A stretch of DNA of 64,000 nt, taken from contig NZ_FQUE01000005.1 in assembly GCF_900128995.1 (NCBI RefSeq), forward strand, positions 1 to 64,000, given 5' to 3'. Every line of letters begins with the position of its first letter. Position 1 is the stretch's first letter. Both the position numbers and the translations under genes were made by a program. The notes beneath the pieces are model-generated. The model did not search any database. It saw nothing but the letters and a program-made list of their open reading frames with translations, and was not told the DNA's origin. Below, piece after piece: positions 1 to 64,000 of the stretch. Source of the DNA: Loktanella atrilutea (GTDB lineage Bacteria; Pseudomonadota; Alphaproteobacteria; Rhodobacterales; Rhodobacteraceae).

Positions 1-447
1 GGCTTTCCGAATGCCGATCTGGCTGCCGTCGGCGGGGAAGAAACCGCCACTGACAGTCCCGACAGCATGGAAAGCCTGCTTGCAGCGGCGCTCGCCCCGC
101 CGGCGACGGAAGACTACGTCGAGCCGCCGCCACCACCGCCGCCGGTCACGACGCAGGATTACATCGATCTGTGGCGCGAACGAATTAGGGCCAATCCGAT
201 GCAGGTGCTGGACGAAATAGGTTTGGTTCCGAGCCCTGGCGGCTATACGATCACGGAAAACCACGACAGCGGGGTCACCCGCGCAGGATTGCAGGCAGGA
301 GATCTGGTGAAATCTGTCAACGGTCAGCCCGTCGGCAACGTCGACAGCGATCGCGCCCTCTATGACGAGGTCGCGAACAGCGGGTTGGCGCGAGTCGAGA
401 TCGAACGCGAAGGCCGGTCCATCGTTTTGTCATTTCCGCTGCAATGA
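1..447 (+). CDS. gspC: Type II secretion protein GspC-like, C-terminal part (5' end outside window)
   Basis: The reading frame is open from the first base, so the start lies upstream. The visible part has a Pro-rich linker (a run of Pro near position 130) and then a PDZ-like C-terminal domain, with YTITENHDSGVTRAGLQAGD leading into LVKSVNGQPVGN. GspC is the inner-membrane protein that links the type II secretion platform to the secretin through its periplasmic region; the PDZ-like domain is characteristic of the family. The stop codon overlaps the gspD start in an ATGA (444-447), so the two are translationally coupled. The membrane anchor and homology region are not visible, so the assignment rests on the domain and on the gspD neighbour. 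Confidence 0.75.
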   Translation, partial: GFPNADLAAVGGEETATDSPDSMESLLAAALAPPATEDYVEPPPPPPPVTTQDYIDLWRERIRANPMQVLDEIGLVPSPGGYTITENHDSGVTRAGLQAGDLVKSVNGQPVGNVDSDRALYDEVANSGLARVEIEREGRSIVLSFPLQ

Positions 448-2390
448 TGCGTCGGGTCATCATCGCGCTCATGGTGCTGCTGATCGCCGCCGCGCCCCTG
501 CGGGCGCAAGACAGCACGTATACGATCAACCTGCGCGACGCCGAGATCGCGGTGCTGGCCGAGCAGGTCACCGACATCACCAAGCGCACCCTGATCCTGG
601 ACCCGGGCCTGACCGGCACGGTCACCGTCGTCTCGGCCGAGGCGCTGGACGCGCCCGGCATCTGGGCGCTGTTCCAGTCGATCCTGCGCTCGCGCGGCTT
701 CGTCGCCGTGCAGGCCGGCACCGTCTGGCAGGTCGTGCCCGAGGCCGAGCAGCGCGCGGTCAGCGGCCCCACCGACACCACCCCCGTCGGCCAGCAGGAC
801 GTGGTGACCGAGATGCTGCGCCTCGACCGGCTGCCCTCGGCCGAGGCGGTGCGCGTGCTGCGGCCGCTCGTCGCCGAAAGCGGCTACCTGGAGGCGGTGG
901 AGGATCCCAACGCGATCATCATCACCGACACCCGCGCCAACGTCGACCGGATCATGCAGATCGCCAACGCCTTCGACGGCGACGCCCAGGTCCGCGCGGA
1001 GGTCATCCGCATCCGCAACGCCGAGGCGGCCTCCATCGGTCAGGCCATCCTCGATGTGCTGGGACCGGCGGGCACCGGTGCCCGGTTGAGTGTCGATGCG
1101 GGCGCCAACGTGCTCTTGGTGCGCGGCACACCGCAGGACATCGAGGAGATCCGCCAGCTTGCCCAGTCCATGGATGTCCGTGCGCCGACGGCCCCTGGCG
1201 CGCAGGTCAGCACCCGCGTCTTCGCCCTGCAATACGGCGATGCCGCGATCATCGCCGAGATCATTCGCGGGACCGTGGGCGATGGAACCAGCATCACCAA
1301 TCCGGTCGCCGCCGACGTCGGGGCCGTCGATCCCAACGCGGTCGATGCGGACGGCAATCCCATCGCCGGATTCTACACGCCGATCACCCGGGATGCGGCG
1401 ACTCCCACCGCGACGATCACACCCTCGGTGGAAACGAATTCCGTCATCGTGCGCGGCACGCAGACGCAACTGGACGAGATCGACCAGCTGATCCACGCGC
1501 TCGACGTGCGGCGGCCCCAGGTGATGATAGAAGCCGCGATCGTCGAGGTCTCGGGCGACGTGGCCGAACGGCTGGGCGCGCAGCTTGGCTTCGGTGTAGC
1601 GCAGGCACGGGGGGCACTGGGGGCCACATCGTTCAGCAACGGCGGCGTGTCCCTGCAGGGCGTCCTTGCCGCGGTGGGGGCACCTGCCTCGGTTGCGCTG
1701 TCGACCGGGGCGACGCTGGCGGCCAGCAACAACGACTTCGGCCTGCTGGTGCAGGCGCTGTCCAATTCGACCCGCGCGCGGCTGCTGTCCACGCCCTCGG
1801 TCTCGACACTCGACAACGAACCGGCGACCATCGTCGTGGGCCAGAACGTGCCGTTCCGCACCGGCAGCTTCGCCACCGACGGCAACACGGTCACGCCCTT
1901 TACCACCATCGAACGGCAGGACGTCGGCATCACCATGAACGTCGTGCCGCGCATCACCGCCGGCGGCGTCGTGCAGCTGGTGATCGAACAGGAAATCTCC
2001 AGCCTGGTGAACGGCAACGTCGAAGGCGCCGCAGATCTGGTGACCAACCGGCGGGTCATCAACACGACCGTGATGGCCGACAACGGCGGGACGGTGGTGC
2101 TGGGCGGGCTGATCACTGACGACCGTCTGAGCAGCGAACAGAAGGTTCCGGGGCTCGGCGACATCCCCGTGGTCGGCAATCTCTTCAAGTCCCGCGACGC
2201 GCGCGAGACGCGCCGCACGCTCTTCGTCTTCCTGCGTCCCACGATCCTGCGCGACCGCCACGACATCGAGGCCGCGAGCGCGAACCGCCTGACGCGCCTG
2301 CGCCAGGCCGACGCCACCGCCGTCCCCCGCACGATCCTGAGACAGCAGGAAGTCCGCCAGCTGCCGCTGGAAATCCAGGGGCTTTACTGA
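444..2390 (+). CDS. gspD: Type II secretion system secretin GspD
   Basis: A 648-residue outer-membrane secretin that would form the multimeric channel for folded exoproteins. It starts with a Sec signal peptide (about residues 1-22, ending near APLRAQ). Repeated N0/N1/N2/N3 ring domains follow to about residue 350, and then the secretin core, which carries the signature VPGLGDIPVVGNLFKS near residue 565. Length matches the family (about 650-700). The start ATG at 444 overlaps the gspC stop. No gspE-gspM genes follow: an IS3-family element begins 47 bp after the stop. The rest of the gsp operon must lie upstream or elsewhere, or has been displaced. Confidence 0.93.
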   Translation: MMRRVIIALMVLLIAAAPLRAQDSTYTINLRDAEIAVLAEQVTDITKRTLILDPGLTGTVTVVSAEALDAPGIWALFQSILRSRGFVAVQAGTVWQVVPEAEQRAVSGPTDTTPVGQQDVVTEMLRLDRLPSAEAVRVLRPLVAESGYLEAVEDPNAIIITDTRANVDRIMQIANAFDGDAQVRAEVIRIRNAEAASIGQAILDVLGPAGTGARLSVDAGANVLLVRGTPQDIEEIRQLAQSMDVRAPTAPGAQVSTRVFALQYGDAAIIAEIIRGTVGDGTSITNPVAADVGAVDPNAVDADGNPIAGFYTPITRDAATPTATITPSVETNSVIVRGTQTQLDEIDQLIHALDVRRPQVMIEAAIVEVSGDVAERLGAQLGFGVAQARGALGATSFSNGGVSLQGVLAAVGAPASVALSTGATLAASNNDFGLLVQALSNSTRARLLSTPSVSTLDNEPATIVVGQNVPFRTGSFATDGNTVTPFTTIERQDVGITMNVVPRITAGGVVQLVIEQEISSLVNGNVEGAADLVTNRRVINTTVMADNGGTVVLGGLITDDRLSSEQKVPGLGDIPVVGNLFKSRDARETRRTLFVFLRPTILRDRHDIEAASANRLTRLRQADATAVPRTILRQQEVRQLPLEIQGLY

Positions 2391-2437
2391 CAACCTGACG
2401 TGACCCAACTTCCGGCGCGGCTCTGGCCGATGCCGCG

Positions 2438-2463
2438 TGACCTGCCCCCCGGAATGTCCCTCG
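2438..2463 (+). repeat. IS3 left terminal inverted repeat
   Basis: Begins TGACCTGCCCCCCG and later contains TCCCTCG. It pairs with the right end at 5014-5038, differing mainly in the 5-6 bases between the two blocks. Confidence 0.85.
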
Positions 2464-2504
2464 CTTTAATGTAGAGTTTGCTTCATCACGAAGGAGCAGA
2501 CGAC

Positions 2505-2768
2505 ATGAGGAAACGCCGCTTCACCGAGGCGCAGATCATTGGGATGATCAAGGAGCAAGAAGCCGGAATGGCGACGGCGGAGGTCTGTCGCCGCCACGGT
2601 CTCAGCCCGGCCACGTTCTACAAGCTCAAGGCCAAGTATGGGGGCATGGACGTGTCCGATGCCCAGAGGCTGAGGGCGCTGGAGTACGAGAATGGCAAGC
2701 TGAAGCGGCTCCTGGCGGAGGCCATGCTCGACAATGTCGTGCTGAAGGATCTCTTGGGAAAGCCCTGA
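2505..2768 (+). CDS. IS3-family transposase OrfA
   Basis: An 87-residue DNA-binding subunit. It begins MRKRRFTEAQIIGMIKEQEA, a homeodomain-like HTH of the transposase_8 type, and ends with a short leucine-zipper-like helix (LRALEYENGKLKRLLAEAML). The ATG at 2505 is preceded by AAGGAG. The stop lies inside the overlap with orfB, which continues in the -1 frame from about 2759, so a fusion OrfAB would normally arise by programmed -1 frameshifting near the GGGAAAG at 2756-2762. OrfA looks intact, but its partner is broken. Confidence 0.88.
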   Translation: MRKRRFTEAQIIGMIKEQEAGMATAEVCRRHGLSPATFYKLKAKYGGMDVSDAQRLRALEYENGKLKRLLAEAMLDNVVLKDLLGKP

Positions 2769-3421
2769 CGACACCGAACGCGCGGCGGGACGCGGTGCTG
2801 AGGGCGGTGCGAGACCATGACATCTCGCAACGCCGGGCCTGCGTTCTGACAGGTCGTCGATCCGAAGACGGTGCGGCGCGAGCGGTCGCCCGACAATCTG
2901 GAGATCCGCACAGCGATGCAGGAAATCGCCGCCGTGCGCCGGCGGTTCGGCTATCGGCGCATCGGGCTGCTGCTGGAGCGCAGGGGCATGCTGATGAACC
3001 CGAAGAAGCTGTATCGGCTCTCCCGCGACGAAGGGCTGTCGGTGCGGCGCAGGCGCGGCCGCAAACGGGCCCGCGGCACGCGCACACCGATGCCCTTGGC
3101 CATAATGCCGAACCAGCGCTGGTCGTTGGACTTCGTGGCGGACACGTTCGGGGCGTCGCGCAAGTTCCGGATCCTGGCGGTGATCGACGATTGCTGCCGC
3201 GAGAACCTGTGTCTGGTCGCCGACACCAGCATCTCGGGCGCGAGGGTGGCCGCGAACTGGATGCGCTGGTCAGGACCTATGGAAAGCCGGCTTGCATCGT
3301 CAGTGACAATGGGACGGAGTTCACCAGCCGGGCCATCCTGAAGTGGGCCGATCAGAACGACGTTGCCTGGCATTACATCGATCCCGGCAAGCCGCAGCAG
3401 AATGCCTTCATCGAAAGCTTC
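2759..3421 (+). pseudogene. IS3 transposase OrfB, 5' portion (two frameshifts, then interrupted)
   Basis: The catalytic DDE integrase subunit. Reading frame 2 gives RRDAVLRAVRDHDISQRRAC up to about 2850. One extra base near GGTCGTCGATCCG moves the sense into frame 3, which runs from TVRRERSPDN through RWSLDFVADTF (first Asp). One missing base near GTGGCCGCGAACTG (about 3245-3260) returns it to frame 2, which gives IVSDNGTEF (second Asp) and QQNAFIESF (the catalytic Glu). The protein is then cut by the inner IS immediately after this Glu-Ser-Phe. The C-terminal piece resumes after 4764. It cannot make a functional transposase. Confidence 0.87.
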
Positions 3422-3428
3422 ATGTATA

Positions 3429-3439
3429 GACGGCCCCGC
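3429..3439 (+). repeat. IS1111-type subterminal inverted repeat, left
   Basis: GACGGCCCCGC is the exact reverse complement of 4750-4760. It lies seven bases inside the junction with IS3 orfB. Confidence 0.8.
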
Positions 3440-3679
3440 GGGCGCAAGTGTTTTGAACGTGACCTTCATCGGCGGGTGCGTTCATGTATTCGGCCTGTTC
3501 GCGCAGCCTCATACATGACTGCTGGCCCTGATGGTGTCCGCGGATCGAGGCCTCATCAACGGGACGCGCTTTGGCGCGCTTAAAGCTCTTCGGGCTTTCT
3601 CGATCCTCAGCTCTGCCGATTTGTCATCACGCTGTTATTGCACTTGTGCCATCTCACTGCCTCTTCGTTTGTCGATCCT
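3440..3679 (-). ncRNA. Candidate bridge RNA region of the IS1111-type element
   Basis: This is the 240-bp noncoding end downstream of the transposase. IS110-family elements use a structured bridge RNA from a noncoding end, with loops that match target and donor DNA; in the IS1111 subgroup this is reported for the end 3' of the CDS. Here CATCAACGG at 3554-3562 exactly matches 4766-4774, the right insertion flank. AAAGCT and GCTTTC lie 20-40 bases away and resemble the left flank GAAAGCTTC. A small GC hairpin (GCGC-GCTTTG-GCGC type) lies between them. Location and matches are seen; the RNA itself is inferred. Confidence 0.35.
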
Positions 3680-4699
3680 TTATGGCTGAGCGCTCCGGAA
3701 TACCTCTCCCGTGGAGAGCATTGCCCATATCGTCCGCGCCAACTTGTTTGCGACCGCGACCGCCACGACCATGGGTCGGCGCCGTTCCAGCAAAGCCTCA
3801 ATCCACGGACCATCTACACGGAAGCGGGCCTTCGGATACCGGACCACGGTGCGGGCTCCCAAGACCAAGAGATGGCGGAGATACCGGTCTCCTTGTTTGG
3901 TGATGCCACCAAGCCTGTGCTTGCCTCCCGACGAGTTTTGTCGCGGCGTCAGTCCAAGCCAGGCAGCAAACTCCCGCCCCGACCGAAACGCCGAAGGGTC
4001 CGGGATGGTCGCTGCAAATGCCGTCGCGGTAATTGATCCTATTCCCGGTATGGTGGTAAGCAAGCGACAGGTCGAATTGGCTTTGTGGATCTCTGCCAAC
4101 CGGGTGTCGATCCCGTCGATCTGCCGGTTCAATGCATCCAGTTGCCCGACGAGAGCATTCAAAGCGAAGTTCGCATCCTCTGGCAGCTCCTGCCGTAGCT
4201 CGTCCAGCTTCTCGACGAGAGCGTCGACCCGGTGCCTACCCTGAGCAACGATAATGCCATACTCGGCCAAATGTGCCCGAAATGCGCAAGCCGCCATCGT
4301 TCTCTGTCGGACCAGAAGCCCTCGGGCTCTGTGCAGCATCAAAAATGCCTGATCCTCACGCGATTTGATCGGGACAAAGCGCATGTTGGGACGGGTCACT
4401 GCTTCACAAATGGCGGCCGCATCAGTGGCGTCGTTCTTCGCCCCCCGCCGCACAAACGGTTTGACATAACCTGGAGGTATGAGGCGCACGTCATGGCCGA
4501 GCTTCTGCAACTGACGGGCCCAGTTGTGGGCAGTCGCACACGCCTCGATGCCGATCAGGCAAGAGGGTAGCGACTCGAAGAAAGGTAGAAGCTCACGACG
4601 CGTTAGCCGCTTGCTGTCGAGCGTTCTGCCGGACGCGTCGGCGACATGCACGTGAAACACGTTCTAGGCCAGATCAAGGCCCACGGTGGCTGGGTTCAT
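3680..4699 (-). pseudogene. IS110/IS1111-family transposase with in-frame amber codon
   Basis: From the ATG at 4697-4699 the protein reads MNPATVGLDLA and then TAG (4664-4666). Relatives have Lys here (LAKNVF), so a single AAG-to-TAG change is likely. The remaining 326 codons are open from GTG 4660 to 3680. The Asp in VGLDLA is the first residue of the RuvC-like DEDD site and is cut off from the rest; the second acidic residue (LIGIEACATAH) and the later Asp pair (KNDATDAAAICEA) are intact. The C-terminal transposase_20 domain (TIPGIGSITA, then NSSGGKHRLGG with the conserved Ser) is intact. An internal GTG start would lack the first catalytic Asp, so the protein is probably inactive without stop-codon readthrough. 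Confidence 0.85.
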
Positions 4700-4749
4700 G
4701 GGAATACTCCTTCTGCAAAGTAGGACCAATATACGGTCCCTGATCAGGA

Positions 4750-4760
4750 GCGGGGCCGTC
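4750..4760 (+). repeat. IS1111-type subterminal inverted repeat, right
   Basis: GCGGGGCCGTC is the exact reverse complement of 3429-3439. It lies close to the transposase start, only about 50 bases from the ATG. Confidence 0.8.
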
Positions 4761-4763
4761 TTC

Positions 4764-5012
4764 CCCATCAACGGCAGCCTGCGCGACGAGCTGCTCAACG
4801 AGGAGATCTTCGACACCCTGGACGACGCGCGCCGGAAGATCGCCCTCTGGCGCTACGACTACAACGCTGTCAGGCCGCACTCCTCACTTGGCAACCTGAC
4901 GCCGCTCGAAGCGCGCCGAACGCTTGCGCTCCCTGATGGCTCAGCGCCCGGCGCGCTTGCCATGAAACCACCCGCCGACTACCAATCTCAAACCGGCAGA
5001 CTCTCGTTATGA
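4764..5012 (+). pseudogene. IS3 transposase OrfB, 3' portion
   Basis: Continues the split integrase: NGSLRDELLNEEIFDTLDDA, then the typical IS3 C-terminus with RYDYNAVRPHSSLGNLTP and APGALA. The stop lies just before the right terminal repeat. Together with 2759-3421 it rebuilds a full-length OrfB. It has no start of its own and is a remnant. Confidence 0.85.
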
Positions 5013-5013
5013 T

Positions 5014-5038
5014 CGAGGGACCAACGGGGGGCAGGTCA
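5014..5038 (-). repeat. IS3 right terminal inverted repeat
   Basis: The reverse complement begins TGACCTGCCCCCCG and contains TCCCTCG, matching 2438-2463 with a one-base length difference in the middle. Confidence 0.83.
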
Positions 5039-5146
5039 TGCAGCTTGTTAAGTGCCGCAATTTGAACTGACGCAGATCCTCTCGTTCGTTCGCCGCCCAA
5101 TCGCCATTTTTGTGGAGTCCGCGCAGCAACGAAATTCTTGCTGCAG

Positions 5147-5269
5147 TCAGGAAGCCAGCCACTTGATATAGATGAAGGTCAGGATCAGCACGACGACGAC
5201 CTGAACGATCATCGCCTTAATCAGGAATTTCGAGCGCTTGGTATCTTCGTCAACGTCGATCTTCTTCAT
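5147..5269 (-). CDS. Small single-span membrane protein, 40 residues, function unknown
   Basis: The reading frame runs from ATG (5267-5269) to TGA (5147-5149). The N-terminal half is charged (MKKIDVDEDTKRSKF). It is followed by one hydrophobic helix (about residues 16-36, including IVQVVVVLILTFIYI) and a short WLAS tail. An AAAGG ribosome-binding site lies six bases upstream. The gene is 53 bp downstream of the MocR gene on the same strand and could be co-transcribed. The acidic head, single span and clean Shine-Dalgarno support a real small protein, but no family is recognised. Confidence 0.5.
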   Translation of the reverse strand: MKKIDVDEDTKRSKFLIKAMIVQVVVVLILTFIYIKWLAS

Positions 5270-5322
5270 GGTATGCCTTTCAGTCTTTTGTCTGTTTCAA
5301 TGATGACTGCCCGTCCGGATCG

Positions 5323-6684
5323 TCACACCGGGTTGGACATGATGTAGGCCAGCAGCCCGACCGCATCGCGCAGCTGGCCGCGGGTGATCTGACCGCCGAA
5401 GCAGACGCGGATCGATTCCGCCGGCGGGCCCAGCACGGTGAAGGCGTCCGAGGGCATCATGCCGAGCCCGGTGCCGGCCATCCGGCCGATGATGTCGGCG
5501 CGGGTGGCGCCCTTGGGCAGGTGCAGCCAGACGTTGAAGGCGTGCGGCGCGGCCTCGTAGGTGAAGGGGGCCAGCAGCTGCGCCGCGATGGCCTGGCGGG
5601 CCTGGGTCTCCTCGCGGATGAAGCGGCGGATGCCGTCGGCCGTGCCGTCGGTGATCCAGCGGGTCGCCAGCGCCATCATCAGCGGCGAGGGCATGACCGA
5701 GATCACCTTGAGCTGATGCGCGAGGTCGCGGGCGGCGTGGCTGGTGGGGGCCACCGTATAGGCCAGCCGCAGCCCCGCTCCGATGCATTTCGCCAGCCCG
5801 CCGATGTGCCAGACCAGATCCGGCGCAAAGCTCGCCAGCGGGGCGGGCGGATGCGGCGGGATGAAGCCGTAGGCGTCATCCTCGATCAGCGGCAGGTGGT
5901 GGTCGAGGATGACATCCGCCACCGCCTGCCGCCGCGCCAGCGACATGGTGCGCGTCGTGGGGTTGTTCAGGATCGGGTTGAGGTAGAGCGCCTTGGGCGC
6001 GTGCTGCCTGATCGCCGCATCAAGTGCCTGCGGGTCGATTCCCTCCGCATCGCCCGGCAGGCCGATCAGGCGCAGGCCGAGGCGGGCGCAGATGCCGCGC
6101 AGGCCGGCGTAGGTGATGCCTTCGCACAGCACCACGTCGCCGGGCTGCGCAAGGCCCATCAGGATGGCGAGGATCGTGGGGTGGGCGCCGGGCGTCACCG
6201 CGATCCGGTCGAGCGACGGGACGAGGCCGCGGAGCGAGAGCCAGATCGACGCCGCCTCCTTGTCGATCTGCCCGCCGGTGGAGGACTGATAGCGCAGAAG
6301 GTCGATCAGGTTGGCGGAGACGGTCTGCAACCCCGCTTCCATCCGTGACAACAGCGCCGGGTCGGATGGCTCCGGCGGCAGGTTCATGGTCAGGTCGACG
6401 TCGGCGTGGCGGCGCAGCTCCTGCTCGGCCGGGACCGGTTTGCGCCCGACGACGAAGGTGCCGCGCCCGACGTGGCTGTCGACCAGCCCGCGCGCCTTCG
6501 CCTCGGCGTAACCGCGCGAGACGGTGGTGAAGTCGATGCCAAGCCGGTCGGCCAGCACCCGCTGCGGCGGCAGGCGCGCGCCGTCGCGCAGGGTGCCGGC
6601 GTTGATCCCTTCCGCGATGGCATCGGCCAATTGAAGGTAGCGCGCGGCACCGTCGCGGCGCAGGGTGGGCATCCAGTCTCTCAT
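5323..6684 (-). CDS. MocR-type (GntR HTH + aminotransferase fold) transcriptional regulator
   Basis: A 453-residue regulator. The N-terminal winged helix (about residues 10-75, including LPPQRVLADRLGIDFTTVSR) is of the GntR type. The rest is a fold-type-I aminotransferase domain; the expected PLP Lys lies in GGLAKCIGAGLRLAY. MocR proteins use PLP or its adducts as effectors and often control a divergent operon. Here the divergent operon is Nit1C, starting 253 bp away, so it is the obvious candidate regulator. Other Nit1C clusters often carry a sigma-54-type regulator instead. No such gene is present nearby, so this pairing is an inference worth testing. Confidence 0.85.
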   Translation of the reverse strand: MRDWMPTLRRDGAARYLQLADAIAEGINAGTLRDGARLPPQRVLADRLGIDFTTVSRGYAEAKARGLVDSHVGRGTFVVGRKPVPAEQELRRHADVDLTMNLPPEPSDPALLSRMEAGLQTVSANLIDLLRYQSSTGGQIDKEAASIWLSLRGLVPSLDRIAVTPGAHPTILAILMGLAQPGDVVLCEGITYAGLRGICARLGLRLIGLPGDAEGIDPQALDAAIRQHAPKALYLNPILNNPTTRTMSLARRQAVADVILDHHLPLIEDDAYGFIPPHPPAPLASFAPDLVWHIGGLAKCIGAGLRLAYTVAPTSHAARDLAHQLKVISVMPSPLMMALATRWITDGTADGIRRFIREETQARQAIAAQLLAPFTYEAAPHAFNVWLHLPKGATRADIIGRMAGTGLGMMPSDAFTVLGPPAESIRVCFGGQITRGQLRDAVGLLAYIMSNPV

Positions 6685-6702
6685 GCAGACGTCCTAGACG
6701 CG

Positions 6703-6742
6703 ATTCTGGCGAAATTGAAGCGCTTTGTCTGGATATTCTGGC
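6703..6742. promoter_or_regulatory. Direct repeat in the MocR/Nit1C divergent promoter region
   Basis: ATTCTGGC occurs at 6703-6710 and again at 6735-6742. The 32-bp period is about three helical turns. MocR regulators are known to bind spaced direct repeats near their own genes. The repeats lie just upstream of the MocR start (6684) and about 200 bp before the first Nit1C gene. No convincing sigma-54 promoter was found by eye. Confidence 0.35.
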
Positions 6743-6937
6743 CGGCCGAATAGAAATCGTTTGCCGCGCGCCGTCAAAACAAGCGGCTGTGGCGTCGGCC
6801 GGGCAAATTTCCACGTCGCACCATTTAAATTGACTGCAAAATTAGTCGCAACATTGATTGGATCCGGACGGGCGTCGCATCGTCATCCCACACCGCAAGG
6901 CCACCAGAGGCCCGCCACACACAGGGGAGCGATCACA

Positions 6938-7420
6938 ATGCCGGCAGTCACGCAGGAAAAGCACAAGGACGGCGACTTCTTCGTCGATTACGAGGACAAG
7001 GTCTTCGAGGACGTGAAGGCGGAACCGGGCCAGAAGGCGCTGGTCACCTTCCACACCGTCGCCTTCGAGGGGTCGATCGGCCTCGTCAACATGCTCAACG
7101 CGATCCGTCTGGCTCGCAAGGGATTCGAGACGTCGATCCTGCTCTACGGTCCCGGTGTCACGCTGGGCATCCAGCGCGGCTTTCCGACGCTGGGCGACGC
7201 GGCCTTCCCGGGGCACCAGAACTTCGCCGACAACCTCAAGAAGTTCATGGCCGAGGGCAGCAAGATTTACGCCTGCCGCTTCGCCCTGCAGGCACTCTAC
7301 GGCCACGGCGAGGCAGCACTTCTGCCCGGCATCATTCCGATCGCGCCGCAGGACGTGCTGGACCTGAAGCTGCTGCACGTCCGCGACAACGCCGTGATCG
7401 TCGACACCTGGACGCTGTAG
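6938..7420 (+). CDS. nitB: MSMEG_0572/Sll0783 family nitrogen-starvation response protein (NitB-like)
   Basis: A 160-residue cytosolic protein and the first gene of the Nit1C operon. It resembles the MSMEG_0572/Sll0783 family, with a DsrE-like core ([20 protein letters not shown] and [17 protein letters not shown]). The ATG at 6938 is preceded by AGGGGAGCG. The biochemical role is unknown. Members are found almost only next to the Nit1-type nitrilase and are induced by nitrogen limitation or cyanide in studied bacteria. A conserved Cys ([10 protein letters not shown]) is present. Identification rests on sequence recognition plus the diagnostic order of the next six genes. Confidence 0.9.
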
Positions 7421-7475
7421 GCATTCCCCGCCGGGGCCGACGCTGGCCCCGGCATCCCGCTTTCGGAGGACCCCC

Positions 7476-8441
7476 ATGACCCGCACCGTCAAGGCCGCCG
7501 CCGTCCAGATCGCGCCGGACCTCGCCAGCCGCGACAAGACGATGGCCCGCGTGCTCGACGCCATCGACGAGGCGGCGGGCCACGGCGCGGACCTGATCGT
7601 CTTTCCCGAGACCTTCGTGCCGTTCTATCCCTACTTCTCCTTCGTGCTGCCGCCCTGCCAGCAGGGCAAGCCGCACCTGCACCTCTACGAGCAGGCGGTC
7701 ACCGTGCCGTCCGAGGACACCCGCCGCGTCGCCGAACGCTGCGCGCATCACGGTGTCGTCGTGGGGCTGGGGGTCAACGAACGCGACCACGGATCGCTCT
7801 ACAACGCGCAGCTGGTCTTCGACGCAGACGGCACGCTGCTGCTGAAGCGGCGCAAGATCACCCCGACCTATCACGAACGCATGGTCTGGGGTCAGGGCGA
7901 CGGCGCGGGGCTGAAGGTCGTGGACACGCGCGTCGGCCGCGTCGGCGCGCTGGCCTGCTGGGAACACTACAACCCGCTCGCCCGCTACGCGCTGATGACC
8001 CAGCACGAGGAGATCCACGTGGCGCAGTTCCCCGGCTCCCTCGTCGGGCCGATCTTCGCCGAGCAGATCGAGGTGACGATGCGGCATCATGCGCTGGAAT
8101 CGGGCTGCTTCGTCGTCAATGCGACCGGCTGGCTGACCGACGAGCAGATCGAGAGCGTGACGCCCGATCCCGCCCTGCAGAAGGCCCTGCGCGACGGCTG
8201 CATGACCTGCATCGTGACGCCGGAGGGACGCCATGTCGTCCCGCCGCTGACCAGTGGCGAAGGCATCCTCTACGGTGACCTCGACATGGCGCTGGTGACG
8301 AAGCGCAAGCGGATGATGGACTCGGTCGGCCATTACGCGCGGCCCGAACTCCTCTCGCTCAGGCACAACACCGACCTCACGCCGACGCGGCACGTCTCTG
8401 CCGCCGGCCCCGAATTCCAGCCCATTCCCCTGGAGGACTGA
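7476..8441 (+). CDS. nitC: Nit1-type nitrilase (NitC-like)
   Basis: A 321-residue carbon-nitrogen hydrolase that would convert a nitrile to carboxylate and ammonia. The catalytic triad is visible: Glu45 (VFPETFVPF), Lys127 ([12 protein letters not shown]) and Cys161 ([12 protein letters not shown]). The motif after Cys, WEHYNPL, is typical of true nitrilases. In Pseudomonas, the nit1C nitrilase is needed for growth on cyanide or 2-hydroxynitriles; the physiological substrate here is not known. The gene has its own ribosome-binding site (GGAGGA) and is followed one base after its stop by the radical SAM gene. Length is usual for Nit1. Confidence 0.93.
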
Positions 8442-8442
8442 C

Positions 8443-9561
8443 ATGCAGACCGGCGACATCATCAACGACCTGCAGACCCGCGGCATGCGCCTTGTCGATC
8501 CGCGCGCCGGGGCGGACAGCCGGCGCGGCGGCGCGGGGCCGACCGACCACAAGGCCGTCACCATCGGCGGGCTGACCGTCATGGTGCCGGTCCATACCGC
8601 GACGGCCTTCGACTCGCCCTATCTGGTGGAGGCGCCCGACGCCGAGGGCCGCGCGCGGGTGACCAAGGACGGCGCGTTCTTCGCCGACGTGCAGTTCCCG
8701 CAGCGGGCGAAGTTCCTCGACCTCTCCACCGCCGACGGGGTGCCTTACGGCCATATCGCGCAGCTGCATGCCAAGGACGTGCTGGCGACGACGGTGCTGC
8801 AGACCTGCATCCGGTATGAGAGCCGCAAGAAGACCTGCCAGTTCTGTGCCATCGGCCAGAGCCTCGCCGCCGGCCGCACCATCGCCCACAAGTCGCCCGC
8901 GCAACTGGCCGAGGTCGCCCGCGCCGCCGTGCTGCTCGACGGGGTCAGGCACATGGTGATGACGACCGGCACCCCCGCCGGCAAGGATCGCGGCGCGAAG
9001 GTGCTGGCCGACAGCGCCGAGGCGATCCGCGCCGCCGTCGACCTGCCGCTTCAGGCGCAATGCGAGCCGCCCGAGGACGACGCCTGGCACCGCCGGATGA
9101 AGGACGCGGGCATCGACAGCCTCGGCATGCACCTCGAGGTCGTGACGCCGGAGCTGCGCCACCGGATCATGCCGGGCAAGGCGCAGGTCCCGCTAGAGAA
9201 ATACTTCGACAGCTTCGCCGCCGCGGTGGAGGTCTTCGGCTGGGGGCAGGTCTCGACCTATATCCTCGCGGGGCTGGGCGACACGGAGGAGGCGATCCTC
9301 GCGATGTGCGACCGGCTGACGGCGATCGGCGTCTATCCCTTCGTCGTGCCCTTCGTCCCCGTCAGCGGCACGCCGCTGGAAAGTCATCCCGCGCCGTCCT
9401 CGGCTTTCATGCACCGCGTGCTGGCGCCGCTCGCGCAGATGATCGTCGACCGGGGCATGCGGGCCGAGGACATCAAGGCCGGCTGCGGCCGCTGCGGGGC
9501 CTGCTCGGCCCTGTCGGCCTTCGAAAAGTTCAAGCGCCCCGCGCTGGAGCCCGCGTCATGA
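8443..9561 (+). CDS. nitD: MSMEG_0568 family radical SAM protein (NitD-like)
   Basis: A 372-residue protein. A Cys set at residues 122, 132 and 135 (C-x9-C-x2-C in CIRYESRKKTCQFC) is the likely site of the radical SAM iron-sulfur cluster, with spacing that differs from canonical CxxxCxxC. It also has a Cys-rich C-terminus (KAGCGRCGACSA) that could bind another cluster. The family occurs in Nit1C operons; its reaction is not established. The stop overlaps the next start in ATGA (9558-9561), so translation is coupled. The barrel region with QCEPPEDDAWHRRMKDAGID and GMHLEVVTPELR fits a BioB-like fold. Confidence 0.9.
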   Translation: MQTGDIINDLQTRGMRLVDPRAGADSRRGGAGPTDHKAVTIGGLTVMVPVHTATAFDSPYLVEAPDAEGRARVTKDGAFFADVQFPQRAKFLDLSTADGVPYGHIAQLHAKDVLATTVLQTCIRYESRKKTCQFCAIGQSLAAGRTIAHKSPAQLAEVARAAVLLDGVRHMVMTTGTPAGKDRGAKVLADSAEAIRAAVDLPLQAQCEPPEDDAWHRRMKDAGIDSLGMHLEVVTPELRHRIMPGKAQVPLEKYFDSFAAAVEVFGWGQVSTYILAGLGDTEEAILAMCDRLTAIGVYPFVVPFVPVSGTPLESHPAPSSAFMHRVLAPLAQMIVDRGMRAEDIKAGCGRCGACSALSAFEKFKRPALEPAS

Positions 9562-10100
9562 TCATCGAACGCCCCGAAGCCTTCGTCACGCCGGAGTTCC
9601 TGATCCGCCTGGCCACGCAGGCGTGGGAGATCGGGGGAGCCGCGTCCCTGCGGCACCGGACCTTCGTCACCGAACAGGGCATCTTCGCCACCCACGACCG
9701 GGACGCCATCGACCGGGTCGCCCTGCCGCTGGTCGCCCTGTCCACCATGGCCTCCGAGGCGGATGAGGTCGTGGGCACCGTGCGCATCCACGAGGAAACC
9801 CCCGGCGTTTGGTGGGGCGGGCGGCTGGCCGTGGCCCCCGCCTATCGCCGCGTCGGGCGGCTGGGGGCGGAGCTGATCCGCCTCGCCGTCGGCACCGCCC
9901 ATGCGCAGGGATGCACAACCTTCCTCGCCCACGTCCAGATGCAGAACGTCGCCCTGTTCGAGCGGCTGAACTGGCAGCCCTTGGGCCAGCAGGACCTGCA
10001 CGGCCATCCGCACATGAAGATGCAGGCGGACCTGGCCGCCTATCCCCCCGTCGCCGACCCCGCGCGGGGGTGGATGGCGCTGACCCGGCGCGCGGCATGA
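9558..10100 (+). CDS. nitE: MSMEG_0567 family GNAT N-acetyltransferase (NitE-like)
   Basis: A 180-residue protein of the GNAT fold. It has an acetyl-CoA loop like RRVGRLGAELIRLAV and the beta-bulge region GGRLAVAPAYR. The first 30 residues (EIGGAASLRHRTFVTEQGIF) match the family's conserved N-terminus. The acceptor substrate is unknown. It sits fourth in the Nit1C order, with 4-bp overlaps on both sides (9558-9561 and 10097-10100), which indicates a single translationally coupled message. Confidence 0.88.
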   Translation: MIIERPEAFVTPEFLIRLATQAWEIGGAASLRHRTFVTEQGIFATHDRDAIDRVALPLVALSTMASEADEVVGTVRIHEETPGVWWGGRLAVAPAYRRVGRLGAELIRLAVGTAHAQGCTTFLAHVQMQNVALFERLNWQPLGQQDLHGHPHMKMQADLAAYPPVADPARGWMALTRRAA

Positions 10101-11071
10101 CCGACCTCGCCGCCCTAGCTGCCACGCTCGCCGCGCACCCCCATGTCACGGGCAAGCGCGACATCGACGTGGCCTGTGCGGCGCTGGGTCTGACGCAGGA
10201 CAGCGCGGGCCGCCCCGGCGACGATGCCGCCGCGATCCGCGACGGCGACGGTTGGCAGCTGATGGCGACCGAAGGCTTCATGAACGACTTCGTGGCCGCT
10301 GCGCCGTGGTTCGCGGGCTGGTGCGCGGTCATGGTGAACATGTCCGACATCCTCGCCATGGGTGGCCGACCCACGGCCGTCACCAACGCACTCTGGGCCC
10401 CCGACGCCGCGACGGCGGCCGAGATCCTGCGCGGGATGAGGGAGGCGTCGGAGGCCTACGGCATCCCCATCGTCGGTGGCCACACCAACCTGCGCACAGC
10501 CCAGCCGCAACTCGCCGCCGCGATCTGGGGGCGGGCGAAGGCCCTCATCACCAGCTTCGACGCCCGCCCCGGCGACGTGCTGATCGCGGCCGCCGACTTG
10601 CGCGGCGATTATGCCGGCAGCAGCAGCAACTTCCCCGCCTTCCTGAACGCCCCCCACGCTCGCCTGCGCGGCGACATGGAGATCCTGCCGGGACTGGCCG
10701 AAGACGGCCTCGTCACCGCGGGCAAGGACATCAGTCAGGGCGGCATCATAGGCACCGCCGTCATGCTGGCGGAGTGTTCCGGCGTGGGCATCGCCATCGA
10801 CCCCGCGCGGATCGCCGCACCGGACGGCGATCTGAGCCGCTGGATGACGGCCTTCCCCAGCTTCGGCTTCCTGCTGACCGCGACGCCCGGGGACGCGCCG
10901 GAGGTCCTCGCCCGCTTCCACGCCCGCGAGATCGCCGCCGCCGTCATCGGTGAGGTCGCGCCGGGCAGCGCCGTGACGCTGACGGATGGCACGGACCGGC
11001 ACCTCGTCTGGGACCACGGCGCGCGGCCCTACCTCGGCCTCGCCCCCGTCAGGGAGCCTGCCTGTGCCTGA
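10097..11071 (+). CDS. nitF: sll0787 family AIR-synthase-like protein (NitF-like)
   Basis: A 324-residue member of the PurM/AIR synthase fold, which binds ATP and activates a carbonyl or carboxylate. The N-terminal part has the conserved PGDDAAAIRDGDGW segment (metal and nucleotide binding) and WCAVMVNMSDILAMGGRP. The C-terminal lobe includes AGKDISQGGIIGTAVMLAE. It is specific to Nit1C operons and its substrate is unknown. The start overlaps the GNAT stop in ATGA. The stop lies eight bases inside the next gene. Nothing is missing compared with the family length. Confidence 0.88.
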   Translation: MTDLAALAATLAAHPHVTGKRDIDVACAALGLTQDSAGRPGDDAAAIRDGDGWQLMATEGFMNDFVAAAPWFAGWCAVMVNMSDILAMGGRPTAVTNALWAPDAATAAEILRGMREASEAYGIPIVGGHTNLRTAQPQLAAAIWGRAKALITSFDARPGDVLIAAADLRGDYAGSSSNFPAFLNAPHARLRGDMEILPGLAEDGLVTAGKDISQGGIIGTAVMLAECSGVGIAIDPARIAAPDGDLSRWMTAFPSFGFLLTATPGDAPEVLARFHAREIAAAVIGEVAPGSAVTLTDGTDRHLVWDHGARPYLGLAPVREPACA

Positions 11072-11342
11072 AGTCACCTTCCGCATCCGCTGGCCCGACG
11101 GGACGGAGGAGGCCTGCTATTCCCCCTCCACCGTCATTCACGACCACCTGACCGCAGGACAGACCTACAGCGTCGCCGACTTCCACGACCGCGCGCGCAC
11201 CGCCCTCGACCTCGCCGCCGAACGGGTCGCCGCCAAATACGGCTTCCGCTGTTCCTCCGCCGATGCGCAGGCCGCGCAGATCGCCGCCCGCGTCGCCCGC
11301 TACCAGCCACAGGAGCATGTCACATGCCTGTCCATCCGTTGA
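11064..11342 (+). CDS. nitG: MSMEG_0570 family nitrogen-starvation response protein (NitG-like)
   Basis: A 92-residue protein starting at GTG 11064: VPEVTFRIRWPDGTEEACYS. The family is short, cytosolic and of unknown function. It includes TYSVADFHDRARTALDLAAE and a Cys near the C-terminus (YGFRCSSADA), a candidate carrier or metal-site residue. It overlaps the upstream gene by 8 bp and the downstream flavoprotein by 19 bp. This tight packing supports the chosen start. A GTG start is expected given the overlap. Confidence 0.85.
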   Translation: MPEVTFRIRWPDGTEEACYSPSTVIHDHLTAGQTYSVADFHDRARTALDLAAERVAAKYGFRCSSADAQAAQIAARVARYQPQEHVTCLSIR

Positions 11343-12598
11343 AGCCCGCCGCCCGCACCCATGTCACCACCGTCGTCGTCGGCGCGGGGCAAGCGGGCAT
11401 GTCGGCGTCCTACTACCTGTGCCAGGCGGGAATCGACCACGTCGTGCTGGAACGGCACGCGCGGTTCCATGCCTGGAAGGCCGACCGCTGGGACAGCTTC
11501 TGCCTCGTGACCCCGAACTGGCAGTGCAAGCTGCCGGACTACCCCTACCGGGGCGACGACCCGACCGGGTTCATGCTGAAGGATCAGATCGTCGACTACG
11601 TCGAGGGCTTCTGCGCGACCTTCGATGCCCCCCTGCGCGAGGGCGTGACCGTGACGCGGGTCGAGAAGGTGGGCGAGCGGTTCGAGGTCGACACCGACCG
11701 GGGCCTGTGGTCCGCCGATCACGTCATCGTCGCCTCCGGCGGCTACGACCGGCCCATCACGCCGCCCTTCGCGGGCCGGCTCGATCCCGCCATCGCGCAG
11801 ATCCATTCCAAGGCCTACCGCCGCCCGTCCGACATTCCCGACGGCACCTGCCTCGTCGTCGGCACCGGGCAATCGGGCGTGCAGATGATGGAGGATCTGT
11901 GGATCGCCGGGCGCGACGTGCGCCTCGCCGTCGGCCCGGCCCCGCGCAGCCCGCGCTGGTATCGCGGGCGCGACGCGACCGACTGGCTGCACGCGCTGGG
12001 ATATTACGCCATCACCATCGATCAGCAGCCCGACCCGAAATCGACCGAGGCCAAGACAAACCACTACATGTCGGGCCGCGACGGCGGGCACGAGATCGAC
12101 CTGCGCCGCTTCGCCCGCGACGGGCTGCGGATGTACGGCTCCGTGGCGGACATGGAGGGAACCACGATCCGCTTCCTGCCGGACCTGGAGGCGAACCTCG
12201 ATGCCGCCGACAAGAGCTACCTCGGGATTCGCCAGATGATCGACGACTACATCGCGAAGGAAGGGATCGACGCGCCCGAGGAGCCGCCGTTCGAGAAGGT
12301 CTGGCGGCCCGAGACGGAAGAGATCGAGATCGACGCGGCGGCAGAGGGCATCACCTCAATCCTGTGGTGCATCGGCTTCCGGCCGAACTACGACTGGCTA
12401 CGCGTCGACTGCCTCGACGACCGGGGGCGGCCGATCCACCGGCGGGGCATCTGCGCGGCGGAGGGTGTCTATTTCCTCGGCCTCGGCTGGCTGCATACCT
12501 GGGGATCGGGTCGCTTCCTCGGCGTGGCGGAGGATGCGGAACACGTCGTGCGGGCTATCGCGGAACGGGCAACCATACGGCGCGTAGGCTCCGGGTAG
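11324..12598 (+). CDS. nitH: MSMEG_0569 family flavin-dependent oxidoreductase (NitH-like)
   Basis: A 424-residue flavoprotein monooxygenase-like enzyme and the last gene of Nit1C. It has an FAD Rossmann motif near residue 20 (VVVGAGQAGMSASYYL) and an NADPH Rossmann motif near residue 180 (LVVGTGQSGVQMMEDL), the two-dinucleotide layout of FMO-like oxidases. The motif QIHSKAYRRPSD precedes the second Rossmann fold, as in related monooxygenases. It would act on a nitrogen-containing intermediate, but the substrate is not known. No obvious terminator follows. Confidence 0.9.
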   Translation: MPVHPLKPAARTHVTTVVVGAGQAGMSASYYLCQAGIDHVVLERHARFHAWKADRWDSFCLVTPNWQCKLPDYPYRGDDPTGFMLKDQIVDYVEGFCATFDAPLREGVTVTRVEKVGERFEVDTDRGLWSADHVIVASGGYDRPITPPFAGRLDPAIAQIHSKAYRRPSDIPDGTCLVVGTGQSGVQMMEDLWIAGRDVRLAVGPAPRSPRWYRGRDATDWLHALGYYAITIDQQPDPKSTEAKTNHYMSGRDGGHEIDLRRFARDGLRMYGSVADMEGTTIRFLPDLEANLDAADKSYLGIRQMIDDYIAKEGIDAPEEPPFEKVWRPETEEIEIDAAAEGITSILWCIGFRPNYDWLRVDCLDDRGRPIHRRGICAAEGVYFLGLGWLHTWGSGRFLGVAEDAEHVVRAIAERATIRRVGSG

Positions 12599-13050
12599 CC
12601 GTTTATGCCTGCCGCCTGGCGGAAAGCATCTGATGGTGTACGGACTATGCTGAGACTGCAGTTTCCAAGCAAACAACTGTAGAATATTTAAAGATTCGCT
12701 TCGCCTCCCGGAGTCAAACGCTGCTCCCCATGATCGCGTCCCAGCAGAATTCATCTTCTTCAGAAGCAGTCGGGGTACGAAAGTGATCCTTCACGGCAGC
12801 CCATGCAAACAGGATTCCAACGAATGATTGGATCAAGGTCCCCTTACGGCCCAGACCTGCCATTGGCTTGATGGTCGAATGCTGCGGTGCAGCTTCACGA
12901 TATCGGCCATTCATCCCTCGCGCAGCATTTTCGAAGGTGAAGGTCGGCGGAGCGGACAAAGGAAGCATCTGCTCAAGTTATCGCCATCTCATCATGCAGT
13001 TTCTCGAGGAGCTGGACCGCGTGTGAGACATCACGTCCTTTATCAGCGCC
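12599..13050. other. Gap without a convincing gene (about 450 bp)
   Basis: This stretch is less GC-rich than its neighbours (for example GTAGAATATTTAAAGATTCG near 12680). A minus-strand reading frame (12714-12968, or from an internal ATG at 12914) gives about 66-84 residues with one hydrophobic stretch (IQSFVGILFAWAAV). It has no good ribosome-binding site and no family is recognised. It may be the remnant of a lost gene. Confidence 0.4.
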
Positions 13051-13830
13051 TTATCTCGCCATCGTTTGCATGATGACCTCTGCGGCCTCCTTCGGGCGGT
13101 CCCATTGCGGAAAGTGGCCGCACCGCTCGAACCAATGCAACCGCGCGGTGGGGAAGGCCGCTTGCGCACGCTCCGCCTGACGTGGCAGCAGGAGACGGTC
13201 CTGACGTCCCCAGCCAATCGTCACGCGGCCCGGAGGCGTGGCGGTCCCCTGCTGCAACGGACCACGCGCCAGTTCGCGCAGCATCGCGTCGAAAACGTCT
13301 GTCTCGGCTATGGCCGTCAGCTCGTTCCGGACCAGCATCGGATCGAGGGCGCCGGGCCTCGCCGACAGTTGCGCGAGCAGAACGGCCCGCACGGCGCGGC
13401 TGTGCGAGAGCGCCGGAATGCGCCGCCGCAGGAGGCGCACCAGCCGGACCGAGGCGGCAAGCGTGGAGCGGAACCACGCCGTCTCCCAGCCGCGCCAGAA
13501 ACCGCCCGGATCAAAAGCGACCGTGTGGCCGCCGATGCCGCGACGTGCCAGTTCCAGCACCAGCCGCGCGCCGACAGAGCTGCCGACGGTATCGACGCCG
13601 GCGAGCCCGTTCCGGTCGATGAAGTGCTCGAGCGCGTCCGCATAGGCGGCAATCGTCTGGCGCCCCGGAAGCGCCGGAGATGCCCCGTGCCCAGGCAGAT
13701 CGACCAATACGACCTCGCGTCCGCGAGCAAGCATCGGCAGGATGCTGTCCCAGGACCGGACGCTTCCACCCAGCCCGTGAACCAGGAGCAAGGGTGGTCC
13801 TGCACCGTGACGTTCGCAATTCAATTCCAT
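13051..13830 (-). CDS. Alpha/beta-fold hydrolase
   Basis: A 259-residue cytosolic hydrolase. The oxyanion segment LLVHGLGGSVRSWD is near residue 16-29. The nucleophile Ser lies in VGSSVGARL (a GxSxG variant), the acid in GWGRQDRLL and the His in RCGHFPQWDRP, so the triad is complete. The start at 13830 (MELNCERHG) is chosen because homologues begin near here; the frame stays open 26 codons further upstream. The ribosome-binding site is weak at both. The substrate is unknown. It is transcribed away from the secreted-protein gene at 14303. Confidence 0.75.
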   Translation of the reverse strand: MELNCERHGAGPPLLLVHGLGGSVRSWDSILPMLARGREVVLVDLPGHGASPALPGRQTIAAYADALEHFIDRNGLAGVDTVGSSVGARLVLELARRGIGGHTVAFDPGGFWRGWETAWFRSTLAASVRLVRLLRRRIPALSHSRAVRAVLLAQLSARPGALDPMLVRNELTAIAETDVFDAMLRELARGPLQQGTATPPGRVTIGWGRQDRLLLPRQAERAQAAFPTARLHWFERCGHFPQWDRPKEAAEVIMQTMAR

Positions 13831-14302
13831 GTTAAAGGAACGCTCGGCAGCGGAACTGGTTCCGCCAGTGGTGCTGGTAGCCGACGGCGCCGTGCAGCGG
13901 ACACGCATCTTCCGGTCCTCCTGCGCATCGCCGCCACCGACGCCCCGGCGCAGCAGATATCAATTCCTGCCCCCTGTGCGGTCGTCTCGCCGCAGTCAAG
14001 GACGGCTCAAAGCAGTCGTTTAGAGTTGGCCGCAACCCGCCAGTCAGTTTCTGCAAAGCAGTCATTGCCGCGCATCGAGGCACCTGCGGTCGCAACCGGT
14101 CTTTACAGCGCATGGTCTGCTACTCGCCCTCTCACGCGATATTGCCAGCCACAGCGGTCGGTCGCCGGTCTCCTGCCAGGACGTGGGGGGCCGCCGACGA
14201 TCCCCGGACAAAAAGATCGCACCGGATGTAGAAACCCCTCCTTGCCGTTCGTCCCCCTATCGAAGCCACCATCGGCTTCGGACATCGACAAGGAGACAGG
14301 AC
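13831..14302. other. Divergent intergenic region, no gene seen
   Basis: About 470 bp between a minus-strand hydrolase and a plus-strand secreted protein, so promoters in both directions are expected. I see no long conserved reading frame and no clear operator. AAGGAGACAGG just before 14303 is the ribosome-binding site of the next gene. Confidence 0.5.
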
Positions 14303-14881
14303 ATGTTTCGACCCACGATCCTGGCGGCCGCCCTCGCCTGTGCCGCTCCGGCAATGGCGCAGGACTTCCCCACGGCAGAAGACCTCTCCGCCGCGCACGG
14401 CACGTTCCGCAGCGCGGCGCCCGAACCGTGGTATGGCGGCTTCGGCACGCGCGAGTTCATCTTTGCGGACGGCCGCTGGCACCTGATCTTCACCCAAGCT
14501 CTGGACCCGGAGATGACACTCCGGACATTCCAGTTCCGCACCGGCGGCCCGTTCGAGGTCGGCGCGGCCTCCACCACCGTTCCCGGTGCCTTCGACGCCA
14601 TCTTTTACGAGAACTGGAAACACGTCACCCTGCTGACGGAGGATCCTGCGATTATCGCGGGGATGGGGATGGCGGACTGCGGTCTGACCTATAATATCGA
14701 GACCGACATTTCCGTGACGGGCTGCGCTGCATGGCGTCCGGTGGCGGTCTGCGGCGAGGATCACGACCTTTTCGCGATGGATGCGGCCGGTGTCTATTTC
14801 GGCGTGCGGCCTGCCGACAACGACATGTGCGCGCCCGACAAGCGACCGACCGCCCTGCTGCCCGTCGTCGCCCGTTACTGA
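14303..14881 (+). CDS. Secreted protein of unknown function
   Basis: A 192-residue protein with a clear Sec signal peptide (MFRPTILAAALACAAPAMAQ, cut after about residue 20) and no further membrane span. The mature part has several aromatic segments (EPWYGGFGTREFIFADGRWH) and four Cys (in MADCGLTYN, VTGCAAWRP, VAVCGEDH and DNDMCAPDK), enough for two disulfides. AAGGAG precedes the ATG at 14303. It lies 21 bp before the YCII/ECF42 pair and reads in the same direction, so it may belong to the same transcript, possibly as a target. I do not recognise a family. Confidence 0.7.
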   Translation: MFRPTILAAALACAAPAMAQDFPTAEDLSAAHGTFRSAAPEPWYGGFGTREFIFADGRWHLIFTQALDPEMTLRTFQFRTGGPFEVGAASTTVPGAFDAIFYENWKHVTLLTEDPAIIAGMGMADCGLTYNIETDISVTGCAAWRPVAVCGEDHDLFAMDAAGVYFGVRPADNDMCAPDKRPTALLPVVARY

Positions 14882-14902
14882 CCACACCAGAGAGGACCGA
14901 TC

Positions 14903-15256
14903 ATGCAATACATCATCATGAACTACATGCCGCCCGCGGATCATCCCGATGCCGGCTCCGTCACCGATGCCGCCGAGGGCGAACTCTGGGGCGCATACAC
15001 CCGCGCCCTGATCGACGCGGGCATCATGGTCGGCGGCGAGGCGCTGCATCCCGCCCACACGGCGACGACGATCCGGGTGACGGACGGACACCGCGAGGTG
15101 CAGGACGGGCCCTATGCCGCAACGAAGGAACAGCTGGGCGGCTTCTACGTCGTCGACGTGCCCGACCTCGACACGGCACTCGCCTGGGCGGCCCGCAATC
15201 CCGCGGCATCGCGCGGCGCGGTCGAGGTGCGCCCGGTCATCATGCGCTCCGCATGA
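14903..15256 (+). CDS. YCII/DGPF-domain protein
   Basis: A 117-residue YciI-related protein. The hallmark motif is DGHREVQDGPYAATKEQLGG, the DGPF-type signature, followed by VDVPDLDTALAWAARNP. These dimeric proteins resemble small dehydratase or monooxygenase folds; their chemistry is mostly unknown. DGPF genes occur next to ECF42 sigma factors and belong to the same regulatory module. Here the stop overlaps the sigma factor start in ATGA (15253-15256). AGAGAGGA precedes the ATG. Confidence 0.88.
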   Translation: MQYIIMNYMPPADHPDAGSVTDAAEGELWGAYTRALIDAGIMVGGEALHPAHTATTIRVTDGHREVQDGPYAATKEQLGGFYVVDVPDLDTALAWAARNPAASRGAVEVRPVIMRSA

Positions 15257-16476
15257 GCGAGGCGGTCCGTGCCGTCGAACGGCTGGCCCGCCTGTCCTAC
15301 GGCAAGCTGGTCGCCCGCCTGGCGGCGCGGACCGGGTCGCTGGCCGCGGCAGAGGATGCCCTGTCCGACGCGCTGATCCGGGCGCTGGAGACATGGCCCC
15401 GGACCGGCATTCCCGACAACCCGGAGGCCTGGCTGACGACGGTCGCCCGCAACCGCGCGACGGATCGCGCACGGGCCGATGCAAGGCCCGCGATCCATGC
15501 ACGGGACATTCTGCTGATGGCCGAAGACAACAGCCTTGCCACGCCACCCGCGACGGACCCGCGGTTGCCGCTGATGTTTGTCTGCGCCCACCCCGCGATT
15601 GCCCCTGCCCTGCGCGCGCCGCTCATGCTGCAGGTCATCCTCGGCCTCGACGCGCGGCGCATGGCCTCGGTTTTCCTTGTGCCACCCGGCACGCTCGGAC
15701 AGCGGCTGACCCGGGCGAAGGCAAAGATCGAACGGGCTGGCATGGCGTTCGACCTGCCCGCGCAGGCTGACATGGATGCGCGGATATCGGACGTCCTGAA
15801 CGCGGTCTATGCCGCCTATGTCGTCGGATACAATGGTCTGCCCGCCGGCGATCAGAAGGCGGCGAGCCTCGCGCAGGAAGCGCTCTGGCTCGTCAGCCTG
15901 CTGGCCGACGGATTTCCCGACCAGCCGGAGGCAAATGCGCTTTTCGCCCTGATGCTGTTCGCGGAGTCGCGCCGAACCGCGCGGGCCGACCCGGCCACGG
16001 GCGCGCTGGTTCCGTTGGCGGAGCAGGACACCGCGCTTTGGGACCACGGGATGATCGCCGATGCGGAAGCGGCGTTGCGCCACGCGTCGCGCCGGCCAAC
16101 CTTGGGGCGCTATCAACTCGAGGCGTCGATCCAGGCCGTTCATGCCGCGCGGCACCGCAGCGGTCGCACCGACTGGACCGCGCTCGCTTTGCTTTACGCG
16201 GGCCTCGTCGAGATCGCGCCGACCGTCGGCGCCTTGACCGGGCACGCCGCCGTCCTGTCCGAAACGCACGGGCCCATGGCTGCGCTCGCGGCACTCGATG
16301 CGATCCCGGCGGACAGCCGGACCGCCTATCAGCCGTGGTGGGCCACCCAAGCCCATGTCCTCAGCCGGCTGGGAAGGAACGCGGACGCCGTCGCCGCCTA
16401 TGACCGTGCGATCGGCCTGTCTGACGATCCCGCCGCGCGGCTTTACCTCTCGGACCGAAAGTCCCGGTTGGTGTGA
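15253..16476 (+). CDS. ECF42-type RNA polymerase sigma factor with C-terminal TPR-like extension
   Basis: A 407-residue protein, about twice the length of a typical ECF sigma factor. Region 2 is near residues 10-75 (AAEDALSDALIRALETWP, then NPEAWLTTVARNRATDRARA). Region 4 is near 120-165 (VPPGTLGQRLTRAKAKI). The long C-terminal part (DUF6596 plus helical repeats, including YVVGYNGLPAGDQKAA and AVAAYDRAIGLSDDP) is typical of ECF42, where the extension is needed for activity in place of an anti-sigma factor. It is translationally coupled to the DGPF gene. No anti-sigma gene is nearby, as expected for this group. Confidence 0.87.
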   Translation: MSEAVRAVERLARLSYGKLVARLAARTGSLAAAEDALSDALIRALETWPRTGIPDNPEAWLTTVARNRATDRARADARPAIHARDILLMAEDNSLATPPATDPRLPLMFVCAHPAIAPALRAPLMLQVILGLDARRMASVFLVPPGTLGQRLTRAKAKIERAGMAFDLPAQADMDARISDVLNAVYAAYVVGYNGLPAGDQKAASLAQEALWLVSLLADGFPDQPEANALFALMLFAESRRTARADPATGALVPLAEQDTALWDHGMIADAEAALRHASRRPTLGRYQLEASIQAVHAARHRSGRTDWTALALLYAGLVEIAPTVGALTGHAAVLSETHGPMAALAALDAIPADSRTAYQPWWATQAHVLSRLGRNADAVAAYDRAIGLSDDPAARLYLSDRKSRLV

Positions 16477-16742
16477 TGAGAGGCAGGGGGCAAAGCCTTC
16501 CGCGTCACCGGGTCAGCCAGTGGCATCCGCGGGGCCGTCGCGCCCGGGTGGAACGACTCGGAACGTCTTCTTCCCTTCTTGCGCGAACCTTCACCCACCC
16601 GGCATTGCAGGCTCAGCTGCATGGGAAGCTCAGACGGGGCAGGATGACGGTTGACGTTCATTTCCAACGGCCAACGCGAAGGACTGAAACACAGGAGTGT
16701 GGTAGACCACATGCAGCGAAGCTGCCGGGAAGGGAAAGCAGG

Positions 16743-17243
16743 ATGTCAGCCGAATCCGATTCGTCGAAATATGTCTTGAGAGCCGCCGACATTGCCGCGA
16801 TGGCGGGTCTGAAAAAGACACATTTCCTGAATTCCGACGCGCAAAGGGTGAACAAATCGCTTGGTGATGTCACCGGGCTGACCGGCTTCGGCTTTCACAT
16901 CATCACCGTGGAGCCGGGTCAGCTGACCACCGAACATCACGTCCATCATCACGAGGATGAATGCATCTACATACTGGAAGGAACGGCGTTGGCGCGGATC
17001 GGCGATGAAGAATACAGCGTCGGACCAGGAGACTTCATCGGATACAGGAAAGGTGGCTTGCCACATTCGCTGTTGAACAACGGAACGGACGTGCTCCGCT
17101 GCGTCGTCGTGGGTGAGCGGCTGCCGCATGACGTCTGCGATTATCCAGTCCAGGGCAAACGCATGTTTCGAAATGCCGGTCTGGCGTGGGGCATCGTGGA
17201 CATGACGGCGATCGAGAGCCCGACAGCGGGCGCGAAATCGTAG
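16743..17243 (+). CDS. Cupin-domain protein
   Basis: A 166-residue protein with one cupin barrel. Motif 1 (TTEHHVHHHEDECIYILEG) supplies the usual two His, Glu and third His for a metal ion. Motif 2 is in GDFIGYRKGGLPHSLLNNG. The ATG at 16743 follows GGGAAGGGAAAGCAGG. Likely roles are sugar- or small-molecule-binding or isomerase activity, but the substrate is not apparent. It is flanked by intergenic gaps of about 200-270 bp, so it is probably its own transcript. Confidence 0.8.
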   Translation: MSAESDSSKYVLRAADIAAMAGLKKTHFLNSDAQRVNKSLGDVTGLTGFGFHIITVEPGQLTTEHHVHHHEDECIYILEGTALARIGDEEYSVGPGDFIGYRKGGLPHSLLNNGTDVLRCVVVGERLPHDVCDYPVQGKRMFRNAGLAWGIVDMTAIESPTAGAKS

Positions 17244-17450
17244 AACGCGTTTTTCGGCGGAATGGAGGCTCGCTCTCTTGCGTCTGCAGAGAAGGTTCCG
17301 GTTTCGGACGAACTGCCTTGCCCGGCGTTCATAAATTGAGCAGAGTGCAGCGTTCGAGACCTCCGACGCGTCACAATCGCCGGCGGGTCGCGAGAATCTT
17401 GGCGGCCGTGCGGCGCGGCTTGATAGTCTGCCCGCAGAATTCAGGCGGAG

Positions 17451-19085
17451 ATGACCCAAATGGAATCACTCGCAATCAACCTCGCCAATACGCCGCGCGT
17501 GCCACTGGACGACAGCCATATCGCCGCGATCCGCGCCATCGGAGTCGAGCGGCGCTACGCGGCGGGCGAGATCGTCGTGCGGCCGGGCGATCCGATGGTC
17601 GAATTCATGCTGGTCGAGGAAGGCGACGTCATCCTGCTCGACAGCCAGACCGGCGCGCAGGCGACGCCGGGCTCCCTGCGCCCCGGCCAGTATCTGGGCG
17701 AGATCGCCTTCCTGAATGGCGGCGTCTGGAGCATGGGGATGCAGGCCGCGGCCGATACCCGCGTGGTGGTTGTCCCGCGCGAGGACATGCTGGCCCTGAT
17801 GGCGCGGGTGCCGGAACTGTCGGACCGGATCGTGACGGTCTTCGCGGGACGCCGCCGGCGCATCTTCGAGAATGACGAAAGCGCGCTGACCCTGATCGGC
17901 GCCGATCAGGACCGCGACCTGCGGCGGCTCGAATCCTTCGCCGCCCGCAACCGCATCGCCGTCAAGAAACTTGCGCTCGGCTCGGACGAAGCCTGCCGCC
18001 TTTTGGGCGAGGCGGACTGCGCGCTCGACATCCCAACGGCGCTCTTCGCCGGGCGGCAATTGCAGGACGTGAGCCCGCGCGCGGTGGCGCGGCTCCTTGG
18101 CCTCGACATGCCGCTGACGGGTGAGGCGCTCTTCGACGTGGCCATCGTGGGCGGCGGCCCGGCGGGCATCGCCGCGGCGGTCTATGCGGGGGCCGAGGGG
18201 CTGCGCGGCATCGTCATCGAGAACGAGGTGATCGGCGGCCAGGCAGGATCCTCGTCGCGGATCGAGAACTACATGGGCTTTCCCACCGGCATCTCGGGCG
18301 GCGACCTCGCCTGGCGGGGCGAGATGCAGGCGATGCGCCTCGGCACGCGCTTCGTCATGCCGCGCACGGTGACGGTGCTGGCACGGCACGACGACGCGAC
18401 GTGGGAACTGACACTTGATGACGGCGAGAGCTTGCGCGCGCGGACCGTCGTCGTGGCGACAGGGGTGCAATACCGGCGCCTGCCCATCGCACGGCTGGAG
18501 GAGTTCGAGGGCGCCGGCGTCTACTACGCGGCGACCGACATGGAGGCGCGGTTCTGCAAGGACCGGCACGTCGCCATCGTCGGCGGCGGCAATTCGGCTG
18601 GGCAGGCGGCGATGTTTCTCGCGCGGGCTGCGGCGCACGTCCACGTCCTGATCCGCAAGGACAACCTGCGCGAGACGATGTCGGCCTACCTCAGCAGCCG
18701 GCTGGAACATGAGCCGGCCATCACCGTCCATCCTTATACCGAAGTCGCGGCTCTGGGCGGAGAGACCACGCTGGACTCCTGCACCCTGCGCGACACCCGC
18801 GACGGCAGCGAACGGCAGATCGACCTTGGCGGGCTGTTCGTGATGATCGGTGCCGCGCCGAATACCGGCTGGCTCGAGGGCGTCGTCGCGCTCAACGACA
18901 AGGGCTTCGTGCTGACTGGTCCGGCGGCGGGGGCCGCGACGCCTTTCGGCACCTCTGCCCCCGGTATGTATGCGGTGGGCGACGTGCGGCTGGGGTCCGT
19001 CAAACGCGTGGCAAGCGGCGTCGGCGAAGGATCGGTCGTCATCAGCGACGTCTGGAATTACGTCAACGACACCTTGCAGCCCTGA
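17451..19085 (+). CDS. Cyclic-nucleotide-binding / thioredoxin-reductase-like flavoprotein
   Basis: A 544-residue fusion. Residues about 20-135 form a cNMP-binding (Crp-type) beta-barrel (PGDPMVEFMLVEEGDVIL and GQYLGEIAFLNGGVWS). Residues about 150-220 look like a thioredoxin-fold linker. From 229 there is a thioredoxin-reductase-like domain with FAD (VAIVGGGPAGIAAAVYAG) and NADPH (VAIVGGGNSAGQAAMFLA) Rossmann motifs. The redox CxxC expected between them is absent, and GGQAGSSSRIENYMGFP follows the FAD motif directly. It may be a signal-controlled flavin oxidoreductase with a different electron acceptor. GGCGGAG lies before the ATG at 17451; ATG 17460 is an alternative. Confidence 0.85.
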   Translation: MTQMESLAINLANTPRVPLDDSHIAAIRAIGVERRYAAGEIVVRPGDPMVEFMLVEEGDVILLDSQTGAQATPGSLRPGQYLGEIAFLNGGVWSMGMQAAADTRVVVVPREDMLALMARVPELSDRIVTVFAGRRRRIFENDESALTLIGADQDRDLRRLESFAARNRIAVKKLALGSDEACRLLGEADCALDIPTALFAGRQLQDVSPRAVARLLGLDMPLTGEALFDVAIVGGGPAGIAAAVYAGAEGLRGIVIENEVIGGQAGSSSRIENYMGFPTGISGGDLAWRGEMQAMRLGTRFVMPRTVTVLARHDDATWELTLDDGESLRARTVVVATGVQYRRLPIARLEEFEGAGVYYAATDMEARFCKDRHVAIVGGGNSAGQAAMFLARAAAHVHVLIRKDNLRETMSAYLSSRLEHEPAITVHPYTEVAALGGETTLDSCTLRDTRDGSERQIDLGGLFVMIGAAPNTGWLEGVVALNDKGFVLTGPAAGAATPFGTSAPGMYAVGDVRLGSVKRVASGVGEGSVVISDVWNYVNDTLQP

Positions 19086-19099
19086 CAGGACCCTGGCCC

Positions 19100-19420
19100 T
19101 CAACCCGCCTTGTGCGAAAGGTGGGACTGTCCCCAGGCGGCGATGGCGTCCAGAAGCGGGGCGAGGCTTTGGCCGTAATCCGTCAGGGCGTATTCGACCT
19201 TCGGCGGCCTCTGCCGGTGGTCGATCCGTTCCACCACGCCTTCGGCCTGCAATTCGCGCAATTGCCGGATCAGGACCGTTTCCGAGATCCATGACATCTC
19301 GCGTTTCAGTTCGGACAGGCGGTAGCTTTTGCGCGCCAGCCGATACAGGATTCCCGTCTTCCATTTCCCGCCGATGACGCCGACCGTCGCCTTCACCGGG
19401 CAGCCTGCCTGATCTTCCAT
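19100..19420 (-). CDS. HxlR-type transcriptional regulator
   Basis: A 106-residue winged-helix protein. The family layout is clear: a Cys-Pro near the N-terminus (QAGCPVKATVGVIGGKWKTG), the recognition region around YRLSELKREMSWISETVLIR, and a C-terminal wing (PPKVEYALTDYGQSL). The start MEDQAGCP at 19420 is preferred; an upstream ATG at 19483 would add 21 residues that run through the palindrome at 19445-19464. HxlR proteins sense reactive electrophiles or quinones through the N-terminal Cys and repress a divergent gene. Here that is the epoxide-hydrolase-like gene. Confidence 0.88.
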   Translation of the reverse strand: MEDQAGCPVKATVGVIGGKWKTGILYRLARKSYRLSELKREMSWISETVLIRQLRELQAEGVVERIDHRQRPPKVEYALTDYGQSLAPLLDAIAAWGQSHLSHKAG

Positions 19421-19444
19421 CTCCGCGACCCCCTGCCGAAATTG

Positions 19445-19464
19445 CACTGACAAAATTGTCAGTG
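19445..19464. promoter_or_regulatory. Palindromic operator candidate for the HxlR regulator
   Basis: CACTGACA-AAAT-TGTCAGTG: perfect 8-bp arms with a 4-bp spacer, lying between the divergent HxlR (start 19420) and hydrolase (start 19549) genes. HxlR-family dimers bind such palindromes. The position allows control of both promoters. Confidence 0.65.
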
Positions 19465-19548
19465 ATTGCCTTGAAGACATCACCGGTCATGATCGGGATC
19501 GACGTCCCGATTACAACCCCTCGTTCATGACCGCGGGAGGTGGAACCG

Positions 19549-20784
19549 ATGATCGATCCCATCACCCGCCGCACGGCGCTCGTGGGCCTCGCGGCCTTCG
19601 TTGCCGGCCCGGCTCATGCCCAAACCCCTTCATCGCAATCGCAGGATCCCACCATGGCTGCCACATCCTTCACCATCGACATCCCGGACGAGGTCATTCA
19701 GGACCTGAAGAACCGCCTCGCCGCGACGCGCCTGCCTGACCAGATCGACGGCAGCGGCTGGAGCTACGGCACCGATACCGCGTGGCTGTCCGAACTGCTG
19801 GCCTATTGGGCGTCCGATTACGACTGGCCCGCCGCACAAGCCCGTCTTAATGCCTTCGACAATTTCAAGGCCGCCATCGACGGCCTGGACATTCACTTCA
19901 TCCACGCGCGGTCCGATCATGCGGATGCCGTTCCGCTGCTGATGCTGCACGGCTGGCCGTCATCCTTCGTGCAGATGCTCGACATCATCCCTCTGCTGAC
20001 GCAGCCTGTTGACGATGGTCCGGCGTTCCATGTCGTGGCGGCGTCACTGCCGGGTTACGGCTTTTCCGGCATCCCGACTTCGCCGGGGATGAGCCCCGGC
20101 GCGATCGCGCCTTACATGCACACACTGATGACCGACGTGCTGGGCTACGACCGCTACGGCCTGCGGTCGTCGGACCTCGGGGCCGGTGTCGCGGCGCCCA
20201 TGGCGGGCACCTACGCCGACGCCGTTATCGGGTCTCACACCGGCGGCACGAACCCCTACCTGCAAGGTCCGATCCCCGACGATCTGACCGAGGAGGAGCA
20301 GACCTTTGCCCAGAACGCGCAAAACTGGATGCAGCAGGAGATGGCCTACGCCATGCTGCAGTCCAGCAAGCCGCAGACGCTGGCCGTTGCCCTGAACGAT
20401 TCGCCCGCCGGACTGGCATCCTGGATCCTCGAGAAATTCTGGCGCTGGACGGACCACGACGGCGACCTGACCACGGTCATCGACCGTGACGCGCTGCTGA
20501 CGAACCTCACGATCTACTGGGCGACCCAGACCATCAACCCCTCCATGCGCCTTTACGCCGAGGCGGTGCGCGCCCAGGGCGGCTGGACCATGCCGCAGGT
20601 GCCGGTCGGATACCTGATGCCTGACAACGACATGTTCCGCACGCCACGATCATGGATCGAACGGCAGGGGCCCGTGGCGCACTGGACCGTTGCCGCGAAG
20701 GGCGGGCATTTCATGGAGTGGGAGCAGCCGCAGGTCGTGGCCGACGATCTGCGGCTGTTCTTCGGCGCGCTTGGTCAGCGATGA
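19549..20784 (+). CDS. Epoxide-hydrolase-family alpha/beta hydrolase, exported
   Basis: A 411-residue protein. The N-terminus MIDPITRRTALVGLAAFVAG has a twin Arg and then a hydrophobic stretch ending AHAQ, so export by Tat or Sec is likely. The epoxide hydrolase N-terminal domain (EVIQDLKNRLAATRLPDQ) follows. Oxyanion HGWP is at residues 134-137, the nucleophile Asp209 in GLRSSDLGAG, and the His in KGGHFMEWEQP. The ATG at 19549 has GGAGG eight bases upstream. It opposes the HxlR regulator across a palindrome, suggesting induction by an electrophile. Its stop overlaps the next gene in ATGA. Confidence 0.85.
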   Translation: MIDPITRRTALVGLAAFVAGPAHAQTPSSQSQDPTMAATSFTIDIPDEVIQDLKNRLAATRLPDQIDGSGWSYGTDTAWLSELLAYWASDYDWPAAQARLNAFDNFKAAIDGLDIHFIHARSDHADAVPLLMLHGWPSSFVQMLDIIPLLTQPVDDGPAFHVVAASLPGYGFSGIPTSPGMSPGAIAPYMHTLMTDVLGYDRYGLRSSDLGAGVAAPMAGTYADAVIGSHTGGTNPYLQGPIPDDLTEEEQTFAQNAQNWMQQEMAYAMLQSSKPQTLAVALNDSPAGLASWILEKFWRWTDHDGDLTTVIDRDALLTNLTIYWATQTINPSMRLYAEAVRAQGGWTMPQVPVGYLMPDNDMFRTPRSWIERQGPVAHWTVAAKGGHFMEWEQPQVVADDLRLFFGALGQR

Positions 20785-21365
20785 CCAAGGCCAGTGACTT
20801 CGAGCAGGTCGAGGTTGCGTCGGAGGACGAATTGCGCGACTGGCTCGCGGCGCACCATCACCAGCACCAGAGCGTCTGGCTGATCTCGTTCAAGGCGGGT
20901 GACGACCGCTACCTAGCCTACGACACGATCGTCCGGCAGCTGGTCGCGCACGGTTGGGTCGACAGCCGCCCCCGGTCGCTGGACGCGGCCCGGTCCATGC
21001 GATTGATCTCGCTCCGGCGGCCGGGCAGCAACTGGTCCCGTGCCAACCGTCAGCGGGCCGAGGACCTGATCACCAGCGGTCAGATGACGCCGCGCGGGCA
21101 GGCCGCCGTCGACAGCGCGAGGGCGGACGGCAGCTGGACCGCTCTCGTCGACATCGAGGATGGCGTGGTGCCGGACGACCTGGCCGCGATGCTGCGCGAC
21201 ACACCCCATGCGCAAGGTCATTTCGACGCGTTCCCGCCGTCGTCCAGACGCATCATCCTCGAATGGATCGCGGCGGCCCGCACTGATGCGACACGTCGCA
21301 AGCGGGTGCAGCAGACAGCAGAGATGGCCTCGCGAAACGAACGGGCAAACCACTACAGATCATAA
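20781..21365 (+). CDS. YdeI/OmpD-associated-family protein
   Basis: A 194-residue cytosolic protein of the YdeI (OmdA) family. Family motifs include VWLISFKAGDDRYLAYDTIV, LVAHGWVDSRPRSLDAARS and the C-terminal SSRRIILEWIAAARTDATRRKRV. The biochemical function is unclear; relatives are linked with stress or bacteriocin protection. The start overlaps the preceding hydrolase stop in ATGA, so it is the second gene of that operon and probably shares its HxlR control. It is the last clearly chromosomal gene before the lower-GC island. Confidence 0.85.
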   Translation: MTKASDFEQVEVASEDELRDWLAAHHHQHQSVWLISFKAGDDRYLAYDTIVRQLVAHGWVDSRPRSLDAARSMRLISLRRPGSNWSRANRQRAEDLITSGQMTPRGQAAVDSARADGSWTALVDIEDGVVPDDLAAMLRDTPHAQGHFDAFPPSSRRIILEWIAAARTDATRRKRVQQTAEMASRNERANHYRS

Positions 21366-22008
21366 GGCAGCGGCGCATCTCCTGAGCTGCCCGCTGACGG
21401 CAAGAGACTCATTTGACTTTCCGATGCTGGCGACTGGCCGCGAAAGATCGGCAGTTCGCCAGTCAACTATTCAGGCGAAACGCGGTGAAGTTCCGCTCAC
21501 CGCCAATCATGTCAACCGAATAGGCCTTGGCCTTGGTTTTTGGCTGAATGTCCGCTTCTTGAAGGCGGACGCGGTGCCTTCGCTCCAGCAGCGAATGACC
21601 GCTGTCCGCCCTTCTTGTCGTCCAAAGAGGTGCGGGACCAGGTTTCTGACTGAATGTCCGCTTCTTGAACGCGCGGGGTGCCGTTCCTCCCGCAGCGAAT
21701 GACCGCTTTCTGCCCTTCTATGACAAAATTGTTCTCAGGGCCCTGAACGGGCCCGGTAGATCACCTTAGAGCCACATTTTCAGCTTGTATCATACTGTAA
21801 TGACACTCTGAAGGCTGAAGGCGGCTGGCCGGAGTGATTGGGTGCCTATGCCCAATCAATCAAGCGAGATAGCAAAATGAGCCCATGATTGCGGAAGGGC
21901 AAATCGCACGATCGCACGGCTTCGAACCTCGCACAGGAAGCGCTTCGTGGTCGCGTCTTAAAAGCGATACCATACGCATGGAGGCCGTAATTGAAGGCTC
22001 TGCATTTG
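21366..22008. other. Gene-free left border of the island
   Basis: About 640 bp. No reading frame with a family match is seen. It contains a degenerate tandem repeat (21545-21722) and AT-richer sequence after 21720. It probably marks the left border of the island that ends at tRNA-Ser. No copy of the tRNA 3' end was found here by eye. Confidence 0.5.
21545..21722 (+). repeat. Degenerate tandem repeat, two units of about 75 bp
   Basis: Both units begin CTGAATGTCCGCTTCTTGAA and end near CAGCGAATGACCGCT. They lie at about 21545-21620 and 21650-21722, with sequence between them that differs. TGAATGTCCGCTTC-like strings are common in intergenic DNA of this group as far as I recall. No gene is inferred. 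Confidence 0.6.
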
Positions 22009-22224
22009 TCAGTCGTGCCCCTTCAAACTGACCCACTCTTCCATCATGCGCCGCATCATTTCCGGCCGCGTTGGGAGATCGGGTTCAGTTTTACGTATGT
22101 CGTCGATCTTCTGCACGAACTCAGCGGACAGCCGAACGGTGATCGGTTGCGTATCAAGCGGCTCGATCCGTCGGGCTTTAACACGGCTGTCTTGGGCTGC
22201 GACTCTGAAGCGGCCGACGCCCAT
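22009..22224 (-). CDS. Ribbon-helix-helix-type small protein
   Basis: A 71-residue protein from ATG 22224. The core TQPITVRLSAEFVQKIDDIR, then PTRPEMMRRMMEEWVSLKG, fits a CopG/Arc-like strand-helix-helix DNA-binding fold. Such genes are common on plasmids and in toxin-antitoxin or mobilisation modules. No obvious toxin partner is adjacent, and the start is uncertain because the frame remains open upstream. It lies at the left edge of the defence island, reading outward. Confidence 0.55.
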   Translation of the reverse strand: MGVGRFRVAAQDSRVKARRIEPLDTQPITVRLSAEFVQKIDDIRKTEPDLPTRPEMMRRMMEEWVSLKGHD

Positions 22225-22305
22225 GCCGAAGCCGACAAGTTGATTTGGAAATTCTAAGGATCCGACACGTGCGGTTTCTGGGATCTGTCCAACGCGGCCT
22301 GGGCA

Positions 22306-22632
22306 ATGTTGCTTTTGCTGCAGTCCGATGGCCTTGACCTCCACCTGATCGCCCAGAGGTCGGCAGGGCTGCGCTACCGGGCGGCGGCTTGCGCCCGCTC
22401 GCCGCTGCCCGAGGAGATGTTCTCCGCCGATCGCCTGTGGGCAGCGGTGGAGGTGATCGACCTCATGGTCGAGACGGCGATCAACGACTACGCCAAGATT
22501 GATCCGGACCACGTCGAGGATGTACGCGGTCTCGTGACTCGCGGTATCGACGCGGCGGTCGAGCGTGCCCGTGCGCAGCACCGCCGGGACGATCCGGATC
22601 CGGACGCCGCCCCCCTGCCCTGCGCTGGCTGA
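22306..22632 (+). CDS. Hypothetical protein in the island
   Basis: A possible 108-residue protein. A stop at 22255-22257 limits it upstream and the first ATG is 22306. The middle is helical and acidic (SADRLWAAVEVIDLMVETAI, then DPDHVEDVRGLVTRGIDAAV). No ribosome-binding site is obvious. I do not recognise a family; it could be a cut-down remnant of a larger gene. Confidence 0.35.
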   Translation: MLLLLQSDGLDLHLIAQRSAGLRYRAAACARSPLPEEMFSADRLWAAVEVIDLMVETAINDYAKIDPDHVEDVRGLVTRGIDAAVERARAQHRRDDPDPDAAPLPCAG

Positions 22633-22756
22633 GCTTTTCGTCAGGTTCACCGACCCCAACCACCTCTACGAGCAGCCCCTCGGCATCCACCCCTCGGATG
22701 CCGAGGGATGGCGGCTGCCCATTTTTCAGCTTTCTCACCTCACCAGGAGACTTTTC

Positions 22757-23668
22757 ATGACCCATCACACCCGCCTGCCCTCCGCCGTTCTCGTCGATGG
22801 CGCAAGCCACTTGGTTTTTCCGCTTGCCCCCGATCCGTCCTGGCCTGCCATCGCCGAGGCCAAGGGTTTCGACCTCATCACCCGCGTCACCGACCGCTAC
22901 CGCTGCGTACTGCGGTGCCATGCCTGCGGCACCAAGGCGGTCGTGCGGATCAACGTGCTGCGCGATCACCAGCCGCTCTGTCACGGGTGCATCTACCAGC
23001 GCCGTGCCACGGCGGCGCTGGCCCTCGGGGCCGAGCTGATCGCAGCTGACGCCGGCAGCCGTCACTACGGACATTCCCGTCTGCGCTGCGGCCACGTCGT
23101 CCGTCGGCAGTATCTGCGCGTTGAGAAAGCCGCTGCCGGGGGTCACGCCATCGACTGCGAGGCCTGCCGCGAGATTCGTTATGGCACCGAGGCGCGGCAT
23201 TTCGGCTGGACGCTCGACGGTCCGGCGCGTGGCCGTCGTCCCGGCTATCGCAGCTACCGCCACGGATGCGGGCATGCTCAGGATGTCAGCATCGGGAACA
23301 TGGCCTGGGGCGATGCGAGCTGCGGGGCCTGCGCGCAGAATTGGGCCGGCAAGCCGAGCTATGTCTATCTCTTCAAGATCGACCTGCCGGGGCTGCCTGT
23401 TGTCAAAATGGGCTACAGCGCCCGCCCGGCCAAGAGGTTGCGCCACCAGCTCGGCATCGCGCGCGGGGTGCGGACGGAGATCCTGCGGGTGATGCTGCTC
23501 TCCTCGGGCAACGCCGCCGTCCGGGAGGAAAGTGCCTGTCATCGCGCGATGCGCGAGCGTCACGCCCACTTGATCGTGCCCAAGCCCATGTTCGGCGACG
23601 CGATCAACACGCAGGGCCGATGTGATCCTTGCCAACCCGCCATTCAATATCTCGGACTGGGGCGGTGA
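22757..23668 (+). CDS. Zinc-ribbon repeat / GIY-YIG-like nuclease, 3' end replaced
   Basis: A 303-codon frame from ATG 22757 (AGGAGA upstream). Three Cys/His modules precede the nuclease: C54/C57 with C75/C78; C111-H113 with C134/C137; C171-H173 with C189/C192. From about residue 202 a GIY-YIG-like start appears ([20 protein letters not shown], then RLRHQL). The native sequence seems to stop near residue 285 ([10 protein letters not shown]). The last 18 or so residues ([17 protein letters not shown]) are hsdM DNA read out of frame, so the C-terminus is lost by a recombination junction near 23613. Activity is doubtful. Confidence 0.65.
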
Positions 23669-24344
23669 ACGGCTGCGCGAGGATGGGCGGTGGAAGTATG
23701 GCACGCCGCCAGCAGGCAATGCCAACTATGCGTGGTTGCAGCACATCCTGCACCATCTCGCCCCTTCGGGCACGGCGGGGGTTGTGCTGGCCAATGGCTC
23801 GATGTCGTCGACCCAATCTGGTGAGGGCGAGATGCGAAAGGCCATGATCGAAGGCGAAGTGATCGACTGCATGATCGCCCTGCCGGGGCAGTTGTTCTAT
23901 TCCACACAGATTCCAGCCTGCCTTTGGTTTCTGGCCAAGGACAAATCCAACGGCATCGCCCGCGATCGGCAGCTACGTGACCGGCGCGGCGAGGTGCTGT
24001 TCATCGACGCCCGCAGGCTGGGCTTTATGGTGGATCGCACGCGAAAAGAGTTTTCCGACGCCGACGTGGCGCAGATCGCCGCGACCTACCACGCTTGGCG
24101 TCTGGGTGAGGGCTACGTCGACATTCCCGGGTTTTGCAAATCGGCAAGTTTGGAGGAAATCCGGTCCCACGGCCACGTCCTGACCCCGGGCCGCTATGTG
24201 GGGGCAGAAGCGGCAGAGGAGGACGACGTGCCCTTTGTCGAACGTTTCGCAGGCTTGCAGGAGGTGCTGGAGACGCAGTTCGCCGACGCCGAAGCGCTGA
24301 CGGCGACCATCCGGGCGCGGCTGGCGGGGGTTATCCCGCAATGA
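23616..24344 (+). pseudogene. hsdM: Type I restriction methyltransferase HsdM, 5'-truncated
   Basis: The frame begins inside the gene: [24 protein letters not shown] is motif IV of N6-adenine methyltransferases, so it is retained. Motif I (AdoMet binding, FxGxG) and the whole N-terminal half are missing. The rest runs to a normal HsdM C-terminus ([17 protein letters not shown]). It is joined directly to the GIY-YIG gene near 23613-23618 and overlaps the hsdS start in ATGA. There is no proper start or ribosome-binding site. A protein from GTG 23622 could not methylate. Confidence 0.85.
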
Positions 24345-25426
24345 CAGCGTGGGAAACTGAAACTCTTGAAAACTGTCTCGAAGCTTTACTCGACTATCGC
24401 GGCAAGAGCCCGACAAAATCGCCATGGGGCATCCCTGTTCTGTCGGCCAGGGTTGTGAAGACCGCCGGGCTATTGCGGCCGATCGAACAGACCGTCGCTC
24501 CGGACTACTATCCTAAGTGGATGACGCGAGGATATCCAAAGCCCGGCGACGTCGTCATGACAACGGAAGCCCCTCTCGGGGAGGTAATCCAATTAGACGA
24601 AGAAACGGCATCTTATGGTTTGGGTCAGCGGCTGGTTTGCCTACGAGGCAAGGCCGGTATACTGGACAACACATTCTTGCGATACCTTTTGACGTCGCCC
24701 GTACAACAAGAGGTTCTTGCCAGTCGCGCGACTGGAACAACGGTGTTGGGGATAAGCCAGAAGGCGCTGCGCTCAATGCCAATCGCCTTTCCGGAATTTT
24801 CGGAACAGCAGCGAATAGGCGAGTTGCTGGCATCGCTGGACGACAAGATCGAGTTGAACCGGAAGATGAGCGCCACGCTGGAGGCCATTGCGCGGGCGCT
24901 GTTCCGCGACTGGTTTGTCGACTTCGGCCCCACCCGCGCCAAAATGGCAGGCACCGCACCCTACCTCTCTCCCGATCTTTGGTCCCTGTTGGCTGGTGTA
25001 AATCTACGAGAAGCACCGCGCCGCATAGGAGATCATCCACATTGTCTTCTCCGCCTGCACGGTGAAGCCGACACGGCTATCGGTCGCGTCCTGACGCGAG
25101 AAGAGTATGAGGCCAACTACGGTGTTGAGGGCAGTTACCGAGAGATACTTCGCGCTACAATCAACGCTACAAGTTTGCTTTTCCTTGGATGCAGCCTGAA
25201 CGTCGACCGGACTATTGCCTCCCTTGCTGAATTGAAGGGTCAAGCGCGCGTCGCCACACCCAGACACTATGCTTTTTTGCCTTTGACTGAGGGCATGGAC
25301 AGGGAGGCGCGCCGCGCCGAACTTGGTGCGGCCGACATCCACCCGATCTGGTACCCACCTGAGAACCATGACCAGTCAATCGAGGACTTGCTGATTTCCC
25401 TGATCGAGGGCGGATTTCATGAATAG
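24341..25426 (+). pseudogene. HsdS N-terminal half fused in frame to a SIR2-like domain C-terminus
   Basis: A 361-codon open frame. Residues 1 to about 215 are a type I specificity subunit: the first target-recognition domain and the central conserved region (LLASLDDKIELNRKMSATLE and ALFRDWFVDFGPTRAKM, ending at SPDLWSL). From about residue 220 it changes to the C-terminal half of a SIR2-like (SIR2_2) domain: HCLLRLHGEADTAIGRVLTR, then SLLFLGCSLNVDRT and IHPIWYPPENHDQSIEDLL. The NAD-binding first half of SIR2 and the second recognition domain of HsdS are missing. The junction is near 24983-25000 and base composition drops there. Most likely a deletion product. Confidence 0.8.
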
Positions 25427-25471
25427 ATCCTGTGTCTCATCGATACGGTGTTCGTCAAAGGTAGCCATCAA

Positions 25472-27453
25472 ATGAGCGTTCTGAGTGAAGCTGAAGTCGA
25501 AACAGTGCTTCTCGATCAACTTGGGTCGATGGGATACACTTGCCTGAACGACGCAGTTTCGGGTCCCGATGGTCAAGCCCCAGAGCGCGATGCCTATTCC
25601 GAAACGTTCCTTAAACAGCGGCTGCGAGATGCTATCACGAGGCTAAACCCAAACATACCCTTTGAGGCGCGCGAAGATGCGCTTCGAACTGTAATTGGCA
25701 CCGAACGTCCCTCGCTGATCGAAGAAAATCGCCGCCTGCACCGCGCGATGGTCGAGGGCGTTCCCGTGGAGTACCGGGCCGATGATGGCGCAATCCGCGG
25801 TGATGCGGTGCAACTGATCGATCCGGACGACCAGCACAACGATTGGCTGGCTATCGCGCAGTTCACGGTGATCGAAAACGGCAACAACCGCCGCCCTGAT
25901 GTAGTGGTATTCCTGAACGGTCTGCCTCTAGGTGTGATAGAGGTAAAAAAGCCTGGTGCGGAAAACGCCACGCTGGGCGCGGCGTTCAATCAACTGAAGA
26001 CCTACAAGGCGCAGATCCCCTCTCTTTTCCGCACCAATGCTGTGCTGATAACGACTGACGGCATTCAGGCCCGCATTGGCTCGCTGACCGCAGACTTAGA
26101 ACGCTTCATGCCTTGGCGCACGACCGACGGTACCGATGTAGCCCCCAAGGGGACGCCTGAAATGTCGGTGCTGATCGAAGGGGTCTTCGCCCGCCCACGG
26201 CTGTTATCGCTATTGAGCGATTTCACAGTCTTTGGCGACACTTCCAGCGGCATCTCCAAAATCATCGCCGGTTATCATCAGTTCCACGCCGTTAAACGCG
26301 CAGTAATCAGCACAGTTGAAGCCAGCGATCGCAGGGTGATCGAAAAGCGGGGGTGATCTGGCACACGCAAGGATCGGGCAAGAGCCTGCTTATGGCATTC
26401 TACGCCGGGCAACTGGTGCGCGAACCGGCGATGGAGAATCCAACCATCGTGGTGATTACCGATCGCAACGACCTAGATGATCAACTATTCGGGACGTTCT
26501 CCATGTGTCGCGACTTGATCCGCCAGACGCCGGTGCAAGCCGACAGCCGCGAGGACCTCCAAAAGGCACTTTCACGCGCCTCGGGCGGGGCTATTTTCAC
26601 CACCATCCAGAAGTTCGCTCCCGAAAAGGGTGAAGCCTATCCGATGCTAACCGACCGCCGCAATGTGGTTGTTATCGCTGACGAGGCACATCGTAGCCAG
26701 TATGGATTCAAATCGCGCATCGAGAAAACCGGCGAGATCGCATATCCGAACCGTCGCATCGTCGATTGGCTTGGACACTTCCCACGCAACGACTTTAGCC
26801 AAAGCGCTCTGAATGAAATCGGTTCAGCCGTGACCCTTTTTCGCGTGAAACGGCATGCGGCTGAGTTTCTGTCGAAGATCAGTACAGACTTTGGCGCTGA
26901 CCGCATCACGACTTTGGAAAGCCCCGAGTACACGCCAGACGACATGCAGGACGACGACGCCGCTACGCTGTCTGTATCCCGGCAAGCCGAGGAAACGACC
27001 GAAGACTTCATTGTGCGGCGCATCATGGCTGGTCTGACTGGCTATCAATTCGAGGAATTGGTCGCACACGTCATGGAATGTATGGGCTACACCGCCCGCG
27101 TCACGCCAAGGTCCGGCGATGGCGGCGTTGATGTGATTGCACATATGAATGCACTTGGGTTCCAGCCGCCTATCGTGAAAATCCAGTGTAAGCGGACCAC
27201 AGGTCAGCACAGCAATGCAGAGGTCAATCAACTGTTGGGAATGCTGGGCGATGGGGAATTTGGGCTGTTCGTCACGCTTGGTTCATTTAGCCGCGCAGCC
27301 AGTGAACTTGAACGAAGCCGGCCTAAGCTGCGTTTGATCGACGGCGATTCCTTCGTTGACCTTCTATTGGACAACTACGCCAAGCTATCACCGCGCTACC
27401 GTTCAATCGTCCCACTTAAGCAAATATATGTGCCAGACTTGCCGACCGGTTGA
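25472..27453 (+). pseudogene. HsdR N-terminal half (frameshifted) fused to a Mrr-type endonuclease C-terminus
   Basis: From ATG 25472 the HsdR_N nuclease domain is intact (RRPDVVVFLNGLPLGVIEVK, the D...ExK site). At 26349-26353 a run of five G would need a sixth to continue; the frame ends at 26356 and the sense resumes at GTG 26353 with Walker A ([11 protein letters not shown]) and the DEAH box ([11 protein letters not shown]). At about 26743, after KTGEIAY, the rest of the helicase is absent. An Mrr-family C-terminus follows in frame ([48 protein letters not shown]). It contains two nuclease sites but no full motor. Confidence 0.83.
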
Positions 27454-27569
27454 TGGCACATTCCGCCAATGTCCGCGACCTTCTGCCAAGTCCTGGGGGA
27501 AGTATTGGGGGAATCTATTCCCCGAATTAATCATAAACACAACGATTTCAAACCGTTAAGAGGTGGGAC

Positions 27570-27659
27570 TGGCGGAGGCTCAGGGATTCGAACCCTGGGA
27601 GGGCTCGCACCCTCGCCGGTTTTCAAGACCGGTGCAATCGACCACTCTGCCAAGCCTCC
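27570..27659 (-). tRNA. tRNA-Ser (anticodon UGA)
   Basis: A 90-nt type II tRNA including encoded CCA. The acceptor stem GGAGGCT pairs with AGCCTCC, the loop CTTGAAA carries anticodon TGA (complement at 27623-27625), the variable arm is long, and the T arm is GGTTCGAATCC. The 3' end faces the defence island, the usual orientation for a tRNA used as an integration site. Confidence 0.95.
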
Positions 27660-27878
27660 GACCTGCGCCTGATACTGTGCCCGCGGCACCGCGTAAAGCC
27701 GGTTCACGCTTTGGCGAAAACCGTCCGGTTCGCGTGTGGCGGTCTTTCAAATGCGGGCCTCAGGCGCTAGTGTCGCGCAAAAGGCGGGGGGCCGGTGGCC
27801 CGTCCGCAAAGCCGGGTGCCGCGCAGCAAGGACCGTGTCAAACGGTGGCGCGCCACCCCGAAGTGACGAGGGCGAGCG

Positions 27879-28769
27879 ATGGCAGAGACGACCGGGCAGG
27901 CATTTCACGACATGGCGCGGCACAAGACCCGCCCCGGATGGGGCCGGGCGACCTGCACCCTTGCCCTGCTCTCCATCGTCGCGCTGGCCGGTTGCGACAA
28001 GCTGACGAAGGATGGCGGGTCGGATGGCCCGGCCGCCCTGACCGGCGGCGCCATGAACCTTGCAGAGCGCGACATCGAGGCGCCGGAGGTCTTCTCGCTG
28101 ACCGAACCCGGCTTGTGGGATGGCCGCCCGTCGCTGGGCGGCGTCTGGGTCGCCCACCCCACCGTGACCGACCCCGAGCGGGTGATCATCCGCAACACCG
28201 CCAACGGCAAGTTCGTGATCGGCGCCCTGTTCCGCCGCGAGCTGGAAAACCCCGGCCCCGCGCTGCAGGTCTCCTCGGACGCGGCAGAGGCGCTGGGCGT
28301 GCTGGCCGGTGCGCCCGCCCCGCTCAGCGTCATCGCCCTGCGGCGCGAGGAGGCGCCCGCCCCGGACGCCACGGCGATCACGAATTTCGACGCCCCGGAG
28401 GTGATCGCGGCCACGCCGCTCGACCCGCAGCCCGGGACGGAGGCGCCGGCCGCCGACCCCGCGCCGGTCGCGACCGACCTGCCCGCCGCCGCGCCGGCGA
28501 CGCCGGAACCGGCCCCCGCGGCCCCGACTTCCAACCTCGAAAAACCCTTCGTCCAGATCGGCATCTTCAGCATCGAGGCGAACGCCAACGAGACCGCCGA
28601 CCGCCTGCGCGCGGACGGCCTGTCCGCCAGCGTGCTGGCCCAGAACAGCCAGGGCAAGTCGTTCTGGCGCGTCGTCGTCGGCCCCGCACCGACCGTCGCG
28701 GACCGCAGCGCGGTGCTGGACAAGATCAAGGCGCTGGGCTTCCCCGACGCCTACGCCGTGACCAACTAG
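27879..28769 (+). CDS. SPOR-domain lipoprotein
   Basis: A 296-residue exported protein. A lipobox (LSIVALAGC) follows an Arg-rich start; MARHK at 27912 would give a more usual 27-residue lipoprotein signal. The middle is Pro/Ala-rich (about residues 170-215). The C-terminal SPOR domain (KPFVQIGIFSIEANANETAD, then WRVVVGPAPTVADRSAVLDK) binds denuded septal peptidoglycan in this family. It sits directly before a penicillin-binding carboxypeptidase gene, 24 bp away, which fits a cell-wall role. Confidence 0.85.
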   Translation: MAETTGQAFHDMARHKTRPGWGRATCTLALLSIVALAGCDKLTKDGGSDGPAALTGGAMNLAERDIEAPEVFSLTEPGLWDGRPSLGGVWVAHPTVTDPERVIIRNTANGKFVIGALFRRELENPGPALQVSSDAAEALGVLAGAPAPLSVIALRREEAPAPDATAITNFDAPEVIAATPLDPQPGTEAPAADPAPVATDLPAAAPATPEPAPAAPTSNLEKPFVQIGIFSIEANANETADRLRADGLSASVLAQNSQGKSFWRVVVGPAPTVADRSAVLDKIKALGFPDAYAVTN

Positions 28770-28793
28770 GACCCCTGCCCCGGAGCTTTTGCC

Positions 28794-30008
28794 ATGCGCG
28801 CCATGATCCGCCCCCTCGCCGTCCTGCTGCTGTGCCTCGGTGCCGGCCAAGCCGGGGCGCAGGCCTTCAACACCAAGGCCCGCGCCGCCTACGTGCTGGA
28901 CGAGACGACCGGCACCGTGCTGCTGGACAAGAACGCCGACGAGCCGCTGCCGCCCGCGTCCATGTCCAAGCTGATGACGATCTACATGGCGTTCGAGGCC
29001 ATCGCCGACGGCCGCCTGCGCATCGACGAGGAACTCCCCGTCTCCGAACACGCGGCGAGCTACGACGGATCGAGCATGTTCCTCGACACCACCGACCGGG
29101 TGAAGGTGGAGGATCTGCTGCGCGGCGTCATCGTCCTGTCGGGCAATGACGCCGCCGTGGTGCTGGCAGAGGCACTGTCGCCCGACGGTACGGAAGCCGG
29201 CTTTGCCCGCATGATGACCGACCGCGCCCGGCAGATGGGAATGAACGATTCCACCTTCCTGAACGCGAACGGCTGGCCCGCCCCCGGTCATTTGATGTCG
29301 ATGCACGATCTGGGCACGCTGGCCGACCACCTGATCACCGACTACCCGACCTTCTACCCGATCTTCTCGGAACAGGAATTCCTGTTCGACGGCCGCGTGC
29401 CGTCCAACACCCAGAACCGCAACCCGATCCTCGGCCTCGGCATCGGTGCCGACGGGCTCAAGACCGGGCATACGGCAGAGGCAGGCTACGGCCTCGTCGG
29501 GTCCGCCAAGCAGGACGGGCGGCGGATCATCTTCGTCCTGTCCGGCATGGACAGCACCGCCGAACGCCGGGAAGAGGCGGAGCGGATCGTCAACTGGGCC
29601 TTCCGGCAGTTCGCGCAGAAGGACGTGGCCAAGGCCGGGACCCGGATCGCCGATGCGCCCGTCTGGATGGGCGACAAGCCGCAGGTCGGCCTGACCGTGG
29701 GCCAGGACCTGTCGCTGCTGATCCCTGTCCTGCAACAGGACAACATCCCCGCCAACATCGTCTATGACAGCCCGATCCAGGCCCCGATCACCGTCGGAGA
29801 ACAGCTGGGCGAGCTTGTCATCAGCCTTGACGGCATGCCGGAAAAGCGGGTGCCGCTGGTCGCCGACCGTGACGTGCCGCGTGGCGGCTTCATGCCCCGG
29901 ATGCGCACCGCGGCGCAGGTCATCATGGGCAAGATCACCGACGCCACGGCGGAAGAGGCTGCGCCCGCCGACACCGCGACCGACGCCGCCGCCGCACCGC
30001 CCGCATGA
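28794..30008 (+). CDS. dacC: D-alanyl-D-alanine carboxypeptidase (PBP5/6 type)
   Basis: A 404-residue periplasmic serine peptidase that trims stem pentapeptides. The signal peptide covers residues 1 to about 22. Active-site motifs are SMSK at Ser56-Lys59, SGN in VLSGNDAAVVL, and KTG in LKTGHTAEAGYG. A PBP5 C-terminal domain follows, and an Ala-rich tail ends the protein where PBP5 relatives often have an amphipathic anchor. The stop overlaps the tmk start in ATGA. dacC/dacF naming follows family usage, not proof. Confidence 0.9.
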   Translation: MRAMIRPLAVLLLCLGAGQAGAQAFNTKARAAYVLDETTGTVLLDKNADEPLPPASMSKLMTIYMAFEAIADGRLRIDEELPVSEHAASYDGSSMFLDTTDRVKVEDLLRGVIVLSGNDAAVVLAEALSPDGTEAGFARMMTDRARQMGMNDSTFLNANGWPAPGHLMSMHDLGTLADHLITDYPTFYPIFSEQEFLFDGRVPSNTQNRNPILGLGIGADGLKTGHTAEAGYGLVGSAKQDGRRIIFVLSGMDSTAERREEAERIVNWAFRQFAQKDVAKAGTRIADAPVWMGDKPQVGLTVGQDLSLLIPVLQQDNIPANIVYDSPIQAPITVGEQLGELVISLDGMPEKRVPLVADRDVPRGGFMPRMRTAAQVIMGKITDATAEEAAPADTATDAAAAPPA

Positions 30009-30616
30009 CCGCCACGGCGCGGTTCATCTCTTTCGAGGGGATCGACGGTTCCGGCAAGTCGACGCAGGCCCGCCTGCTGGCGGACAGCCTGCGCGCCGAC
30101 GGGACAGAGGTCGTGCTGACCCGCGAACCCGGCGGCAGTCCGGGGGCAGAGGAAATCCGCAGCCTTCTGCTGACCGGCGACACGGACCGGTGGAGCGCGC
30201 GGACCGAGATCCTGCTGTTCACCGCGGCCCGTCGCGACCACCTTGAAAAAACGGTGCTGCCGGCATTGGACGCGGGCCGAACCGTGATCTCTGACCGGTT
30301 CGCCGACAGCACCCGTGTCTATCAGGGCGCGACCCGCGGCGACCTGCGCCACATGGTCGACCAGTTGCACACCCTGATGATCGGTCGCGAACCCGACCTG
30401 ACCTTCATCATCGACATGGACCCCGCCACCGCCCTGCGTCGCGGTCTCGCCCGCAGCAGTGGCGAGGACCGGTTCGAGGACATGGGCCTGCCGTTTCAGG
30501 AAACCCTGCGCCATGGCTTCCTCAGCCTCGCCCGCGCCAATACCGACCGCTGCGTGGTGATCGACGGCAACCGCGATCCCGCCGCCGTCGCGTCAGAAAT
30601 CAGGGCCCACCTGTGA
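30005..30616 (+). CDS. tmk: Thymidylate kinase
   Basis: A 203-residue dTMP kinase. The P-loop FEGIDGSGKST is near residue 10-20; TREPGGSPGAEEIR, DRFADSTRVYQG (the DRY/F motif) and a LID region near RSSGEDRFE follow. The enzyme phosphorylates dTMP to dTDP for DNA synthesis. Length is normal. It overlaps dacC and the holB start (GTGA), so it is part of the same operon. Confidence 0.94.
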   Translation: MTATARFISFEGIDGSGKSTQARLLADSLRADGTEVVLTREPGGSPGAEEIRSLLLTGDTDRWSARTEILLFTAARRDHLEKTVLPALDAGRTVISDRFADSTRVYQGATRGDLRHMVDQLHTLMIGREPDLTFIIDMDPATALRRGLARSSGEDRFEDMGLPFQETLRHGFLSLARANTDRCVVIDGNRDPAAVASEIRAHL

Positions 30617-31731
30617 CCGAGGCCCCCGAACCCGACCGCATCGCCGGTGCGCCGCATCCGCGCGATACCCCACAGCTTTACGGGCAGGACGCCGCCGTGG
30701 CCGATTTCCTCGACGCGTGGAACGCGGGGCGCATGCACTCCGGCTGGCTGATCACCGGGCCGCGCGGCGTCGGCAAGGCGACGCTGGCGTGGAAGATCGC
30801 GACCTTCCTGCTCGCCGACCGCCCGGCCGAGGGCGGGCTCTTCGGCGACCCGCCGCCCGTCACATCGCTCACCATCGACCCCGAAAACCCCGACGCCCGG
30901 CTGATCCAGTCCGGCGCGCATCCGCGCCTTTATGTCGTGCGGCGGCCCACCGACGACAAGACCGGTGCCCTGAAATCCGAAATCACCGTCGACGCCGTGC
31001 GCGGGATGCGCGACTTCTTTCACATGAGCGCCACCGACGGCGGCCGCCGCGTCGTCATCGTCGATGCGGCAGACGAGCTGAACCGCTCCGCCGCCAACGC
31101 CATCCTCAAGGAACTGGAAGAGCCTCCCGCCCGCACCGCCCTGCTGCTGATCGCGCACCAGCCGTCGCGCCTGCTGCCGACGATCCGGTCCCGCTGCCGG
31201 GTGCTGCGCTGCGCGCCGCTCTCCGCCGCCGATCTTGGCGCCGCCCTGACCCAGGCGGGATTGGAGACGGAGGCGACGGAGGCGCTGGCCACCCTCTCTG
31301 CCGGGTCCGCCGGCGACGCCGTGCGCCTGCTGACGCAGGACGGCCTGCAGCTCTATGCGCAGCTGATCGGCCTGATGATGACCCTGCCCCACCTTGACCG
31401 CAACGCCACGATCAAGCTGGCCGAAAGCTGCGCCGGCCGCACCAACGACACCCGCTTCGCGCTGGTCCTCGACCTGATCGACCGCTTCCTCGCCCGCACC
31501 GCCCGCGCCGGCCTGATGGGAGAGCCGGCCTCTCAGGGCACCGCCGGCGAGGCGCGTCTGCTGGCCCGCATCTCTCCCCATGACCGCGCTGCCCGGGCAT
31601 GGGCCGACCTGCAGCAACGCGCTTCGGCCCGGGCGCGGCACGGACGGGCGGTCAACCTTGACCCTGCGGCGCTGATCCTCGATATGGTGTTGAGCATCGA
31701 ACAGACGGCGCTCGCCACCACCCAAGGCTGA
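30613..31731 (+). CDS. holB: DNA polymerase III subunit delta prime
   Basis: A 372-residue AAA-type clamp-loader subunit. The P-loop region GPRGVGKATLAW is near residue 50; FFHMSATDGGRRVVIVDAAD covers the Walker B-like strand, and ILKELEEPPARTALLLIAHQ and TIRSRCRVLRC (SRC motif) follow. In delta prime the ATP site is usually nonfunctional. It starts at GTG 30613, overlapping tmk by 4 bp. tmk-holB-tatD is a conserved order in bacteria. Confidence 0.92.
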   Translation: MTEAPEPDRIAGAPHPRDTPQLYGQDAAVADFLDAWNAGRMHSGWLITGPRGVGKATLAWKIATFLLADRPAEGGLFGDPPPVTSLTIDPENPDARLIQSGAHPRLYVVRRPTDDKTGALKSEITVDAVRGMRDFFHMSATDGGRRVVIVDAADELNRSAANAILKELEEPPARTALLLIAHQPSRLLPTIRSRCRVLRCAPLSAADLGAALTQAGLETEATEALATLSAGSAGDAVRLLTQDGLQLYAQLIGLMMTLPHLDRNATIKLAESCAGRTNDTRFALVLDLIDRFLARTARAGLMGEPASQGTAGEARLLARISPHDRAARAWADLQQRASARARHGRAVNLDPAALILDMVLSIEQTALATTQG

Positions 31732-31734
31732 TCC

Positions 31735-32520
31735 ATGACCCTTCCCGCCCTCGTCGACGCCCATTGCCATCTGGATTTCCCGGATTTCGACGACGAACGC
31801 GACGCGGTCATCGCCCGCGCCCGCGCCGCCGGTGTCACCCGCATGGTGACGATCTGCACCAAACTGCCCAACGCCCCCCGCGTCGCCGCCATTGCAGAGG
31901 CGCACGAGGGCATCTTCTGGGCCGCGGGCGTCCACCCGATGAGCGTCGGCGACCACGCCCCCGTCACCGTCGATCAGCTGGTGGACCTCGCACGGCACCC
32001 CAAGATGGTCGGCATCGGCGAGACCGGCCTCGACTACCACTACACCGCAGAGACGAAGGCGACCCAGCAGGACAGCCTACGTCTGCACATCGAGGCCTGC
32101 CGACAGACCAGGTTGCCCCTGATCATCCATGCCCGCGACGCCGACGACGACATGGCCCGCATCCTGACCGAGGAACATGCAGCAGGCCCCTACACCTGCA
32201 TGATGCACTGCTTCTCCTCCTCCCGCGCGCTGGCAGAGGCGGCGCTGGGCCTCGACTTCTACCTGTCGATGTCGGGCATCGCGGCCTTTCCGAAATCGTC
32301 GGATCTGCGGGCGATCTTCGCCGACGCACCCCTCGACCGGATACTGGTGGAAACCGACAGCCCCTACCTCGCCCCGCCGCCGCACCGCGGCCGCCGGAAC
32401 GAGCCCGCCTACACCGCGCATACGGCGCAGGTCGGGGCGGACACCTTCGGCCTCTCCCTCGACGACTTCGCGAAAGCCACCTCCGCCAACTTCGACCGCC
32501 TGTTCTGGAAGGCGGCATGA
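31735..32520 (+). CDS. tatD: TatD-family metal-dependent hydrolase
   Basis: A 261-residue TIM-barrel nuclease-like protein. Metal ligands are visible: DAHCHLDF (HxH), GIGETGLDYHY (Glu), IIHARD (His), MHCFSSS (His) and VETDSPYLAP (Asp). Relatives are 3'-5' DNases involved in repair. It starts two bases after the holB stop and overlaps the next gene in ATGA. Confidence 0.93.
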   Translation: MTLPALVDAHCHLDFPDFDDERDAVIARARAAGVTRMVTICTKLPNAPRVAAIAEAHEGIFWAAGVHPMSVGDHAPVTVDQLVDLARHPKMVGIGETGLDYHYTAETKATQQDSLRLHIEACRQTRLPLIIHARDADDDMARILTEEHAAGPYTCMMHCFSSSRALAEAALGLDFYLSMSGIAAFPKSSDLRAIFADAPLDRILVETDSPYLAPPPHRGRRNEPAYTAHTAQVGADTFGLSLDDFAKATSANFDRLFWKAA

Positions 32521-33311
32521 GCTATCGCTTCACCATCCTCGGCTGCGGCTCGTCCGGCGGCGTGCCGCGCCTTGGCGGGCACTGGGGCGACTGCGATCCG
32601 ACCGACCCGAGGAACGCCCGCCGCCGCTGCTCGCTGCTGGTCGAACGTGACGGGCCCGACGGCACGACGCGTGTGCTGATCGACACCTCGCCGGATCTGC
32701 GCGCACAACTCCTCGACGCGGGGATCGGCACCCTCGACGCGGTCGTCTACACCCATCCGCACGCCGACCATGTCCACGGCATCGACGATCTGCGCATGAT
32801 CGTCTTCAACATGCGCAAACGCCTCGACATCTGGGCCGATGCCCCCACGACGGCCGCCCTGCGCAACCGCTTCGGCTATGCGTTCGAGACGCCAGCCGGC
32901 TCCGCCTACCCGCCGATCTGCGATCTGCGGCCGATCCGCGGCGACGTCATCGTGAACGGCCCCGGCGGCCAGATCGTCCTGACCCCGTTCGAGGTCGTGC
33001 ACGGCACCATTCCGGCCCTTGGCTTCCGCATCGCTGACGTGGCCTACCTGCCCGACGTCTCCGACATCCCGCAGGCCGCATGGGATGCCCTTCAGAACCT
33101 CGACATCTGGATCGTCGACGCCCTGCGCCGCACGCCGCACCCCAGCCACAGCCATCTGGCCCAGACGCTGGACTGGATCGCCCGCGCCCGGCCCCGTCAG
33201 GCGGTGCTGACCAACATGCACATCGACCTCGACTACCGCACCCTGCAGGGCGAACTGCCCCCCGGCGTCATCCCGGCCCACGACGGCCTGACACTGACGC
33301 GCGCCGCCTGA
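32517..33311 (+). CDS. MBL-fold metallo-hydrolase (PhnP-like)
   Basis: A 264-residue metallo-beta-lactamase-fold enzyme. It starts SYRFTILGCGSSGGVPRLGG and carries the zinc motif YTHPHADHVHGIDD. Further family strands include RRCSLLVERD and FEVVHGTIPALGFRIADVAY. Relatives include PhnP cyclic phosphodiesterases, but no phn genes are nearby. It is the last gene of the dac-tmk-holB-tatD operon; its place beside tatD is conserved in Alphaproteobacteria. Confidence 0.9.
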   Translation: MSYRFTILGCGSSGGVPRLGGHWGDCDPTDPRNARRRCSLLVERDGPDGTTRVLIDTSPDLRAQLLDAGIGTLDAVVYTHPHADHVHGIDDLRMIVFNMRKRLDIWADAPTTAALRNRFGYAFETPAGSAYPPICDLRPIRGDVIVNGPGGQIVLTPFEVVHGTIPALGFRIADVAYLPDVSDIPQAAWDALQNLDIWIVDALRRTPHPSHSHLAQTLDWIARARPRQAVLTNMHIDLDYRTLQGELPPGVIPAHDGLTLTRAA

Positions 33312-33373
33312 TCCTTCATCCGGCCGGTTAAACTCCCGCCGGAGGCATCCGGCCCTTCCCCAAGGACGCTGCC

Positions 33374-34303
33374 ATGGGCAATCTGATCGACGTCATCCTG
33401 CCGGTCTTCCTCGTGATCGGCTTCGGCTACGTCGCGGTGTGGAAGAACCTCTTCACCGACAGCGGCGTCGACGGCTTGATGCGCTTCACCCAGACCTTCG
33501 CCATCCCCTGCCTGCTGTTTCGCGCGATCAGCGGCCTCGACCTCGGCCAGAACTTCGACGCGGCCCTGCTCGCCACCTTCTACACCGGCGCCACGATCTG
33601 CTTCTTCGTCGGCATGATCGGCGCGCGGGTGCTGTTCAAGCGCGACTGGCAGGACAGCGTCGCCATCGGATTCTGCGCCCTGTTCTCGAACACCTTGCTG
33701 CTGGGCCTGCCGATCACCGAACGCGCCTACGGCACGGATGCGCTGCGCTACAACTACGCGATCATCGCGATCCACTCGCCCTTCGGCTACCTGCTGGGCA
33801 TCACCGCGATGGAAATCGCGCGCAACACCGGCAATTCCGCCCGCGCCCTGCCCGCCAAGGTGCTGAAGGCGATGTTCCAGAACGGGTTGATCATAGGCAT
33901 CACGCTCGGCCTGATCGTCAACCTGACCGGCCTGCCCCTGCCCGGCGTCTTCACCGACGCGATCGACCTGATGGTCCGCGCCGCCCTGCCTGCCGCCCTC
34001 TTCGGCCTCGGCGGCGTGCTCTTCCGCTACCGCCCCGCCGGCGACATGCGCGCGATCCTCTTCGTGGTGGCGATCAGCCTGATCCTGCATCCGGCCATTG
34101 TCTGGCTGCTCTCAGGATTTGCCCACCTCAGCGTGCCGGAACTGCGCTCTGCCATCCTCACATCGGCCATGGCACCGGGAGTGAACGCCTATGTCTTCGC
34201 CAACATGTACGGCCGCGCACGCCGCGTGGCGGCCAGCGCCGTGCTGATCGCCACCGGCGTCTCGATCCTGACGGTCTGGGGCTGGCTCGCCGTGCTGCCC
34301 TGA
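33374..34303 (+). CDS. AEC-family (auxin efflux carrier type) transporter
   Basis: A 309-residue membrane protein with about ten hydrophobic segments in two five-helix halves, such as LIDVILPVFLVIGFGYVAV, FYTGATICFFVGMIGA and IIGITLGLIVNLTG. The family exports organic acids or similar solutes; the substrate is not predictable. The stop is four bases from the convergent ABC permease stop at 34308. A ribosome-binding site is weak (CAAGGACG). Confidence 0.85.
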   Translation: MGNLIDVILPVFLVIGFGYVAVWKNLFTDSGVDGLMRFTQTFAIPCLLFRAISGLDLGQNFDAALLATFYTGATICFFVGMIGARVLFKRDWQDSVAIGFCALFSNTLLLGLPITERAYGTDALRYNYAIIAIHSPFGYLLGITAMEIARNTGNSARALPAKVLKAMFQNGLIIGITLGLIVNLTGLPLPGVFTDAIDLMVRAALPAALFGLGGVLFRYRPAGDMRAILFVVAISLILHPAIVWLLSGFAHLSVPELRSAILTSAMAPGVNAYVFANMYGRARRVAASAVLIATGVSILTVWGWLAVLP

Positions 34304-34307
34304 CGGA

Positions 34308-35537
34308 TCAGCCCGGCGACATGCCCCGCAACCGCTCCGACCGGCGGCGCAGCAGTTCCACCACCGTCAGCAGCGCGATCGAGATGATGACGAGGATCGT
34401 GGCCACCGCAAGGATCGTCGGGCTGATCTGCTCGCGCAGACCGGTGAACATCTGCCACGGCAGCGTCTTTTGCGCCGCGGCGCCGACGAACAGCACCACC
34501 ACGACCTCGTCGAAGGACGTGATGAAGGCGAACAGCCCGCCAGAGATCACGCCCGGCAGGATCAGCGGCATCTGCACCTTGAAGAAGGTCGTCACCGGGT
34601 TCGCCCCCATGTTCGCCGCCGCCCGTGTCAACGACTGGTCGAAGCTGACCAGCGTCGCCGTCACCGTGATGATCACAAAGGGCACACCCAGCGCCGCATG
34701 GGCGAGGATGACCTTGATGTAGCCGCTCAGCGATTTCGAGATACCAAGGTAGTTTTCCATGAACAGCCCCATCTGGCTGTAGAAAAAGAACATGCCCGTG
34801 GCCGAGATGATCAGCGGCACGATCATCGGGGAAATCAGCACCGCCATGATCGCGCGGCGTCCCGGCACGTGGCTCTGCGACAGCCCGATCGCCGCCAGCG
34901 TGCCGAGAGAGACCGAGATGAACGTCGCGAAAGGCGCGATGATCAGCGAATTCTTCAGCGGCTGCAGCCAGGCGTCGTTGGTAAAGAAATCCTGATAGTG
35001 CTTGAGGCTGAAGCCCGCCGGGTCCAGCGCCAGCATCTCCGGCGTGAAGGTAAAGAAGTTCTGCGCATTGAACGACAGCGGAATGATCGTGATGATCGGC
35101 GCGATCAGGAAGAAGAAGATCGCCCCGCAGATGAACTTGAAGCTGTTGTGCCAGAGCACCTGCCCGGTCGTCGCATAGGGTGGCACACCGCGGCGGTAAT
35201 CGCCGGTGTCCAGCCAGTAGACCGCCCAGCCCAGCAGCGCGCCAAGGATCAATCCGCCAACGGCGCCGGCAAATCCGCCGGCAAAGAACCCCATCGCGAC
35301 GCAGACCGCGATCGCGCCCCAGCGGCCGGTCTTGCGCGGCAGGAACCGGGTCAGCACGAAGGCCAGCACGGCGGCGATCACGGCGCCGAAGATCGCCCCT
35401 TCCAGCGGGCCGAGTCCCGCGGCCTGCCCCCCGATGAACCCCAGCAGCGCGCCGAACACGGCGACCAGCGGCAGGGTGAATGTGACGAAGGGATGCAGCG
35501 GCTTGCCCTGTTCGGGATTGAACGCGACGGATGACAT
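34308..35537 (-). CDS. ABC transporter permease, PotC type, with N-terminal membrane extension
   Basis: A 409-residue inner-membrane subunit of a polyamine-type importer. The binding-protein-dependent permease domain is in the C-terminal two thirds, with the EAA loop region at LTRAAANMGANPVTTFFKVQ. Unlike usual PotC proteins (about 260-280 residues) it has an extra N-terminal part of about 130 residues with four hydrophobic segments (VAVFGALLGFIGG, AIFGAVIAAVLAFVL, AIAVCVAMGFFAGGF, GGLILGALLGWAVYW). It is last in the operon, four bases after the PotB-type gene. Confidence 0.85.
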   Translation of the reverse strand: MSSVAFNPEQGKPLHPFVTFTLPLVAVFGALLGFIGGQAAGLGPLEGAIFGAVIAAVLAFVLTRFLPRKTGRWGAIAVCVAMGFFAGGFAGAVGGLILGALLGWAVYWLDTGDYRRGVPPYATTGQVLWHNSFKFICGAIFFFLIAPIITIIPLSFNAQNFFTFTPEMLALDPAGFSLKHYQDFFTNDAWLQPLKNSLIIAPFATFISVSLGTLAAIGLSQSHVPGRRAIMAVLISPMIVPLIISATGMFFFYSQMGLFMENYLGISKSLSGYIKVILAHAALGVPFVIITVTATLVSFDQSLTRAAANMGANPVTTFFKVQMPLILPGVISGGLFAFITSFDEVVVVLFVGAAAQKTLPWQMFTGLREQISPTILAVATILVIISIALLTVVELLRRRSERLRGMSPG

Positions 35538-35541
35538 GGCT

Positions 35542-37233
35542 TCAGCCTCCCAGCTTGACGTTGTCGATGCCGACGATGCGGTCGTAGGCCCAGTAGAACG
35601 CCATGACGATCACCAGCAGGATCGCGCCCAGTGCGGCCGCCAGACCCCAGTTGAGCGAGGTCGAGATGTGATAGGCGATCCGGTTCGAAATGAAGACACC
35701 CTTGGTGCCGCCCACGATTTCCGGCGTGATGTAATAGCCGATGGCGAGGATGAAGACGAGGATCGACCCCGCACCGATGCCCGGCACGCTTTGCGGGAAA
35801 TAGACCCGCCAGAAGGCGGTCCAGTTCGTCGCTCCCAGCGATTTTGCCGCGCGCAGATAGCTCGGCGGGATCGTCTTCATCACCGAATAGAGCGGCAGGA
35901 TCATGAAGGGCAGCAGGATATGCGTCATCGCGATGATGGTGCCGGTCGCGTTGTTGATCAGCGCCAGCCGGTTGCCGTCGGACACGAAACCGATCCAGAC
36001 CAGCAGGTCATTTATCACCCCCTGATCCTGCAGCAGCACCTTCCACGCAGAGGTCCGCACCAGCAGGGACGTCCAGAACGGCAGCAGCACGAGGATCATC
36101 AACAGGTTCGCCTGACGGCTGGGCAGGTTCGCAAGCAACCAGCCGATCGGATAGCCCAGCAGGATGCAGGCCACGGTGATCGCCGTCGACATGATCAGCG
36201 TGCGGACGAAAAGCGTGATGTAGACCCGCTCGTTCTCGGGTCGCCACGCGATGCCGTCCGGCGTCAACTGCAGGTCGGCGGCGTTCAGGAAATAGCCTGT
36301 CGTGTAGGGCGCGGAATAGGTCTGGATCGTGCGCCAGACCTCCCGGTCGGTCCAGTCCTTGTCCATGTCGACGAAGGCGGCCTGCAGGTTGGTGGTCGCG
36401 AAATTCGGCACTGCGGCCTGCGCCGCCGTCAGCAGTGCGGCGTGCGGAAAGTCGGCCGGGATCGCGGCGCCGTCGCGCAGGTCCTCGTAAAGCGCCAGAT
36501 AGACGCTGTTCCACGGCTCTTCCTCGGCCGGGTTGTCGTCGTCCTCTACCTGAACGACGCGGGCAAAATCCCTGTAGATGCTCGCCGTCTGCGGCAGCAC
36601 CTCGCCCACGCCCTCGGCCAGGCGGAACGTCGGGCGGCGGCCCTCGCCGTCGTATGCGGCATTCGCCTCGACCCAACGCGGCCCGGCAAAGATGTCGACG
36701 AAGGTCTGCGGATCCTCCCACGCGGGGTCCAGCGCCACGAACTGTTCGGTATAATTCTCGCCGATGTCGTCGACGTTGCGCCCGGTCTTGCGGAACAGGG
36801 ACGAGATGCCAGAGACCTCGTAGTTCAGGCGTGATCCCAGCCGGGTATGGTTCTTTTCTTCCGACGCGACGGTCATGTCCTTGGCCAGCGCGGAAAAGAC
36901 CGCGGGGCCCGGCACCTCGGTCTCATCCGGATTCCAGTCGGCCAGCACCCGCACCGTGCGCGGCAGGGTATCGCCGACGATCTGGTTCTCGACGGACCGG
37001 AACAGCATTTCGCCGATCGGGTAGATGAAGGTCAGCAGGATGAACAGCAGCAGCGGCGCGATCAGCATCAGCGCGCGGCGCTTCTGCCGGCGCAGGGCGC
37101 GGTTCAACGATGTCTTCAACGGCGTGCCGTCGGCGGCCAGCATCGGGCCGTCCTTGTCGGATTTGCCGATCTTGAGGCCGGTGTCCGGCGTGATGCCGGT
37201 CAGGTTGTCGGGTCCATGGGTGGCATCGCTCAT
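35542..37233 (-). CDS. ABC transporter permease, PotB type, with large periplasmic insert
   Basis: A 563-residue permease, about twice the usual length. TM1 (LMLIAPLLLFILLTFIYPIG) is followed by an insert of roughly 220-240 residues (about residues 70-300) before the remaining five helices. The EAA loop is near LRAAKSLGATNWTAFWRVYF. The insert, with strings such as SALAKDMTVASEEKNHT and FRKTGRNVDDIGENY, should lie outside the membrane and may contact the binding protein. The start ATG 37233 has GAAGGAG upstream; an upstream in-frame ATG at 37251 lacks one. Confidence 0.85.
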   Translation of the reverse strand: MSDATHGPDNLTGITPDTGLKIGKSDKDGPMLAADGTPLKTSLNRALRRQKRRALMLIAPLLLFILLTFIYPIGEMLFRSVENQIVGDTLPRTVRVLADWNPDETEVPGPAVFSALAKDMTVASEEKNHTRLGSRLNYEVSGISSLFRKTGRNVDDIGENYTEQFVALDPAWEDPQTFVDIFAGPRWVEANAAYDGEGRRPTFRLAEGVGEVLPQTASIYRDFARVVQVEDDDNPAEEEPWNSVYLALYEDLRDGAAIPADFPHAALLTAAQAAVPNFATTNLQAAFVDMDKDWTDREVWRTIQTYSAPYTTGYFLNAADLQLTPDGIAWRPENERVYITLFVRTLIMSTAITVACILLGYPIGWLLANLPSRQANLLMILVLLPFWTSLLVRTSAWKVLLQDQGVINDLLVWIGFVSDGNRLALINNATGTIIAMTHILLPFMILPLYSVMKTIPPSYLRAAKSLGATNWTAFWRVYFPQSVPGIGAGSILVFILAIGYYITPEIVGGTKGVFISNRIAYHISTSLNWGLAAALGAILLVIVMAFYWAYDRIVGIDNVKLGG

Positions 37234-37234
37234 C

Positions 37235-37522
37235 TCAGACTCCTTCGACAAGGATCAGGGTGCTGATCGCACAGCGGCGGCGGATCTCGGCGACCTCCTG
37301 ATAGGCGGGGTCGTTGTAGGCCGCCTGCGCGGCCTCGTATGTGTCGAATTCGATGACGACGTGACGGCCCATCTCCTCGCCCTCCGGCGTCTGGGATGCG
37401 CCACCGCGCACGATGAAGCGCCCGCCGTGGGATTCAAGGATCGGCGTGTCGCGGCGGACGTATTCGGGATACCCCTCCGGGTCCGTCACCTTCACATGGC
37501 CGATGATGTAACCTTTTGGCAT
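37235..37522 (-). CDS. DUF1330-domain protein
   Basis: A 95-residue ferredoxin-like dimeric barrel protein: PKGYIIGHVKVTDPEGYPEY, then GRHVVIEFDTYEAAQAAYND. DUF1330 has no fixed function; relatives resemble EthD or monooxygenase-type barrels. It sits inside the ABC operon, one base before the PotB-type start and downstream of the binding-protein gene. A catabolic or sensing role tied to the transported substrate is possible but unproven. Confidence 0.88.
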   Translation of the reverse strand: MPKGYIIGHVKVTDPEGYPEYVRRDTPILESHGGRFIVRGGASQTPEGEEMGRHVVIEFDTYEAAQAAYNDPAYQEVAEIRRRCAISTLILVEGV

Positions 37523-37558
37523 CGCGCTGTTCCTGTCGCTGTCGTTTCTTCTTGGGTA

Positions 37559-37581
37559 GGGCGGGCCGTGACGGCCCGCCC
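37559..37581 (-). terminator. Intercistronic hairpin after the binding-protein gene
   Basis: GGGCGGGCC-GTGAC-GGCCCGCCC: a 9-bp GC stem with a 5-base loop, between the binding-protein stop (37599) and the DUF1330 start (37522). No U-tract follows. Such hairpins stabilise the upstream mRNA or partly terminate, raising binding protein over permease. Confidence 0.6.
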
Positions 37582-37598
37582 CCTGTCATGTCGGTCCC

Positions 37599-38705
37599 TT
37601 ACTGGGCCAGCCACGCCTGGAACTTGGCGTCCAGATCGTCGCGGTAGTCGGCCCACCAGCCGTAGTCATAGTTGTGGACGTTGGTGGCGTTGGCCGGATC
37701 GGTCGGCATGAAGGGTGCCATGTCGATGCCCAGCGACGCATGCTGGCCGACCAGCGGGGCCGAGGACTTACGTGCCGGGCCATAGCTGATGTAGGCGGCC
37801 TGATCGGCCAGACGCTGGGTGTCCGTCGCGAACTTCAGGAAGTCCATGACGCGGGCCTCCTTCTCGGGGGCCAGGCCCTCGGGGACGATCCAGCCGTCGA
37901 GGTCGAAGGACTGCATGTCCCACAGCATCTCGATCGGCTGGTCCTGTTCGACGATCGCGCTGAACAGACGACCGTTGAAGGTCGAGCCCATCACGACCTC
38001 GCCATCGGCGAGCAGCTGGGGCGTCTCGGCGCCGGCGGTCCACCAGACCACCTGATCCTTGATCGTGTCCAGCTTGGCAAAGGCCTGCTGCTGGCCCTCG
38101 TCGGTGCCCAGCACGTCGTACAGGTCTTCCTTGGCGACGCCGTCGCAGTAAAGCGCCCATTCCATGTTGTCGATCGGACGCCGCTGCAGGGCGCGCTTGC
38201 CCGGATACTTTTCCAGGTCGAAGACGTCGCAGACCGTGGTCGGGGGCGTGTCGCCGACCATGTCGGTGCGATAGCCGAAGGTCGTCGAATAGACGATCTG
38301 CGGCACGAAGCAGTCGTTGATCAGCAGGTTGCCGAAGTCGTCGGTCGGGGTAGAGCCATCGTCGCCGGGCGCCAGCACTTCGTCGAAATCAAGCTCCTTG
38401 GCGATGCCCTCGTCGCACAGGCGCAGCGCATCGGACGCCACGACATCGACCAGATCCCAGGTGATGTTATTGGCTTCGTTCATCGCGCGCAGCTTGGCCA
38501 CGGCCTCGGCCGAGGACTCGTCCCAGGTCACGTTCACTTCGGGGTGCGCTTCAAGGTAGGGTTCGACGTAGGCCTTCAGCTGGCTGTCCTGATAGGCCCC
38601 ACCCCACGATACGATGGTCATGTCGTTCGACATGTCCTGCGCGAAGGCGCCTGTCGCGACCAGCGAAAATGCCGTCGTTGCGATCAGTGTTGTCTTCAAG
38701 GTCAT
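37599..38705 (-). CDS. Periplasmic solute-binding protein of a polyamine-type ABC transporter
   Basis: A 368-residue exported protein with a Sec signal peptide (MTLKTTLIATTAFSLVATGA, cut near FAQ). The mature N-terminus TIVSWGGAYQDSQLKAYVEP matches the PotD/PotF-like class. The substrate may be a polyamine or related amine, but it cannot be named from sequence. It is the second gene of the operon after the ATPase, with a hairpin behind it that should boost its expression. Confidence 0.87.
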   Translation of the reverse strand: MTLKTTLIATTAFSLVATGAFAQDMSNDMTIVSWGGAYQDSQLKAYVEPYLEAHPEVNVTWDESSAEAVAKLRAMNEANNITWDLVDVVASDALRLCDEGIAKELDFDEVLAPGDDGSTPTDDFGNLLINDCFVPQIVYSTTFGYRTDMVGDTPPTTVCDVFDLEKYPGKRALQRRPIDNMEWALYCDGVAKEDLYDVLGTDEGQQQAFAKLDTIKDQVVWWTAGAETPQLLADGEVVMGSTFNGRLFSAIVEQDQPIEMLWDMQSFDLDGWIVPEGLAPEKEARVMDFLKFATDTQRLADQAAYISYGPARKSSAPLVGQHASLGIDMAPFMPTDPANATNVHNYDYGWWADYRDDLDAKFQAWLAQ

Positions 38706-38781
38706 TCGTAAACTCCCGTTTGGTTACCCGGTCATGATCTTTTCGGGCAAGGCCGCCGGGCGTGGCCTGCCCTGTCTCGCA

Positions 38782-39876
<1,095 letters not shown>

Positions 39877-40277
39877 GCCAATCTCCCCGTTGTGTCCGGC
39901 GGGTTATCCCGCACTCTTCTGATGCGAAATAAAGCAACCGACCGCCCGATATGCAACCGGATTCCCGGTGAACGCCAAAAAGCGCGTTATTGCAGGGGGA
40001 TATCCTGCGGGGGCGGCGTTTCGCAGGCGATTTTCCCGCAACTTTGCTTATCAAACCGGCGTTCCCGTGTGATCCCGCAGGTTGTGCGACGATCCGATCC
40101 GGCGCGCGATGGCTGCGCCGGGACGGCAAAACGGGACGTCAGACCGGACATAGAATCCTGATCTTGCGCAATCTTTGGTACAAAGGGGACATCGCGACAA
40201 GCGGGCCAGATCGCGCCGCAACGGCCCGACTCGACCGGCCACAGGCCGTCACATAGCGAATGTTGGGGAAAAGGCCC
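39877..40277. other. Promoter-side gap of the ABC operon (about 400 bp)
   Basis: No gene is seen. The motif (A)TCCCGCA recurs: TATCCCGCA near 39905, TATCCTGCGGG near 40000, TTTTCCCGCAA near 40035 and GATCCCGCAGG near 40070. The second and fourth are inverted relative to each other over 8 bp. These may be sites for a regulator of the transporter, or chance in GC-rich DNA. Confidence 0.3.
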
Positions 40278-40364
40278 TGGTGCGGTCGGGGGGACTCGAA
40301 CCCCCACTCCGGTTAAAGAACAGCGACCTCAACGCTGCGCGTCTACCAATTCCGCCACGACCGC
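40278..40364 (-). tRNA. tRNA-Leu (anticodon GAG)
   Basis: An 87-nt type II tRNA including CCA. The acceptor stem GCGGTCG pairs with CGACCGC. The anticodon stem CAGCG/CGCTG encloses TTGAGGT, so the anticodon is GAG. A variable arm and the T arm GGGTTCGAGTCC follow. It reads away from lipB. Confidence 0.95.
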
Positions 40365-40686
40365 ACGTCAGGGCTTGGGCCGCTTGCTAGCCAAAGTGCA
40401 AAGCCGCATCAAGCCCCAATCGTGCGCGCGCCGCGCTTTGCGAGGCGCGGCAAGCCCACAGGACCCCTGACGCCCGCCGCCAAGCCCGGACAAGCCCATT
40501 CCCCCGGTGGCGGTCCCAGTCCGGGACGCCTATATCTGCGGCCGCAACATCAAGGAAAAGTCTGCTGCCGCGCCTGTCCTTCACCTTTACGACAAAGACA
40601 CCCGGCCTTCGGTTCCGAAGTGCCCCGCGTGCCGTTTCCCCCTGCCCCGATATCCGAAAGGCCGGGCCACGGCCCGCGTGAACAAG
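40365..40686. other. Gap between tRNA-Leu and lipB
   Basis: About 320 bp. The lipB frame stays open back to 40507 but the extra 60 residues (with [10 protein letters not shown]) do not match LipB and are probably not translated. CAAGCCC recurs four times. No gene is supported. Confidence 0.4.
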
Positions 40687-41343
40687 ATGGTCGCTTGGCT
40701 CACCTCCGAGACCCCCGTCCCCTACCCTGACGCGCTTGCCTTCATGGAATCCCGCGCCAAGGCCATCGCCGCCGGCGAGGCGGAGGAACTGATCTGGCTG
40801 CTGGAACACCCTCCGCTCTACACCGCCGGCACCTCTGCCCGGGTCGCCGATCTGGTCGATCCCGACCGCTTTCCGGTCTTCGACGCGCGCCGCGGCGGAC
40901 AGTATACCTATCACGGCCCCGGCCAGCGTGTCGCCTACGTCATGCTCGACGTGGGCCGGCGTGGCCGTGACGTGCGCCGCTTCGTGCAGGATCTGGAACG
41001 CTGGATCATCATGGCGCTCGACCGTTTCAATGTGGTGGGAGAGATCAGGCCCGGCCGCGTCGGGGTCTGGGTCGCCCGGCCGGACAAGCCGCTCGCCCCG
41101 GACGGCACGGTGCAGGAAGACAAGATCGCAGCCCTCGGCATCCGGCTGCACAAGTGGGTCAGCTTCCACGGGTTGTCGATCAATGTCGAACCCGATCTTT
41201 CGCACTTCGACGGCATCGTGCCCTGCGGCGTCCGCGACCACGGCGTCACCAGCCTCGTCGATCTGGGCCTGCCGGTCACGATGGACGACCTCGACGTCGC
41301 CCTGCGCCAGACCTTTGCAGAGGTCTTTCCCGACGCATCCTAG
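40687..41343 (+). CDS. lipB: Octanoyl-[acyl-carrier-protein]:protein transferase LipB
   Basis: A 218-residue enzyme that moves octanoyl from ACP to lipoyl domains, the first step of lipoate synthesis. Motifs are [52 protein letters not shown] (the acyl-site Lys) and [17 protein letters not shown] (the catalytic Cys). The start at 40687 ([17 protein letters not shown]) matches the family N-terminus, although the ribosome-binding site is poor. Confidence 0.9.
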
Positions 41344-41564
41344 GCGCGTCGCGCCCCACGCTTCCGTGGCGGCCGGTCGCGGCACCGCCAGGTCACGTCC
41401 CCTGCCCGCAACGGCCCCGCCCTGCGCCAATATATCCCAGCCAAGACGTGCCTTTGAATGTTGCGATGCCCGGGACGACCCACTAGAACGGGCGCAATGC
41501 AGGACGCCGGGCGAAGTGACTCGCGCGCGCTGACAGTCCGTAGCCAAACCCGAGGGAGAGCCAC

Positions 41565-43238
41565 ATGGCAGACGCCGCCATCCACGGCCATGACCATCAC
41601 GACGAGCGGGGGTTCTTCACCCGCTGGTTCATGTCCACCAACCACAAGGACATCGGTGTCCTGTATCTGTTCACCGCAGGCCTTGTCGGCTTCATCTCGG
41701 TGGCCCTGACCGTCTTCATGCGGGTCGAGCTGATGGAACCGGGCGTCCAGCACATGTGCATGGAAGGCGCGCGCATCTTCACCGACGCGGCCACGCCCTG
41801 CACGCCCAACGGGCACCTCTGGAACGTGCTGATCACCTACCACGGCATCCTGATGATGTTCTTCGTGGTCATCCCGGCCCTGTTCGGCGGCTTCGGCAAC
41901 TACTTCATGCCGCTGCAGATCGGCGCCCCGGACATGGCGTTCCCGCGGATGAACAACCTGTCCTATTGGATGTACGTGGCCGGCACCGCCCTCGGCGTCG
42001 CCTCGATGCTCGCCCCCGGCGGCAACGGCCAGGCCGGCTCCGGCGTAGGCTGGGTGCTTTACCCGCCGCTCTCCACCTCCGAGGGCGGCATGTCGATGGA
42101 CCTCGCCATCTTCGCCGTTCACCTGTCGGGCGCGTCCTCGATCCTCGGTGCGATCAACATGATCACGACCTTCCTGAACATGCGCGCCCCCGGCATGACC
42201 ATGCACAAGGTGCCGCTCTTCTCGTGGTCGATCTTCGTCACCGCATGGCTGATCCTGCTGGCTCTGCCGGTGCTGGCCGGCGCCATCACGATGCTGCTGA
42301 TGGACCGCAACTTCGGCACCACCTTCTTCCAGCCCGAAGGCGGCGGCGACCCGATCCTCTACCAGCACATCCTGTGGTTCTTCGGTCACCCCGAGGTCTA
42401 CATCATCATCATCCCCGGCTTCGGCATCATCAGCCACGTCATCGCGACCTTCTCGAAGAAGCCGATCTTCGGCTACCTGCCGATGGTCTATGCGATGGTG
42501 GCGATCGGTGTCCTCGGCTTCGTCGTCTGGGCGCACCACATGTACACCGTGGGCCTGTCGCTGACGCAGCAGTCCTACTTCATGATGGCGACGATGGTCA
42601 TCGCGGTGCCCACGGGGGTCAAGATCTTCTCGTGGATCGCGACGATGTGGGGCGGTTCGGTGGAGTTCAAGACGCCGATGCTCTGGGCGATGGGCTTCCT
42701 GTTCCTCTTCACCGTCGGTGGCGTCACCGGCATCGTGCTGAGCCAGGCCGGCATCGACCGCGTCTACCACGACACCTACTACGTCGTGGCGCACTTCCAC
42801 TACGTGATGAGCCTCGGCGCCGTCTTCGCGATCTTCGCGGGCATCTACTTCTACCTGCCCAAGATGTCGGGCCGCATGTATCCCGAATGGGCCGGCAAGC
42901 TGCACTTCTGGGCGATGTTCATCGGCGCGAACATCACCTTCTTCCCGCAGCACTTCCTCGGCCGTCAGGGCATGCCCCGTCGCTACATCGACTACCCGGA
43001 GGCCTTCGCCACCTGGAACTACGTCTCGTCGCTGGGGGCCTTCCTGTCCTTCGCCTCGTTCCTGTTCTTCATCGGCGTGCTGTTCTACACCCTGTTCCGC
43101 GGCGCCAAGGTGACCGTGAACAACCCGTGGAACGAATGGGCCGACACGCTGGAATGGACCCTGCCCTGCCCGCCGCCCGAGCATACGTTCGAGCAGCTGC
43201 CCAAGCAGAGCGACTGGGACAAGAGCCACGCACACTGA
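41565..43238 (+). CDS. ctaD: Cytochrome c oxidase subunit I (aa3 type)
   Basis: A 557-residue twelve-helix heme-copper oxidase subunit. Heme a and CuB ligands are visible: [37 protein letters not shown] (the His-Tyr pair), WAHHMYTVG and [19 protein letters not shown]. The first helix follows [17 protein letters not shown]. Length and order fit the alphaproteobacterial aa3 enzyme. A strong hairpin terminator follows, so it is monocistronic here; subunits II and III are elsewhere. Confidence 0.96.
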
Positions 43239-43259
43239 TCCCGACCCACGACGAAACAA

Positions 43260-43281
43260 GGCCCCGGAGCGATCCGGGGCC
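43260..43281 (+). terminator. Rho-independent-type terminator after ctaD
   Basis: GGCCCCGGA-GCGA-TCCGGGGCC, a perfect 9-bp stem, followed by TTCTTC. It lies 22 bp after the ctaD stop. Confidence 0.85.
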
Positions 43282-43381
43282 TTCTTCACGTCCGCGGCCC
43301 TGCACACGATCACCCGTGTCGTGACCCGCCGGGATCACCTCTCCGAACGGATCCCGCCCGCGGGCTTCGCCGTCCCCGCAC

Positions 43382-43828
43382 TCACAGATTGATGTCGTAG
43401 GTCACCCACGGCGTGCGCGCTGCCAGCCGGTCATAGACCCCGCGCGCCCGGTAATTGTCCTCTGCCGTGATCCAACGGATCACCGACCAGCCCCGCGCCG
43501 CGCCGATATCGCGCAGCGCCGCGATCAGCGCATCCGCGGCCCCGCTTCCCCGCGCCGCGGGATCGACGAAAAGATCGTCCAGAAATCCCCCGGTGCGCGC
43601 CGACAAGGGGCGGGCAAAGGCGCGGTAATGGGCCAGCCCGACGACCGCACCATCCGCGGCGCAGGCCACCAGCCCCTCCGTCTCGTGCCCTGCCTCCATC
43701 AGCCAGCCCCAGACCGTGTCGCGCATCGCCGCCGTCTGGTCCACCCGGTAGAACGCCGCATAGCCGGCATAAAGCCGATCCCAGGCCGGCCGGTCCGGCC
43801 CCCCTACCGCGCGAATCGTGATCGTCAT
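43382..43828 (-). CDS. GNAT-family N-acetyltransferase
   Basis: A 148-residue acetyltransferase. The acetyl-CoA region is FVDPAARGSGAADALIAALR. The beta-strand LAHYRAFARPLSARTGGFLD precedes it, and RWITAEDNYRARGVYDRLA ends the fold. The ATG at 43828 follows AGAGGAGATT. The acceptor is unknown. It is divergent from the DUF2244 gene. Confidence 0.85.
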   Translation of the reverse strand: MTITIRAVGGPDRPAWDRLYAGYAAFYRVDQTAAMRDTVWGWLMEAGHETEGLVACAADGAVVGLAHYRAFARPLSARTGGFLDDLFVDPAARGSGAADALIAALRDIGAARGWSVIRWITAEDNYRARGVYDRLAARTPWVTYDINL

Positions 43829-43994
43829 GCCAATCTCCTCTGCTGTACGCACCGCATATCCTTGGCACACCGCACGTCATCTGGCCAACGAGACGCCCGC
43901 GAAGGGCATCCCGCCCACCCTCTTCGCAACCGGCGCCACCGGCATCACCGCGACCAACCGGCACAGTTGCCAGTTGCGGCCGCCCTGCTACAAC

Positions 43995-44489
43995 ATGCAC
44001 ATGCCCTACGAATGGTCGCCCGCACCGCCGCACGCCGATCCGGACTGGACCCTTGCGCTCTGGCCCTACCGGTCGCTGCTGCGGCGCGATTTCGCGCTGT
44101 TCATGGGGGCCACCGCTGCGATCATCACGCTGCCCCTGCTGACGGTGCTGGGCACGGCGGTGCTGTGGGGCCTGCTGCCATTCTTCGCCATCGCCTTCAC
44201 CGGCCTGTGGTATGCGCTGAACGTCAGCTACCGTCGCGGAGAGGTGCTGGAAGAGCTGCGCGTCACCGCCGACACCGCCCACCTGACCCGCCACAACCCA
44301 AAGGGGCCGCGACAGGACTGGCAGGCGAACCGCTACTGGGTCAGCGTCCACCTGCACCCCAAGGGCGGCCCGGTGGACAATTACATCACCCTGCGCGGCG
44401 GCGACCGCGAGGTCGAGATCGGCGCCTTCCTCGACGCCGCCGAACGCCTGGCGCTCTACGACGAACTCAAGCGCGCCCTGCGCGGCTGA
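43995..44489 (+). CDS. DUF2244 membrane protein
   Basis: A 164-residue protein with two adjacent hydrophobic helices (about residues 36-75: LFMGATAAIITLPLLTVLG and LWGLLPFFAIAFTGLWYAL), a cytoplasmic linker and a C-terminal conserved domain (NYITLRGGDREVEIGAFLDA). DUF2244 genes are common near cytochrome oxidase genes in Alphaproteobacteria, and ctaD is close here. Function is unknown. The start could also be ATG 44001. Confidence 0.82.
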   Translation: MHMPYEWSPAPPHADPDWTLALWPYRSLLRRDFALFMGATAAIITLPLLTVLGTAVLWGLLPFFAIAFTGLWYALNVSYRRGEVLEELRVTADTAHLTRHNPKGPRQDWQANRYWVSVHLHPKGGPVDNYITLRGGDREVEIGAFLDAAERLALYDELKRALRG

Positions 44490-44533
44490 CATCCGCGCAC
44501 CGGAACGCGACGATACGCCCGCCAGCGTCCGGT

Positions 44534-44580
44534 CCTTCTTCTTGTCGCAAATACCTTGGGGTCCGGGGCAAAGCCCCGAA
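44534..44580. repeat. Dispersed hairpin repeat, copy 1
   Basis: CCTTCTTCTTGTCGCAAATA, then CCTTGGGGTCCGGGGCAAAG and CCCC. It ends in a GGGGC-AAA-GCCCC hairpin. It lies between the convergent DUF2244 and YqeY-like genes and matches the copy at 54800, also in a convergent gap. Confidence 0.7.
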
Positions 44581-44615
44581 AAGGGGTGGGCGGGCGGGCC
44601 CGCCCCACCCCACCG

Positions 44616-45080
44616 TCATCCCAGACGGTCCTTCACCATCGGCCCGACCCGGGCAAAGTCCATCTGCCCGGTGTATTTCTCCTTCAGCACCGCCATCACC
44701 CGGCCCATGTCGCGGATGCTCTCCGCCCCGGTCTCGGCGATGGCCGCATCGACGGCGGCGGCGGTCTCATCGGCATCCAGCTGACGCGGCAGGAACTCTT
44801 CCACGACCTTGATTTCCGACAGTTCCTTCTCGGCCAGCTCCAGCCGGCCGCCTTCCTCGTAGGCGCGCGCGCTTTCCTGCCGCTGCTTGACCATGCGGCC
44901 CAGGATCGCCAGCACGTCGGCATTGTCGACCACGGCGCCATCCTCGGCGCCGGTGCCGCGCAGCGCGATGTCGCGGTCCTTGATCGCGGCATTGATCAGC
45001 CGCAGGGTGGAAAGCCGGTCCGCCTCGCGGGCCTTCATCGCGTCCTTGAGTGCTGCGGAAAGTCGCTGTCGCACGTCCAT
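44616..45080 (-). CDS. GatB/YqeY-domain protein
   Basis: A 154-residue helical protein: DVRQRLSAALKDAMKAREAD, LRLINAAIKDRDIALRG, then the tail MGRVMAVLKEKYTGQMDFA. YqeY shares a domain with the tRNA-binding tail of GatB. Its role in tRNA-dependent amidation or translation is inferred only from the domain. It is divergent from carA, a common arrangement in Rhodobacterales. Confidence 0.9.
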   Translation of the reverse strand: MDVRQRLSAALKDAMKAREADRLSTLRLINAAIKDRDIALRGTGAEDGAVVDNADVLAILGRMVKQRQESARAYEEGGRLELAEKELSEIKVVEEFLPRQLDADETAAAVDAAIAETGAESIRDMGRVMAVLKEKYTGQMDFARVGPMVKDRLG

Positions 45081-45262
45081 GTGGGTCGTCCTGTTTCTGA
45101 GGTCGGCGCAACATAGGGGCCCGTCCGGTCCCTGACAAGCAGGGCGGACGTGGCGTCACGGCCGCCCCTTGACCCCGGCCCGCGGCCCCCGTAGGACAAG
45201 CCGAATATGGCGCCCGCGCCTGCCCGCGCCCGCCCGCCAGCGCCTGCCGAAGGGGACCCCGC

Positions 45263-46426
45263 ATGACCAGCACCGACACCGCGAAACCCACCGCCTGCCT
45301 CGCCCTCGCCGACGGCACCGTCTTCTACGGCCGTGGCTTCGGCGCCACCGGCCAGACCACGGCAGAGCTTTGCTTCAACACCGCCATGACCGGCTATCAG
45401 GAGATCATGACAGACCCCTCCTACGCGGGGCAGGTCGTGACCTTCACCTTTCCGCACATCGGCAACACCGGCGTGAATGCCGAGGATGACGAGACGGCGG
45501 ACCCCGTCGCCGCCGGCATGATCGTGAAATGGGACCCGACCGAATCCTCGAACTGGCGCGCCACCGAGGAACTGACGACCTGGCTCGCCCGGCGCGGCCG
45601 GATCGGCATGGGCGGCATCGACACCCGCCGCCTGACCCGTGCGATCCGCCAGCAGGGCGCCCCCCATGTGGCGCTTGCCCATGACCCCGACGGCAACTTC
45701 GACATCGCGGCCCTCGTCGCCGCGGCGCGCGGCTTCAATGGCCTCGTCGGCCTCGACCTCGCCAAGGACGTGACCTGCGTCCAAAGCTACCGCTGGGACG
45801 AGATGCGCTGGGCCTGGCCAGAGGGCTATGCCCGGCAGGAGGCGCCGAAGCACCGGGTCGTCGCCATCGACTACGGTGCCAAGCGCAACATCCTGCGTTG
45901 CCTCGCTTCGGCCGGTTGCGACGTGACGGTGCTGCCCGCCTCGGCCACCGCCGACGAGGTGCTGGCCCTGAACCCCGACGGCGTCTTCCTGTCGAATGGT
46001 CCCGGCGATCCGGCCGCGACCGGCGTCTATGCCGTGCCCACCATCAAGGGCGTGCTCGACCGCAGCGACGTGCCGGTCTTCGGCATCTGCCTCGGCCACC
46101 AGATGCTTGCGCTGGCGCTCGGGGCGCAGACGATCAAGATGAACCACGGCCACCATGGCGCCAACCATCCGGTCAAGGACCGGACCACCGGCAAGGTCGA
46201 GATCACATCGATGAACCACGGCTTCACCGTCGACAGCCAGACCCTGCCAGACGGGGTAGAGGAGACGCATGTCAGTCTCTTCGACGGGTCGAACTGCGGC
46301 ATTGCTCTGGCCGACCGGCCGGTCTTCTCGGTCCAGTATCACCCCGAGGCGAGCCCCGGCCCGCAGGACAGCTATTACCTGTTCGAGCGCTTTGCCGATG
46401 CCATGCAGGCGCGCAAGGTGAACTGA
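45263..46426 (+). CDS. carA: Carbamoyl-phosphate synthase small subunit
   Basis: A 387-residue glutaminase subunit that passes ammonia to CarB for arginine and pyrimidine synthesis. The CarA N-terminal domain (GFGATGQTTAELCFNTAMTG) is followed by the class I amidotransferase domain: VVAIDYGAKRNILR, the nucleophile Cys in FGICLGHQMLALALGAQ, and the His/Glu in QYHPEASPGPQD. Length is normal. carB is not in the window. Confidence 0.96.
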   Translation: MTSTDTAKPTACLALADGTVFYGRGFGATGQTTAELCFNTAMTGYQEIMTDPSYAGQVVTFTFPHIGNTGVNAEDDETADPVAAGMIVKWDPTESSNWRATEELTTWLARRGRIGMGGIDTRRLTRAIRQQGAPHVALAHDPDGNFDIAALVAAARGFNGLVGLDLAKDVTCVQSYRWDEMRWAWPEGYARQEAPKHRVVAIDYGAKRNILRCLASAGCDVTVLPASATADEVLALNPDGVFLSNGPGDPAATGVYAVPTIKGVLDRSDVPVFGICLGHQMLALALGAQTIKMNHGHHGANHPVKDRTTGKVEITSMNHGFTVDSQTLPDGVEETHVSLFDGSNCGIALADRPVFSVQYHPEASPGPQDSYYLFERFADAMQARKVN

Positions 46427-46493
46427 GCCCGACCCGGGTTAATGGTTCCTTAACGACCCCCTGACCTACTGGACCCGCAACTCAGGCGGATCC

Positions 46494-48419
46494 ATGACGA
46501 TTCTCGCGCCCTGCCTTCCCGTGGCGGATCCGGATCCGCCCCCGTCGCATCCCCACCGCACGGTGGATCCGGCCGTGCTGCTGCGACGGCTGGTGCAGGA
46601 CGGCTGCATCTCTCCGACGCAGGCCCAGTCGGCGCAGGACATCGCCAGCCACGAGGGTCTGACCCCGCTCGGCGTGCTGCAGACGCGGTTCAGCCTGTCG
46701 CAACGCAGTCTGGCGATGGTGCAGAACGCGGCCCTCTCCGCCCGGCTGATCGATCCCATGGTGCACGCCCCCGACCGCGCCCTCGTGCAGGACTACGGTG
46801 CGGCACAGGCGATGGCCGGCGGCGTGCTGCCATGGCGCCGGATGGGCGACTGCACGCTGGTCCTGTCGTCGGACTATATCCGCTTCGAACGACATCGCAC
46901 GGCACTGGAATCCGCCCTCGGCCCGGTCCGCATGGCGACCAGCACACCGGACCAGATCGCGGGGGTGCTGGCGCGGGATTTCGGCCCGGACCTCGTCCGG
47001 CGCGCGGAACAGCGCCCGCCGGCCACCGACAGCTGCCGCGGCTGGCGCGCCGGACGCGTGCTGCGGCGGATCATACTTGCCGCCGCCCTGCTGGTGGCCG
47101 CGACCGTCGCCGCCCCCGCCACCGTGATCACCGCCTTTTCGGCCCTCGCCGTGCTGCTGCTGGTCCTCACCGGCGGCATCAAGGTCGCCGCGGCGCTCAG
47201 TGGCCTGCGCCAAAACCACGTGCCGCCCCCCGACACCGCCGGGACCCTTCCGATCATCACGCTTCTCGTCCCCCTCTACCGCGAACGGGCCATCGCCGAT
47301 CACCTGCTGACCCGGCTAGAGGCGCTGGATTACCCCCGCGAACGCCTCGACGTCTGCCTCGTGCTCGAAGACAACGACGACACCACGCGTGACGCCCTCG
47401 GCCGCACCCGCCTGCTGACCTGGATGCGGTCGATCACCGTCCCCGAAGGCACCCTGCGCACCAAGCCGCGGGCGCTGAACTACGCGCTCGACTTCGCGCG
47501 GGGCAGCATCGTCGGCGTCTACGACGCAGAGGATGCGCCCGCCACCGACCAGCTGCGCATCGTCGCACGGGCGTTCGATCGGGCGGACCCGCAGGTCGCC
47601 TGCCTGCAGGGGGTGCTCGACTATTACAACAGCGGCGCCAACTGGCTGACCCGCTGCTTCACCATCGAATACGCCAGCTGGTTCCGCGTGGTCCTGCCCG
47701 GCTACGCCCGCATGGGGCTGGTCGTGCCGCTGGGCGGCACCACGCTGTTCTTCCGCCGCGACATCCTTGAATCCCTCGGCGGCTGGGACGCCCACAACGT
47801 GACAGAGGATGCGGACCTCGGCCTGCGGCTGGCACGGGCGGGCTACCGGACCGAATTCATCCCCACCGTCACCGAGGAAGAGGCCAATGGCCGACCCTGG
47901 TCATGGGTCAAGCAGCGGTCCCGCTGGCTCAAGGGGTACGGCGTGACCTGGTGCGTGCACATGCGCGACCCGGCGGCGCTCTGGCGCGACCTCGGCGCGT
48001 GGCGGTTCTTCGGCGTGCAGGTGCTCTTTGCGGGCACGCTGTCGCAGTTCCTGCTGGCGCCGCTGATCTGGTCGTTCTGGCTGGTGCCCTTCGGGCTGCA
48101 CCACCCGGCGATGGATGTGCTGCCCCGCCCGGCCTTCTGGGCCATGGTCGGCCTCTTCATCGCCTGCGAGCTTGCCAATTTCGCCATCGCCGCCCTCGCC
48201 CTGCGCCGCGCCGACAAGGCATGGCTGACGCCATGGGCGCTGACCCTGCAGGTCTATTTCCCGCTCGGGGCCGTCGCCTGCTACAAGGGTCTGCTCGAAC
48301 TCGCGTGGAAGCCGTTCTACTGGCACAAGACCGCGCACGGCCTGCTGCTGCCGCCGCAGCAGGCTCCTCTCGTCAGGGCGCTGCCTCCACCTTCGCGGCA
48401 TCCAGTTTCAGACGGGTGA
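46494..48419 (+). CDS. GT2 glycosyltransferase with N-terminal MshEN-like domain
   Basis: A 641-residue membrane enzyme. Residues about 20-180 resemble an MshEN/GSPII_E-N domain (VLLRRLVQDGCISPTQAQSA, LVLSSDYIRFERHRTALESA), rather as NfrB has one at its other end. Two helices follow near residues 190-235. The GT2 domain has LVPLYRERAIADHLLTRLEA, EDNDDTT, a DxD-like DAEDAP, TEDADLGLRLARAGY and the QRSRWLKGY (QxxRW) motif of processive synthases. C-terminal helices come last. It may make or export a polysaccharide. The last 47 bp overlap the convergent GntR gene. Confidence 0.85.
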   Translation: MTILAPCLPVADPDPPPSHPHRTVDPAVLLRRLVQDGCISPTQAQSAQDIASHEGLTPLGVLQTRFSLSQRSLAMVQNAALSARLIDPMVHAPDRALVQDYGAAQAMAGGVLPWRRMGDCTLVLSSDYIRFERHRTALESALGPVRMATSTPDQIAGVLARDFGPDLVRRAEQRPPATDSCRGWRAGRVLRRIILAAALLVAATVAAPATVITAFSALAVLLLVLTGGIKVAAALSGLRQNHVPPPDTAGTLPIITLLVPLYRERAIADHLLTRLEALDYPRERLDVCLVLEDNDDTTRDALGRTRLLTWMRSITVPEGTLRTKPRALNYALDFARGSIVGVYDAEDAPATDQLRIVARAFDRADPQVACLQGVLDYYNSGANWLTRCFTIEYASWFRVVLPGYARMGLVVPLGGTTLFFRRDILESLGGWDAHNVTEDADLGLRLARAGYRTEFIPTVTEEEANGRPWSWVKQRSRWLKGYGVTWCVHMRDPAALWRDLGAWRFFGVQVLFAGTLSQFLLAPLIWSFWLVPFGLHHPAMDVLPRPAFWAMVGLFIACELANFAIAALALRRADKAWLTPWALTLQVYFPLGAVACYKGLLELAWKPFYWHKTAHGLLLPPQQAPLVRALPPPSRHPVSDG

Positions 48420-49026
48420 CGAAGGCCTGAGAGATATGCGCCCGCAGCGCCGCATCCGCCGCATCGCCGTCGCCCGCGGCAATGGCCGCGACGATGCGCT
48501 CGTGTTCCTTCAGCGTGTCGCCGCCCCGCCCCTTGGCAGAGATCGAGGTCGTGGCCAGCAACGCCATCGACCGGTGCACGAGGTCAAGCTGCTGCACGAG
48601 GAACCGGTTGTGTGACGCCAGATGGATCTGCTTGTGGAACCGCCGGTTCGCACGGCTCAGCGCCTCCGGGTCGTCCTTCAGCGCCTCGTCGGCGGCCAGC
48701 ATGTCGCGCAGCACCGCGATCTCCTCCGGCGTCGCATGACGCGCCGCCAGCCGCGCGGCCAGCCCCTCCAGCGTGCCGCGCACGACGTAAAGCTCCGCCA
48801 TCTGCGTGTGATCGAGAGAGGACACGATCAGCGACCGCCCGTCGCGGGTCAGCAGGCTCTGCGTCTCCAGCCGCTGCAGCGCCTCGCGCACCGGCGTGCG
48901 GCTGACGCCCAGCCGGTCGGCCAGCTCGCTTTCCACCAGCCGGTCGCCGGGCTTGTAGATATGGCTGTCGATCGCCTCGAGGATCAGCGCATAGGCATCC
49001 TTCTGCGGTGTGGCGCGGTCTTGCAT
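48373..49026 (-). CDS. GntR-family (FadR/FCD) transcriptional regulator
   Basis: A 217-residue repressor. The N-terminal winged helix includes YKPGDRLVESELADRLGVSR and TPVREALQRLETQSLL. The FCD effector domain includes FHKQIHLASHNRFLVQQLD with a metal-site His and a C-terminal HERIVAAIAAGDGDAADAAL. The start MQDRATPQKDAYA at 49026 is chosen; an upstream ATG at 49053 is possible. The target may be the nearby monooxygenase, but this is a guess. Confidence 0.87.
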   Translation of the reverse strand: MQDRATPQKDAYALILEAIDSHIYKPGDRLVESELADRLGVSRTPVREALQRLETQSLLTRDGRSLIVSSLDHTQMAELYVVRGTLEGLAARLAARHATPEEIAVLRDMLAADEALKDDPEALSRANRRFHKQIHLASHNRFLVQQLDLVHRSMALLATTSISAKGRGGDTLKEHERIVAAIAAGDGDAADAALRAHISQAFVTRLKLDAAKVEAAP

Positions 49027-49133
49027 CGTGATCCCCCGGTCTGCCGCCAGCATAGCGGTCCACCACGGGCGCAGGCAAGGATGTCGCAGCGCGCGGCCTT
49101 TCCGAGCGGTCCGCCCTGACCTATGTTCCAGCC

Positions 49134-50324
49134 ATGGACAGAACCCAGACAGACCTGCTGATCAGCGGCGGCGGCGTCGCCGGCCTCGCGGCGGCCGTGG
49201 CCTTCGGCGGGGCGGGCTTCGCCGTTACCGTCGTGGACCCCGCCCCGCCCGTCACCGATGCCGCGGATCCCGGCGCCGACCTGCGCACGACCGCCTTCCT
49301 GCAACCGGCACAGGCAGTCCTCGACCGCGCCGGCCTCTGGTCCGGGCTGGCCGCCCAGGCCACGCCGCTCGCCATCATGCGGATCGTGGACGCGTCGCAG
49401 GATCCCCCCGTCAGCCGCGACTTCGCCGCCAGCGACATCTCGGACGCGCCCTTCGGGTGGAACCTGCCGAACTGGCTGCTGCGCCGGGTCATGGTCGACC
49501 GCATCGCGGGCATGGACAACGTCACCCTGCGCACCGGCACCGGCTTTGCCAGCATGGTCGCGCGCACCGATCAGGCCCTCGTGCGGCTGACCGACGGCAC
49601 GCAGGTCGCCGCCCGCCTCGTGATCGGCGCCGACGGCCGCGGATCACCGGTGAGGGACGCCGCAGGCATCGGCGTCACCACCACGCGCTATGGCCAGAAG
49701 GCGGTGACCTTCGCCGTCACCCACCCCGGCCCGCACAACGGCGTCTCGACCGAAGTGCATCGTTCGGGCGGCCCCTTCACGCTGGTCCCCCTGCCCGACC
49801 ACGACGGTCGGCCCTGCTCCTCCGTCGTCTGGATGGACACCGGGCCGCGGATCACGGCCCTCGCCGCGCTCTCCGATGCCGACTTCACCGCCGCGGCCAA
49901 CGACCGCAGCGCCGGGGTGAATGGCCCGCTGACGCTTGTGGGTCGCCGGTCGGTCTGGCCGATCATCAGCCAGATCGCCGACCGCATCACCGCCCCCCGC
50001 ACCGCGCTGGTGGCAGAGGCGGCGCACGTCATGCCCCCCATCGGGGCGCAGGGCCTGAACATGTCGCTGGCCGACATCGCCGCCCTGCGCGACCTTGCGC
50101 AGGCGAACCCCGACGCACTGGGATCGCCTGCGATGCTCGCCGCCTACGCCCGCACCCGCAATGCAGAGATGCGGCTGCGCGTCGCCGGGATCGACGCCCT
50201 CAACCGCACCTCGATGGCGCAAAGCCCGCTGATCCACGACCTGCGCGCCCTCGGCGTCCGGGCGCTGCACGACGCCGGCCCGGTCCGCCGCCGCCTGATG
50301 CGGCTCGGCCTCGGCGCGTCCTAA
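49134..50324 (+). CDS. UbiH/UbiF-family FAD monooxygenase
   Basis: A 396-residue flavoprotein hydroxylase. The FAD motif SGGGVAGLAAAVAFGGAGF is at the start, the GD-type LVIGADGRGSPVRDAAG in the middle, and PIGAQGLNMSLADIAALRDL near the C-terminus. The family hydroxylates the ubiquinone ring; UbiH versus UbiF-like specificity cannot be decided here. It ends in a 4-bp overlap with the convergent aminotransferase gene. Confidence 0.88.
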   Translation: MDRTQTDLLISGGGVAGLAAAVAFGGAGFAVTVVDPAPPVTDAADPGADLRTTAFLQPAQAVLDRAGLWSGLAAQATPLAIMRIVDASQDPPVSRDFAASDISDAPFGWNLPNWLLRRVMVDRIAGMDNVTLRTGTGFASMVARTDQALVRLTDGTQVAARLVIGADGRGSPVRDAAGIGVTTTRYGQKAVTFAVTHPGPHNGVSTEVHRSGGPFTLVPLPDHDGRPCSSVVWMDTGPRITALAALSDADFTAAANDRSAGVNGPLTLVGRRSVWPIISQIADRITAPRTALVAEAAHVMPPIGAQGLNMSLADIAALRDLAQANPDALGSPAMLAAYARTRNAEMRLRVAGIDALNRTSMAQSPLIHDLRALGVRALHDAGPVRRRLMRLGLGAS

Positions 50325-51466
50325 AGCACCCGGTCCAGCACCGGCAGCAGCCGGTCCAGCGTGCCCTGCACGTCGTAAAGCTTGTCGAGCCCGAAAAGCC
50401 CCAGCCGGAAGGTCATGAAATCCGCGGGCTCGCCCACCTGCAACGGCACGCCTGCCGCGATCTGCATCCCCTCGCGCTCAAAAGCCGCACCCGACTTCAC
50501 CTCCGGATCGTCCGTATAGCTCACCACGACGCCGGGCGCCCGAAACCCTTCCGCCGCGACCGATTGCACCCCCTTGGATGCCAGATGCGCGCGCACCGCG
50601 TCCCCCAGTTCCCACTGCGCCGCCTTGAGCTTCTCGAACCCGTGGTCGCGCGTCTCCTCCATCGCGTCACGGAAGGCGCGCAGCCCATCGGTCGGCATGG
50701 TCGCGTGATAGGCATGGCCCCCGTCCTCGTAGGCCTTCATGATCGCGCGCCACTTCTTCAGGTCGCCCGCGAAGGAGTTCGAGGTGGTCGCCTCCAACCG
50801 CTGCGCCGCGCGGTCCGACAGCATGACAAGTCCGGCGCAGGGCGTGGCCGACCAGCCCTTCTGCGGCGCCGAGATCAGGACGTCGACGCCGGTGGCCTTC
50901 ATGTCGACCCAGACGCAGCCCGAAGCGATGCAGTCGAGCACCATGATCGCCCCCACCTCATGCGCCGCATCGGCCATGGCGGTCAGGTAGTCGTCAGGCA
51001 GGATCATCCCCGCGCTCGTCTCCACATGGGGGGCGAAGACCACGTCGGGCTTCGCGTCGCGGATCGCCTGCACGACCTCTGCGATGGGCGCCGGCGCAAA
51101 GGGGGCGCGGCTGTCGTTGCCGGTCTGGCTCGCCATCTTCACCGTGGTCTGGGCCGCGAAGCCGCCCGCGTCGAAGATCTGGGTCCAACGATAGGAAAAC
51201 CATCCGTTGCGCAGGATGAAGCAATGCGCATTCGTGCCGAACTGCCGCGCCACCGCCTCCATCCCGAAGGTGCCGCCGCCGGGCACGATGGCCACCGCAT
51301 CGGCACCGTAGACGTCCTTCAGCATGGCGGAACAGTCACGCATCACCTGCTGGAAGGCCTTGCTCATGGAATTGAGCGACCGGTCCGTGAAGACCACCGA
51401 GAATTCCATCAACCCGTCGGGATCGACCGGGGTCTGCGTCATCTGTCCGTCCATCGCGTCCTCCAT
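50321..51466 (-). CDS. Class V aminotransferase (serine/alanine-glyoxylate type)
   Basis: A 381-residue PLP enzyme. The Schiff-base Lys is in VLISAPQKGWSATPCAGLVM and the PLP-binding Asp in VGAIMVLDCIASGCVWVD. The N-terminal substrate region is AIVPGGGTFGMEAVARQFG. The start at 51466 has GAGAGGAG upstream. Exact substrates are not predictable; glyoxylate or pyruvate amination is typical. Confidence 0.88.
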   Translation of the reverse strand: MEDAMDGQMTQTPVDPDGLMEFSVVFTDRSLNSMSKAFQQVMRDCSAMLKDVYGADAVAIVPGGGTFGMEAVARQFGTNAHCFILRNGWFSYRWTQIFDAGGFAAQTTVKMASQTGNDSRAPFAPAPIAEVVQAIRDAKPDVVFAPHVETSAGMILPDDYLTAMADAAHEVGAIMVLDCIASGCVWVDMKATGVDVLISAPQKGWSATPCAGLVMLSDRAAQRLEATTSNSFAGDLKKWRAIMKAYEDGGHAYHATMPTDGLRAFRDAMEETRDHGFEKLKAAQWELGDAVRAHLASKGVQSVAAEGFRAPGVVVSYTDDPEVKSGAAFEREGMQIAAGVPLQVGEPADFMTFRLGLFGLDKLYDVQGTLDRLLPVLDRVL

Positions 51467-51527
51467 CGCTGCTCCTCTCAGCTAGGCCGAAACGGGGCCT
51501 CAGGCAAAGCCTATCTTCACAGTCCGG

Positions 51528-51976
51528 TCACAGCGGTCCCGGCCTGCGCTCCTCGCTCAGCATGACGTTCGCCTCGACATTGCCGACACCGGGCAGGGTC
51601 ATGATCCGCCGCCGCAGCACCCTCTCGAAATCCGCCAGATCGCGCGCCACGACCCGCAGGCGATAGTCGTACAGACCAAGCACATGGGTCACGACCTGCA
51701 CCTCCGGAATCGCCCCCACCGCCCGCTCGAAATCCTCGAGGCTCACGCGCCCCTTGGTCGCCAGCTTGAGGCCCAGAAACACCGTCACCCCGAACCCCAG
51801 CCGCTCCGCATCGAGCTGCAGACGCCGCCCGCGCAGGATGCCGCCCTCCTGCAGCCGCCGGATCCGCCGCCAGGTCGCGGGCTGGCTCAGCCCCAGCTGT
51901 CGTCCCAGCGCACTCGCCGGCTGCGCCGCATCCGCCACCATCAGCCGCAACAGCGCCCGGTCCAGATCGTCCAGCG

Positions 51977-51980
<4 letters not shown>
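51528..51980 (-). CDS. Lrp/AsnC-family regulator (second of a pair)
   Basis: A 150-residue leucine-responsive-type regulator. The HTH is ASALGRQLGLSQPATWRRIR near residues 22-41; the RAM domain runs from about 65 (FLGLKLATKGRVSLEDFERA) to 145. The start overlaps the stop of the other Lrp gene by 4 bp (ATGA), so the two are one transcript. They lie divergent from ilvC and may form homo- or hetero-oligomers that control branched-chain amino acid synthesis. Confidence 0.87.
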
Positions 51981-53588
<1,608 letters not shown>

Positions 53589-53605
53589 GCCGCACCGCAA
53601 CGACG

Positions 53606-53631
53606 AAAGGCCCGCCCACCGGCGGGCCTTT
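53606..53631 (+). terminator. Terminator after ilvC
   Basis: AAAGGCCCGCC-CACC-GGCGGGCCTTT: an 11-bp stem that ends in an A/T flank on both sides, 17 bp after the ilvC stop. It could act in both directions. Confidence 0.88.
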
Positions 53632-53844
53632 CACATGGCGCCCGGGGCCCCGGTGCAATGGCAGCGGCCCCGGTCCGCCTGCGGCGCAGGAAGATCTTGG
53701 CACAGTCGGGTCTTTCCGCTGTTTCTCCATCGCGGCCTTGCTATAGACAGGGCACACCGATGCGGCGGGACACGTGACCAGCGCCGGCAGCGGCAACAGA
53801 AAACTGAAGCCCATGACGAACCTCCCGTGTCGGGGGGCGTGGAC

Positions 53845-54792
53845 ATGGTACGGCATTGGACCCCCATGCAGAACGCGACGACAAGCTCCACCGCACCGAC
53901 CGCAGGCAACTGGGCGTCGATCGGCGTTCTCGGCCTGATCTGGGGCGGCACCTTCATGGTGGTCGCGGTGGCGCTGCGCGGCTACGGGCCATTGACCGTG
54001 GCCTGCGCGCGCACCACCCTCGGGGCGCTGGCCCTGCTGGGCCTACGGGCTGCCCTGCACCGGCCATGGCCCGCCCTGACGCCGCGCCTGCTGAAGTACC
54101 TCGCGCTGATCGGCGTGCTGAACACCGCCCTGCCCTTCGCCCTGCTGTCATGGGGCCAGCAATACGTGCCCTCCGCCTTCGCCGGCATCTCGATGGCGGC
54201 CCTGCCACTCTTCGTGCTGCCGCTGGCGCATGTCTTCAGTGACGAGGCGCTGTCGACCCGCCGCCTGATCGGCGTGATCGTGGGCTTCACCGGCGCGCTG
54301 GTCCTCATCGGCCCCGGCGTGCTGCGGATCGGCAGCGGGTGGGAACCGCTGGGTCAGGTCGCCTGCCTGACCGCGGCGGTCTCCTATGCCATCGCCAGCA
54401 TCATGACCCGCCGCTGCCCGCCGATCGATCCGATCGTGCTGGCGGCGCTGACGCTGGCCGTCGGCAGTGCGGTCCTGATCCCGGCGATGCTGCTGGTCGA
54501 GGGCATTCCCGGCCGCGCCGCTCCGGTGCAGATGGGGGCCATCGTCTTCCTCGGCCTCTTCCCCACCGCCCTCGCCGCCCTGCTGCGTGTCACGGTCATC
54601 CGCTCCGCCGGCTCGGTCTTCATGACGCTGGTCAACTATCAGGTGCCGCTCTGGTCCGTCCTCTGCGGCGCGCTGATCCTGTCGGAAACCCTGCCCCTGC
54701 GCTTCTTCGCAGCGCTCGCCCTCATCCTCTGCGGCCTCGCCATCAGCCAATGGGCCAGCCTGACCCGCCTCTGGTCCCGCCCGGCGGCCTGA
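53845..54792 (+). CDS. DMT-family (EamA) transporter
   Basis: A 315-residue membrane protein with ten hydrophobic helices in two EamA halves (for example WASIGVLGLIWGGTFMVVAV, LLGLRAALHRPWPALTPRLL, SIMTRRCPPIDPIVLAALTL, LPLRFFAALALILCGLAIS). It is probably an exporter of small metabolites. The ATG at 53845 has a G-rich ribosome-binding site; the ATG at 53866 is a weaker alternative. It ends before a repeat shared with 44534-44580. Confidence 0.85.
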   Translation: MVRHWTPMQNATTSSTAPTAGNWASIGVLGLIWGGTFMVVAVALRGYGPLTVACARTTLGALALLGLRAALHRPWPALTPRLLKYLALIGVLNTALPFALLSWGQQYVPSAFAGISMAALPLFVLPLAHVFSDEALSTRRLIGVIVGFTGALVLIGPGVLRIGSGWEPLGQVACLTAAVSYAIASIMTRRCPPIDPIVLAALTLAVGSAVLIPAMLLVEGIPGRAAPVQMGAIVFLGLFPTALAALLRVTVIRSAGSVFMTLVNYQVPLWSVLCGALILSETLPLRFFAALALILCGLAISQWASLTRLWSRPAA

Positions 54793-54799
54793 GGGTTCC

Positions 54800-54846
54800 C
54801 CTTCTTCTCGTCGAAAATACCTCGGGGTTTGGGGCAGAGCCCCAAG
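54800..54846. repeat. Dispersed hairpin repeat, copy 2
   Basis: CCTTCTTCTCGTCGAAAATA, then CCTCGGGGTTTGGGGCAGAG and CCCCAA. It ends in TTGGGGC-AGA-GCCCCAA and differs from copy 1 at a few positions. It lies between the convergent DMT and glmM genes. Confidence 0.7.
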
Positions 54847-54862
54847 GCACCCTGCGCCGCCG

Positions 54863-56203
54863 TCACGCCGCCCGCGCGACTGCCTCCACGATCCCGTCCA
54901 CCACCTCGACCAGCAGGTCCGGGTCCTCGCACTCGGCCATCACCCGCACCAGCGGCTCCGTCCCCGACTTGCGGATCAACAGACGCCCCTGTCCCGCCAG
55001 ACGCCCCTCGGCATCGCGGATCACCGCCTGCACCGCCGCGGCGCCCAGCGGATCGCTGCCCGCGGCATAGCGCACGTTCTTCAGCAGCTGCGGCACCGTC
55101 TCGAAGCTTTGCGTCAGTGCGCTGGCCGGCTGGCCGGTGTCGATCATCGCCGCAAGGAAGTGCAGCCCCGCCAGCAGCCCGTCGCCGGTGGTGGCGTAAT
55201 CCGTCATCACGATATGGCCCGACTGTTCGCCGCCCAGATTGTGCCCGCCGGCGCGCATCGCCGTCACCACGTGCCGATCCCCCACGGCGGTGCGCTCCAG
55301 CGAGAGGCCCTGCCCCTGCAGGAACCGCTCCAGCCCGAGGTTGGACATCACCGTCGCCACCAGCGTGCCGTTCGACAGCTTGCCGGCCCGTGCCCAGCGG
55401 GCGGCCATCAGCGCCATGATCTGGTCGCCGTCCGCCACGCGCCCGGTCTCGTCGAGGATCATCACCCGGTCCGCGTCACCGTCGAGGCAGATGCCCACGT
55501 CGGCGCCGGTCTCCAGTATGGTGCGCGCCGCCAGCGCGGTGTCGGTGGACCCGCAACCCGCGTTGATGTTGAATCCGTCCGGCGCCGTGCCGACCGCCAC
55601 CACCGTGGCCCCCAGTTCCCACAGCACCTCGGGCGCGACCCGGTGCGCGGCGCCATGGGCGCAGTCGATGACGACCTTCAACCCGTCCAGTCGCATGCCC
55701 TGCGGAAAGGACGCCTTCAGCCGCTCGGCATAGCGGAACCGTCCGTCGTCGATCCGCTTGGCGCGTCCGATGTTGCCGGCCTGCACCGGCTCCACCCCGT
55801 CGGCCACCAGCCGGGTGATCTCGTCCTCGGCCGCGTCCGACAGCTTGAACCCGTCGGGGCCGAAGAACTTGATCCCGTTGTCATGGTGCGGGTTGTGGCT
55901 GGCAGAGATCATGATGCCCACGTCGGCGCGCATCGAGGTCGTCAGCATCCCCACCGCCGGCGTCGGCACCGGCCCCAGCAGCAGCACGTTCATGCCGGTG
56001 CTGGTCAGCCCGGCGGTCAGGGCGCTTTCGAACATGTAGCCCGACAGCCGCGTATCCTTCCCGATCACGACCCGGTGGCCGTTCGACCCGTCGTTGCGGA
56101 AATAGCGCCCGGCGGCGGCGCCGATCCGCAGCGCCAGATCGGCCGTCATCGGGTGGATGTTGGCGGTGCCCCTGATCCCGTCGGTTCCAAACAGTCTGTC
56201 CAT
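54863..56203 (-). CDS. glmM: Phosphoglucosamine mutase
   Basis: A 446-residue enzyme that converts glucosamine-6-phosphate to the 1-phosphate for peptidoglycan and LPS. The phosphoserine is Ser102 in [19 protein letters not shown]. The Mg motif is [13 protein letters not shown] and the sugar/phosphate-binding end is [16 protein letters not shown]. It is the last gene of folB-folP-glmM, starting six bases after folP; folP-glmM linkage is widespread. Confidence 0.96.
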
Positions 56204-56209
56204 CGTCCC

Positions 56210-57214
56210 CTACCTTCCGTTCAGCGCCAGCATCATCGCGCAGGCGGCCTTCGTCTCGCTCGTATCGTGAACGCGGTGAATTTGCACCCCCTGCGCGACC
56301 CCCGCCAGCGTGACCGAGAGGGAACCCGCCGCCCGGTCCGCCGCCACGGGCCGACCGGTCAGCGTGCCGATGAACCGCTTCCGCGAGGCGCCCAGCAGCA
56401 CCGGGCATCCCAGCGCATGGAACAGCGACAACCGCCGTAGCAGGGCAAGGTTGTGGTCCATCGTCTTGCCGAAGCCGATGCCAGGATCGACGACGATCCG
56501 GTCCGCGGCGATCCCCGCCGCCCGCGCCGCCGCGATCCGCGCGGCCAGATGGTCGTAGACGTCCAGCAGCACATCGTCATAGCGCGGATCGTCCTGCATC
56601 GTGGCGGGATCGCCGCCGCTGTGCATCAGGCAAACCGGCTGGCCACTCTCCCCCACCACCTGCGCCATGTCCGCGTCCCAGCGCAGGGCAGAGACGTCGT
56701 TGACCAGCGTCGCCCCCGCCGCCAGCGCCGCCCGCGCCACACCAGCCTTGCGCGTGTCGATAGAGATGGCCACGTCGCTCTGCCGCCGCAGGGCCGCGAT
56801 GACCGGTGCGGTGCGGTCCACTTCCTCCGCATCGGCCACGGTCACGGCACCGGGTCGCGTGCTTTCGCCGCCGATGTCGATGATCTCTGCCCCGTCCGCC
56901 TGCATCGCCAGCGCCTGCCGCAGCGCCACCTCCGGCGCGGCGAACCGCCCGCCGTCGGAAAAGCTGTCGGGCGTCACGTTCAGGATGCCCATGATCCGGG
57001 GCCGGTCCATGGCAAGCCCCGCCACCGCCGGCCGCGCCGCTGTCAGGGCCGTCACTACATCCTCGGGCAGCGCCTCGGCCGACACGATCCGGGGCGCCGC
57101 GTCGCGCGACAGAACCTCGATCCGGTCGAACCAGCACCAGCCGCCCGCAAGGGTCAGCGCCCCGGCGGGGCGCGCAGGGTCGGTCTGCGGGATCGGGCGG
57201 TAATAGAGGGTCAT
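56210..57214 (-). CDS. folP: Dihydropteroate synthase
   Basis: A 334-residue folate enzyme joining pterin pyrophosphate to p-aminobenzoate. The signature MGILNVTPDSFSDGG is near residue 73; IIDIGGESTRPGAVTV and VVDPGIGFGKTMDHNLALL follow. It has about 70 residues before the core (typical size is about 280), including RPAGALTLAGGWCWFDRIEV. It overlaps folB by 4 bp. Sulfonamides target this enzyme in general. Confidence 0.94.
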   Translation of the reverse strand: MTLYYRPIPQTDPARPAGALTLAGGWCWFDRIEVLSRDAAPRIVSAEALPEDVVTALTAARPAVAGLAMDRPRIMGILNVTPDSFSDGGRFAAPEVALRQALAMQADGAEIIDIGGESTRPGAVTVADAEEVDRTAPVIAALRRQSDVAISIDTRKAGVARAALAAGATLVNDVSALRWDADMAQVVGESGQPVCLMHSGGDPATMQDDPRYDDVLLDVYDHLAARIAAARAAGIAADRIVVDPGIGFGKTMDHNLALLRRLSLFHALGCPVLLGASRKRFIGTLTGRPVAADRAAGSLSVTLAGVAQGVQIHRVHDTSETKAACAMMLALNGR

Positions 57215-58131
57215 CGCAGGTCGGTCGCATCGACCGGCAGGGCGCGGGCGGGAACGGCGGCCTGCGGCGCATCGGCCCCGATCACCAGCAGTTCCGCCGC
57301 CTCGACCTGCCCCGCGAACCAGGCCACCAGCGCTGCGGCGTCGGCGGGGCCCGCGGCCGGGCCGTCAACCGCGTCCAGCATGATCTTCGATGGTGCCCAG
57401 ATGCAGGTCTGGCCGTTCTTCATCGCCCAGTCGAGCTCCGTCCGGCTGCCGACGACGATCAGCCGCGGGTCGCGGGCGGCCAGCACCCATGCGTTCTGCT
57501 CGATCGCCAGCAGGTCGATCCGCCGCTGCGCCAGCGCATGGGTCGCGCGCGGCGCGGGCGTCGGCGCCGGTCCCACGCAGACGATCAGCGGCGCGTCCAG
57601 CGCGATCAGGCTGTCCAGCCAGCCCGTCAGGCGGTCGGATTCCAGCGCCGCGTCGGACAGGAACAGCACCCGCGGATGCGGCGTCGCCGTATGGTCCTGC
57701 CCGGCGGGCTTGTGACCATCGCGGGCGCGCACGATCTCGACCCCTAGGGAAAACGGCCCCCGGTCCAGTTTCTCGATCCGCACGAAGACCCGCTCGGCCT
57801 GCGGTTCGTCCAGAATGCGTTCGGCCACGCGGGCCGCGAGGGTTTCAAGCAGGTTGATGCGCTCCGCGCGCAGTTCGGCGCCGATGGCTTCCGTCACGCG
57901 GTCATAGGACAGGATGCGATCGACATCGTCGTCGATCGGGCCGGTCTGGGGCAGCACCTCGACCACGACGTTGAAGCGCACGCGCTGCAGATGCCCGCGT
58001 TCCTGCTGAAAGGCACCGATCTCGACCTCAACGACATAGTCGCGCAGGGAAATCCGGTCATAGGGCAGATCGCCGCTCGCCGCGGCCCGCTCGGAGGGGT
58101 GGGCAAAGGCCAGTCGGATGTCGTCGGTCAT
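57211..58131 (-). CDS. folB: Dihydroneopterin aldolase with extra C-terminal domain
   Basis: A 306-residue protein. Residues about 20-140 are FolB (ISLRDYVVEVEIGAFQQERG, SYDRVTEAIGAELRAERINL, FVRIEKLDRGPFSLGVEI). FolB alone is about 120 residues, so about 160 residues extend beyond it. The second part (VLFLSDAALESDRLTGWLDS, WVLAARDPRLIVVGSRTELD, TCIWAPSKIMLDAVDG) has no family I can name and may assist the pathway. It is the first gene of the folB-folP-glmM operon. Confidence 0.85.
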   Translation of the reverse strand: MTDDIRLAFAHPSERAAASGDLPYDRISLRDYVVEVEIGAFQQERGHLQRVRFNVVVEVLPQTGPIDDDVDRILSYDRVTEAIGAELRAERINLLETLAARVAERILDEPQAERVFVRIEKLDRGPFSLGVEIVRARDGHKPAGQDHTATPHPRVLFLSDAALESDRLTGWLDSLIALDAPLIVCVGPAPTPAPRATHALAQRRIDLLAIEQNAWVLAARDPRLIVVGSRTELDWAMKNGQTCIWAPSKIMLDAVDGPAAGPADAAALVAWFAGQVEAAELLVIGADAPQAAVPARALPVDATDLR

Positions 58132-58198
58132 GGCAAAACCCCGGCGGTCTGAAGCGTGCCGCAGGCATAACCGGCGGCCCCCCGGGCCGCAAGCGGCG

Positions 58199-58873
58199 TC
58201 AGTTCGAGGCGCTGCGCGTCGGCTGGCGATAGAAGTAATGGGCGCCGATGGTGGCGGTCTTGGGGAAGCGATTGGCCCAGGACGGATGCACGGCCTTGGT
58301 GTGGTAGTGCGTGGCGCCCTGCGTCAGGCGGCGCGGCACACCGTCGATCAGCAGCTTTGCGACCTTGCCGACACGGGCAAAGGCAGTCTTGTTGCCGATG
58401 GCGTCAGAGTTGTTGTCGCAGGTCCAGCTGAACTGGCAGGCGAACTTCTTGCCCGACCCCTGATGCACGACACCGCAGACCGTGTTGGGATAGGCCGCGC
58501 TGTCGACGCGGTTCATGATGACCTCGCCCACGGCAAAGATGCCCTGCACCCCCTCGCCCCGCGCCTCGAAGTAAAGCGCGTCGGCCAGGCATTCCCATTC
58601 GCTGTTGCCCTTGGGGGCCGACATGGACGACAGGTAGGCATCGGTCATCACCGCATCGCCGCCGCTGGGGGCCGCGTTGCGGCGCGCGCTGTCCGGCACC
58701 GCGGTCAGCGCCGACAGGCGATTGTCGGGAACAATCGCCAGTGCCTGACGTTCCTGACCCAGAACCGCACCCAAACGGGCCGCCAGAACCTCCTCTGCCG
58801 TGGCCGACTGTGCGAGTGTCAGCGTGGCGAGGGTCATGCAGGCGGTCAGCAGGCGGCGCAGGGCAGTGTTCAT
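58199..58873 (-). CDS. SleB-type cell-wall hydrolase
   Basis: A 224-residue secreted hydrolase with a signal peptide (residues 1 to about 26, ending near SATAE). The hydrolase_2 domain contains SEWECLADALYFEARGEG (catalytic Glu103), VGEVIMNRVDSAAYPNTVCG, FACQFSWTCDNNSDAIGN and the C-terminal GATHYHTKAVHPSWANRFP. In spores, SleB cuts cortex peptidoglycan; in this non-spore group a general cell-wall remodelling role is expected. Confidence 0.88.
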   Translation of the reverse strand: MNTALRRLLTACMTLATLTLAQSATAEEVLAARLGAVLGQERQALAIVPDNRLSALTAVPDSARRNAAPSGGDAVMTDAYLSSMSAPKGNSEWECLADALYFEARGEGVQGIFAVGEVIMNRVDSAAYPNTVCGVVHQGSGKKFACQFSWTCDNNSDAIGNKTAFARVGKVAKLLIDGVPRRLTQGATHYHTKAVHPSWANRFPKTATIGAHYFYRQPTRSASN

Positions 58874-59017
58874 CGGTCAAGGCTTTCGTTCCGCACGGTC
58901 AGCCCCGTGCAGGCAGCGACCGTCTAGCGAAAGCTGACGCTGGGGTAAACCTTGCGGCTTGGCCAAATCCTGCCACTTTGATTCAACACACCGATTCGGC
59001 CGCCAAGCGGCTTTTTT

Positions 59018-61600
59018 CTAGTGCTGCAAGGCCGGTGACGCTTGCCCTTCACGACCCGTCAAGCGTTCTTCCAATGCGAGCTGAGCGGCGGAAAGCCGCG
59101 CAAGCGGTACCCGGAACGGCGAGCATGAAACGTAGTTGAACCCCTGCGCGCGACAGAATCCGATCGCCGCCCGAGTCCCCCCGTGCTCGCCGCAAATCGA
59201 GACGACGACATCGGGACGACCCGCCCGGCCCCGCGCCGCGCCGATCGCCAGAAGCTCGCCGACGCCGTCGAGGTCGAGGGTATGGAACGGATCCTCCTCG
59301 TAGACACCCTGCTGGACGTAGGTCGACATGAACCGCCCGGCATCGTCGCGCGACAGACCATAGGTCATCTGGGTCAGGTCGTTGGTGCCGAAGGACAGGA
59401 AAGACGCGTGCTTGACGATATCCTGCGCCCGCAGCGCCGCCCTGGGGGTTTCCACCATGACGCCCAGCTTGAAGGCAAAGGTGACGCCCATCTCGCTCTG
59501 CACCGCGCGGGCCACCGAATCGACGCGGACCTTGATCAGTTCGACCTCGCGCATCGCGCTGATCAGGGGGATCATGATCTCGGGCTGCACGACCAGACCG
59601 CGGGCCGCGACATCCGCCACCGCCTCGAAGATCGCCCGGGCCTGCATCTCGTAGATTTCGGGGATCGCGATACCCTGCCGCACGCCGCGCATGCCCAGCA
59701 TCGGGTTGTATTCGCTCAGCGCCTGCACCCGGTCCGTGACCGCCGTCAGCGGCATCGCCAACTGCTCGGCCAGATCGCGCTGCCCCGCCTTGTCGTAGGG
59801 CAGGAATTCGTGCAGCGGCATGTCGAACAGACGGATGCAGACCGGCCGCCCCTGCATGATCGCGAACAGCTCCGCGAAATCGTTGCGCTGCATCGGCAGC
59901 AGCCGGTCCAGCACGGCGCGCCGGTCGTCGGCGGTCTCGGCAAAGATCATCTCGCGCATGACGCCCAGCCGGTCGCCTTCGAAGAACATGTGCTCCGTCC
60001 GGCAAAGCCCGATGCCTTCGGCGGCGAAGTTGCTGGCGGTCTGCGCGTCGGCGGGCGTGTCCGCATTGGCGCGCACGCCGATGTCGCGGAAATCGTCGGC
60101 CCAGGACAGCAGCGTCTGAAAGGACGCGTCCAGCGTCGCTTCCAGCATCTGTGGACTGCCGGCCAGCACGGTGCCGGTGGTGCCGTCGATGGTGATCGTC
60201 TCGCCCACCGCAAAGCGCCGCCCGCCGGGGGCGACAATCTGGCCGCGCTTGCGGTCGATGGTCAGGTCCGACGCCCCCACCACGCAGGGCACGCCAAGGC
60301 CGCGACCGATGACGGCGGCATGGCTGGTGATGCCGCCGCGCATGGTCAGCACGGCTTGCGCCGCATGCATGCCGCGAATGTCCTCTGGCGTCGTCTCGCG
60401 GCGCACCAGCACGCAGGCCTCGCCGCGCGCGGCACTTGCCTGCGCCTCTGCCGCGGTCAGCACGATCCGGCCCGTCGCGGCACCGGGGCTGGCGGCGATG
60501 CCGCGCACGATCACGTCGCGCACCGCGGCCGGATCGACCTGCCGGTGCAGCATTTCCGACAGGGCATTGGACGGCACGCGCATCACCGCTTCCTCGCGCG
60601 GGATGATGCCGTCGCTCGCCAGATCGACGGCGATCTGGACCTGCGCCCGGCTCGACCGCTGCACCCGCACGGCATCCAGGATATGCAACACGCCATCCTC
60701 CAGCGTGAACTCGATCTGCATCTCCTCGCGCAGGCGGCTGCGGGCGGTCCAGCCGTAAGCCAGAAGCTGGGCAAAGACGTCCGGGCAGATATCCTCCAGC
60801 GCCGGGCCGCGCTGGTCGCTGGTCAGATAGATCGCGCCGGCCTTGTCGTTCAGCGCATCGCGCCCCTGGCTCTGGCTCAGGTAACGGCCGACGACCTGCG
60901 GCTGGCCGGTCGTGGCGTTGACGTACTGGATCACGCCGGACCCGCTCTCTCCGTCGCCGACACCCAGCGCCATCGCCTGCACCACAAGGCCCAGACCCGC
61001 ATCAACCGGGGCGCCCTTCGCCTCTCGCAGCAGCCGGGCAGAGGTGCCGTCCCAGGCCCGCGCCATGGACCGCAGCACCTCGGACAGCTGCACGCCGACG
61101 TCCTGCGGAAAGGGCTCTTCCGCCTCCGCCTCGAAGGTGTCGAGGGCGGCGTGCAGGGCGTGGATGCCGGTCAGGTTGGGGAAATCGAAAACCTCCGGGT
61201 CCAGCCGCGCGACGTGGACGGCGTAGGACTGCACGAAACGCAGGTAAAGTGCCGTCGCCGCAGCCTCGCCCACCCGTTTGGTCAGGTGGCGGTGGCTGAC
61301 CGCGTTCATCCCGATGTTCAGGATCGCCCCCGGCCCGCCCCAGTCCGGGTCCTGCGATGACGGCCGCACCGACAGCAGCGGCATCTCTCCAAAGGGTTCC
61401 AGCAGGCTCTCGACCGGGGGCAGCTGCCCCTTGGCGCAGCGCTGGACGGCGGCAAAGGACAGGGCCAGCGTCGTCGGCACGGGCATGTCGAGCCGGATCA
61501 GGCGCTGCAGGCACTTCGCCCGCCCGCCGTGCATCGACGGCGACATCTGCGCCGTGGGCGTGATCAGGGTCACATCCGGATAGATCGACGTCTGCTGCAC
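59018..61600 (-). CDS. ppdK: Pyruvate phosphate dikinase-like PEP-utilising enzyme
   Basis: An 860-residue protein, close to PPDK length (about 870-890). The swivelling His domain has VLTMRGGITSHAAVIGRGL, with the phosphocarrier His. The PEP/pyruvate barrel has LCRTEHMFFEGDRLGVMRE and ends with the catalytic Cys in FNYVSCSPFRVPLAR. The N-terminal nucleotide domain is diverged (HGGRAKCLQRLIRLDMPVP and GAILNIGMN in place of the usual GGKGANL and GMMDTVLNLG forms), so ATP use is uncertain. The start is a GTG at 61600 with AAGGG upstream. It may be a regulatory or altered-substrate PPDK homologue. Confidence 0.85.
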   Translation of the reverse strand: MQQTSIYPDVTLITPTAQMSPSMHGGRAKCLQRLIRLDMPVPTTLALSFAAVQRCAKGQLPPVESLLEPFGEMPLLSVRPSSQDPDWGGPGAILNIGMNAVSHRHLTKRVGEAAATALYLRFVQSYAVHVARLDPEVFDFPNLTGIHALHAALDTFEAEAEEPFPQDVGVQLSEVLRSMARAWDGTSARLLREAKGAPVDAGLGLVVQAMALGVGDGESGSGVIQYVNATTGQPQVVGRYLSQSQGRDALNDKAGAIYLTSDQRGPALEDICPDVFAQLLAYGWTARSRLREEMQIEFTLEDGVLHILDAVRVQRSSRAQVQIAVDLASDGIIPREEAVMRVPSNALSEMLHRQVDPAAVRDVIVRGIAASPGAATGRIVLTAAEAQASAARGEACVLVRRETTPEDIRGMHAAQAVLTMRGGITSHAAVIGRGLGVPCVVGASDLTIDRKRGQIVAPGGRRFAVGETITIDGTTGTVLAGSPQMLEATLDASFQTLLSWADDFRDIGVRANADTPADAQTASNFAAEGIGLCRTEHMFFEGDRLGVMREMIFAETADDRRAVLDRLLPMQRNDFAELFAIMQGRPVCIRLFDMPLHEFLPYDKAGQRDLAEQLAMPLTAVTDRVQALSEYNPMLGMRGVRQGIAIPEIYEMQARAIFEAVADVAARGLVVQPEIMIPLISAMREVELIKVRVDSVARAVQSEMGVTFAFKLGVMVETPRAALRAQDIVKHASFLSFGTNDLTQMTYGLSRDDAGRFMSTYVQQGVYEEDPFHTLDLDGVGELLAIGAARGRAGRPDVVVSICGEHGGTRAAIGFCRAQGFNYVSCSPFRVPLARLSAAQLALEERLTGREGQASPALQH

Positions 61601-61687
61601 TGCGGCATTCCCTTGTTCACCTGCAGCATAGGATGTGATGCCCCATCGTGCAAAGGAAAGCCTGTCGCATGGTCCGAAAGGTGGAAG

Positions 61688-63736
61688 TCAGCCCTCGATC
61701 CGTGTCAGGTCCGCCACGGACAGGCAGATGGTGCGGATGCGCGACAGCAGGTTCAGGCGGTTGCGCCGCAGGATCTGGCTTTCCGCATTCACCTGCACAT
61801 CGGTAAAGAAGCGGTCGATCGGCTGCCGCAGCGCCGCCATGGCCGCCATCGCGGCGCTGAAATCCTCATCGCGCATCGCCGGGGCGATTTGCTCTTCGGC
61901 GGTGTCGAGCGCCGTGAAGAGGTCCTTTTCCGCCTGATCCTCGGCGAACTTGATGTCGGCCCCGAAGGAGTATTCGACGCCGTCCTTGTCCTCGGCCTGC
62001 GTCAGGATGTTGTTGGCGCGCTTGAAGCCCTGGATCAGGTTCTCGCCGTCGTCGGTGTCGAGCGTCGCCTGCAGCGCCCGGGCCCGCTTGACCAGCAGCG
62101 TCAGGTCGTCGTTGTTCGGCATGGCGATGCAGGCGTCGATGACGTCGTGCCGGATGCCCTGATCCTTGAGGTAGACCTTCAGGCGGTCGTGGAAGAACGA
62201 CAGCAGCGAAGGCGCCCACGGTTTTTCCTCGAATGTTCCACCCATCGGCAACTGCAGATCATTCTCCAGCACCAGCCGGATCACCCCCAGCGCCGCACGG
62301 CGCAGCGCGAACGGATCCTTCGACCCTGTCGGCTTCTCGTCGATCGCCCAGAAGCCCGTCAACGTGTCCAGCTTGTCGGCCAGCGCCACGGCGACAGAGA
62401 CGGGTGCGGTCGGCACGGCGTCCGAAGGGCCCATCGGCTTCCAATGCTCCTCCGCCGCGGCGGCGACGGCGGCGTCGCGACCGGCGGCTTCGGCGTAATA
62501 ACGCCCCATAAGCCCTTGAAGTTCGGGGAATTCCCCGACCATCTCCGACCGCAGGTCAGCCTTGGCGATCTGGGCCGCTTCGAACGCCTGATCCGAGTCG
62601 GCGCCGACGACCGGCGCGATCTCGCGCGCCAGCGCCGCGATCCGGTCGATCCGGTCGCGCTGCGATCCCAGCTTGTTGTGGAAGGTCACCGCCGCCAGAC
62701 CGTCCAGCCACGGCCCCATCCCCGCCTGCGCCACGCGCAGGTCGTTGTCCCAGAAGAACTTCGCATCCGACAGCCGCGCCGACAGCACCCGCTGGTTGCC
62801 GTTCAGGATCGTGGCCCCATCGTCCGCCGTCTCGATATTGGCGACGGTGACGAATCGTTCGATGCGCCCGGTCTTGGGGTTGCGGACCGAGAAAAACTTC
62901 TGGTGCTCCTTCATCGAGGTCTGCAGCACCTCTGGCGGCAGGTCGAGGAAGGTCTCGTCGATCCGCCCCATCAGCACGACCGGCCATTCGACCAGCCCCG
63001 CGACCTCGGCCAGCAGGCCGCGATCCTCCACCACCTCCAGCCCGGTAGCAAAAGCCTGCGACGTGGCGTCCTGCCAGATCGCATCGGCGCGCTCGTCCGG
63101 GCGCAGCATGACCTTCGCGCGCTTCAGCTTCGCCTCGTAATCGTCGAAGGATGTTACGGAAAACGCCTCCGGCCCCATGAAGCGGTGGCCGCGTGTCGTG
63201 TTGCCCGACTTGAGGCCGTCGACGTCCAGCGGCACCACTTCTGCCCCGTCATCGCCGACGAGGATGCAAAGGATGGAATGCAGCGGACGCACCCAGCGCA
63301 GGCTGCCAGACCCCCAGCGCATCGACTTGGGCCACGGGAACGTGCGGATCGTCCGTTCCAGCACCTCTGCCACGATATCCGCCGCGGTCCGCCCCGGCCT
63401 GTCGATCATCGCGACGTAGAAGGCGCCCTTCTTGTCCTCGCGCGTTTCCAGCTGATCTACAGTCAGGCCGACGCCGCGCAGGAACCCTTCCAGCGCCTTA
63501 TCCGGCGCGCCGACCTTCGGCCCCTTGCGCTCTTCGCGCTGGCTGCGGCTCTCTGCCGTCAGATCCTCCACCGACAGGGTCAGGCGACGGGGCGTGGCAA
63601 AGGCGGCGGCGGCGGCATAGGTCAGACCCGCCTCGACCAGCCCGTCGGTCACCAGCTTCTTCAGGTCGGCACTGGCCTGCGCCTGCATGCGGGCGGGAAT
63701 TTCTTCAGAGAAGAGTTCGATCAGAAGGTCGGGCAT
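61688..63736 (-). CDS. glyS: Glycyl-tRNA synthetase beta subunit
   Basis: A 682-residue subunit of the bacterial alpha2-beta2 enzyme. It begins PDLLIELFSEEIPARMQAQA, typical of GlyS. The middle has SMRWGSGSLRWVRPLHSIL and LVEWPVVLMGRIDETFLDLP, and the C-terminus has a DALR-like tRNA-binding domain ending FFTDVQVNAESQILRRNRLN. The start ATG (63734-63736) overlaps the upstream stop by one base. glyQ should lie beyond the window. Confidence 0.95.
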   Translation of the reverse strand: MPDLLIELFSEEIPARMQAQASADLKKLVTDGLVEAGLTYAAAAAFATPRRLTLSVEDLTAESRSQREERKGPKVGAPDKALEGFLRGVGLTVDQLETREDKKGAFYVAMIDRPGRTAADIVAEVLERTIRTFPWPKSMRWGSGSLRWVRPLHSILCILVGDDGAEVVPLDVDGLKSGNTTRGHRFMGPEAFSVTSFDDYEAKLKRAKVMLRPDERADAIWQDATSQAFATGLEVVEDRGLLAEVAGLVEWPVVLMGRIDETFLDLPPEVLQTSMKEHQKFFSVRNPKTGRIERFVTVANIETADDGATILNGNQRVLSARLSDAKFFWDNDLRVAQAGMGPWLDGLAAVTFHNKLGSQRDRIDRIAALAREIAPVVGADSDQAFEAAQIAKADLRSEMVGEFPELQGLMGRYYAEAAGRDAAVAAAAEEHWKPMGPSDAVPTAPVSVAVALADKLDTLTGFWAIDEKPTGSKDPFALRRAALGVIRLVLENDLQLPMGGTFEEKPWAPSLLSFFHDRLKVYLKDQGIRHDVIDACIAMPNNDDLTLLVKRARALQATLDTDDGENLIQGFKRANNILTQAEDKDGVEYSFGADIKFAEDQAEKDLFTALDTAEEQIAPAMRDEDFSAAMAAMAALRQPIDRFFTDVQVNAESQILRRNRLNLLSRIRTICLSVADLTRIEG

Positions 63737-64000
63737 CAGCGCGTGCTTTCCGGTGGGGTGGGACAGCCTTCGGGGGCGGGGTTGCCGTCAAAGACGACCT
63801 CGCCGCAGGCGTTGATCTGGTGCCAGGCATAGGCCCGGCCGTCGGGGTAGACGGCGACGATCCGGTCGATGCCGTATTTCACGTCCTTCTGGCCGATGAA
63901 ACCGACGGCGACGCCCGCCTCGAGGTCCGCACCGATCTGTTTCGCATCGAAGCAGTCGAACCAGCCGGGCGCGACGCGCGGCTCTGCGCCGTCGACGATC
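63736..64000 (-). CDS. DUF6446-family protein, C-terminal part (5' end outside window)
   Basis: The last 87 codons of a gene on the minus strand, read from 64000: VAPGWFDCFDAKQIGADLEA, then DVKYGIDRIVAVYPDGRAYA, WHQINACGEVVFDG and PAPEGCPTPPESTR. This matches the DUF6446 proteins that sit between glyQ and glyS in Rhodobacteraceae. Its function is unknown; the missing start normally carries a membrane anchor. The stop (63736-63738) overlaps the glyS start. Confidence 0.8.
   Translation of the reverse strand, partial: IVDGAEPRVAPGWFDCFDAKQIGADLEAGVAVGFIGQKDVKYGIDRIVAVYPDGRAYAWHQINACGEVVFDGNPAPEGCPTPPESTR

What the first reader, a model, noticed from the sequence alone, without database searches (positions are those of the whole stretch)
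3440..3679. Candidate bridge RNA with matches to its own insertion flank
The IS1111-type noncoding end contains CATCAACGG (3554-3562), identical to 4766-4774 at the right junction. AAAGCT (near 3582) and GCTTTC (near 3595) resemble the left flank. A GC hairpin lies between the two guide-like parts. This is what a target-binding loop would look like, read directly from DNA.
Basis: partly seen in the sequence, partly recalled or inferred. Interest (0 to 1): 0.6.

Follow-up and report, generated by a model that had tools for sequence, protein, structure and literature searches.

The report
Bridge RNA aimed at rival transposase
A small jumping gene carries a guide RNA whose two short target-reading segments match the place where it sits, the active-site codons of another jumping gene's enzyme, and most relatives that were checked sit in that same spot; the RNA is of a known kind, the choice of target is the interesting part.

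Summary
The minus strand of about 3464-3628 is a predicted bridge RNA (seekRNA) of an IS1111-group element: 1,348 bp inserted, TCA core shared with the target. Over 33 aligned relatives the fold covaries strongly: 28 pairs, 18 with both-sided changes, 96.3% of cells paired. At 34 loci with varied targets both guide slots track the flanks, 0 of 5000 shuffles as good for either. Donor guides were also found. Of 37 distinct left junctions of this clade, 34 lie in that motif. A related clade (8 loci) reads one site in IS256/Mutator transposase genes. Precedent in print: ISEc21 targets codons of the second D of the IS3 DDE. This copy is probably inactive: in-frame TAG at codon 12. New member of a known kind, with an instructive target.

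The parts
3420..4770 (-). IS1111-group element in IS3 orfB; TCA at 3420-3422 and at 4768-4770, of which the empty site has one; net insertion 1,348 bp
   Evidence: against an empty IS3 orfB copy (L140): 217 of 240 bases identical on the right, 141 of 160 on the left
3680..4699 (-). IS110-family transposase gene; in-frame TAG at 4664-4666 (codon 12), just after the residue taken as the first catalytic Asp of DEDD (recalled)
   Evidence: 24 other records with the motif have AAG or AAA, some may be the same copy; the 6 TAG records are all this copy; Pfam PF01548 and PF02371; NCBIfam NF033542 334.5 bits, cut-off 140
3464..3628 (-). Predicted bridge RNA; true ends not known
   Evidence: fold z-score -3.87; 96.3% of cells paired, 18 of 28 pairs with both-sided changes, 33 sequences
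3542..3606 (-). Target-binding loop with its closing stem (GGATCGAG 3606-3599 with CTCGATCC 3549-3542)
   Evidence: helices 2 and 3: 92.2% and 100% of cells paired, 8 of 9 pairs with both-sided changes
3592..3599 (-).
   Evidence: GAAAACCC and similar in relatives at other targets
3581..3589 (-). Left target guide AGAGCTTTA, reads like the IS3 coding strand GARAGCTTCA; two positions would be rG:dT and rU:dG in this copy
   Evidence: slot homologous to guides that track the right flank (tnp strand) in relatives: 7.18 of 8 own against 6.01 shuffled
3566..3579 (-). Hairpin between the two target guides
   Evidence: helix 4: 99.2% of cells paired, 3 of 4 pairs with both-sided changes
3554..3563 (-). 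Right target guide CCCGTTGATG; CCGTTGA matches the flank
   Evidence: 6.09 of 7 own against 4.66 shuffled; 36 of 37 clade junctions read CAACGG or CAATGG
3529..3536 (-). Left donor guide CACCATCA, complementary to the element's left end TGATGG
   Evidence: 5.73 of 7 own against 5.33 shuffled, 0 of 5000; element-internal, so relatedness confounds
3492..3527 (-). Donor-side hairpin GGCC AGC..GCTGC.. GGCC
   Evidence: helices 6 and 7; helix 7 has 4 of 5 pairs with both-sided changes, helix 6 hardly varies
3482..3490 (-). Right donor guide AATACATGA, like the element's right end TATACATGA
   Evidence: 7.14 of 8 own against 6.14 shuffled, 0 of 5000; same caveat
3428..3439 (-). Subterminal inverted repeat, right end GCGGGGCCGTCT
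4750..4761 (-). Subterminal inverted repeat, left end AGACGGCCCCGC
2478..2768 (+). Host IS3-family element, OrfA (HTH_Tnp_1)
2871..5012 (+). Host IS3 OrfB (rve), split by the element at ESF|NG; also shows a frame change near 3251 against L140

Best explanation
3440-3679 is the noncoding right end of an IS1111-group (IS110 family) element and, on the minus strand, encodes its bridge RNA. The RNA folds into a target loop and a donor loop. In the target loop a left guide (AGAGCTTTA) and a right guide (CCCGTTGATG), split by a hairpin, would pair with opposite strands of GARAGCTTCAAYGG; in the donor loop two further guides would pair with the abutted element ends. The transposase would then recombine circle and target at the shared TCA core without a target duplication. 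The target is the ESF|NG codon block of IS3-family OrfB, a protein motif that other bacteria also carry, so a fixed guide finds sites in many genomes. Shown here by sequence: insertion boundaries, fold covariation, guide-flank tracking, recurrence of the target. Inferred from published work on IS621, ISEc11 and others: transcription, processing, RNP assembly, circle formation and strand exchange. This copy is probably no longer active by itself (TAG at codon 12).
For: IS110 transposase; subterminal inverted repeats; empty site; fold z -3.87 and covariation 96.3% against 87.5% shuffled and 26-37% when slid; guide slots against flanks, 34 loci, 0 of 5000 shuffles for each guide; near relatives with other guides at other targets, e.g. 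L135 (GTGATTCA and CTTGAT); 34 of 37 clade junctions in the IS3 motif; L013, an insertion outside IS3 at GAGAACTTCAACGG; top-strand match 5' of bottom-strand match, the order published for IS1111 seekRNAs (PMC11187229 section 9).
Against: No RNA data. No Rfam match: 0 at gathering score in the element, 0 at E up to 1 for 3400-3700. Left guide of this copy pairs imperfectly (6 of 8). In one search, 8 of 34 loci have under 6 of 7 for the right guide and 6 of 34 under 7 of 8 for the left; some best matches are off register. The unanchored version was weak per locus: own 6.47 against 5.86, 13.6% of foreign targets reach 7. Shuffles do not correct for relatedness. The transposase reading frame is interrupted.
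Confidence: 0.93

Rival explanations
1. The matches are chance: a 9-mer and two 6-mers found by eye in a short region.
Against: The same slots follow different flanks in relatives and the loop fold covaries.
Confidence: 0.03
2. The recurring position reflects inheritance: IS1111 plus IS3 moves as one nested unit, inserted once.
For: The IS3-targeting copies form one clade apart from L130, and guide and target hardly vary within it.
Against: The interrupted OrfB sequences differ (PGKPMQNGFVESF, PGKPTDNSYIESF, PGKPQQNAFIESF); the same OrfB as in the window occurs empty in L140 (95% identical C-terminal part); L013 sits outside IS3.
Confidence: 0.03
3. The site is chosen by protein contact or by survivorship (only harmless genes keep insertions), not by RNA.
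For: Insertion in an IS is harmless. The test of synonymous codons (sites that encode ESFNG with Ser TCN rather than AGY) is not significant: 21:1 among inserted against 65:18 among empty sites, Fisher p 0.07.
Against: Insertion is exact to the base, not just within the gene; relatives with other guides have other exact sites; three junctions outside recognisable IS3 keep CAACGG.
Confidence: 0.03

Closest known systems
IS1111-group seekRNAs: ISEc11, ISPa11, ISKpn4, ISPst6 (PMC11187229; sections 8, 9, 12, 13 and passages seen)
   Same: DEDD transposase family, subterminal inverted repeats, noncoding region downstream of tnp, RNA with top-strand match 5' of bottom-strand match
   Different: Target: here IS3 orfB codons for ESFNG; theirs include a REP and attC. 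RNA not measured here.
ISEc21 (IS110 type; same paper, section 12)
   Same: Targets catalytic codons of IS3-family transposases: the second D of DDE
   Different: ISEc21 is IS110 type with the noncoding region upstream and reversed guide order; here the motif is that of the glutamate (recalled as the E of DDE) and the element is IS1111 type
IS621 bridge RNA (PMC11208160, PMC11208158; passages seen)
   Same: Target loop and donor loop with left and right guides; a short core; rG:dT pairs are described there
   Different: IS110 type; RNA at the other end of the element; target REP; core CT, here TCA/TGA. The transposases are distant: 8wt6 E 5.5e-08

Membership tests
IS110 family transposase (DEDD) | Match to the IS110 transposase models above cut-off | tested here: met
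   PF02371 100.3 bits and PF01548 50.2; NF033542 334.5 against cut-off 140; tested from the internal GTG at 4660, downstream of the TAG
IS110 family transposase (DEDD) | Intact reading frame with all four catalytic residues | tested here: not met
   TAG at codon 12 in this copy; 24 other records with the motif have Lys. The element belongs to the family by descent; the copy is probably a pseudogene or an assembly error
IS1111 group | Subterminal inverted repeats | tested here: met
   12 bp AGACGGCCCCGC
IS1111 group | Long noncoding region downstream of tnp | tested here: met
   3440-3679
IS1111 group | Insertion at a specific site without target duplication | tested here: met
   Only the shared TCA; empty site L140
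Bridge RNA / seekRNA | Conserved fold with target and donor loops | tested here: met
Bridge RNA / seekRNA | Guide segments that covary with the target | tested here: met
   (34 loci); within the window's own clade the target is constant so that part cannot be tested there
Bridge RNA / seekRNA | RNA is transcribed and bound by the transposase | not testable with these tools
   no RNA or protein data; no sigma-70-like promoter found in 3400-4800
Rfam families | Match to a curated covariance model | tested here: not met
   whether Rfam 15 holds a bridge RNA model was not checked

The most novel reading that the evidence does not exclude
A lineage of IS1111 elements preys on other insertion sequences by reading a protein motif through RNA: its guides are set to codons that the host transposase cannot change, and carry G or U at three of four degenerate codon positions, so that rG:dT and rU:dG pairs let one guide read several synonymous versions. 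A related clade did the same with a site in IS256/Mutator transposase genes. Guides of this kind would give a mobile element a target that is both harmless to the cell and present in very many genomes.
Probability: 0.3. Interest if true: 0.65.

Novelty: new member of a known kind. Interest (0 to 1): 0.45.

Why it matters
It supplies a compact natural data set in which both target guides, both donor guides and the target of an IS1111-type bridge RNA can be read from sequence, including near relatives whose guides were reset. It extends the published ISEc21 case: an element of the other group, with its guides in the other order, also aims at catalytic codons of IS3 transposases, and a related clade aims at IS256-type transposases. 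If general, parasitism of one insertion sequence on the conserved codons of another would be a recurrent solution to the problem of finding a safe site in any genome.

Tried and rejected
Rejected: GCTTTC (3594-3599) as a guide; it is part of a constant structural segment.

Tried with a weak or negative result: unanchored search of flanks against the whole noncoding end (the script stopped with an error after the left-flank table and the right-flank summary; both summaries show 0 of 2000 shuffles as high, but per locus the median fraction of foreign targets that match as well is 0.51 and 0.24). Codon test of inserted against empty IS3 sites: Ser AGY:TCN 21:1 against 49:13 (family, p 0.10), 16:5 (class, p 0.09), both together 65:18 (p 0.07); Glu and Asn codons do not differ (p 0.16 to 1.0). 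In that test L013 (outside IS3) and L135 (other guide) were left out, and L010 and other junction variants were missed by the pattern. Empty sites were taken only where the DNA codes for ESFNG: 62 distinct in 89 family loci (20 loci without), 21 in 30 class loci (10 without). Rfam. Viral contigs: 0 exact matches to the left-end pattern. One search failed to pair ends for most loci because of a wrong motif; repeated. In one search, L129 and L132 pair a left end with an inverted left end and were not used for targets. In one search rows L129, L131 and L132 have a misread right end and were kept, which lowers the own score.

Rows dropped: of the 80 loci, 33 were used together with the window; left out were the window's own clade (same target), truncated copies, the IS256-site clade, and loci without a usable anchor.

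Not done: tree of the interrupted IS3 genes against the element tree; structure prediction (cap unused); a bridge RNA covariance model search of whole genomes.

Full report
Observation. The shared 9-mer alone is not surprising: 2 in the window, 0.79 expected, 14 of 100 shuffles reach 2. The case rests on what follows.

The element. On the minus strand 3680-4699 is a gene of the IS110 transposase family. It is flanked by a 12 bp subterminal inverted repeat, AGACGGCCCCGC at 4761-4750 and its complement at 3439-3428, and its long noncoding region lies downstream of the gene: the IS1111 layout. So there is no duplication beyond the shared TCA. The DNA of the element occurs once in the genome; a transposase search gives two further, distant relatives at 41% and 37% identity.

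The copy is probably inactive. Codon 12 is TAG; 24 other records with the same motif have AAG or AAA, and the 6 TAG records are all this copy. A start at the GTG at 4660 would lose the residue recalled as the first catalytic aspartate. A sequencing error cannot be excluded. The host IS3 OrfB also shows a frame change near 3251 against L140.

The RNA. Thirty-three sequences (window and 32 relatives) were aligned. The RNAalifold structure has 28 pairs, 18 with at least one compensatory change. Counted against controls: 96.3% of cells paired (shuffled 87.5, sd 0.5; slid by 1-3 columns 26-37%), 89 cells with both-sided change (shuffled 23.7), 0 of 500 shuffles as high in each of five measures; the tool warns that related sequences inflate such counts and that a structure derived from the same alignment is favoured. 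The window RNA alone folds at -62.3 kcal/mol, z -3.87. No Rfam family matches.

The guides. In relatives at other targets the segment just 5' of the central hairpin is complementary to the right flank (transposase strand), and the segment just 3' of it reads like the left flank, for example L033, L030, L036, L060, L061, L064. For 34 loci (33 relatives and the window, chosen for an anchor motif and two intact ends) the own left flank matches the right-guide slot in 6.09 of 7 positions (shuffled 4.66, sd 0.13) and the own right flank matches the left-guide slot in 7.18 of 8 (shuffled 6.01, sd 0.13), 0 of 5000 shuffles as high for either. Misses: 8 of 34 have under 6 of 7, 6 of 34 under 7 of 8, the window's own left guide among them (6 of 8) (recounted). 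Several loci are copies of one element in one genome, so the shuffles are not a clean probability. By this homology the window's guides are AGAGCTTTA (3589-3581) and CCCGTTGATG (3563-3554). The order, top-strand match first, is that published for IS1111 seekRNAs (PMC11187229 section 9). Donor guides CACCATCA and AATACATGA resemble the element's own ends and follow them in relatives (37 distinct rows, 0 of 5000 shuffles, three rows misread and kept); both sides are element-internal, so this is weaker.

The target. In the closest relatives the element sits at one place of IS3-family OrfB..PGKPxxNxFxESF | NGxxRDE... One search lists 32 distinct left junctions; without L135, which has other guides, 28 of 31 lie in this motif and 30 of 31 read CAACGG or CAATGG. 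Six more junctions that the pattern had missed (L010, L114, L115, L117, L120, L121) all lie in it, which gives 34 of 37 and 36 of 37; L124, a two-mismatch pattern hit with a different flank, is not counted. The three others (L013, L020, L087) keep CAACGG; for L020 and L087 the other half is not held, L013 reads GAGAACTTCAACGG in a place where no IS3 reading is seen. That the E of ESF is the catalytic glutamate of IS3 transposases is recalled, not tested; the flanks match the rve models.

Distribution and history. The left-end pattern (up to 2 mismatches) is in 10 of 390 genomes of the order and 2 of 385 of the class, the window's own genome counted in both. In a tree of 68 transposases, 24 IS3-site rows form a clade with support 100/100; a 25th, L130 on a Bosea plasmid, has the same target, 57% identity to the window and an unsure place. 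Members come from Rhodobacterales and Hyphomicrobiales (organism names). The eight IS256-site rows form another clade, 100/100: their flanks read ..GALLLEQNDV | KWAVQR.. and one of them, L053, matches Transposase_mut at E 3.8e-118; the other seven were assigned by the same motif only.

Wobble. At the degenerate codon positions of GAR AGY TTY AAY the guides carry G, C, U (left) or G (right), and G. GAA targets (9 of 23) and AAT targets (8 of 23) are used, with rates like those of empty sites. Papers on IS621 describe rG:dT pairs between guide and target (PMC11208158; PMC11208160; passages seen). The control, avoidance of synonymous TCN serine codons, goes the expected way but is not significant (21:1 against 65:18, p 0.07). 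The wobble idea therefore stays a proposal.

Literature. PMC11187229: outline, passages and sections 8, 9, 12 and 13 seen. [quoted passage not shown] PMC11208160 and PMC11208158: passages seen. Searches of open PubMed Central papers listed no paper whose title or shown abstract describes an IS1111 element aimed at the glutamate codons of IS3 or at IS256 transposases; subscription papers, preprints and the supplements of PMC11187229 were not seen, and ISfinder was not available, so such a report may exist.

Verdict. An ordinary kind of RNA in its family, well supported here by covariation, with an unusual and informative target.

Noticed in passing
L053, L054, L056, L058, L059, L063, L065, L076: A related IS1111 clade sits at one site (..LLEQNDV|KWAVQR..) that in L053 is an IS256/Mutator-type transposase gene; guides differ from those of the window.
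   Followed up: partly
L024-L051 (Caulobacterales and others): Relatives at sites such as AATGTCCGCTNTTG..GGCGCANAGCGGACATT, which look palindromic, like REP elements.
   Followed up: no
window 4664-4666: In-frame TAG in the transposase gene right after the residue taken as its first catalytic Asp.
   Followed up: partly
window 6998-9561: Genes for an MSMEG_0572-family nitrogen starvation protein, a Nit6803-family nitrilase and an MSMEG_0568-family radical SAM protein in a row.
   Followed up: no
window 444-2390: Type II secretion secretin GspD, just upstream of the IS3 element.
   Followed up: no
L129, L132: Left end of the element faces an inverted left end about 1.2-1.3 kb away in the pairing; cause not examined.
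   Followed up: no
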